Shown piece by piece: positions 1 through 43,178 of a stretch of DNA of 43,178 nt (position 1 is the first letter of the stretch; each line of letters begins with the position of its first letter). The notes below the pieces were generated by a model, which saw only the letters and a list, made by a program, of their open reading frames with translations, was not told the origin of the DNA and made no database searches. The stretch lies in assembly GCA_902608175.1 (NCBI GenBank), contig CACLNC010000005.1, positions 1-43,178 of the forward strand. Reading direction: 5' to 3'. The translations under genes were made by a program, and so were the position numbers. The stretch is from an uncultured marine group I thaumarchaeote (GTDB lineage: Archaea; Thermoproteota; Nitrososphaeria; Nitrososphaerales; Nitrosopumilaceae).

Positions 1-2735
<2,735 letters not shown>

Positions 2736-2827
2736 CACTTACATAGAGACTATGCATGACAAATCATTTTTAATTCTCTTTAGTGGACACTATGCACGAC
2801 TATTCAAAACAATAATAAAAAATATTT

Positions 2828-3013
2828 CTAGTTATTATTTGAAATAAATTTAGCATTAACAGGTTCTATTTTTTCTGGTACAGCACGATGAATTTTTACC
2901 ATCATGAAAGACAATTCTTTAGCAAATCCCACTTCTGGGTTTTTCCAATGGTATGTATTTGCAATATTCAAATATTCTTTATTTTTGCCTTCAGATTCAT
3001 ATTGTGACAGCAT
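2828..3013 (-). CDS. hypothetical protein (61 aa)
   Basis: ORF only; ATG start, no recognised domain. Confidence 0.4.
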   Translation of the reverse strand: MLSQYESEGKNKEYLNIANTYHWKNPEVGFAKELSFMMVKIHRAVPEKIEPVNAKFISNNN

Positions 3014-3144
3014 ATTGATTAATTGAATTTATCACTTAAGATCGGAAATGGCTATTTTGGTTAACCAAATACTAAATTTTTTGTTCTAAAGTATTGAGTA
3101 TTGGTTGACTTTTATTGAAAACCAGTGTTTTTAGGCGTAATTTT

Positions 3145-3288
3145 ATGGTCAATAGCATGAAGGCACGATTTGCATCAAATTGCCCATCCTGTGGGGAGAC
3201 AATGAAAGTTGGAAAGGAGATTGTTAAAAATTCAGATGAAAAGTGGGTGCATAAACACTGTGCAGAAGATAGTCTAGACCTACCATAA
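3145..3288 (+). CDS. small CxxC zinc-binding-like protein (47 aa, MVNSMKARFASNCPSCGETMKVGKEIVKNSDEKWVHKHCAEDSLDLP)
   Basis: Manual translation; CPSC...HKHC metal-ligand pattern; below the ORF track length cutoff. Confidence 0.6.
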   Translation: MVNSMKARFASNCPSCGETMKVGKEIVKNSDEKWVHKHCAEDSLDLP

Positions 3289-3328
3289 ATCTGAAACGAT
3301 ATATCATCTATTCACTAAATGATATACA

Positions 3329-4192
3329 ATGCAACTTAATCCATTAGATATCATTTTTTGGACATTTCGAAGAAATGAGAAAGACGTTGTTAATCTCTAT
3401 AATACACTTTCACCTGTAATGCAACTAGCAGTTGGTGGTGACATGCTAAATTTTGGTTACTGGGAAAATGGTTCAACAACTCCAATCGCTGCACAACAAG
3501 CATTATGTAGTAAGGTTGGTAAATTGGGAGAATTAGATTCTGCTGAAAATATGATAGATGTTGGAAGCGGAGTTGCAGGCCCAGCAAGATTCTGGTCTAA
3601 TGAATACCCAGAACTTGATATCATATGTGTTAATACTAATTTCACACAATTACAAAATGCAATTTCTGCAAAAAACATTGAAAGAATAAATCAACATAAT
3701 TCCACATCAGCAAACTTTCCATTTGCATCAGATTCAATTGATCGTGTTATTGCATTGGAATCAGCACAGCATTTCAAGGATTTTGATAGTTTTATTTCTG
3801 AATCAAAAAGAGTATTAAAAAATAATGGAATTCTTGTTATCGCTATACCTGTAGCAAGGAAATTTGAAAACAGTTTGATGAAATTAGGAATATTGTCATT
3901 TACATGGTCATCTGAACATTATAGCACTGATTTTATCAAAACTAAGTTAAAAGATCATAATCTAGAAATCATGGAGATTGATTCTATTGGTGAAAAAGTC
4001 TATTCTCCACTAACCAAATTTTATACTCAAAATCGTAAGGAAATTAAGCAAAATCTTAATTCTGTTTTTCCGTCATATCTTGAAAAAATTTTATACAAAT
4101 CATTGTTAAAGATGAAAGAAGTTTCTGAGAGCAAAACCATTGATTATGTTTTAATTAAATGTAGAAAAGTTAGCACTAGCATTACTGCTTAA
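3329..4192 (+). CDS. class I SAM-dependent methyltransferase
   Basis: MIDVGSGVAGPARFW motif I and the following Rossmann methyltransferase pattern (Methyltransf_11-like). Confidence 0.85.
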   Translation: MQLNPLDIIFWTFRRNEKDVVNLYNTLSPVMQLAVGGDMLNFGYWENGSTTPIAAQQALCSKVGKLGELDSAENMIDVGSGVAGPARFWSNEYPELDIICVNTNFTQLQNAISAKNIERINQHNSTSANFPFASDSIDRVIALESAQHFKDFDSFISESKRVLKNNGILVIAIPVARKFENSLMKLGILSFTWSSEHYSTDFIKTKLKDHNLEIMEIDSIGEKVYSPLTKFYTQNRKEIKQNLNSVFPSYLEKILYKSLLKMKEVSESKTIDYVLIKCRKVSTSITA

Positions 4193-4229
4193 CACTAGTT
4201 TAAATATACTTATCCTATAATTTTTTTTT

Positions 4230-5159
4230 ATGAAGATACTTTTAGTTGGAATTGCATCTGTTTTACTATTAGCAACAATGGTAACTAGTGCAGAGGCTGC
4301 AAATGTTCCTACTTGGGTAAAAAATAATGCAGGCTGGTGGGCAGATGGTCAGATTGATGATAAATCATTTGTTACAGGTATTCAATGGATGATTGAGGAA
4401 AAAATTATCAAAGTACCATCGACTACTAGAAGTTCATCTACATCAGATGAAATACCTGATTGGGTAAAGAATACAGCTGGTTGGTGGGCAACAGATGCAA
4501 TAAAAGAGAATGATTTCGTTAACGCAATTCAGTGGTTAATTAAAATGGGTATAATGTCAGTTAGCTCAAGCGCTGTTGGTGATGATATGTCAGCACCATC
4601 ACAGTATCAATCATCAACTCCTACACAACCAAAAGAAAGTAAATCAACTGGCGATGCATCATTAGATGAAATGTTATTACAATGTCAGGATAAACCAAAC
4701 AAACGCGAAATTCGTGACTGTGAAAAAGTTATCAAAGAAGAATACAAAGTAAACCAATACAAGTCTGATGCAGATGCATTTGTAGTTGGTCCTGTAACTT
4801 TTTACTATATTCCTCAACAGGTGGAAGTAACTAGTTCAGGGCAGGCTAATCTGTTTCTTGTCATGCTCGTTGAAAACACTGGTGGAAGTGATAACACAAC
4901 AATGATGTGTACTAGTCCAGCTGTCTGTAACTACAAATTATGGGATGGTAGTAAGACATGGAATAATTCTGGTAATGATTTCACATCAGGTAATGTTGTA
5001 TTGAAACCAGAGCAAACTAGGTTTATTCAGATCTTCTGGGGTCCAGCAATAGGGTATGGCAGTTATGAAGACTTTGAGTATGATCCTAACAAATCATATA
5101 CATTACAAGTTAGTGAACCATTTGGCAAAAAAGATATACCACTAAACTTGTTTACATAA
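4230..5159 (+). CDS. secreted thaumarchaeal protein with two PxWVKNxAGWW repeats
   Basis: Signal peptide-like N-terminus; tandem 'VPTWVKNNAGWWADGQIDDKSFVTGIQWMIEEKII' and 'IPDWVKNTAGWWATDAIKENDFVNAIQWLIKMGIM'. Confidence 0.8.
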   Translation: MKILLVGIASVLLLATMVTSAEAANVPTWVKNNAGWWADGQIDDKSFVTGIQWMIEEKIIKVPSTTRSSSTSDEIPDWVKNTAGWWATDAIKENDFVNAIQWLIKMGIMSVSSSAVGDDMSAPSQYQSSTPTQPKESKSTGDASLDEMLLQCQDKPNKREIRDCEKVIKEEYKVNQYKSDADAFVVGPVTFYYIPQQVEVTSSGQANLFLVMLVENTGGSDNTTMMCTSPAVCNYKLWDGSKTWNNSGNDFTSGNVVLKPEQTRFIQIFWGPAIGYGSYEDFEYDPNKSYTLQVSEPFGKKDIPLNLFT

Positions 5160-5169
5160 TAATCTAAAA

Positions 5170-5448
5170 TTGACAAAAATTCTTGTAGATGAAATGGATG
5201 ATGGTATGGATGAAAAGCTCATCAGCCTTGGTCATGATGCACAAAGTGTTAAAAAACTAAGAACTTTTGGGAAAAAACTTCATACAGATTATTCAATAAT
5301 TAACTATGCAAAAGAAAATGACATGGTTCTTGTTACACGTGATACTGAGAGCGGCCAAGCATGTGAAGAAAATAACATTCCATGTATTTTATTGGATAAC
5401 GATGAAATTTTCAAGATTGTACTAGAGAAATTGAGTAAATTCAATTAA
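5170..5448 (+). CDS. DUF5615 / PIN-like domain protein (TTG start)
   Basis: ILVDEMDDGMDEKLISLGHDAQSV...VLVTRDTESGQ pattern typical of small PIN-like proteins. Confidence 0.6.
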   Translation: MTKILVDEMDDGMDEKLISLGHDAQSVKKLRTFGKKLHTDYSIINYAKENDMVLVTRDTESGQACEENNIPCILLDNDEIFKIVLEKLSKFN

Positions 5449-6262
5449 TTTCACAGTTTTCTCCTTGGTTTGAACGGATTCTTCTTGCTATAATAAATGG
5501 GGTTGCTAACAAAATAGGGATTGTTATTGCAATAAAGAGAGTTTGAATTTGTGTCACTACAACTGTCATTGCAACAGCACTTGCACTACCTATGAATATT
5601 GAAAGGAATGAACCAACGCATGTTGGACACGCAATAAACAAACCAGTTGTTGCACCAATTGTGCTTAATCCACCACTTTTCTTACTAGTGGAAATTGCTG
5701 CAATGGCAATCGATGTATTTAGTGCCACTAGATATGAAACAACAATCTGTAAAACAAGGTTTATTGGAATTATTTGCAAGCCTATATGCTCAGTTAGATA
5801 TACAACTATTTTTGGCATATAGCCTGGTTCGTCGCAGCATGGTGTAATATGCATAGATGGAACAATCGCATCATAATGGTATGAAAATACAACATCAGGC
5901 TGATATACAAGAATTCCTGATGTTAACGAAAAGAATAGCCCATACAGAATGAATGTTGTAACAAATATTTTTCGTGATTTATTATTATACGTAATTTTTG
6001 CTATGGTTTCTAAAAGATTAGAATTATTTTCTGTTACCTTTCTTTTATGAAATTTATATAATCCAAGCGCAATTGCAGTGAATGCTAAAAATACAATAAC
6101 ATAAAATGTTATTGCAATCCGTTGCATTACTAACATCGTGTCATCTGATATTGCTATGGTTTCAAACCTTGAATAGATCAAAAAAAGAATTGCAATTGAA
6201 GTAAAACCCAAAAGGATTAGTGATTTATCCATTTGACTACCATACGTAGTCTGTTTTTTCAT
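5441..6262 (-). CDS. polytopic membrane protein with CPTC and CCDEPGY motifs
   Basis: Multiple hydrophobic segments; 'GLFIACPTCVGSFLSIFIGSASAVAM'. Confidence 0.6.
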   Translation of the reverse strand: MKKQTTYGSQMDKSLILLGFTSIAILFLIYSRFETIAISDDTMLVMQRIAITFYVIVFLAFTAIALGLYKFHKRKVTENNSNLLETIAKITYNNKSRKIFVTTFILYGLFFSLTSGILVYQPDVVFSYHYDAIVPSMHITPCCDEPGYMPKIVVYLTEHIGLQIIPINLVLQIVVSYLVALNTSIAIAAISTSKKSGGLSTIGATTGLFIACPTCVGSFLSIFIGSASAVAMTVVVTQIQTLFIAITIPILLATPFIIARRIRSNQGENCEIN

Positions 6263-6323
6263 ATTGGTTGCATACTACATGCTCATAATAATCTTATAAA
6301 CTTGCTAAATTTCATATCTAATA

Positions 6324-6752
6324 ATGAAAATTGATGAATCACTAGAGGAGGATTATGAGTCAGTTAAAATTTCAAATCTTGGATATGTTGATCCTTATGG
6401 AAATGAAGGTTTATTGATACTAAAATCTGATACTGGAAAGGAATTTCATATGCGCGCATTTTCTGGTGAGGTTTCAAGACATATTGCTAGTTTTATGGAT
6501 GGTGAGCCAGAACTAGTACCAACAATTTACAAAATGTTGGAAGAAATATGTGAACACAATGAATTGGTATTAGTCAAAATTAAGGTCTATGAAAGCGGTG
6601 ATGCATTAAGAGCAAATCTTTACCTTACTGGAAAAAAAGAATTGGTACTAAGAAATTATAGAGCGTCAGACGCAATAGCATTAGCAATATTTTATAAAAT
6701 CCCAATACTAGTTAGAAAATCTCTGTTTAAAGATGAACGAAATCTGAACTAA
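6324..6752 (+). CDS. bifunctional nuclease family (DUF151) protein
   Basis: ASDAIALAIFYKIPILVRKSLF C-terminal motif and overall length. Confidence 0.75.
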   Translation: MKIDESLEEDYESVKISNLGYVDPYGNEGLLILKSDTGKEFHMRAFSGEVSRHIASFMDGEPELVPTIYKMLEEICEHNELVLVKIKVYESGDALRANLYLTGKKELVLRNYRASDAIALAIFYKIPILVRKSLFKDERNLN

Positions 6753-7840
6753 GTTACTATTTCGTCCAGCCTACCTTCTTCATTAGCCTTGTTGATTTCC
6801 ATTGCAATTCTTCTTCCAATACCAAATGTTGTTCCATACTGATATTTTGTATATGGGCTGGTAGTGGCAACTATAGGATTTCCTGGCACTCTTAGAGAGA
6901 CATCATAAACAATCATTTCAAGGTCTTTAGTAATTACACTTTGAAGTGAAAATGGACCAATTATTCCTGGATGATATTCTTTTTTTACTGCAGTAACAAA
7001 TTTGTCCCCCATAGAAATTACCTTCTCAAGTAATGACTCACGAATACTAGCAGGGGTGTGTCCAACTTCTATATTTTGTAAGTCAATATCTAATTCTAGT
7101 TGTTGTTTTGCTGGTAATGCATTAAAATCATGAATATTTGTTTGCAATCTCCTTTCAATTCCTATAAAATCAACATTTTCAGAAATCGGTGTGTAAAAGT
7201 AATTAAAATTTAGATATGTACCAATTGCCAATTCTTCTATAGACGCTTTTTCTAAATCTTTTTTTGCTATAATACCTTGTTTTATTTTCTCATCTGATTT
7301 TTTCTTGTAATCAGAATATGATGAGACAGTGAAAAATGCTCTTTCAAGAGGTCTTTTCTTTTCTTGAACTTTTACAATGCATGGTTTATTGATGTTTTTT
7401 GGATTTTTCAACACTTTTGGATATTTTATTCGTGCTTTTTCAAGTAAGTAGTATTGGTTTTTTTTATGATGTCTTTCTTCTGCTTGAAATAGTGCTCGAT
7501 TTCCAAATATTGGAACTTTTAGTGAGTTTTCAATTGTTTTGTAGCCAAGATATGCAGTTAATGATCTGTGAGGAACAATTATTGTATTTGTGTCTCTAAG
7601 TAATTTTTGATTTTTTGCAGATGCCATTTCACTAAATTTTTTTACAATTTTTATTTCATCTGCAATTCTAGCAAAACGTTGGTATGGCTTTTCTCTTCCC
7701 TTCTGGCAAAAAACAGTTGTTTCTAATCCTTCATCTTTTGCACCATCCATTATTTCCAATGCTGAATGACTACCCAAAACCGCAATTCTTAGATCAGTGT
7801 AATTCCTAACCATTTTTTGCATTTCTGATCTTTTAATCAC
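6749..7840 (-). CDS. purP: 5-formaminoimidazole-4-carboxamide ribonucleotide synthetase
   Basis: AVLGSHSALEIMDGAKDEGLET N-terminus, ATP-grasp-like architecture, archaeal PurP length. Confidence 0.9.
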   Translation of the reverse strand: MIKRSEMQKMVRNYTDLRIAVLGSHSALEIMDGAKDEGLETTVFCQKGREKPYQRFARIADEIKIVKKFSEMASAKNQKLLRDTNTIIVPHRSLTAYLGYKTIENSLKVPIFGNRALFQAEERHHKKNQYYLLEKARIKYPKVLKNPKNINKPCIVKVQEKKRPLERAFFTVSSYSDYKKKSDEKIKQGIIAKKDLEKASIEELAIGTYLNFNYFYTPISENVDFIGIERRLQTNIHDFNALPAKQQLELDIDLQNIEVGHTPASIRESLLEKVISMGDKFVTAVKKEYHPGIIGPFSLQSVITKDLEMIVYDVSLRVPGNPIVATTSPYTKYQYGTTFGIGRRIAMEINKANEEGRLDEIVT

Positions 7841-7843
7841 AAA

Positions 7844-8173
7844 ATGATTTTGGCTAACTATAATATGAAGCTGAGTATTAATTTTGATGAGATTATTATG
7901 TCTGAAGAAGAATCAAATATAGAGGAAAAAATTTCACTCATCCTGGAGTTTCTTTATTCATGGGGGAAAACTGCTAGTGCAAATTATTTGCAGCATAGTA
8001 TAACTAAGCTTAAGGATGAAGATTTAACGAGTCTTTTGCAGACTATGGTTAGAAGAAATTGGATTGAAAATAAAGAATATGATCTTGGAACTATAACTAG
8101 AACCAGTTATATTATTTCAGAAGAAGGTAGAAAAGTTATTGAGACTGTAGGGAAATTTAACAATTCTATTTAG
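7844..8173 (+). CDS. winged-helix-like hypothetical protein
   Basis: Helix-rich with wing-like 'YIISEEGRKVIE' ending. Confidence 0.5.
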   Translation: MILANYNMKLSINFDEIIMSEEESNIEEKISLILEFLYSWGKTASANYLQHSITKLKDEDLTSLLQTMVRRNWIENKEYDLGTITRTSYIISEEGRKVIETVGKFNNSI

Positions 8174-8210
8174 TATTATTTTTAACTATCATATAGTCAT
8201 TAAAACTAAA

Positions 8211-8345
8211 ATGAATGTTGAGATGATGCTAGTTGGAATTTTTCTATTTTCAGGTATGGGTGCCGCCGCAGTAAAAATTTGGTTGAATAAACGAAAAGAG
8301 AAAAATTTACTTGATTCAGAAGAAAACCAAGATAATCATGCCTAG
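8211..8345 (+). CDS. single-TM microprotein (44 aa, MNVEMMLVGIFLFSGMGAAAVKIWLNKRKEKNLLDSEENQDNHA)
   Basis: Manual translation of the gap between flanking + strand ORFs; hydrophobic N-terminal helix followed by basic residues. Confidence 0.45.
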   Translation: MNVEMMLVGIFLFSGMGAAAVKIWLNKRKEKNLLDSEENQDNHA

Positions 8346-8391
8346 ACTAACATGTGTATTCCTTAAAATAATCAATTGACTAATCTTTAAC

Positions 8392-8949
8392 ATGAAATTA
8401 GTTATTGGCATTACTGGTAGTACAGGTGTTATTTACGGAATCAGAATGCTTGAAGTTCTTAAAGAAATTGGTATAGAAACACATTTGGTAATGTCAGAAT
8501 GGGCAGAGAAATGTATACCAATGGAAACTGATTACACTGTAGATTATGTTAAATCACTGGCAACAGAAATTTCTGATGAAAAGAATATGGCAGCAAGTGT
8601 TTCAAGTGGTACACACAAAACTGATGGGATGATTGTCATTCCATGCAGTATGAAAACATTATCAAGTATTGCAAATGGTTATGATGAAACATTAGTAGCA
8701 AGATCTGCTGGCGTAATTTTAAAAGAATCACGAAAACTCATTATAGTTGCTAGAGAGACACCACTATCTGCAATTAATTTAGAAAATATGTTAAAACTTG
8801 CAAGATTGGGCGTGGTGATAATGCCACCAGTAACAGAATTCTATACAAAACCTAACAGTATCAATGACATGGTTGATCATATAGTTGGCAAGTGCTTGGA
8901 TCAATTTGATATCGAGCATAAACTTTTCCAAAGATGGGGTACTAACTGA
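8392..8949 (+). CDS. ubiX: flavin prenyltransferase UbiX
   Basis: VIGITGSTGVIYGIRMLEVL and VIPCSMKTLSSIANGYDETLVARSAGVILKE. Confidence 0.93.
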   Translation: MKLVIGITGSTGVIYGIRMLEVLKEIGIETHLVMSEWAEKCIPMETDYTVDYVKSLATEISDEKNMAASVSSGTHKTDGMIVIPCSMKTLSSIANGYDETLVARSAGVILKESRKLIIVARETPLSAINLENMLKLARLGVVIMPPVTEFYTKPNSINDMVDHIVGKCLDQFDIEHKLFQRWGTN

Positions 8950-8960
8950 ATTAATTTCTT

Positions 8961-9383
8961 ATGCTCAAATTAGAAAAAACTGTAAAAGCAGATAGAGAAA
9001 AAGTTTTTGATATTTTCTCAAATTATGAATTATTTGCAAAAATCATACCCGAATACTATTCATCAATTGTTCAACGATCATTACGTGGGAATGTGTCAAT
9101 AGTTGCAGAGCATCTAAAATTATTAGATGAAGAATTTGTAATTATGACTAAACATATCATAACACCATATGATTCACATGAAAGTATTGTTGTTGGTGGT
9201 GATGTTAAAGGAAGCTACATCAAAGAAAATTTTACAACAAAGGAAAATGGTACATTATTACAAATTGAGGCTGAAATTAAATTGAAATCTTGTAAGAAAT
9301 TAATGAGTTATGCTAAGGGAAAAAACTTTGATCGTGCATTAGATGATATGATGAATAAATTGATAGCAATTGCTGAGAGTTAA
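8961..9383 (+). CDS. SRPBCC (polyketide cyclase/START-like) family protein
   Basis: TVKADREKVFDIFSNYELFAKIIPEYY N-terminal pattern. Confidence 0.75.
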   Translation: MLKLEKTVKADREKVFDIFSNYELFAKIIPEYYSSIVQRSLRGNVSIVAEHLKLLDEEFVIMTKHIITPYDSHESIVVGGDVKGSYIKENFTTKENGTLLQIEAEIKLKSCKKLMSYAKGKNFDRALDDMMNKLIAIAES

Positions 9384-9598
9384 GATTGCTCTTTGTCTTT
9401 ATTTTCTTTAAACTCTTTTAATTCTCTATCACCCTCGATTTTACCTTTTTCAAACTCACCTTTTGCTTTTCCAAAAGTCTTTGCTAGTTGAGGGATTTTT
9501 TTTGCTCCAAAGATAAAGACACCAACTATAACAGCAATCCATATCCATTCTGTTCCCATAGGCAATTGAAGAAATAGTGATTCAAGCATTTGTATCAA
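9380..9598 (-). CDS. tatA: Sec-independent protein translocase TatA/E
   Basis: WIAVIVGVFIFGAKKIPQLAKTFGKAKGEFEKG; adjacent to tatC. Confidence 0.92.
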   Translation of the reverse strand: MIQMLESLFLQLPMGTEWIWIAVIVGVFIFGAKKIPQLAKTFGKAKGEFEKGKIEGDRELKEFKENKDKEQS

Positions 9599-9615
9599 AT
9601 TAACATTTTCTAGAT

Positions 9616-10410
9616 TTAAGTCTTCATAATTTCTTTTTCTTTACGTTCAACTATCACCATACCGGCAAGATAAAGCGCCATCATTGGACCAGCAATAAAC
9701 CACATTGTAACACCACTACCATCAGGAGTAACAATAGCACCAAAAATCACCAATATGACAATTGCATATCGAATATTTTTTCGCCAATATGATGCATCAA
9801 TCATTCCAGATTGGCTTAGTGCATACATGATTAGTGGTAGTTGAAAAGATAATCCAAATGCTATAAGAAATTGTAAAACAAATGTAACAAAATCAATTAT
9901 GTTTAAGAATGTTATAAGCTCAGCAGATTCACCATATTTGTACAGAAAATCTAGAACAAATGGAATTACAATTAGATATGCAAATACACAACCAGTAATA
10001 AAAAGCCCAATTGTTGGAATAGTGATTGATCTACTTACGTGAATTTCTCGTTCATTCAGTGCAGGCTTGAGAAAGTTTGCTAATTGACTAACTATTATTG
10101 GCATACTTGCAACAATTCCAACTAATGCTGCAATGTAAACTTGTGAAAAGAATGCTTGACCTGGTGCAGTTTGAATTAATTGAACATTCTCCGGAACAAG
10201 ATTATCACGCATATAATCAGTAATTTGTGCAGCAATGTTGTCTAAAGGCTGTGGGTATGGATAGTAAACCGTTGTATCAAATACATCGATTGCTGTTGCA
10301 TGAAACGTCATAATGAATATTGTAATTATTCCAACAGTAATGAAAATTTTCAATAATCTACGTCTAAGATCTTCTATATGACGATTTACTTGTGTAATCT
10401 CTTCAGACAT
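9616..10410 (-). CDS. tatC: Sec-independent protein translocase TatC
   Basis: HIEDLRRRLLKI N-terminus, polytopic, FLKPALNEREI..IPTIGLFITGCVFAYLIVIP. Confidence 0.94.
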   Translation of the reverse strand: MSEEITQVNRHIEDLRRRLLKIFITVGIITIFIMTFHATAIDVFDTTVYYPYPQPLDNIAAQITDYMRDNLVPENVQLIQTAPGQAFFSQVYIAALVGIVASMPIIVSQLANFLKPALNEREIHVSRSITIPTIGLFITGCVFAYLIVIPFVLDFLYKYGESAELITFLNIIDFVTFVLQFLIAFGLSFQLPLIMYALSQSGMIDASYWRKNIRYAIVILVIFGAIVTPDGSGVTMWFIAGPMMALYLAGMVIVERKEKEIMKT

Positions 10411-10439
10411 CTAAATCATAGTTTGATAATAGTCTGTAA

Positions 10440-10931
10440 TTATTCTTTCCAAGTTGATTTACCTGGTATAGGTAGTAGTTTTGCAGTAGGAAATCCCCAT
10501 TGTTCTAATTGTTCTTGTGTTGTATTATCTAGTTCCATTGATATTATGTTATTAGTGCCAAACTCGGTTTCAATTTCCTTTGAAAGTTTTGCGATGTCTG
10601 TTGGCGAGTATAATTCAGTTGAACCATCAAGAAATATTCTCTCAGATTTTTCTATCTCATTACCACCATATCTTTTCTTCAAAAATTTTGTTACATTAGG
10701 AATTTCATTCCTATCAATATTGTTATGATAAAATACAATACCCTTCTTTGTTTCATAATCATGTGGTGTTCCATATCGGTAAAGGAATACCCCAAAGAAT
10801 TTTGCATCGTCATCAGGCTGAAAAGTGCATTTAATTTCCCAATTTACTAGATTCTCCTCCTCATAATTCATTTTTTCTAAATCATCTGAATTAAGTTTCC
10901 AATATCTGAATCTTGCCAATATAGGTCTCAA
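10440..10931 (-). CDS. hypothetical protein
   Basis: Long ORF with protein-like composition; no recognised family. Confidence 0.6.
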   Translation of the reverse strand: MRPILARFRYWKLNSDDLEKMNYEEENLVNWEIKCTFQPDDDAKFFGVFLYRYGTPHDYETKKGIVFYHNNIDRNEIPNVTKFLKKRYGGNEIEKSERIFLDGSTELYSPTDIAKLSKEIETEFGTNNIISMELDNTTQEQLEQWGFPTAKLLPIPGKSTWKE

Positions 10932-10963
10932 TTAACTACCCGTTATAAATTCAATTCTAAATA

Positions 10964-11122
10964 CTAACTCAGTGATTTTTTTTCATGTAAACAATATAAT
11001 GCAAGTTTAGATATTGTTTGTTTTTCATGTTCTTCTAGGATCTTATCATTTTTTACGTACATTTCATTAAACCAACTCAAGATATTATCAAGATCTTGCT
11101 TTGTGAACACAGCTGAACTCAT
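10964..11122 (-). CDS. hypothetical small protein (52 aa, MSSAVFTKQDLDNILSWFNEMYVKNDKILEEHEKQTISKLALYCLHEKKSLS)
   Basis: Manual reverse translation; complete ATG..TAG frame, charged helical composition. Confidence 0.45.
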   Translation of the reverse strand: MSSAVFTKQDLDNILSWFNEMYVKNDKILEEHEKQTISKLALYCLHEKKSLS

Positions 11123-11234
11123 TACCAACACGATATATTTCACATATTTTCAAAGGTTTGTCAATTTTTTGTTCGATCATAGTTTATTGAAATTTAATTA
11201 GGGCAGTGGATCAAGTTATTTGTGATCTAAAAAT

Positions 11235-11495
11235 ATGCCTGAATTTAATGTAACAGCAATAATTGAAAATAAACCAGGAATTAGTGACCCAGAAGGTGAA
11301 ACAATACTTAATGATCTCGTTCTCAAGTCTAAAAATTCATCTGTGAAAAAAATTCGTTCTGGTAAAATTCTTAGATTTACAATAGTTGGTAGTGATATAA
11401 AATCTGTAGAGAAGAAAGTGGAAAAAATATGTGATGAATTAAGAATTTTTAATCCATTGGTGAGTAAGATCACGATATCAGCAAATAAATGCTAA
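11235..11495 (+). CDS. purS: phosphoribosylformylglycinamidine synthase subunit PurS
   Basis: KPGISDPEGETILNDLVLK...VKKIRSGKILRF, size, proximity to purQL. Confidence 0.93.
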   Translation: MPEFNVTAIIENKPGISDPEGETILNDLVLKSKNSSVKKIRSGKILRFTIVGSDIKSVEKKVEKICDELRIFNPLVSKITISANKC

Positions 11496-11935
11496 CTTTC
11501 TTCTCTTTCTAATTTTTTAATAGTTCCATCAACTAGTAATTTATTTCTCAAAAATCCTGCAAGATCAGTTTGTGTAATTACACCAACCAGTTTTTCATCT
11601 TCCAAGATAATTAATCTACGAATATTGTTATTAAGCATCTTTTGAATGGCATCTTCAATTGTTGTTGAGGGATCAACCCAACGAAACTTTCGCGACATTA
11701 TATCTGAAATTTGCATTTCAGATGATTTTTTATCATTTGCAGCTAATCGTCTGACAAAGTCACTTTCTGACAATACTCCAATGGGCAAATTATCTTTCAT
11801 AATCACCAAAAAACTAACGTCTTTTTCAGAAATTAGGCATGCTGCATCTAGTGCTGTTTTATTATATTCAATTGTAATCACGTTCTTTTCCATGATATCC
11901 TTTATCTGATCCATGCCGAAACTGAATGACACCAA
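11492..11935 (-). CDS. tandem CBS domain protein
   Basis: Two CBS repeats (MEKNVITIEYNKTALDAACLISEKDVSFLVIM... and MSRKFRWVDPSTTIEDAIQKMLNNNIRRLIIL). Confidence 0.9.
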   Translation of the reverse strand: MVSFSFGMDQIKDIMEKNVITIEYNKTALDAACLISEKDVSFLVIMKDNLPIGVLSESDFVRRLAANDKKSSEMQISDIMSRKFRWVDPSTTIEDAIQKMLNNNIRRLIILEDEKLVGVITQTDLAGFLRNKLLVDGTIKKLEREES

Positions 11936-11989
11936 AATAAAAACATGAGTTTATGTATGAATTTTATAGGCGTGAGCTTCAATTAAATT

Positions 11990-12670
11990 GTGAAAGTTGC
12001 GGTTGTAGTTTTCCCCGGAAGTAATTGTGATCGTGATATGTTTCATGTTTTAACTGATGTGTTTAATTTTGAAACACAGTATTTTTGGCATCAAGATAAA
12101 TTACCAAATAATATTGATGCTGTAATTCTACCAGGGGGGTTTTCATACGGTGATCGATTACGGGCGGGTGTTATTGCAGCAAATAGCCCAATAATCTCCA
12201 GTGTAAAAAAACTAGCTAATTCTGGAACACCTATTCTTGGTGTATGTAATGGGTTTCAAATTCTTGTGGAATCTGAACTTTTACCAGGAGTTCTATTAAA
12301 AAATACATCACTGAATTTTATGTGTGAATGGACAAATCTGATTGTAAATAATAACAATACGCCATTTACTAACAAACTTAAAGTTGGTCAAAAAATTCCA
12401 ATACCAATTGCAAATGGTGAAGGAAGATATTTTGCTGATAAGAAATTATTATCAGAATTAAAAAATAACAATCAAATTGTTTTTTCATATCAAAATCGTG
12501 TTAATGGTTCTACTGAACAAATTGCTGGTATTTGTAATAAAGATGGTAATGTTGTAGGAATGATGCCACATCCAGAACGAGCAGCAGAGGCAATTATCAA
12601 TCCAGTTGATTATAAACCATCATCATTAATTTTTGAATCATTATTGAAAACACTGGGTGTTAAAAATTGA
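11990..12670 (+). CDS. purQ: phosphoribosylformylglycinamidine synthase subunit PurQ (GTG start)
   Basis: VVFPGSNCDRDM, GVCNGFQILVE, MMPHPERAAE. Confidence 0.96.
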   Translation: MKVAVVVFPGSNCDRDMFHVLTDVFNFETQYFWHQDKLPNNIDAVILPGGFSYGDRLRAGVIAANSPIISSVKKLANSGTPILGVCNGFQILVESELLPGVLLKNTSLNFMCEWTNLIVNNNNTPFTNKLKVGQKIPIPIANGEGRYFADKKLLSELKNNNQIVFSYQNRVNGSTEQIAGICNKDGNVVGMMPHPERAAEAIINPVDYKPSSLIFESLLKTLGVKN

Positions 12671-14832
12671 GTTTACAGGAACATGAAATTAAACACGTCA
12701 AGAAAATAATAGGGCGTAAATTAACAAAAACTGAACTAGAAATTTTAGCTGCCGAATGGTCAGAACACTGTTCCTACAAATCATCGAAGATTCATCTTAA
12801 AATGTTACCAATGACTGGCAAAAATGTTATAGTTGAGAAAGGCTATGATTCTGGCGTATTAGATGTTGGTGATGGTTATGTTGTAACTGTGCATATTGAA
12901 AGTCATAATCATCCATCTGCTGTAGAACCATTTGGAGGAGCTGGAACAGGCGTTGGCGGTGTAATTCGTGATATATTGTCAGCTGGCACTCGCCCAATTG
13001 CAATTTTTGATGGATTACGATTTGGCAATATTGAAAATGATAAGCATGCACGGTGGCTTTTCAAAAATGCAGTTTCTGGAATAGCAAATTATGGTAACTG
13101 CTTAGGAATTCCAACTATTGGTGGAGAAGTTGAGTTTGATGATTGTTACAAAAATTATGCATTGGTTGATGTCGCTGCAATAGGATTCGGTAAAAAAACT
13201 AATCTAATAAAAAATCATGCAAGTGTTGGTGATATAGTAGTTTTAATTGGTGGTTCAACTGGCCGTGATGGTATTGGTGGATCACAGTTTGCATCTGATT
13301 CATTGGAGACTGAAGATAGATCTGCCATACAAATTCCAGACCCATTTATTGAGAAATTAATTATAGAAGCAATCATTGAGGCAAGAAATGAACATTGTAT
13401 TAATGCAATGAAAGATTTAGGAGGTGGTGGTTTGTCATGCGCAATTTCTGAAACAGCTGAAAGTTTAGGAATTGGAATTGAGCTAAATGTTAACGATGTG
13501 CATACTAGAGAGTCTGGTTTATTTCCTCATGAAATAATGATCTCAGAATCACAAGAAAGAATGCTAGTAATCACAAATAAGAAGAAATTACAAAAATTGA
13601 AGAAAATATGTGACAAATTTAGAATCAGGTGTTCAACTATTGGGCATGTCACAGAAAATAAAATGATGCATGTAAAAGATGGGCAAAAAACTATTGCACA
13701 ACTTCCTGCAGAATTTGTTGCACGAGCACCATTACTTGATAGAATGAAATCAAAACCAAAATATTTGGATCATCTTAAACATGAAAAAAAGAAAAAGAAG
13801 ATCTTAAACTATTCAGATGTGATTTTGAAATTACTTTCTAGTCCTAATATAGCAAGCAAGCATTGGGTATTCAGACAATATGATCATGAAGTTGGGATTA
13901 GAACAGTCATAAAACCTGGTTTTGATGCATCTGTTTTGAGATTGGATAATGATAAATTTCTTTCCGCAAAAATTGATGGAAATCCAAAACACTGTTACAT
14001 TGATCCTCGAAATGGCGCAATAGGTTGTTTTGAGGAGGCATGTAGAAATATTGTTTGCACAGGTGCAAACCCAATAGGAATGGTTGATCATCTACAATTT
14101 GGTAATCCAGAGAATCCAGAAATATTTTGGACATTTATGGAATCAATTGAGGGATTAACTGAATTTGCAAAATTTCTTAGAATACCATGTGTTGGTGGTA
14201 AAGTAAGTTTCTATAATGAAACACCATCTGGTCCAATCAAACCAACTCCACTCATTGGTGTATTAGGTATAATGGACGAACCACTATTACCACTACCACC
14301 AACCACAGGTGATTATTTGGTTATTATCGGCGAAACAAAAAATGAACTTGGTGGTTCTGAATATTTTGAATATATACACAAGTTTATTGGTGGTAATTGC
14401 CCAATTGTTAATTTTAAAGATTCTAAAATAAACATGCTTTCTGTTTTATCATTAATAAAAAATAAATTGGTAAAATCAGTGCATGATTGTTCAAAAGGTG
14501 GTTTTTCTATAGCATTATCAGAAATTTCAATTTTTGGAAAGATTGGGTGTGATGTTAATCTGGATAAAATACCTACTAACGATGATATTGATTATGAAAC
14601 ACTATTATTTTCAGAGAGTCATTCTAGATATCTATTATCAGTTGATAAAAAAAATATTGAGATGCTGAAACAATATCTTACAAAGAAAAAAGTTCAATTT
14701 GGTATTTTGGGTAAATTTTCTGGCGATCAGATAAAAATGAGACATAACTCCAAATACATCTCTAAATATTCTGTTAGCATCGCCCAAAAAAAATACTTCA
14801 ATGCATTAGAGGATTTGTTAAATCATGGTTAA
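12667..14832 (+). CDS. purL: phosphoribosylformylglycinamidine synthase subunit PurL (TTG start)
   Basis: AAEWSEHCSYKSSK, HNHPSAVEPFGGAGTGVGGVIRD. Confidence 0.97.
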   Translation: MSLQEHEIKHVKKIIGRKLTKTELEILAAEWSEHCSYKSSKIHLKMLPMTGKNVIVEKGYDSGVLDVGDGYVVTVHIESHNHPSAVEPFGGAGTGVGGVIRDILSAGTRPIAIFDGLRFGNIENDKHARWLFKNAVSGIANYGNCLGIPTIGGEVEFDDCYKNYALVDVAAIGFGKKTNLIKNHASVGDIVVLIGGSTGRDGIGGSQFASDSLETEDRSAIQIPDPFIEKLIIEAIIEARNEHCINAMKDLGGGGLSCAISETAESLGIGIELNVNDVHTRESGLFPHEIMISESQERMLVITNKKKLQKLKKICDKFRIRCSTIGHVTENKMMHVKDGQKTIAQLPAEFVARAPLLDRMKSKPKYLDHLKHEKKKKKILNYSDVILKLLSSPNIASKHWVFRQYDHEVGIRTVIKPGFDASVLRLDNDKFLSAKIDGNPKHCYIDPRNGAIGCFEEACRNIVCTGANPIGMVDHLQFGNPENPEIFWTFMESIEGLTEFAKFLRIPCVGGKVSFYNETPSGPIKPTPLIGVLGIMDEPLLPLPPTTGDYLVIIGETKNELGGSEYFEYIHKFIGGNCPIVNFKDSKINMLSVLSLIKNKLVKSVHDCSKGGFSIALSEISIFGKIGCDVNLDKIPTNDDIDYETLLFSESHSRYLLSVDKKNIEMLKQYLTKKKVQFGILGKFSGDQIKMRHNSKYISKYSVSIAQKKYFNALEDLLNHG

Positions 14833-16258
14833 GGAAAATTGTGGTGTTGTTGGGATTTTTAGTAGTGACGGCACCAATGTAATCCCAATGATCATTGATG
14901 CATTACGAGCGTTACAGCATAGAGGGCAAGAAGCATGGGGAGTTGCAATTCCAAATAAACCTCCATTAAAGAAATTGGGACTAGTTTCAGCAGCATCATC
15001 AGAGTTTAAGAAAATTTCGGATGAATATCAATCATCATGTGCAATAGGTCATGTTAGATATTCTACTTTAGGCAAAAGTAATCTTGAAAATGCACAGCCA
15101 TTAAAGGTTAAAGATCTATGTGTTGCACATAATGGCACAATTTCAAATGTTGAAGAATTATCAAATTTAGTTGGAGGATGTACTTTTACACCGCAAAATG
15201 TTAGTGATACATTAGTAGCTGCACAACGACTTGTGTCATTAATTTCTGAGAAAGGTAAAATTGGTAGTGCATTATCAGTTTTAAAAAATGAAATGATAGG
15301 TTCATACTGCTTCACATTTTTATCAGATGATAGATCTGTTTATGCGGCAAGAGATCCTCTTGGATTTCGACCAATGGTTTTGGGTTTTAAAGAAGATACA
15401 AACACTCACATCGTTGCATCTGAATCATCTGCTCTATCTGCAATAGGAGCAAATCTCATTCGTGATGTCTCACCAGGCGAGCTTATCAAATTTAGTGATG
15501 CCGGCGTTGAATCAGAAATGTTTTCTAATGATAAGAAACGTGCGCATTGTTCTTTTGAGTTTACATATTTTGCACAACCATCAAGTAAAATGGAAGGTCA
15601 TAACATCTATGTTGCAAGAAAACGTATAGGAAAATTATTAGCAAAGAAATTTCAAATAGATGATGCAGATTTAGTAATACCTGTACCAGATTCTGCAAGA
15701 CCTGCTGCATTGGGTGTTGCACAGGGTCTTGGTGTAGAATTTGATGAAGGATTGCTTAAGGATAGATATAGTAAAAAAGGTCCATTGCGAAGTTTTATTG
15801 AGCCACATCAAAGTGATCGTGTTGAAATTAATCGATGGATAATTCCTATTCGTGAAGTTATTGAAGGTAAACACGTTGTTGTTGTTGATGATAGTTTAGT
15901 ACGTGGAACTAGTTCAAGAGCAATAATTAAGGCATTACGACGGGCCGGTGCAAAAAAAATTAGTATGTTGATTACATTCCCTCCAATCAAGTTTCCATGT
16001 TATGCAGGAATAGATTTTCCATCACAGGATGAGTTAGCAACATTTGCTGATAACAAAACACTCACTCATGAAGAAATTGTTGAAAAGGTACGATCTGATA
16101 TTGGTGCTGATTTTCTTGGTTATAATGATGAGAAAACATTAGCGGAAGCAATTGGAATTCCACTTGATTCTATGTGTTTTACTTGTGCAAGTGGAAACTA
16201 TGAACCACTTGGAATAAAACCAGAATTTAAAACACGTGAAGAGATGAAGGGTGATTAA
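14825..16258 (+). CDS. purF: amidophosphoribosyltransferase
   Basis: CGVVGIFSSDG N-terminal nucleophile Cys, ALRALQHRGQEAWG, VVVVDDSLVRGTSSRAI PRPP motif. Confidence 0.97.
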   Translation: MVKENCGVVGIFSSDGTNVIPMIIDALRALQHRGQEAWGVAIPNKPPLKKLGLVSAASSEFKKISDEYQSSCAIGHVRYSTLGKSNLENAQPLKVKDLCVAHNGTISNVEELSNLVGGCTFTPQNVSDTLVAAQRLVSLISEKGKIGSALSVLKNEMIGSYCFTFLSDDRSVYAARDPLGFRPMVLGFKEDTNTHIVASESSALSAIGANLIRDVSPGELIKFSDAGVESEMFSNDKKRAHCSFEFTYFAQPSSKMEGHNIYVARKRIGKLLAKKFQIDDADLVIPVPDSARPAALGVAQGLGVEFDEGLLKDRYSKKGPLRSFIEPHQSDRVEINRWIIPIREVIEGKHVVVVDDSLVRGTSSRAIIKALRRAGAKKISMLITFPPIKFPCYAGIDFPSQDELATFADNKTLTHEEIVEKVRSDIGADFLGYNDEKTLAEAIGIPLDSMCFTCASGNYEPLGIKPEFKTREEMKGD

Positions 16259-16499
16259 ATTAGAAATTGCTTACGTTCTTGTCCAATGTAAAATTGCACA
16301 TGAAATGGAAGTACTAAAAGCATTACTTGAAATTGATATTGTTAAAGAAGCAAAAGGAACATTTGGATATTATGACATACTTGTAAAAATTCAAGCTGAA
16401 ACACATGATATTATAACAGAAACAATAACAAAGAAAATTCGTTCAATACCAAATGTCACAACCACTACAACACTTTCAATAGTTCCAGAACAAGATTAA
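16251..16499 (+). CDS. stand-alone Lrp/AsnC ligand-binding (RAM) domain protein
   Basis: AYVLVQCKIAHEMEVLKALLEIDIVKEAKGTFGYYDILVKIQAE. Confidence 0.85.
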   Translation: MIKLEIAYVLVQCKIAHEMEVLKALLEIDIVKEAKGTFGYYDILVKIQAETHDIITETITKKIRSIPNVTTTTTLSIVPEQD

Positions 16500-16531
16500 T
16501 TTCTTAATTATCAGGTTTTCATATATGATTT

Positions 16532-16915
16532 ATGAATAATTTGCCAATTATTGGTGGTTCTATTGCAGCCGTGGTTGCAGGAATTCTTGTTGCAGTTTTT
16601 ACTTTATTTCCAACCAGTACTATATCTGGTGAATATGGAATTATGGTTGACCCGACAAAAGAAAAACAAACTCTCTTTATTATGGCTCGAGTTGCAATTG
16701 AAAATACGGGAACATTACCATTAACAAATGTTGAAGTGAATTATGGTGATGGTGATATAGATTATCTTGGAACTCTAAAACCTGGTCAATATGTAATTTT
16801 ATCACCTCCTCAGGGAAACTCCTTGCAATATGTCGTTGTAAAAGCTGATGGTGATGTTTATGTTACTAAAGCATATCGTGAACCAATTGCAATGCCAGGA
16901 ATGATGGGTTCATAA
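16532..16915 (+). CDS. membrane-anchored hypothetical protein
   Basis: N-terminal TM ([21 protein letters not shown]) followed by a beta-rich extracytoplasmic region. Confidence 0.65.
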
Positions 16916-16938
16916 GTCTAATTATTGGAGACTATGTA

Positions 16939-17763
16939 ATGAAATTTCTAACATCTGGTAAAGTTAAGGATGTTTTTGATCTTGATGATGGGAATATTTT
17001 ATTCAAATTTAGTAACCGTGTTTCAGCATATGATGTAAAATTTAAGGATGAAATTCCTAAGAAGGGTGAAGTACTTTGTAAATTTGCTGAGTTTTGGTTT
17101 GATAGATTAGATGTAAGGAATCACTTTGTGGAAAGAAAGTCAGACACTGAGATCATTGTAAAAAAGATGAACATGTTACCAATTGAGTGTATAGTACGTG
17201 GGTATTTTTACGGCAGTATGGTTTCACGTTGGAAATCTGGTCAAATTTCATTTGGTGATAATGTAGAAAAAGAATTAGCATCAAAACTTCCTAAACCAAT
17301 TTTTGATCCAACAACAAAATCCACACACGACATTCCTATCAATAAAGATGAGGCAATTTCACAGAATCTAGTAACAAACGATGAATTTGATTGGCTATCA
17401 TCTAAATCAATTGAAATTTATCAAAGCATGGCAACAATTGCAGATAAATCTGGTTTTATACTTGCAGATTTAAAATTAGAATTTGGGAAGTTAGATGATG
17501 AAATAACTCTTGGTGATTCAATTGGACCTGATGAATATAGATTATGGCCAAAAGATCAATATGAAGTTGGCAAAACTCAAGTAGCATACGATAAACAACT
17601 TTTACGTGACTGGCTTACTGAGAATGGGTACCAAAAACAATTTGATGAATCTCGTGCAAAAGGTCAAGAAATAACATCTCCAATAATTCCCGATGGTTTA
17701 ATTTCAAAAATGACAGAGAGGTATGTTTCTGCATATGAACGCACTACTGGTAAATCACTTTAA
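16939..17763 (+). CDS. purC: phosphoribosylaminoimidazole-succinocarboxamide synthase
   Basis: [41 protein letters not shown]. Confidence 0.95.
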
Positions 17764-17852
17764 CTCGATTTATTTTTCCTATTTTTCTTTCATCTCCCTC
17801 TATTTCCCGTTAAAATGCCATATTTCTAGAATTTTCAGAATTTCCTTACTTA

Positions 17853-17868
17853 TACTATAATTATAGTA
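17853..17868. promoter_or_regulatory. 16-bp perfect palindrome TACTATAATTATAGTA, candidate operator
   Basis: Read directly; about 95 bp upstream of an ArsR-like wHTH gene. Confidence 0.4.
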
Positions 17869-17963
17869 GTACTATGATTAAAATAATAATGCTAGGAAAT
17901 TAATGCTAATGGTAAATAAACCTAAACATAATTCAATTTTAGAGAGGAATTTATGCGTATGAT

Positions 17964-18458
17964 ATGCCAGTATTAATGGAAAAGGAGATCTTCATAAACA
18001 GGATTATAGCAGCAAACTATGAACATCTTAGTGCTATTCAGGACCCAATTCGTGGGAAAATCTTACAGCTACTTTATAAAAAACAGTTAAACGCTGATCA
18101 AATTACTCGCAAACTGAAAAAATCAGGCTATAAAAAAGCAATTACAACTATTAGGCATCATATTGATATTCTGAAAGATTCTGGACTCATTGAAATCGTG
18201 AAAATTGAAGAATTACATGGTGGAATAACAAAATATTATAGTTCATCGATTAAATTCCTAGATTTTACAATATCAGATGATTTTGAGAAAAATTATTCAA
18301 AAACCATTGAAAAAACATCATTAAAGCTTACTAAGATTGTAAATTCAATTTCAAAGAATTTCCCAAAAACTAGGAAAGTGAATCAAATCAATCATAATCA
18401 TTATGTCACTATTGAAATTCTTAACAGAGCGATTACGAATGTGTTAGAAAAAAAATAA
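17964..18458 (+). CDS. ArsR-like winged-helix transcriptional regulator
   Basis: DPIRGKILQLLYKKQLNADQITRKLKKSGYKKAITTIRHHIDILKDSGLIEIV. Confidence 0.8.
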   Translation: MPVLMEKEIFINRIIAANYEHLSAIQDPIRGKILQLLYKKQLNADQITRKLKKSGYKKAITTIRHHIDILKDSGLIEIVKIEELHGGITKYYSSSIKFLDFTISDDFEKNYSKTIEKTSLKLTKIVNSISKNFPKTRKVNQINHNHYVTIEILNRAITNVLEKK

Positions 18459-18875
18459 TTATTTTATTTCTATAATTAATTTACCAGTAATTGTTGGATT
18501 TTGTAGTTTTTTTACAATATCTCTTGGTATATCATCAGATGCTTTATCACAATTTATTGCAAGTGTTCTAGAGCACGTAAATGCACTTTTTCTTAAAACA
18601 ATATCTTTTGCGTGTTTTAGTGTTAATTTTTCTGATCCTTTTCCACGAATTGAAAATTTCTCATTTCCAACTTTGATAGTAAAAATAATACTAGAATCTG
18701 GATTTTTAGCCATACTTTTGAATTTTTCTGGCAGGTCTTTACAAGACAATTCTGAATTTACACCAATTATACAATCACCATTAACTGTCAAGTCAGAATC
18801 TTTTGTGATTTCAATTGTTTTCTGATGTAGGGAAAGTATATTTTCATGACCTTTAAACGGAATCTCTATTCTCAT
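18459..18875 (-). CDS. DUF371 family protein
   Basis: FKGHENILSLHQKTIEITKDSDLTVNGDCIIGVNSE pattern. Confidence 0.75.
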   Translation of the reverse strand: MRIEIPFKGHENILSLHQKTIEITKDSDLTVNGDCIIGVNSELSCKDLPEKFKSMAKNPDSSIIFTIKVGNEKFSIRGKGSEKLTLKHAKDIVLRKSAFTCSRTLAINCDKASDDIPRDIVKKLQNPTITGKLIIEIK

Positions 18876-18925
18876 ATCTATATTGTATAATACTGAAATA
18901 AATATCAGATTTTTATTATTATTTT

Positions 18926-19333
18926 ATGAATGACATAGTAGAAAAGCTGTTTTTGGATGAAAATTTAGTTTTTATTGCCACAATAAATCCTGATGGCTCA
19001 CCCCAATTAACACCAGTATGGGGTGATTTTGATAATGGTTATGTACAAATCAATACAGCTGAGGGTAGAATAAAGCACAAAAATGTACTAAAAGATCCTC
19101 GAGTTGCAGTTTCTGTTGTCGATAAAGATGATCCATTAAAAATGACTACAATCAGAGGTAAAGTGATAGAAATTTTGCCTGATTATGATTATAATCATGC
19201 TGATAAACTGGCAAAAAAGTACATGAATCTTGAAAAATACCCATTCAAGAGGCCAGGTGAAAAACGAATAACATTTCTGATAAAGCCTGAAAAAATATTT
19301 GTACTGCCTGAAATCCCAATGAATCATGACTAG
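18926..19333 (+). CDS. pyridoxamine 5'-phosphate oxidase family (PPOX-class) protein
   Basis: LVFIATINPDGSPQLTPVWGDFDNGYVQINTAEGRIKHKNVLKDPRVAVSV. Confidence 0.88.
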   Translation: MNDIVEKLFLDENLVFIATINPDGSPQLTPVWGDFDNGYVQINTAEGRIKHKNVLKDPRVAVSVVDKDDPLKMTTIRGKVIEILPDYDYNHADKLAKKYMNLEKYPFKRPGEKRITFLIKPEKIFVLPEIPMNHD

Positions 19334-19341
19334 AGCTTTCT

Positions 19342-19371
19342 TATATTTCTAAATTCGAATTTAGAAATATA
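19342..19371. repeat. 30-bp perfect palindrome TATATTTCTAAATTCGAATTTAGAAATATA (copy 1)
   Basis: Base-by-base inspection; shares its 22-bp core with 20784..20805. Confidence 0.95.
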
Positions 19372-19426
19372 TTAAAACTTACGCATGAAGTTACGCACAG
19401 GTTAAATCAAATTCATACGTAGTAAT

Positions 19427-19549
19427 ATGGTGAAACCAGGTGACAATGAGATATTTTCAAAAGATAAACCAAGGAAAATACCAAAGTTTTGGATTCCATT
19501 GTTGATTGGTATATCTATTGGATGGATAATTTTTCTTTTTTATGGATAA
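19427..19549 (+). CDS. single-TM microprotein (40 aa, MVKPGDNEIFSKDKPRKIPKFWIPLLIGISIGWIIFLFYG)
   Basis: Manual translation; strong C-terminal hydrophobic helix. Confidence 0.5.
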   Translation: MVKPGDNEIFSKDKPRKIPKFWIPLLIGISIGWIIFLFYG

Positions 19550-19559
19550 TTGTCCATAA

Positions 19560-19760
19560 AACTAGCGGGTTTAGCTTTCACGACTAACAAAGAATAATGT
19601 GTGATCTTTATCTGTGTGATCTGGGTGGTTTGGCCTTTGGCTTACATATCTACGAACAAGTGTTAAACCCCCCATGTTTTTGGGCATTTTTGAAAAAATG
19701 ATAACACTCGTAAATAGAGCTTATAGTGTTGGGGGTTTAGCTTCTACACGTATTCTTCAA
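19560..19760. other. structured intergenic region, candidate ncRNA or 3' UTR element
   Basis: TAAACCCCC (19664-19672) / GGGGGTTTA (19731-19739) inverted repeat enclosing AACACT (19703-19708) / AGTGTT (19725-19730); near-direct repeats GGGTTTAGCTTTCACG and GGGGGTTTAGCTTCTACACG; G/C runs unusual for this AT-rich sequence. Confidence 0.4.
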
Positions 19761-19767
19761 AAACGTC

Positions 19768-20211
19768 CTAAAATGTTTTCATGATAAATCTAGCTGTTTT
19801 ATCACTTAATTCTGCAATTTCTTGCATTGTTTTCATTAAAAATGGTTGGTTTAGTTGCTCTTTTTTATCTAAAACAATGTAAACACCAACCTTTTTCTTT
19901 CCATCTTCATAAAAAAATTTGTGAATTGCCTTAATTGAATAACAGAAATCTGCTACCCTTTGTTCAAAATTTGCTTTTTCTTCATCTGTTAGTTTTAGAT
20001 ATCTAACCATATGATTATTTTTTAGATAAACCTTAATCCCAACAACTAGAACGTTTGACTGCTGTTTTGGCTCAAATATTTCAAGTGGGTTTCCAAATGC
20101 ATCACCATTTTTTATGATTATTTTGAAATTATCATCATCAGTTTTAATTTCATCAAACTTGTAGTTTTCATGGATAAGCCACCTTTCAACATTGTCTCGT
20201 AGTGTGGTCAA
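19768..20211 (-). CDS. hypothetical protein (DUF2299-like; family uncertain)
   Basis: Long ORF with protein-like composition. Confidence 0.6.
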   Translation of the reverse strand: MTTLRDNVERWLIHENYKFDEIKTDDDNFKIIIKNGDAFGNPLEIFEPKQQSNVLVVGIKVYLKNNHMVRYLKLTDEEKANFEQRVADFCYSIKAIHKFFYEDGKKKVGVYIVLDKKEQLNQPFLMKTMQEIAELSDKTARFIMKTF

Positions 20212-20426
20212 ATATTTACACCATTATCAAGAATAGGTTCAAACCCAGCTAAAAATACATTAATCACAATTCCAATTCCAGTTAAAATTAATCCCAGGTA
20301 AAGACAGTTCTTTGCTTTTTTTGGATCATCTCGTCGTATCGCAAAATATGCAATTATACCACCAATCAAACTAAAGAGAATTGGCACAATATACCACCAA
20401 TTACTTCTAGATTTTTCTGGATACAT
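20208..20426 (-). CDS. small membrane protein with two TM segments
   Basis: WWYIVPILFSLIGGIIAYFAIRRDDPKKAKNCLYLGLILTGIGIVINVFLAG. Confidence 0.65.
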   Translation of the reverse strand: MYPEKSRSNWWYIVPILFSLIGGIIAYFAIRRDDPKKAKNCLYLGLILTGIGIVINVFLAGFEPILDNGVNI

Positions 20427-20447
20427 GAAATTATTGCATAACGCTTT

Positions 20448-20693
20448 TTATTTATTCTTTAATTTCTTCTGTGATTGAGTAATTTCAATTTCTACTGTTT
20501 CTAGTGGTTCTTCTACTTGACTTCTTTTTATTGAAAACATTTTTGGTTTTTCAAAATCAACAGTACAATCTGGGCATGCATAAACTAACACCCTAAACTC
20601 ATTTGGTGCCTTTGGATTTGATAAACGTGGATAATATACTAATCTTGAACCACAATCAACACAATATCTGTTAGTACGCTTGGTTCTGACCAA
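20448..20693 (-). CDS. zinc-ribbon-like hypothetical protein
   Basis: CVDCGSRLVYY...VYACPDCTVDF double CxxC. Confidence 0.6.
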   Translation of the reverse strand: MVRTKRTNRYCVDCGSRLVYYPRLSNPKAPNEFRVLVYACPDCTVDFEKPKMFSIKRSQVEEPLETVEIEITQSQKKLKNK

Positions 20694-20783
20694 TGTAGAC
20701 CTCCTGCATTCTTACTAATCTGCGATCAGATATTAGATCTATCTTGTCTAAATCGATCAACTATTAGGTTCTAGGAATTAATG

Positions 20784-20805
20784 TTTCTAAATTCGAATTT
20801 AGAAA
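20784..20805. repeat. 22-bp perfect palindrome TTTCTAAATTCGAATTTAGAAA (copy 2)
   Basis: Identical to the core of 19342..19371. Confidence 0.95.
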
Positions 20806-20829
20806 TAAAACCAATAATAAGAAGAAAGG

Positions 20830-20903
20830 CGCCGCCCATCAGACTTGAACTGATGACCAATCGATTAACAGTCGAACGCTCTACCACGCTGAGCTAGGGC
20901 GGC
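20830..20903 (-). tRNA. tRNA-Asn (anticodon GTT)
   Basis: Acceptor GCCGCCC/GGGCGGC, D arm TAGCTCAGCGTGGTAGAGC, anticodon loop CTGTTAA, T arm ATCAG-TTCAAGT-CTGAT, discriminator G. Confidence 0.93.
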
Positions 20904-20953
20904 ATTAACTTAAAACATGGAAAAACCGATTTAATCCTTCCTACTTGACTAAT

Positions 20954-21241
20954 TTAGTTAAATTTAGCAAAAAATTCTCGTATATCGTCCTTTTGTGACT
21001 CAACAATTTCAAAAATTTCATTATGTTCTTCAGGGACCGGTTCTCTTTTATGGAATATTTGAAATGCACTTAGTGCTGAACCAATCATTTCACCAACAAA
21101 AAAACCACACAAAAAATCACCAATATTTTCACATTGCCAAACTTCACTGACTTTTGGAGATGTACCAGATTTTTGATACAGTGCAAGTGTATCACTAATT
21201 AATTTTTCAGTCTGTTTTTTAAATTCAGGATCTAAAGGCAA
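20954..21241 (-). CDS. conserved-looking hypothetical protein
   Basis: ORF downstream of rpl6 on the same strand. Confidence 0.6.
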   Translation of the reverse strand: MPLDPEFKKQTEKLISDTLALYQKSGTSPKVSEVWQCENIGDFLCGFFVGEMIGSALSAFQIFHKREPVPEEHNEIFEIVESQKDDIREFFAKFN

Positions 21242-21265
21242 TTTATTACAAATTTTTGTTTGAAA

Positions 21266-21823
21266 TTATTTTTCTATGCCCTTGGTTTTTTCATATTTGT
21301 ATATTCCATCAAGAAAAACACGATGATCTTTATTTTTAACCTTAGAATTTTGTTCAATATCAGCTGCAGTTTGAGTAACATCAGTTAAAACATGTCCAGT
21401 AATTATTACATCATCCCCTTTTGGAGAAACTTTAGTTCCGCCAAAGATACGAGATTTTCTAGGTGCACGTTCACCCTGAAAATTTTCAATTAATATTATT
21501 TTATCCTGAACTTTTACAGTTATTGGGAAATGTGAAAAAACAATTTTCATTTTAATTGTATATCCATCAATAACACCCTCACAAAGATTTCTTATAATTG
21601 ATCTTGCTGTGTTTAGAATTGCATGATCTTTATTTCTTTTTCCAATGGCATTAAGAATAATTTTATTATCCACAATTTCAATTTTTACAGGAATTTTCTT
21701 AAAATTTTTATGTGCTTTACCTAATGGTCCTTCCACACTAAGCATATTGGATTTTAATCCAACTTTAACACTATCTGGTATTATAACTTCCGTTGTTAAT
21801 TTTCCAACAAGCTCAGTAGACAT
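21266..21823 (-). CDS. rpl6: 50S ribosomal protein L6
   Basis: VEGPLGKAHKNFKKIPVKIEI; GERAPRKSRIFGGTKV; position in cluster. Confidence 0.95.
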   Translation of the reverse strand: MSTELVGKLTTEVIIPDSVKVGLKSNMLSVEGPLGKAHKNFKKIPVKIEIVDNKIILNAIGKRNKDHAILNTARSIIRNLCEGVIDGYTIKMKIVFSHFPITVKVQDKIILIENFQGERAPRKSRIFGGTKVSPKGDDVIITGHVLTDVTQTAADIEQNSKVKNKDHRVFLDGIYKYEKTKGIEK

Positions 21824-22205
21824 ATCCTATCAGTAATCCTCCTATTCCTTTGTTTAATGCATCGTGATGAGACATAACACCCTCATTTGTTGTTACAAGT
21901 AACATTCCTCTTGAGTATGATGGTAAATATTGTTGCTCCCAACTGGCATATTCATTTTTCTTAACTTTGAATCTTGGTGATATACTGCCACATTTTGAAA
22001 TTTTTGCAAGTAATTTCACTTTGAATTTTCCACCTCTTTTATCATCAAAATATTCAAAATCTTCAATGTATCCATCTTTTTTCAATGTACTAAGCACCTC
22101 ACCACTTAACTTTGATGTTGGCATGATAATACATTCACTCTTTCTTCTAGATTCAGTATTATCTATAGTTGTAAAGACATTTGCTAAAACATTAATTGCT
22201 GGCAT
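21813..22205 (-). CDS. rps8: 30S ribosomal protein S8
   Basis: NVLANVFTTIDNTESRRKSECIIMPTSKL...SRGMLLVTTNEGVMSHHDA. Confidence 0.96.
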   Translation of the reverse strand: MPAINVLANVFTTIDNTESRRKSECIIMPTSKLSGEVLSTLKKDGYIEDFEYFDDKRGGKFKVKLLAKISKCGSISPRFKVKKNEYASWEQQYLPSYSRGMLLVTTNEGVMSHHDALNKGIGGLLIGYVY

Positions 22206-22209
22206 TTTT

Positions 22210-22404
22210 TCACCCTAACTTTCTGAATCCCAACGAGACTGCGACTTCTCTAAAACATCTTCTACATAAAAGTAAATTATATTTTTGTATTAATGATGTG
22301 TAACATCCACATCGTTTACACCATCTTGAACCAGGGCCGAACTTCTTTTCTTTTCTTGGTGTAAAACCAGTTCCACGGTCACCATATGATCTATCTTTTA
22401 CCAT
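22210..22404 (-). CDS. rps14: 30S ribosomal protein S14
   Basis: WCKRCGCYTSLIQKYNLLLCRRCFREVAVSLGFRK. Confidence 0.95.
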   Translation of the reverse strand: MVKDRSYGDRGTGFTPRKEKKFGPGSRWCKRCGCYTSLIQKYNLLLCRRCFREVAVSLGFRKLG

Positions 22405-22926
22405 TTATGAAACACTAACTCCAAATTCTTTTGTTACAAAATCCTTTGCTTCATCAGGTGTTATTTTATGATGTTTTCCAATTGTTGCTTTATGCTGACG
22501 TCTAACATTTATGTTGAATCCAGGTCTAGATAATCTCACCGCTATATCTAATGCAAGAATTCCTATTTTAGGATCGTATTTTACACCCTCAATATCTATA
22601 TGTTCTTTAATTGAAAAAGAAAAATTACCAGTACTATCAAATGATCTTGAGCTAATTTTATGATCTTTAGATATTAATAATTTTTTCAATAATTCATTGG
22701 CTCTTGTTCCACGAACTGTTACCGCAACACCAATTGGTTCACCTTTTCTGACACCCCAGTCTCTTAGTGCTTTGTTTGCATTTCTTAGATTAGGTTTTTT
22801 ATCTATGATTTGTTCTAAACCTTTTCTTGCTGTTTCTAGTGGTTCACCTGATTTACCAACACCCATATTCAAAACGACCTTTTCCAAGGAAATTTTTCTC
22901 ATAGTGTTTTCTGTTTGTTGAGACAA
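22405..22926 (-). CDS. rpl5: 50S ribosomal protein L5
   Basis: MRKISLEKVVLNMGVGKSGEPLETARKGLEQI. Confidence 0.96.
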   Translation of the reverse strand: MSQQTENTMRKISLEKVVLNMGVGKSGEPLETARKGLEQIIDKKPNLRNANKALRDWGVRKGEPIGVAVTVRGTRANELLKKLLISKDHKISSRSFDSTGNFSFSIKEHIDIEGVKYDPKIGILALDIAVRLSRPGFNINVRRQHKATIGKHHKITPDEAKDFVTKEFGVSVS

Positions 22927-22930
22927 TTTA

Positions 22931-23296
22931 TCACCTAATTTGCATAACAGGTTTATCTTTTCCTACTGCTATCACTAAACGAATTGGAATTTCTATTAAT
23001 TTATCATCTATAGTAGTAACTATTCTCTTTGTGAGAACAAATGTGCCTTCTTTAATTTCTTTGATCTCGCCAGTTTTTCCAGCATTGATACCACGTGTTA
23101 TCAAGATTTTTGTATTTTTTTCTAATTTTATTACTTCTAAAATTTTCTGTTCAGGTATCTGTAATACACATGAATCATTAACATCAACAAGTTCATCTGA
23201 AATTAATGTTCGACCATCATGGAATTTAATCTGTGTTTTACCACCTTTAATTGACGTTTTTCCTGTAACTTTAACTATTTTTTTTATTTTTTTCAT
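22931..23296 (-). CDS. rps4e: ribosomal protein S4e, C-terminal half in a separate frame
   Basis: VKVTGKTSIKGGKTQIKFHDGRTLISDE...IPEQKILEVIKLEKNTKILITRGINAGKTGEIKEI matches the archaeal S4e central/KOW region; overlaps the N-terminal half ORF. Confidence 0.88.
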   Translation of the reverse strand: MKKIKKIVKVTGKTSIKGGKTQIKFHDGRTLISDELVDVNDSCVLQIPEQKILEVIKLEKNTKILITRGINAGKTGEIKEIKEGTFVLTKRIVTTIDDKLIEIPIRLVIAVGKDKPVMQIR

Positions 23297-23648
23297 CTGT
23301 ATTGATTTTAATTGGTGTCAATATAGTACCATCCTTTGGAACTAATCTATAGGAGTCTGAAATTCCATCTAGTTCAACAACATCCATTAATCCAATACCA
23401 TGATGAAGTGATTTTCTTTTAACACCGTCAATAGTAACTTTACCAGCATAAATTACTGATTTTGCTTCTCTTAATGTTGAAACAATTTTCATCTTATCTC
23501 GTAGTAATACTGCAGTTGGTATAGAGTAATTCTTTTTATGTGTACCAGGTTTCACTGTCACGACAAAACGTTTTTCTTTTCTTGCAATACCCCAAAACAA
23601 TGGAGCCATCTGTCGTTTCAGTTTTTTACTACCAGCTATTTTGACCAT
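23271..23648 (-). CDS. rps4e: ribosomal protein S4e, N-terminal half in a separate frame
   Basis: GSKKLKRQMAPLFWGIARKEKRFVVTVKPGTHKKNYSIPTAVLLRDKMKIVSTLREAKSVI matches the S4e N-terminal/S4 domain. Confidence 0.9.
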   Translation of the reverse strand: MVKIAGSKKLKRQMAPLFWGIARKEKRFVVTVKPGTHKKNYSIPTAVLLRDKMKIVSTLREAKSVIYAGKVTIDGVKRKSLHHGIGLMDVVELDGISDSYRLVPKDGTILTPIKINTDEKNKKNS

Positions 23649-24118
23649 TATTTTTTAACATCCTTTTCTTTTTTTGTTTTTGATAAACTTTTAGTTTTAG
23701 ATTCTTTTGTTTTTTCATTAATTTCTCTTTCTTCAGCTTCTTTTTGCTTTATTTTTTTTAGTGAATCTTTTGAGTTTCCCTGTAGTTTATTCATACGCCA
23801 TTTATCATCATCATTTAATCCTGTTATTATAACATTTGTTGCATGGATTGGTACATCAACTTTCTCACCTTTTGTTTTTTCTCTTTTAACACCATCAACA
23901 TTAATAGAGTTTTTTTGTGTTAGAATTTTTGTTACTTTTCCTGCTGTACCATAAAATTCACCACGTAAAATTTTAACAGTATCACCTTTGACAATCCTTG
24001 CACTTCTTTTTCCAAATTTCTTTCTAAGTTCACTTGATAATGACGCTGCTGTTTGTACACTTCTAACTTTACTAGTTGCATAGTAAATTTGCTTATTTCG
24101 CATTTTTGTCGGTTTCAA
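23648..24118 (-). CDS. rpl24: 50S ribosomal protein L24 with a highly charged C-terminal extension
   Basis: VKGDTVKILRGEFYGTAGKVTKILTQKNSINVDGV; position. Confidence 0.94.
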   Translation of the reverse strand: MKPTKMRNKQIYYATSKVRSVQTAASLSSELRKKFGKRSARIVKGDTVKILRGEFYGTAGKVTKILTQKNSINVDGVKREKTKGEKVDVPIHATNVIITGLNDDDKWRMNKLQGNSKDSLKKIKQKEAEEREINEKTKESKTKSLSKTKKEKDVKK

Positions 24119-24550
24119 TTATACCACCATTGATGCCAAGTTTGCTACTCTTGGCCATTTTTCACTTGCTTCTTCCGCAACAGGTCCTTTGATATCAGTT
24201 CCCTTCACTTCTCCTTCGGGTGTAATTAGAACTGCTGCATTATCCTCGAATTGTACTCTAACTCCGTTTAATCTTCTAATTGGATATTTTTGTCTAATCA
24301 CCACTGCACCAAAAATTTGCTTTCTAAGTTCAGCCGGACCCTTTTTTACGACAACATTACAAAAATCACCAACAGATGCAGCTGGAAGTCGAGAAACTCT
24401 AGTTTTGTGTTTATGTACCATAACAATCTCTAAAATCTTTGCACCAGTATTATCAGCACAAGTTATTTGTGCACCAACAGGTAGGCATTTTGTTACATAT
24501 GGTCTAAATTCTACAACACCCTTTGATGCTTTAGAACGTGCACCACCCAT
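24119..24550 (-). CDS. rpl14: 50S ribosomal protein L14
   Basis: GAQITCADNTGAKILEIVMV; VVIRQKYPIRRLNGVRVQFEDNAAVLI. Confidence 0.97.
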   Translation of the reverse strand: MGGARSKASKGVVEFRPYVTKCLPVGAQITCADNTGAKILEIVMVHKHKTRVSRLPAASVGDFCNVVVKKGPAELRKQIFGAVVIRQKYPIRRLNGVRVQFEDNAAVLITPEGEVKGTDIKGPVAEEASEKWPRVANLASMVV

Positions 24551-24879
24551 TATTTTTTAACCTCTATAACTACAAATGAAACCGATTTTGATAACGGTCT
24601 ACATTCGGCAGCAACAACAAGATTACCTTCTTGAACATCAATATTTGTTGGTACATGTGCATGTATCTTACTCTTACCTCTTCCATATCTCTTGAATTTT
24701 GAAAAGTAAATTGGCGCTGGTCTTTCTATAACAACCGTGTTCTTTGCTTTTGATTTTATGACTATACCTTCAAAAGTTTTTCCTCTAATTGATAATGTGC
24801 CATTAAATGGATTCTTTTTATCATTCACATCTGGAGTCTTCTTTGGAAAAGAAACTGGTATGCCAATATTTTTTGTCAT
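24550..24879 (-). CDS. rps17: 30S ribosomal protein S17
   Basis: GTLSIRGKTFEGIVIKSKAKNTVVIERPAPIYFSKFKRYGRGKSKIHAHVP. Confidence 0.95.
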   Translation of the reverse strand: MTKNIGIPVSFPKKTPDVNDKKNPFNGTLSIRGKTFEGIVIKSKAKNTVVIERPAPIYFSKFKRYGRGKSKIHAHVPTNIDVQEGNLVVAAECRPLSKSVSFVVIEVKK

Positions 24880-25142
24880 ATTTTAATCTCCAATCTATCA
24901 TGTGGTCTTTTTATCAGTAAATTACCATTGATAACTACTTGATCATTATTTGCAAAAAATTTCCAAACATTACAGTCTTTTGGTATTTGTTTTAAACCAA
25001 ATTTTGTTTTTAACAGAAACATGTTTCTTGTTTCATTCATAACTATCCCTCTTTCTCCGATAATTTGCTTGTTTGTTGACTCGATGATCTCTGCCGTTAG
25101 CCCAATAAATTCATGTGTAATATTATTTGTTAATTCAATCAT
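24876..25142 (-). CDS. rnp1: ribonuclease P protein component 1 (Rpp29)
   Basis: HEFIGLTAEIIESTNKQIIGERGIVMNETRNMFLL...IPKDCNVWKF; canonical position after L29. Confidence 0.93.
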   Translation of the reverse strand: MIELTNNITHEFIGLTAEIIESTNKQIIGERGIVMNETRNMFLLKTKFGLKQIPKDCNVWKFFANNDQVVINGNLLIKRPHDRLEIKI

Positions 25143-25344
25143 TGTTTTTTACCTCATTTAGTCTTGTTAATAGTCTTGCAACATTTTTTCTTAGTGGTTT
25201 AAGTTTTCCACTTTCTTTACGTAATGTGCCTTTACTTGACTCAACGCGTAATTTCATAAGCTCAGTTCTAGTTTGCTCTATTCTGTCACGCAAATCTTTT
25301 TCATTCATTCCTCTAATGCCTTTCATCCTAATCTTAACAGCCAT
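25135..25344 (-). CDS. rpl29: 50S ribosomal protein L29
   Basis: LRDRIEQTRTELMKLRVESSKGTLRKESGKLKPLRKNVARLLT. Confidence 0.93.
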   Translation of the reverse strand: MAVKIRMKGIRGMNEKDLRDRIEQTRTELMKLRVESSKGTLRKESGKLKPLRKNVARLLTRLNEVKNND

Positions 25345-26078
25345 TATTTCAAATTCGCCTCTTCTTCTTCCATACTATCTACTTTTGATATTTTCTCTGC
25401 ATCAATTTTAATTTGTTCAGATTCAGTTGGTGCAACATCTTTATCATTATCAGTTTTATCAGTTATAGCAATATCTTCTTTGTGATCTTTGTTTTTATAT
25501 TCAAATTCTGGAATGATTTTTTCCTTTAGTGCAATTCTAATTCTAATTCCAATTAACCCCATAGCAGTTTCTACATGTGCAATATCCTGTGATACAACTT
25601 GATCAGCAAAATTACCAGCTCTTGGTAATATACCAGCTGAGTGTTTTTCAAATGCAGAACGATCACCTCTAAGTTTTCCTGATATTGTTATTTGTACACC
25701 CAACGCACCATTTTCCATTATTTGTTGCATGGTCCACATTGTTGCACGTCTAAATGCAGTACCTCTTTGAATATATGCGGCCATCCTATTACACATAACA
25801 ATCGGTGATAGCTCTGGCTTCTTTAACTCTTCAACTGAAATTTGTGGATTCTTAAAACCAAATCCCTCTTCAAGTTTTTTAGTTAGTTCTTGAATACCAG
25901 AACCTTTACGACCAATTACTATTCCTGGTTTGGTAACAAAAAGTACAACCTTTGTACCAGTTGGAACTTTAGAAATATTAACAGAAGCATAGCCTGCATC
26001 CTTAATTTTCTCTTTTAAATAATCATTAAGTAACATGTTGTTATAATTATCATTTATGACATTTTTTATTGCTGACAT
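25344..26078 (-). CDS. rps3: 30S ribosomal protein S3
   Basis: KH domain '[37 protein letters not shown]'. Confidence 0.97.
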
Positions 26079-26080
26079 AA

Positions 26081-26548
26081 TTAAATCTCCTGTGCCACCA
26101 CTTCTACATGAGTTAACACATCATTTTTTGGTGTTGATCTTCCCATTGCACGTGGAATAATTCTTTTTATGACTACACCTTTGTGAACAGTCGTGTTAAT
26201 AATTTTGAGTCTATCAAGATCCATTCCCTTGTATTCAGCATTCGATTCTAGGTTATCTAGTAATTTCATAATCTCGGTTGCTGTTTTTTGAGGATATCTT
26301 CCAGACATTACTCCAGGATCAGATTTATGACCAACTTGATTTTTGTATCTACGAAATGGAACACTACTTTCTTGTGTAATCACTCTTTGTAGATAATCTC
26401 TTGCTTTTTCAATTGATAGACCTTTTATCGCAACAGCAACTTCTCTTGCATGTTTGTGGGAAATTTTTTTCTCTCTTAGTGCAGCTTTAACATGTTTTGT
26501 TGAATCAAAGTTTTGAAATGAAAATTTGTATCGTGCCATTATAATCAC
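26081..26548 (-). CDS. rpl22: 50S ribosomal protein L22
   Basis: [26 protein letters not shown]...[17 protein letters not shown]. Confidence 0.95.
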
Positions 26549-26940
26549 TTTAGTGGTACGTATAGACTAGATCTTGAGGCGCCTACACCTGGTGCACCAT
26601 GACTAACACGTTTATTTGTAATTACATATTCGCCCAGATAATGACTAATCATTTCAGGAACTATTGTAATTGGTGTAAATTCTTTACCTGAGAAAACATT
26701 AACTGTAGCACCAACCATGTATGGCAGAATTATTAAGTCTCTTTTATGGGTCCTAATTGCGTTTTTTGCCTTCCCATCTTTTGATTCTTTAATTTCATTA
26801 CTCAATTCTCTCTTTTCATCATTAATTCCACGTTTTAATGATCTTCTTTGCCTTGCTGTAAACAAGTTTAACAATTGATCGTTAGGAAGCTTTTGAAGTT
26901 CCTCTAATTCTTTGCCTCTATAATTGAATTTTTTAACCAA
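26545..26940 (-). CDS. rps19: 30S ribosomal protein S19
   Basis: LIILPYMVGATVNVFSGKEFTPITIVPEMISHYLGEY. Confidence 0.96.
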   Translation of the reverse strand: MVKKFNYRGKELEELQKLPNDQLLNLFTARQRRSLKRGINDEKRELSNEIKESKDGKAKNAIRTHKRDLIILPYMVGATVNVFSGKEFTPITIVPEMISHYLGEYVITNKRVSHGAPGVGASRSSLYVPLK

Positions 26941-26985
26941 GTATCATTTCACCATTATTATATAATTCACGAATTATGTCCCAAT

Positions 26986-27252
26986 TTATAACATACCTAT
27001 CTTTGTTGCTAAATCTCTTGCTTTTTCTACACTTTCAAATTGTACAAATGCCTTTTTACCATAAACTGTTCGTGCTGTGTTAATATTTATTGAATTTTCA
27101 TTATAAAGTGCTTTTACTGCATTTTTTATCATCATCTTAGTCGCATCTCTTTTGACTATAAAGCAAATTTTCTGTTCATTTTCAACCTGAGCGAATGTCT
27201 TTTCTGTAACATATGGTCTTATGATTATTTTTATGGCTTCTTCAGAATTCAT
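26986..27252 (-). CDS. rpl23: 50S ribosomal protein L23
   Basis: IIIRPYVTEKTFAQVENEQKICFIVKRDATKMMIKNAVKALYN. Confidence 0.96.
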   Translation of the reverse strand: MNSEEAIKIIIRPYVTEKTFAQVENEQKICFIVKRDATKMMIKNAVKALYNENSININTARTVYGKKAFVQFESVEKARDLATKIGML

Positions 27253-28064
27253 TTCATTGCCACCATTAATTCTAGATGTGAAGATTTGATTTTGCTGATT
27301 TCATCAATAGCTTTTTTTGAGTAAACAGTTAGCCTTACTGGTTTAGATCCAGGTGCTAAGTCTAAAATACTAAGATCTTTTACTGAACGTGCATCTACAC
27401 CAGGAATTGAACTGCACGCATTTTCTGTTTTACTTGAATCTGATACAACAAATAAAACACTTTTTCCAACTTTACTTTTTCTTCCTCTTAATGCTACTTT
27501 TCCTGAACGAGGCTTTCTTTTTTCGAGTCTTTTAATATCATTAATCAGATTTAATGACTTGATAATTTTTTCCATCTCTGATGTCTTTGAAATGTTTTCA
27601 ATTTCATCGGAAACAATAATTGGTAATTCTTTTATGTTTTCTATGGAATGACCATTAGACTTTACAATCTCCTTTGATGCTGTAGCAGCAATAGCAGAAC
27701 ATAATGCTAACTTATTCTCCTTTTTATTCAATTTTTTATAAATCACTTTTTTTACATTTGGTGGGAATGCTTGTCTTCCACCACGTGTTGATGCAACTTC
27801 ACCAGCTTGACCTTGTCTACCACCACCACCACCACCTTTCATTCTTGCAATTCTTGATATACCTCTACCAGTTGGTGGGTCATTAGAATCAGCAACAACA
27901 TCTTGACCAGCAGTTGGATGACGACCTTGCTTTTGAAATTTATGTGAATTTAGACTAACAAATGCATTATGAATTAATTTATATCTAACTTGTGTATCAA
28001 AAACACTTGGTAGTTCAATAGGATTATCATTTTTCCCATCTATTGTTAACGCAGTAACTTTCAT
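27249..28064 (-). CDS. rpl4: 50S ribosomal protein L4
   Basis: QGRHPTAGQDVVADSNDPPTGRGISRIARMKGGGGGGRQGQAGEVASTRGGRQAFPP; position between L3 and L23. Confidence 0.95.
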   Translation of the reverse strand: MKVTALTIDGKNDNPIELPSVFDTQVRYKLIHNAFVSLNSHKFQKQGRHPTAGQDVVADSNDPPTGRGISRIARMKGGGGGGRQGQAGEVASTRGGRQAFPPNVKKVIYKKLNKKENKLALCSAIAATASKEIVKSNGHSIENIKELPIIVSDEIENISKTSEMEKIIKSLNLINDIKRLEKRKPRSGKVALRGRKSKVGKSVLFVVSDSSKTENACSSIPGVDARSVKDLSILDLAPGSKPVRLTVYSKKAIDEISKIKSSHLELMVAMK

Positions 28065-28065
28065 C

Positions 28066-29058
28066 TTATATTACAACCTCTAAAATATTTGGTTTCAAAA
28101 TTTTCTTTGGCTCATTTCTTATTTGTTTTCTCAATTTTATTAATCGTCTATAAGTTCCTGGTACAGATCCTTTTACAATAATAAAATCACCATTCACATT
28201 ACCAAAATGTTTGAATCCACCAGTTGGGTTAATTACAAATTCATTTTTTTCAGTATTACTCATTACCATTATTCGTTTATCATATTCAACTCTTTGATGA
28301 AAACCACGTTGACCAGCTCTTGGCACTGTATACATAACGTATTGTGGTGAGATTGGACCTAATGAACCAACTTCTCTAACACTCTTTCTTGATTTATGTT
28401 GTTTTCTTTTTACACCCCAACGAGTAACTGGTCCTTCCCAACCTTTTCCTTTTGTAATTGCAGCCACATCTACAGTAACTCCATTTTCAAAAACTTGTTC
28501 TATCTTTACTTCTTTACCTAGAAGTTCTTTCACAAACAAGAATTGCTTTTGTATGTCACCACCACTGACTGACACTTCAAAGATATATGGTTTCTTTTGT
28601 TCAAGACCAGCAAGATTTGGTGTAACAGAAACAATTGCAAAAATTTCTTTAATATGTTTTAGTGATTTTTCAGCCTGAGCAATGGCTTCTTCATTTGGTT
28701 TAATATTAAATGCCCTTTCAATATTTTTTGGCGTATCATTTGCGTAAATATCAAAGTATGCATGTTTTCCGTTTGCATCTTTTGAATATCCTCTAACACC
28801 GATTATTAGTATTGGAGGAGTAACAATCACTGTGCCAAGGGAAACTAGTTGTTTTCCTGCATTTGGAGTTTTATCTCTGTCATCAACACTAACAAGTTGA
28901 ACACATCCAGCCTTGAATCCTGCATGACCAAGTAGTTTTGGCTCATCGCTTGTAATTTTTGGCCATGTCCTAATTCTAGCTTCCATGCTTTTTGCTCTAC
29001 CACGTGGAAGGTATGCAATGCTACCACGTCTTGGCTGACTTTGTCTTCTATGTCCCAT
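28066..29058 (-). CDS. rpl3: 50S ribosomal protein L3
   Basis: GHRRQSQPRRGSIAYLPRGRA; VTKGKGWEGPVTRWGVKRKQHKSRKS-like archaeal L3 signature. Confidence 0.97.
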   Translation of the reverse strand: MGHRRQSQPRRGSIAYLPRGRAKSMEARIRTWPKITSDEPKLLGHAGFKAGCVQLVSVDDRDKTPNAGKQLVSLGTVIVTPPILIIGVRGYSKDANGKHAYFDIYANDTPKNIERAFNIKPNEEAIAQAEKSLKHIKEIFAIVSVTPNLAGLEQKKPYIFEVSVSGGDIQKQFLFVKELLGKEVKIEQVFENGVTVDVAAITKGKGWEGPVTRWGVKRKQHKSRKSVREVGSLGPISPQYVMYTVPRAGQRGFHQRVEYDKRIMVMSNTEKNEFVINPTGGFKHFGNVNGDFIIVKGSVPGTYRRLIKLRKQIRNEPKKILKPNILEVVI

Positions 29059-29130
29059 GATAAATCAAAAAGGTCGTTAACCATTTTATAAATGCAGATA
29101 ATTCAAAAGCTACTTTTTTGATGTTTGTTA

Positions 29131-29238
29131 TTATTTTAACATATTTTCTAATATTGAAAAAATTGAAAATGATCCAATGATAATTCCAGCACCACCAAGT
29201 AAAATAGCTAAAATCAGGAAATTTTTCTTTTTATTCAT
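29131..29238 (-). CDS. single-TM microprotein (35 aa, MNKKKNFLILAILLGGAGIIIGSFSIFSILENMLK)
   Basis: Manual reverse translation of the gap between rpl3 and the upstream methyltransferase. Confidence 0.45.
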   Translation of the reverse strand: MNKKKNFLILAILLGGAGIIIGSFSIFSILENMLK

Positions 29239-29265
29239 GATTTTTTGTAGTATTTTTAACATTAA

Positions 29266-30081
29266 TTATGTTATATCATTTGAGTTTATTATTCCTAAAA
29301 CACCTAATAATGCCTCTTCCAATCTCACTGTTTCTGTGCCTTGATTTGGAAAAAAATTGATTAGTTTTGAATTTTGTATTTCATGAATCTTTTTTCCTAA
29401 TATGTCGTGTAAACCTTTGTCTGTTGTCCCAAATACTATCAAGATTGGTTCTTTCGAATCTTTGATTTTTTCAGACAGTGGTTTATTCCAAAATTTTGCA
29501 TTTTTACTTGTTAAAATCTTTAATCCATCCCAATTTGATAAAACTGATGAAAGATTACCACTTTGTTTTACATTATAACTCCAAAAATCATTGATTTGGT
29601 CTTTTGTGATCTCTTTTATTGAAAAATCTGGTTTAACCTGATTAATTTTTATAATTATTCTTTTACCAACATCATCTTTTCCATTATATGGTATTAATTT
29701 TTTTATTCCAAGATCAACAAATTTTTTTCCTTTTGTTCTAATGATTAACCCCTCTCTAATTGTACCAGGTTTAAATAATTTATAATCGGACGTTCCAGTT
29801 TGGTTTGGTATTTTTAATGGTGGAAGTATACCAGTAAATTTTAGCATGTTTGAATATGGAAATTTTTGTCTTCTAAAATACTGTGGAGTTTCTAAAAATC
29901 TTAGAATCGTAGTTAGGAGTGTTGCATCATGTTCATTTTCCTTTCCATCGCGATAAATGACTATTTCATTTATTTTAAATATACTACATGCTCTTGCAAT
30001 TAATCCAATTTTTCTTGTTTTATTCTCTAATGTTTTCTCATCTTTTAGTGATGAGTCTGGAATTGCAACTGATATCGTCAT
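29266..30081 (-). CDS. SPOUT-like RNA methyltransferase (DUF171-type)
   Basis: TISVAIPDSSLKDEKTLENKTRKIGLIARACSIFKINEIVIYRD; ending LEEALLGVLGIIN; typically next to rpl3 in archaea. Confidence 0.82.
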   Translation of the reverse strand: MTISVAIPDSSLKDEKTLENKTRKIGLIARACSIFKINEIVIYRDGKENEHDATLLTTILRFLETPQYFRRQKFPYSNMLKFTGILPPLKIPNQTGTSDYKLFKPGTIREGLIIRTKGKKFVDLGIKKLIPYNGKDDVGKRIIIKINQVKPDFSIKEITKDQINDFWSYNVKQSGNLSSVLSNWDGLKILTSKNAKFWNKPLSEKIKDSKEPILIVFGTTDKGLHDILGKKIHEIQNSKLINFFPNQGTETVRLEEALLGVLGIINSNDIT

Positions 30082-30099
30082 ATTAAATATAAAAATATA

Positions 30100-30834
30100 T
30101 TACTTGGATTCTTTTGGATATTTCGTTTTTGCAGATTCTGTGAACTGTTTAATTTTTTCTTTGTTTAATACTTCAAATATTTTTTTGTCTGTTGTTATTT
30201 GTGCAATTTTAACACTTTCATCATCATCAATATCACTTTCACGATTAATTGCTGCTACAGCTAATGTAGATGCCTCATCTAATGACATATCACTCTTGTA
30301 TGATTTTTCTAGGAAATCTTGTATTACATCAGAATTCGCACCAATAGATATTGCATTGTATGGGATGTATGTTCCACTTGGGTCTGTAAGGAATAGGTGT
30401 GGTTTATTTTCAGTAATTCCGCCAATAATTAGTGCAACACCAAATGGTCTTACTCCAGCATACTGTGTATATTGTTGGGCTTGATCAGCTAAATGTTTTG
30501 CTACAGTTTCAACTTCAACTGGCTCATCATATACTAATCTATTACTTTGTGAGAAAAATCTTGCGTTATCGGCCTGTGATCTTGCATCTGGAATATACCC
30601 AGCCGCAACGATTCCAACATGAGTATCAATCTGAAATATCTTTTGTGCAGACTTTGAAATTTGAAGCTTTTTAGATTTCTCTTCAGCAGCAAGAATTATA
30701 CCATTTTTTGTTTTTATGCCTAAAGCAAGTGAACCTCTACGAACAGTTTCAATAGCATATTCTACCTGATATAGCCTACCATCTGGAGAAAATACTGTAA
30801 TTGCTCTATCATATCCTTGCTGTGATGGCATCAT
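30100..30834 (-). CDS. psmA: proteasome subunit alpha
   Basis: GYDRAITVFSPDGRLYQVEYAIETVRRGSLALGIK. Confidence 0.97.
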   Translation of the reverse strand: MMPSQQGYDRAITVFSPDGRLYQVEYAIETVRRGSLALGIKTKNGIILAAEEKSKKLQISKSAQKIFQIDTHVGIVAAGYIPDARSQADNARFFSQSNRLVYDEPVEVETVAKHLADQAQQYTQYAGVRPFGVALIIGGITENKPHLFLTDPSGTYIPYNAISIGANSDVIQDFLEKSYKSDMSLDEASTLAVAAINRESDIDDDESVKIAQITTDKKIFEVLNKEKIKQFTESAKTKYPKESK

Positions 30835-30890
30835 GATAGTTATCCCTGCTTTAGGCTTAATTTAAAATTACTTCATTATGATCCATAGGC

Positions 30891-31010
30891 ATGGGATTTA
30901 AAGAAAAAGCAGTAGTAATACCATTAGTTATCATATCAGCGGCTGTATTTGGATTTGCATTAATGAATACATTTTGTAATAACTCATTATTTCGTTTTAT
31001 TGGATGTTAA
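30891..31010 (+). CDS. single-TM microprotein (39 aa, MGFKEKAVVIPLVIISAAVFGFALMNTFCNNSLFRFIGC)
   Basis: Manual translation of the gap upstream of 31088; hydrophobic helix. Confidence 0.45.
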   Translation: MGFKEKAVVIPLVIISAAVFGFALMNTFCNNSLFRFIGC

Positions 31011-31087
31011 GAAATTATCAGATTTTCCTATATTGTGAAATCTAATTTATCCTGTAAATTATCTAACATGATTATAGTAATCAATTA

Positions 31088-31423
31088 TTGACTTCAAAAA
31101 TCACTGTGGAACCATTATCAACATTTTCTTCACAAGAAATCAGTGATCTAAAGAAATATTTCAAAGAAATGCCTGCATCTGAAATAATATCTGGTCTTAA
31201 ATTTGCTAGAAATAGATGGCAAGCTAAGGATGCTGGAGTTTTGAAAGTTGGAAGAAAAAGTATATTACAAAAAGAAGTTCATTCTGTTACTTCAGATCAA
31301 GCAAGGTGGAGACTAAAGAATTGGAAAATGATGATCGCAAATTATAGGAGAAGAGGTTATAGTTATCCAACAATTTCACGAATTAAAAAAATTCTGGTAG
31401 AATTAAGCGAGAAATCTAAATAA
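31088..31423 (+). CDS. hypothetical basic protein (TTG start)
   Basis: Full ORF, Lys/Arg rich. Confidence 0.6.
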   Translation: MTSKITVEPLSTFSSQEISDLKKYFKEMPASEIISGLKFARNRWQAKDAGVLKVGRKSILQKEVHSVTSDQARWRLKNWKMMIANYRRRGYSYPTISRIKKILVELSEKSK

Positions 31424-32111
31424 GAATTTTTTTTCGATCTGCTTGCGTTGAGTTTTCTGTTAATATGCTTTCAGCTGCTGATGTATGTTGATGTATACTT
31501 GATGGTGGTTCTGGCATAACAGTTCTTGCTTGTCCATCAACAATAGATTGAGCATGTTCTAGTATTGATGCTGCATCAGAACCTATTGACGTTGTTTGTG
31601 TAGATGCTAAATCACTAGACACTGATGTTTGTGACATCATTTCTTCTAATATACTAGAAACATCTTGCATAGATGAAGTAGCAGATGGCATGATATTGTT
31701 AATTGTTGGAATAATTCCTTTCATTAATGCCATGCATGGACTGAGTGTTACTACAACATCACCAAGATCAGACACTGTGTTTAATCTTAATTCTACTTGT
31801 TGCATTGAAATCTTTGCATTACTTATCATATTTTGAATTTTTCGTATTTCTGCTAATTCATTTGCGTACATTTTAGCATGAGAATTGTTATTTGATTTTT
31901 GTGCAGCAACTATTCTTTCAAATATTGCGGTATTTTTTGATTTTAATTGTGTTTCAAGATTATCAAGTTTTGTTATTTGACTTTCTAATTGTTTTTGTGC
32001 TACATCAATTTTATGTTTAAGTGGAAAATCAGGTTTAATTGAACCAACTACTTTCTGTGGCATTATAGTAGATTTCTTTATTTGATTCCATTTGTCACTA
32101 AGTTTACCCAT
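31416..32111 (-). CDS. CdvB-like (ESCRT-III/Snf7 family) cell division protein
   Basis: Basic coiled-coil N-terminus, 'AQKSNNNSHAKMYANELAEIRKIQNMISNAKISMQQVELRLNTVSDLGDV' typical of archaeal ESCRT-III. Confidence 0.88.
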   Translation of the reverse strand: MGKLSDKWNQIKKSTIMPQKVVGSIKPDFPLKHKIDVAQKQLESQITKLDNLETQLKSKNTAIFERIVAAQKSNNNSHAKMYANELAEIRKIQNMISNAKISMQQVELRLNTVSDLGDVVVTLSPCMALMKGIIPTINNIMPSATSSMQDVSSILEEMMSQTSVSSDLASTQTTSIGSDAASILEHAQSIVDGQARTVMPEPPSSIHQHTSAAESILTENSTQADRKKILI

Positions 32112-32158
32112 TGAAATGTTTCTGTAAATCTACATTTTATCAACAGACTAAAAAAAAA

Positions 32159-32174
32159 TGATCTAATTAGATCA
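32159..32174. promoter_or_regulatory. 16-bp perfect palindrome TGATCTAATTAGATCA upstream of the cdvB-like gene
   Basis: Read directly; 48 bp upstream of the start on the minus strand. Confidence 0.4.
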
Positions 32175-32208
32175 AATTTTGTTACGTACATACAAAATTC
32201 ATTCGTAA

Positions 32209-33309
32209 TTAGCCAAATGTGAATGTAAAAATTTCAAATCCTGAGCCATTTATCTTGATAATTAGTTCATGTGGCTCAGTATCATCAGAGTTTATGATAT
32301 TGTATAATCTTGGTTCAGAAACGAAAATTTTACTTTCTGTAGTTAAGTCAGAACCAGTCATATATTTAGGGATTGAATTACCATCGACAAATATTTCTAA
32401 TTCTGAATTATTTGATGCAACAATGTTTACCTGTTTTGCATTATATTTTAGCGAAATTACACCGTTCTCTGATATTAGGTTCATACTATCTTTTGCATTT
32501 TTCCATTTACCATCTAAATAAAAATAATTCTGTCTTGTTTCTTCTGGGATTTTATAATTAACTATCATCTCTGGATTGAATCCATTTTCATTTCCTATTT
32601 GGCTTCTTCCACTTGCAAATTTGTAACCAAAATAAAGTTCTGGGGTTCTAAACGTGGAGTGCTCAAATTCATTTAATTCTGTTAATTTTAAAGAACTACT
32701 TGTAGTACCAAGTGATTCTGATCGCTCCACCAGTAATTTTTGAATGATTTGTTCTGTCTCTTTGTATGAGCCCTCACCTATGTGATCATATCTGATATAA
32801 CCATCATGATCAGCTATATACTTTCTTGGCCAGTATCTATTTTCAAACGCATTCCAAATATCTTTTTCATTATCCAAAATAACAGGATAATTAATATCAA
32901 ATTTTTCTACAGCGTATAATACATTATCTTTATTTTTTTCAAATTCAAATTCAGGTGTATGTATTCCAATAATTACTAATCCTTTATCGCTATATTTTTC
33001 ATCCCAGTCTACAATATATGGTAATGTTCTAATACAATTAATGCAACTGTATGTCCATATATCATATAACACAACCTTTCCCTCTATGATATCTTCAAGT
33101 TCATTCTTTTCTATGTTAATGTATTCTGTTCCACCAAATAATTTTGGTGCTTTATTCAATTGTGATTTGTTATAGATTTCTATGGTACTAGTTGTATTAG
33201 ATGCTAGATCTATGTTATTGTAATAAATTGATATTGTAATTATACCAATTGTAATTATTATTACACATGCAATCGCGGTTTTAATCTCAGTTTTCATTTC
33301 ACATGTCAA
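32209..33309 (-). CDS. TlpA/DipZ C-terminal-like thioredoxin-fold protein
   Basis: VVLYDIWTYSCINCIRTLPYIVDWDEKYSDKGLVIIGIHTPEFEFEK. Confidence 0.87.
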   Translation of the reverse strand: MTCEMKTEIKTAIACVIIITIGIITISIYYNNIDLASNTTSTIEIYNKSQLNKAPKLFGGTEYINIEKNELEDIIEGKVVLYDIWTYSCINCIRTLPYIVDWDEKYSDKGLVIIGIHTPEFEFEKNKDNVLYAVEKFDINYPVILDNEKDIWNAFENRYWPRKYIADHDGYIRYDHIGEGSYKETEQIIQKLLVERSESLGTTSSSLKLTELNEFEHSTFRTPELYFGYKFASGRSQIGNENGFNPEMIVNYKIPEETRQNYFYLDGKWKNAKDSMNLISENGVISLKYNAKQVNIVASNNSELEIFVDGNSIPKYMTGSDLTTESKIFVSEPRLYNIINSDDTEPHELIIKINGSGFEIFTFTFG

Positions 33310-34033
33310 GGATTAAGTTGTTTAAAAGTGGAAAACTTGCTATAATCGCTAACTGATTAGTAAATACTAAAAGGCCTAAAATGATAATAAACGAGCCTAA
33401 AATTATTGTATAATATCTCAAATGCTTACTAATTCTTCTAACAAAATTATTAGCTTGTGTAATGAATATACCCATAACGATGAATGGGATACCAATTCCA
33501 ATTGAATATGCAAGAAGTAGATTGAATGCCGCTCCTGGTGTTATAGAAGCTAAAGTTAGTATTGAACCTAGAATAGGACCTACGCATGGCGTCCATCCTG
33601 CCGCAAACGCAAGACCAAAAATAAAAGATAATGGAAAACTTGTACCTGTGCGTGATGGAAAAATCTTCTTTTCAAAATTTAATTTACGAATTTTTGAACT
33701 GGATACCATAAATATGCCAAATGATATTATAATTATTCCACCAATTTGATTAAAACTTGAAATTAACTCATTTGCAGATGAAGTGTATACTGAATTAATT
33801 GCAACACCTAATGCGGAAAAAACTATTGAAAATCCAAGAACAAAGAATATTGTATTTAAAATCACATTAGTCTTGTTTATTGAAACCGTTCGTGTTCTTT
33901 CTGACCGTGTTAAATCAGAGATTGTGGTTCCAGAAATATATGCTAAGAACGCTGGAATCATAGGTAGTATACATGGAGCAAAAAATGATCCAATACCAGC
34001 TAAAACCGCAACAAAAATTGTAATCTCAGACAT
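33299..34033 (-). CDS. ccdA: CcdA/DsbD-like cytochrome c biogenesis membrane protein
   Basis: GIGSFFAPCILPMIPAFLAYISG; FGLAFAAGWTPCVGPILGSILTLA. Confidence 0.92.
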   Translation of the reverse strand: MSEITIFVAVLAGIGSFFAPCILPMIPAFLAYISGTTISDLTRSERTRTVSINKTNVILNTIFFVLGFSIVFSALGVAINSVYTSSANELISSFNQIGGIIIISFGIFMVSSSKIRKLNFEKKIFPSRTGTSFPLSFIFGLAFAAGWTPCVGPILGSILTLASITPGAAFNLLLAYSIGIGIPFIVMGIFITQANNFVRRISKHLRYYTIILGSFIIILGLLVFTNQLAIIASFPLLNNLILDM

Positions 34034-34110
34034 CTGTTAATTTTATGATTATACTAATTTATTACTAAATGATGCTATTACTTTTTAACTGAGAATATTT
34101 TTTAAAAAAC

Positions 34111-34215
34111 ATGAACAAGCGATTTATTGCAGTTGGAATTTTATTAGGAATTGCTGTAGGATTTGCTGTTGTTATGGGCTCACCAATGTTTGGCGGTTAT
34201 GATATAGCGCGTTAA
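34111..34215 (+). CDS. single-TM microprotein (34 aa, MNKRFIAVGILLGIAVGFAVVMGSPMFGGYDIAR)
   Basis: Manual translation; hydrophobic helix; ends next to the convergent bioF. Confidence 0.5.
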   Translation: MNKRFIAVGILLGIAVGFAVVMGSPMFGGYDIAR

Positions 34216-35343
34216 TCATATAACATTAAATTTTTTTAGTGATTTTTCTAATATTGTAAGACAAGAAAGGATTTGTTTCTTTTCAAGTTTAGCAGTAAGT
34301 GACATTCTAATTCTTGCTTGGTCTTTTGGAACTGTTGGGTATCTAATTGCTTGAGCAAATATACCATTTTTAAATAAATAATTTGAAAAGCTTACTGCAT
34401 CTTTTTCTTTACCAACAATGATTGGTATGATATGACTTTTTGATTTTATATCCAAACCAATTTCATGTAATCCATCATGAAAAGTCTTAATATTTTTCAA
34501 AAGTTTTTTTCTATTTTTCTCTCTATCTGATTCAAATCGTTGTATTGTGATATCAACTATTGGGGCTGGTAGCGCTGATGTATAAATGAAAGATTTAGCC
34601 TTGTTTACAGTTAATTCAATAATATTTTTCTGTCCAGCAATATATCCACCAAAACTTCCTAGACCCTTACTAAGACTACTAACATACACATCAATTTTTT
34701 TTGAAACACCAAAATGATTTGGTGTGCCTTTTCCATCACTGCCAAAAACAAAATCACCATGTGCATCATCAAGAATTAGTATTGCATCATTTGATTCTGC
34801 AATTTTTGCAATATTTTTTAAATCAGCAAAATCACCATCCATACTAAAAACACCTTCAGTTATAATGAATTTACGACCATTTTTTTTCCTTAATTTACTT
34901 TCTAAATCTGATAGGTCATTATGTTTGTAAACAATAGTTTTACCATTTGACATCATACATGCATCAATGATACTTGCGTGATTTAGCTTATCACTAAGTA
35001 CAATATCATTTTTTTGAATAAGTGTAGTAATCACTCCAATATTTGCCATATATCCAGTTGGAAAAATAAGTGATTCATGCTGTGATTTATGTTTTGCAAG
35101 TTCTTTTTCTAGTACTTGAAATGATTCATCATTACCAGAGACTAATCTTGAGCTTGATTGAAAATTTTTAGACGATTTTTGTGATGACAATCCCAAGTAA
35201 TCATTTGATGAAAAATTCAGCAGTGATTTTTTATTAATAATTATATGTGAATTCTTAATTTTTGAATTTTTTAATTGCCTATAGAGATTTTGCTCTTTTA
35301 TTGATTCTAATTTAGAATTAACAAAATCAAGTTTATGCTTCAA
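34216..35343 (-). CDS. bioF: 8-amino-7-oxononanoate synthase
   Basis: LLNFSSNDYLGLSSQ; IDVYVSSLSKGLGSFGGYIAG PLP Lys motif; next to bioB. Confidence 0.93.
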   Translation of the reverse strand: MKHKLDFVNSKLESIKEQNLYRQLKNSKIKNSHIIINKKSLLNFSSNDYLGLSSQKSSKNFQSSSRLVSGNDESFQVLEKELAKHKSQHESLIFPTGYMANIGVITTLIQKNDIVLSDKLNHASIIDACMMSNGKTIVYKHNDLSDLESKLRKKNGRKFIITEGVFSMDGDFADLKNIAKIAESNDAILILDDAHGDFVFGSDGKGTPNHFGVSKKIDVYVSSLSKGLGSFGGYIAGQKNIIELTVNKAKSFIYTSALPAPIVDITIQRFESDREKNRKKLLKNIKTFHDGLHEIGLDIKSKSHIIPIIVGKEKDAVSFSNYLFKNGIFAQAIRYPTVPKDQARIRMSLTAKLEKKQILSCLTILEKSLKKFNVI

Positions 35344-36313
35344 GATTTATCTCATTAATCATCTTTTTGTCCTTTTCAACTGGATTTCCACCCATTGTTA
35401 AATATCCAGCACTAATGATACCATTTGCACCACTAAGAAGAAGTTTTTGTCCATCATCATCAAGATTTAATTCACGACCACCTGAAATTTTAATTATTGA
35501 ATTTGGTAAAAGGAATCTTATTGTAGCAAATACTCTGATAATTTCTTGAAGTTCTAGTTTACTTTGAAGTTCCAGTGGGGTTCCTGGCATTGGGACAAGC
35601 ATGTTTACTGTTACTTCTTCTGGTTCAAGATCAGCAATTTCTAAAATTAATTCTTCACGCTGTTTTCTAGTTTCGCCAATACCAATAATTCCACCAGTAC
35701 AAAGCTCTAGACCAGCATTTCTAGCAATGTGTAATGTGTTTAATCTATCATCGTATGTATGGGTTGTACAAATTTCTGTGAATTTACTACGTGAAGCTTC
35801 TAGATTGTGATTGTATCTTTTTACACCTAATTCCTTCAGTTTTTTTGCTTGTTGATGTGTTAAAAATCCTAAACTACATTCAATAGAGATGCTAACAGAT
35901 TTATTAATCTCGGAAATTATCTTACAAACTTTGTCAAAATCTAATTTTGATGGTTCTCTCCATGCTGCAACTAAACAAAATGATTCAGCGCCATCATTTT
36001 TCGCCTTTTTTGCTTGTTTAACAATTTCAGCTGGTTCTGGAAGCTGATAATCGTCTATTTTTGTATTAAAAAACGCAGACTGTGAGCAGAATGAGCAATC
36101 CTCACTACAATAATTTTTTTTAATATTCGTTAATTCCTCAACATCAACTTTAGAACCATGAAAATGTCTGGTTATAGAATTAGCAGCAGATGTTAATTCA
36201 TCTAAGAATGATTTTTCAATGTTAAACAGTTCTCTAGCGTCGTTTTTAGAAATTTTTTTACCAATAATTATATTATTTTGGCACTCTGAAATTAATTTCT
36301 TATAATCATGCAT
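35333..36313 (-). CDS. bioB: biotin synthase
   Basis: NYCSEDCSFCSQS radical SAM motif; YNHNLEASRSKFTEICTTHTYDDRL; GGIIGIGETRKQRE. Confidence 0.96.
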   Translation of the reverse strand: MHDYKKLISECQNNIIIGKKISKNDARELFNIEKSFLDELTSAANSITRHFHGSKVDVEELTNIKKNYCSEDCSFCSQSAFFNTKIDDYQLPEPAEIVKQAKKAKNDGAESFCLVAAWREPSKLDFDKVCKIISEINKSVSISIECSLGFLTHQQAKKLKELGVKRYNHNLEASRSKFTEICTTHTYDDRLNTLHIARNAGLELCTGGIIGIGETRKQREELILEIADLEPEEVTVNMLVPMPGTPLELQSKLELQEIIRVFATIRFLLPNSIIKISGGRELNLDDDGQKLLLSGANGIISAGYLTMGGNPVEKDKKMINEINLEA

Positions 36314-36344
36314 GTTTTTTTCTGAATTTTATATCTAATTAAGC

Positions 36345-36374
36345 GTTAACCACTGAATTGTTTGAAGTTAACCA
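36345..36374. promoter_or_regulatory. direct repeat of GTTAACCA in the divergent bioB/bioA intergenic region, candidate operator
   Basis: GTTAACCA at 36345-36352 and 36367-36374, 22 bp apart. Confidence 0.4.
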
Positions 36375-36402
36375 TTAATTATAGTAATAAACTGTTTGAA
36401 TA

Positions 36403-37725
36403 TTGAAAAAAAATAGTCAACTTTGGCATCCGAACACACAGATGTCAGAATGGTCAGATTTTACTACAATTGTACGTGGTAAAGGAATGTGGCTGATTGA
36501 TGATCACGGTACAAAATACTTGGATGGTGTTGCAAGTATGTGGTGTAATGTTTGGGGTCACTCAAGGAAGGAATTAGTCAACGCAATAATCAAACAGACA
36601 AAAAAGTTGCAGCATTCTCCGTTGTTCAATTTTACAAATGAATCATCTGAGATTCTATCAAAGAAATTAATAGATATTTGTCCTGGAATGAGTTCAGTTT
36701 TTTTTACAGATAATGGTTCAACTGCGATGGAGGTTTCAATTAAAATTGCATTACAGTATTGGAAGAATATTGGATTAGAAAATAAAACAAAAATTGCAAC
36801 ATTAAAAAATGGATACCACGGTGATACATTCGGTGCAATGTCAGTAGGATATGTACCAGAATTTTTCTCAAAATTTAAATCAAAACTGTTTCAGACAATT
36901 CAATTTGAGGCACCAAATCCGTATCATTCACCAAAAAACTTGTCAATAAAAGAATTTGAGGATAAATGTATAGAAAATATAGAAAATAGATTTTCATCTG
37001 ATGATTCTATTGCGGCATTTGTTATGGAAAGTGGTGCACAAGTTGCAGGTGGTGTTATAATTTATCCACCAAATTTTCAAAAAAGAATCAATTCCTTATG
37101 TAAAAAACACAATGTGTTATTTGTATTAGATGAAATTGCAACAGGTTTTGGCCGTCTTGGTTCAATGATTGAATATGAAAAACAAAATTGTAAACCAGAC
37201 ATTGTTTCATATGGAAAAATGTTAACTGGTGGTTATCTTACATTAGCCGCAACATTAACTACAAAAAATATATCAAATTCATTCTTAGGCAGTTTTAATG
37301 AAATGAAACATTTGTTTCATGGTCATACATATACAGGCAACCCAATCTCAACTTCATTAGCATTAAAAAATCTCCAATTATATGAAGAGAAAAAATTAAT
37401 TAAAAAAATACAAAAAACATCAAGAGTTTTTATTAATAGGAAAAAGGAGCTATCTAATTTAGATCTAGTTGGTGATGTACGATACAAGGGCATGTTAATG
37501 GGTATTGAATTAGTTTCTGATAAAAATAAAAAAACACCAATACAAACTAAAAAATCAATTAATAATGTTATTTTTGAAGAAGGAAAAAAACATAATGTGT
37601 TTTTTAGAACACTTGGGAATATAATCATGTTAGTCCCTCCACTAGCAATATCCGAAAAGGAATTAAATTTTTTAATTGATGGAACAATAAAAACAATCAA
37701 AGGGATATCGAAGAAAATAATATGA
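36403..37725 (+). CDS. bioA: adenosylmethionine-8-amino-7-oxononanoate aminotransferase (TTG start)
   Basis: LWHPNTQMSEW; FFTDNGSTAMEVSIKIALQYW; LFHGHTYTGNPISTSLAL. Confidence 0.96.
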   Translation: MKKNSQLWHPNTQMSEWSDFTTIVRGKGMWLIDDHGTKYLDGVASMWCNVWGHSRKELVNAIIKQTKKLQHSPLFNFTNESSEILSKKLIDICPGMSSVFFTDNGSTAMEVSIKIALQYWKNIGLENKTKIATLKNGYHGDTFGAMSVGYVPEFFSKFKSKLFQTIQFEAPNPYHSPKNLSIKEFEDKCIENIENRFSSDDSIAAFVMESGAQVAGGVIIYPPNFQKRINSLCKKHNVLFVLDEIATGFGRLGSMIEYEKQNCKPDIVSYGKMLTGGYLTLAATLTTKNISNSFLGSFNEMKHLFHGHTYTGNPISTSLALKNLQLYEEKKLIKKIQKTSRVFINRKKELSNLDLVGDVRYKGMLMGIELVSDKNKKTPIQTKKSINNVIFEEGKKHNVFFRTLGNIIMLVPPLAISEKELNFLIDGTIKTIKGISKKII

Positions 37726-38405
37726 AATCATTATTTATTGCTGGAACAGATACTGATGTTGGAAAAACATGTGTTACCGCCGCATTGATTACAATGATCA
37801 AAAAATTGGAAAAGAATGTTGGTTTTATGAAACCATTTGCTACAGGTCATAAACAAAATAGTGAATTCAAATCTAGTGATGTAGAATCATTAGCTTCTAT
37901 ATCACAAATCAATGATCCTGAAGAATTATTGAATCCATATTTTTTCTCAATTCCTGCATCGCCTTTTACCGCCGCAAAAAAATTAAATATTGACATCAAA
38001 CTTTCGGTGATTCATTCTGCATACAGAAAGCTTCTTTCTATGCATGATTGTATGATAGTTGAAGGAATTGGCGGTGTTATGACACCAATAAAGAGTGATT
38101 ATACAGTATGTAATTTGATCAAAGAACTTAACTTAGGTACAATAATTGTTTGTGATTCAAAGATTGGTACTGTTAATCATACATTAATGACATGTAAAAT
38201 GTGTGAATTATATAAAATACCAATAATTGGAATAATCATTAATTCAGTTACAAAAAATGGGTATGATCTAATTGAATTAAAAAATAATCTTGAAGAATTA
38301 ACTGGTTTACCAGTTTTGGGTTCAATCCAACATATGGACAATTTTCAACTTCAAAAATTCATTGAGATTTTTTCTCAAAATATAGAATTAGAAAAATTTC
38401 TTTAA
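37722..38405 (+). CDS. bioD: dethiobiotin synthetase
   Basis: FIAGTDTDVGKTCVTAALI; FMKPFATG; VEGIGGVMTPI. Confidence 0.96.
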   Translation: MKSLFIAGTDTDVGKTCVTAALITMIKKLEKNVGFMKPFATGHKQNSEFKSSDVESLASISQINDPEELLNPYFFSIPASPFTAAKKLNIDIKLSVIHSAYRKLLSMHDCMIVEGIGGVMTPIKSDYTVCNLIKELNLGTIIVCDSKIGTVNHTLMTCKMCELYKIPIIGIIINSVTKNGYDLIELKNNLEELTGLPVLGSIQHMDNFQLQKFIEIFSQNIELEKFL

Positions 38406-39809
38406 TTATTCAGCAAATCTATATCTTCGCTCGCCACGACTTTCAGGTTTTGTACCAATATCAACCAAGATGAATTCTTTTTGAGCATTGAGAAGCGGTT
38501 GATCAGGAGTTAATTTATTCTCATGAATCTGTTCATATTCATCAAGTGAGAGTTTCTTTCTTTGACCTAATTCTACCTCAATATTCATATCTTTTACTGC
38601 TTCCTTGTATTCTGGCATAATTACACCACTGAATACCATTGCACTACTACCACTACCGTATGATGCAAATCCAAACCTTTTTCCTTCTAAATCAACGCCT
38701 TTTTGGAATTCAAATTCCAACGTACTTCTAAAACCAAGATATAGTGATGCTGTGTATAAGTTTCCAATCATCCTTGATGCTAGCAATGAACTTGCAACTT
38801 TTGATTCATAAACATCTTGATACTCTTCAGTTTTTGCAAATCTTTTTGTAAACTCCGCATCTTTTTGCATAAATTCTGTATCTGCTAATACCGATTCAAT
38901 TGTTCCGCGGGGATCTTTTGGAACAGGTTCATCCATTCCAACACTTTGTATAATTTTTGTCCATCTTGGTGTTTTTCTCCATTCATGTCTAACTAAGTAT
39001 GCTAATGCTTTCTTTCCCATATTACTATAAGGAAGATGCATGTTTATGTAATCGATATAATCTAGGATAGTTTCACCATCTTTTGGTTTAATTAAATTAG
39101 TTGCAACTGCTTTTCTTTCATAATCAACTAATGCATTTTTTACCTGAATCAAATAAAGCATATTAGAATATTGACCATGAACAATTGGTGTTTCTTTTCC
39201 AAATGGTCTATAGAAATCATATTCATTTTTTATTGATGTAGATGTAACTTTAGGATCAAACTCTAATAATCTTGGTGAATCATTAAGAAGCATTGCAACA
39301 GCACCAGCACCTTGTGTAACCTCACCACTAGAACCTAAATCATACTTTGCAATATCTGATACAACAACTAGTGCGTGTTTTCCTTCTGATTCACCAGCTC
39401 TAATCCAATTTGAATTATCATATAATGCATATGAACCACTAACACATGCAAATTTACATTCAATTCCACCACAGTGTTGAAAGGAACCAGAACCATAAAC
39501 TTGCTCTAGCATTCCAATTACATACGAATTCATCGCCTTGGATTCATCAAGTGCTGATTCGGTTGCAACATAAAGACGACCAATGTCTTCTGGTGATAAC
39601 TTATTTTTTTGCATTACTTGTAAACATGCATTTGCAGCTAAACATGCAGGATCTTGATTAGCATCAACGATCGCCATTTGTTCGATACCAAGTCCACGTT
39701 GTAATTTTGCAGCATCAATACCTCTAGCATTAGCAAAATCTTCTGCGTCAACATATAATCTTGGAACATAAAGTGATAGATCATCTATTCCTACTGCCAT
39801 CAGCCACAC
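38406..39809 (-). CDS. hydroxymethylglutaryl-CoA synthase
   Basis: MAVGIDDLSLYVPRLYVDAEDFANARGIDAAKLQRGLGIEQMAI; CKFACVSGSYALYD; FASYGSGSSAMVFSG. Confidence 0.92.
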   Translation of the reverse strand: MWLMAVGIDDLSLYVPRLYVDAEDFANARGIDAAKLQRGLGIEQMAIVDANQDPACLAANACLQVMQKNKLSPEDIGRLYVATESALDESKAMNSYVIGMLEQVYGSGSFQHCGGIECKFACVSGSYALYDNSNWIRAGESEGKHALVVVSDIAKYDLGSSGEVTQGAGAVAMLLNDSPRLLEFDPKVTSTSIKNEYDFYRPFGKETPIVHGQYSNMLYLIQVKNALVDYERKAVATNLIKPKDGETILDYIDYINMHLPYSNMGKKALAYLVRHEWRKTPRWTKIIQSVGMDEPVPKDPRGTIESVLADTEFMQKDAEFTKRFAKTEEYQDVYESKVASSLLASRMIGNLYTASLYLGFRSTLEFEFQKGVDLEGKRFGFASYGSGSSAMVFSGVIMPEYKEAVKDMNIEVELGQRKKLSLDEYEQIHENKLTPDQPLLNAQKEFILVDIGTKPESRGERRYRFAE

Positions 39810-39889
39810 ATTCCAATTTGATAATATAAGGTTTTAACAGTGAATTATACACCAAAGTTGCTAATTTTCTTTACCTAGTGAACGATAAT

Positions 39890-40582
39890 TCATTCATCGT
39901 CGATCTGATCAAATATTTTTTGGAAAACATCAAATGGTTGTGCTCCAGAAATTTTTACGACATTATTATTTTTATCAATTATAAAAAACGCTGGTGTTCC
40001 AGTTAATCCTAAACTTTCAGCATCATAACTACTAGAATTTATTTTTTCTATGTATCTATTTTCATTCATACATTCAGTCATTCGTTTCATATCTAAATCT
40101 AATTCATTTGAGAATTTCCATAAGTTTTCTGGTGATGCCCAACCATTATTTTCTCCTGCCCAATTATTAAATAGAATATCATGAAAATCCCAAAACTTAC
40201 CTTGTTCACCTGCACAATGAGCTGATAGTGCAGCAGCTTTAGAATCAGGCCCAATAATTATAAAATCTTTAAACAGCATTCTAACTTTTCCAGTTTTAAC
40301 ATATTTTTCTACTAATTCATGTTCTGTATTATGAAAGTGTTGGTTACAAAAATAACATTGATAATCACCAAACTCTACTAATGTAATTGATGCATTTTCT
40401 TGACCCATAAATGGTGATGCATTATCAAAAAAAACATCTGCTGTTTGTTTTGCCTCAAATTTTTCTTCAGTCAAAACATTTGAATTTATTTCTAAATTAC
40501 CATTGAATATAATTAGTATGATTAGAATAGTTGCAATTGTAATTCCACTACCAATACCTAGTGATGGACCATGAATGAACAT
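39890..40582 (-). CDS. DsbA-like thioredoxin-fold oxidoreductase
   Basis: LVEFGDYQCYFCNQHFHNTE; GLTGTPAFFII cis-Pro motif; N-terminal TM. Confidence 0.9.
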   Translation of the reverse strand: MFIHGPSLGIGSGITIATILIILIIFNGNLEINSNVLTEEKFEAKQTADVFFDNASPFMGQENASITLVEFGDYQCYFCNQHFHNTEHELVEKYVKTGKVRMLFKDFIIIGPDSKAAALSAHCAGEQGKFWDFHDILFNNWAGENNGWASPENLWKFSNELDLDMKRMTECMNENRYIEKINSSSYDAESLGLTGTPAFFIIDKNNNVVKISGAQPFDVFQKIFDQIDDE

Positions 40583-40619
40583 AGTTTTTTCATAGTTTTA
40601 GCTGTTATAGCGGTTTGCC

Positions 40620-40646
40620 TAATCTAAATAAAGAGGATTTAGATTA
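40620..40646. promoter_or_regulatory. inverted repeat TAATCTAAAT-N7-ATTTAGATTA upstream of gap
   Basis: 10-bp perfect arms ending 8 nt before the GTG start at 40655. Confidence 0.45.
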
Positions 40647-40654
40647 AGTTAATT

Positions 40655-41701
40655 GTGAAAAAAGTATTTGTTAATGGATATGGTTCCATTGGAAGTCGTA
40701 TATCTAAATTCATTAACGATGATCCAGAGATTGAATTAATCGGAGTAGGAAAATATTCACCTGATGATAAAGTTAATGACGCAATAACTAATGGCATGTC
40801 AGTATACGTTCCTAATTCTAAACTTGATAATTTTAGTGCGTTTAAAATTTCAGGATCAATTGAATCTGCATTAGATGATTGTGATTTAGTAATTGATGCA
40901 TCGCCTGAAGGTAATGGCTATAAAAATAAAAAAAATCTTTATGAGCCTAAAAATATAATGGCAGTCTATCAAGGAGGGGAATCAGTCATTGGTGAGAAAT
41001 CTGTGTCTGATTTATTGTTTAATTCTAGGGTAAATTACGATTCTGCATTAGATAAAACACACGTAATGCAGGGTAGTTGTAATGTTACAGGAATGGGAAA
41101 AATTCTAGAACCATTACGCAAAGCATACAGTTCTAAATTATTGAGATTTGATGTTACATTAGTAAGACGTTGGGCTGATCTTGAACAAACAGATAAAGAA
41201 TTAGTTGACACAATTGAAATGACACAAAGCCCTCATCATGGTGAAGATGTTAAATCGTACTTTGGAAAAGATTCACCACTATTTGTCCGTGCAATTAAAG
41301 TTCCTACACGACAAATGCATCTTCATATAATGGATATTCGTTTCACTGATACAGCACCAAGTACTAATGAAATTCATACTTTATTTAAGAATGAAAATGG
41401 AATAGCTGTATTACAAACTGCAAAAGGCACTAAAGATGTAAGAGACTTTGCAAATACTATGAAATTTAGTTTCAAAGATACAAACATGATTCACATTCAT
41501 GCGAATATGAGTAAATCAATTAATGATACATTACAAATAATGTACTCAGATGATCAAACTGGCATAGTAATTCCAGAAAATCATATACTTATGCAAGCTA
41601 TGTTATTTAAGAAATCATATAACGACGCATTTAACCACACTAAAAATTTATTTCACATGGATGAAAAGAAACAGGCATTAGAAGAACATTTTTCATCTTA
41701 A
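40655..41701 (+). CDS. gap: glyceraldehyde-3-phosphate dehydrogenase, archaeal type II (GTG start)
   Basis: VFVNGYGSIGSRISKFI; VMQGSCNVTGMGKILEPL; VRRWADLEQTDKE. Confidence 0.94.
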   Translation: MKKVFVNGYGSIGSRISKFINDDPEIELIGVGKYSPDDKVNDAITNGMSVYVPNSKLDNFSAFKISGSIESALDDCDLVIDASPEGNGYKNKKNLYEPKNIMAVYQGGESVIGEKSVSDLLFNSRVNYDSALDKTHVMQGSCNVTGMGKILEPLRKAYSSKLLRFDVTLVRRWADLEQTDKELVDTIEMTQSPHHGEDVKSYFGKDSPLFVRAIKVPTRQMHLHIMDIRFTDTAPSTNEIHTLFKNENGIAVLQTAKGTKDVRDFANTMKFSFKDTNMIHIHANMSKSINDTLQIMYSDDQTGIVIPENHILMQAMLFKKSYNDAFNHTKNLFHMDEKKQALEEHFSS

Positions 41702-41703
41702 TA

Positions 41704-42951
41704 TTATATTATTTTTTCAATTCTTATTTTTTCTGCCTTATTTTTAGAAACTTTTTCTACAATAATTCGTAGTGAGTTTAATTCAAGTTTGTCACCTTTT
41801 TTCGGTATATCATGCAGTTTATCATGCAATAACCCATTAAGTGTTGAATAGTCATCAGCATATGAAATATTTGTCTTGAAAATTTCATTAATTATATCAA
41901 TCTCAATTTCTCCGTCAGTAATTATTGAATTTTGACCATCATTTTTGAATACTTCTTGTTTTGTATCTGTCTCATCTCTAATTTCACCTACAATTTCTTC
42001 TAAAAGATCTTCTAACGTGACACATCCTTCTACTCCACCAAACTCATCAACAACAATTGCCATATGGGTTTGTCTTCCTTGCATTTCTTTAAGAAGATCA
42101 CTAACCATTTTTTCTTGTGAAACAAAAATAGGTTTTCTAGAAATTTCTTCTAGTGTGCATGTTTTTTTCTTATCATCTTCTAGTACTTTTAGTACATCTC
42201 TGACATGTATGATTCCAATAATTTCATCTTTATTATCACCATGAATTGGTATTCTAGAAAACCCACTTTGATTAATTTGTGGGAGTGCTTCAAACAATAT
42301 TGTTTTCGATTTGAGAGTAAACATTTTGGTTCTTGGTGTCATTACAGATCGTATGATGATATCATCAAAATTCAATGCACCATGAACAAGTTCACTTTCC
42401 TGTTTTTCAATAGCTTTATCCTTTAATCCCTGTTTTACAACCTCTTTAATCTCATCTTCCGTTAATCCTGGTGGTATCTCATTACTACCTGTAAGTTTAA
42501 TCATTCCTTTTGTGATTATTTCAAAAATCCATATGATTGGAAAGAATGCATAGCTAAATACTAAAAGAATTCTACTATGTCTCACTGCAATCTTTACTGC
42601 ATTTGCATTACAGTATGTTTTTGGGGTGATTTCACTAAAAATCAGAATTAGAAATGTCATAATTCCTATTGCAATTGCTAAACCCTCATCCCCAAATAAT
42701 TTCAATGCAATATTCGTTGCTAATGCAGTTGCAGCAATACTGGCTAAATTATTTCCTAAATTAACACTAGACATCATTCGGCTTGGATTAGATTTTAGTT
42801 TATGAAGTGACTTGGCGCCTTTGACATTGTCTTTTAGCATTTGCTCAATTTTTGAAGGTCTAATACTAACTAATGCAACTTCTAAACCACTAAAATATCC
42901 AGACAGGCCTATCAGTGCAACTAAGGCAGCAATCTCATATTCTAATTGCAT
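41704..42951 (-). CDS. CNNM (DUF21) / CBS / CorC_HlyC domain membrane protein
   Basis: DUF21-like TM region; VMTPRTKMFTL CBS start; MAIVVDEFGGVEGCVTLEDLLEEIVGEI. Confidence 0.94.
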   Translation of the reverse strand: MQLEYEIAALVALIGLSGYFSGLEVALVSIRPSKIEQMLKDNVKGAKSLHKLKSNPSRMMSSVNLGNNLASIAATALATNIALKLFGDEGLAIAIGIMTFLILIFSEITPKTYCNANAVKIAVRHSRILLVFSYAFFPIIWIFEIITKGMIKLTGSNEIPPGLTEDEIKEVVKQGLKDKAIEKQESELVHGALNFDDIIIRSVMTPRTKMFTLKSKTILFEALPQINQSGFSRIPIHGDNKDEIIGIIHVRDVLKVLEDDKKKTCTLEEISRKPIFVSQEKMVSDLLKEMQGRQTHMAIVVDEFGGVEGCVTLEDLLEEIVGEIRDETDTKQEVFKNDGQNSIITDGEIEIDIINEIFKTNISYADDYSTLNGLLHDKLHDIPKKGDKLELNSLRIIVEKVSKNKAEKIRIEKII

Positions 42952-43083
42952 ATACTACCACACTCTACAAATTTTAAAACACTGTACATTAACCTAGAAA
43001 ACACCACATTTCTTGATAATACGGAATTTTAATTCGATCTTTTAAGGGTTCACATTTTCACGCTAGTAAATTAGACGTGGATT

Positions 43084-43178
43084 TTATTTTTTTGGAGGTC
43101 TAGCAAAAATATTTGATGCGTCATTATGATATTCAATTGGAAGTAATGGTTCTTTTTGCCTTCCTGTTAGTATACCAA
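43084..43178 (-). CDS. C-terminal part of an unidentified CDS running off the window (..GILTGRQKEPLLPIEYHNDASNIFARPPKK*)
   Basis: Open minus-strand frame to the window edge. Confidence 0.5.
   Translation of the reverse strand, partial: GILTGRQKEPLLPIEYHNDASNIFARPPKK

Follow-up and report, generated by a model that had tools for sequence, protein, structure and literature searches.

A ribosomal protein S4e gene split at an A7-T-A8 tract in a draft thaumarchaeal genome: most likely a homopolymer error

In archaea, ribosomal protein S4e (eS4) is usually encoded by an uninterrupted gene within the uL14-uL24-eS4-uL5 operon. Indels in homopolymers are known to fragment genes in genome assemblies (Kastor, PMC12007338), and singleton frame transitions in which both parts match one homologue are expected to be sequencing errors (PMC3711429). 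A biological counterpart has also been documented, as reviewed in PMC5009743: in endosymbionts, transcriptional slippage can rescue genes that are broken at long poly(A) runs. Our search of the literature for a split S4e found nothing relevant.

The window analysed here is a stretch of 43,178 nt from the draft genome of an uncultured, ammonia-oxidising marine group I thaumarchaeote. This draft (796 kb, 47 contigs, 65% complete) is AT-rich, with a GC content of 0.33 and many long A runs. The minus strand of the window carries, in order, uL14, uL24, S4e, uL5, uS14, uS8 and uL6, and the coordinates of the relevant features are collected in Table 1. S4e is present as two overlapping frames, 23648-23271 and 23296-22931, which meet at an A7-T-A8 tract, the second frame being +1 relative to the first. 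The overlap is 26 nt long and reads GATGAAAAAAATAAAAAAAATAGTTAA on the coding strand, with A7 at 23293-23287 and A8 at 23285-23278; a preliminary description had reported the split with the same coordinates and overlap, and both are confirmed. Its statement that one A fewer would unite the frames also holds, since the codons after the tract are shifted by +1: the frames rejoin with one base fewer or two more, and a +1 shift anywhere from the TGA at 23320-23318 to the TAA at 23273-23271 has the same effect. In Pfam, the first ORF matches RS4NT (PF08071, 5.9e-12) and also S4 (PF01479), the latter at 22.0 bits, marginally below the cut-off of 22.8, while the second ORF matches Ribosomal_S4e (PF00900, 8.6e-14). 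The domains thus follow the order expected of the family, and the gene keeps its conserved place in the operon; the frame is interrupted between the S4 domain and the central domain. The earlier assignment of an N-terminal/S4 part and a central part is borne out, whereas the KOW part is not, as no KOW domain was reported by Pfam in the second ORF. This is the one S4e locus in the draft, in which no second match was found. Elsewhere in the window, the mechanically called GTG start of uL22 (26081-26548) lacks a Shine-Dalgarno sequence, and the likelier start is an in-frame ATG that follows three codons later.

Table 1. Positions of the two S4e parts, their operon neighbours and the other broken genes of this draft (window positions unless a locus and contig are named).
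Feature	Position	Strand	Description
S4e N-terminal part (RS4NT + S4 domain)	23271..23648	-	ORF of 125 aa, ATG start, TAA stop at 23273-23271
S4e C-terminal part (Ribosomal_S4e central domain onward)	22931..23296	-	ORF of 121 aa, ATG start, +1 frame
A7-T-A8 tract	23278..23293	-	Site of the frame change
uL24 gene	23648..24118	-	Immediately upstream of S4e in the ribosomal protein operon
uL5 gene	22405..22926	-	Immediately downstream of S4e in the operon
GGR_cat (geranylgeranyl-reductase-family) gene, break	L107 8728-8741, contig C1 (about 28.7 kb)		A8, one base too many
Peptidase_M1 (M1 aminopeptidase) gene, break	L215 14352-14365, contig C19		G7 in the active-site GAMEN motif, one base too many
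SDR/epimerase-like gene, weaker break	L113 14516-14568, contig C4 (about 34.5 kb)		Candidate runs A8 and A7

Comparison with close relatives, which the preliminary description had suggested as a check on both the gene and the tract, gave a uniform picture. All 23 congeners with an S4e match carry it as one intact frame of 238-244 aa, and both halves of the split gene align collinearly to this single protein, which takes the split beyond chance. Among the approximately 160 family matches listed, the present draft has the only internal break; the other short frames (G475, G473, G567 and, slightly, G476) sit at contig ends or probably near them. When the tract is compared by codon position, the A runs of the relatives are 4 to 7 long, broken up by C, T or G and always in frame, and neither a run longer than seven nor the A7-T-A8 break was found in the relatives compared. 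Their sequence at this point is EKTKKFV, EKSKKLV or a close variant of these. Because their A runs do not exceed seven, and because DEK-N-KK-IV would then match EK-T-KK-FV, the surplus base is most likely, and most naturally, placed in the second run (A8, 23278-23285). In the protein search, the relatives with names were ammonia-oxidising archaea from several habitats; those closest by genus appear to include Nitrosopelagicus entries, judging from a match of genus to name. The two halves are constrained as in their counterparts, and the C-terminal half shows no decay: it is 60.0% identical to relatives, compared with 60.5% among the relatives themselves, and third codon positions vary most. 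The ratio of half-to-half distances is slightly high (1.56, against 1.30 +/- 0.14 between relatives) because the N-terminal half is well conserved, not because the C-terminal half is worse. As a separate observation, S4e seemingly lies in two frames (N part of 70 aa, central part of 134 aa) in a member of another Thermoproteota family (G404, contig C21, 19922-20429), a draft that is 67% complete; that break is at a different position in the protein.

Sampled stretches amounting to 636 kb of this draft were also scanned against congener proteins, and break candidates at gene boundaries, in antisense ORFs or in extensions upstream of a start were dropped by eye, a matter of judgement. Besides S4e, the scan revealed two firm mid-gene breaks in conserved genes, each with one homopolymer base too many, as would be expected of an assembly prone to homopolymer errors. 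Identity to a congener is 85% and 80% on the two sides of the GGR_cat break, and 68% and 70% either side of the Peptidase_M1 break. The SDR/epimerase-like gene is probably broken at a homopolymer as well. In all four cases, S4e included, the frame after the break is shifted by +1, which is the expectation for one extra base, and since the run in the Peptidase_M1 gene is G7, the run-length effect extends beyond poly(A). Two other drafts of the genus each contain one mid-gene break at an A6 run, in the opposite direction (offset 2), namely G006 at L185 11896-11917 and G013 at L199 1517-1526. The three multi-contig drafts together have 5 to 6 breaks in about 788 kb of aligned coding sequence, compared with no mid-gene homopolymer break in about 912 kb from three one-contig genomes (G001, G132 and G155, contributing 651, 120 and 142 kb). 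Were 6 events distributed evenly over about 1,700 kb, the chance of finding every one of them within the 788 kb of draft sequence would be about 0.01, or about 0.02 for 5 events; resting on 5 to 6 events, this contrast is supportive, not proof. Any homopolymer error rate must also be low, because just two or three breaks arose from the 185 A/T runs of at least 8 within aligned coding sequence.

The break in S4e is very probably the result of one surplus A introduced by sequencing, amplification or assembly. This explanation is favoured because the break is private among the relatives examined and because the same assembly has more over-long homopolymers; an opposing point is the reverse direction of the breaks in G006 and G013. 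The organism itself would carry an ordinary single-frame S4e, about 238 codons long, in the ribosomal protein operon, and the A added to the run during one of these technical steps would break the frame on paper only. We infer a technical origin for the surplus bases, which would be absent from the DNA of the cell, so that the split, although real in the assembly, is most likely no feature of the organism. Alternatively, the extra A could be genomic, with slippage of RNA polymerase on A8 (or on A7-T-A8 as a whole) yielding some in-frame mRNA, as in insect endosymbionts. Slip-prone sequences are often homopolymers of at least 8, or two shorter ones combined (PMC3711429), in two endosymbionts 12-50% of transcripts are reported to be corrected where poly(A) runs are long (PMC5009743), and an AT-rich genome with many long A runs and two conserved S4e halves would suit such a rescue. 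It is nevertheless unlikely here: homopolymer avoidance is evident from nine in many bacteria (PMC1088944), whereas the S4e run is eight, the tract is conserved in no relative, and a stoichiometric ribosomal protein would be inefficiently expressed. A G7 break within a catalytic motif of the same assembly moreover implies a general run-length problem and speaks against a rescue specific to poly(A). Slippage is therefore a possible reading that the observations do not require. A version in which the extra A is real, the RNA polymerase of a marine archaeon slips on A8 runs as a matter of routine, and corrected transcripts, a minority of the total, supply an essential ribosomal protein is quite improbable. 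We know of no indication that this archaeon is an endosymbiont.

Single-base indels in homopolymers are a very common type of frameshift mutation, and an assembly could stand for one cell or a few strains, such that a genuine mutation in the sampled cell or strain, or a recent and ongoing loss of function, might be recorded. However, S4e belongs universally to the archaeal small subunit and was found in one copy only, its two halves are still under constraint, and mutation accounts less easily for several conserved genes being broken in a single assembly; a mutation is accordingly a doubtful explanation with a small chance of being correct. The preliminary description had listed four options without choosing among them, and of these the homopolymer error is now the best supported. 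Its two-gene split, in which translation of the C-terminal part would begin at the internal ATG (23296), has that ATG in frame and a break between domains in its favour, but is very unlikely. Among the 23 congeners and the approximately 160 family matches listed, no relative is split, and the first part ends 26 nt downstream of the ATG, which lies inside the conserved linker. Nor does the second gene have an initiation signal of its own: no Shine-Dalgarno sequence was found before this ATG (duplex energy +1.6 kcal/mol), compared with -5 to -9 kcal/mol for most operon neighbours, including uL24, uL5, uS8 and uL14. This absence is supportive only, because a few of the operon's genuine starts, that of S4e among them, are weak too (-2 to -3). 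Programmed +1 ribosomal frameshifting within the overlap could join the frames between the two stop codons, yet the site is kept in no relative and none of the known types of +1 shift site is apparent, and this is hardly credible. Ordinary -1 frameshifting on A_AAA_AAA is excluded by its direction: A-rich slippery heptamers (X_XXY_YYZ) promote -1 shifts, and the downstream frame of S4e is +1.

Care must be taken with essential genes that are split at homopolymers in AT-rich drafts of uncultured archaea, as such splits are probable errors. If slippage were the true explanation, poly(A) rescue would be extended from endosymbiotic bacteria to an archaeon. The endosymbiont cases (PMC5009743) share with this locus an AT-rich genome, an A run at the break and conservation of both halves; the run here, however, is only 8 A long and unconserved, and another break in the assembly is poly(G). 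Relative to the homopolymer-length errors described for drafts, the events seen here are insertions, whereas deletions are the most homopolymer-tied errors in the long-read assemblies of PMC12007338, which may not represent the platform used here. Common to both (PMC12007338, PMC3711429) are a single-base indel, one intact homologue and several affected genes per assembly. With the usual archaeal eS4 gene, the window agrees in gene order, domain order and summed length, and the interruption of the frame belongs to this assembly only.
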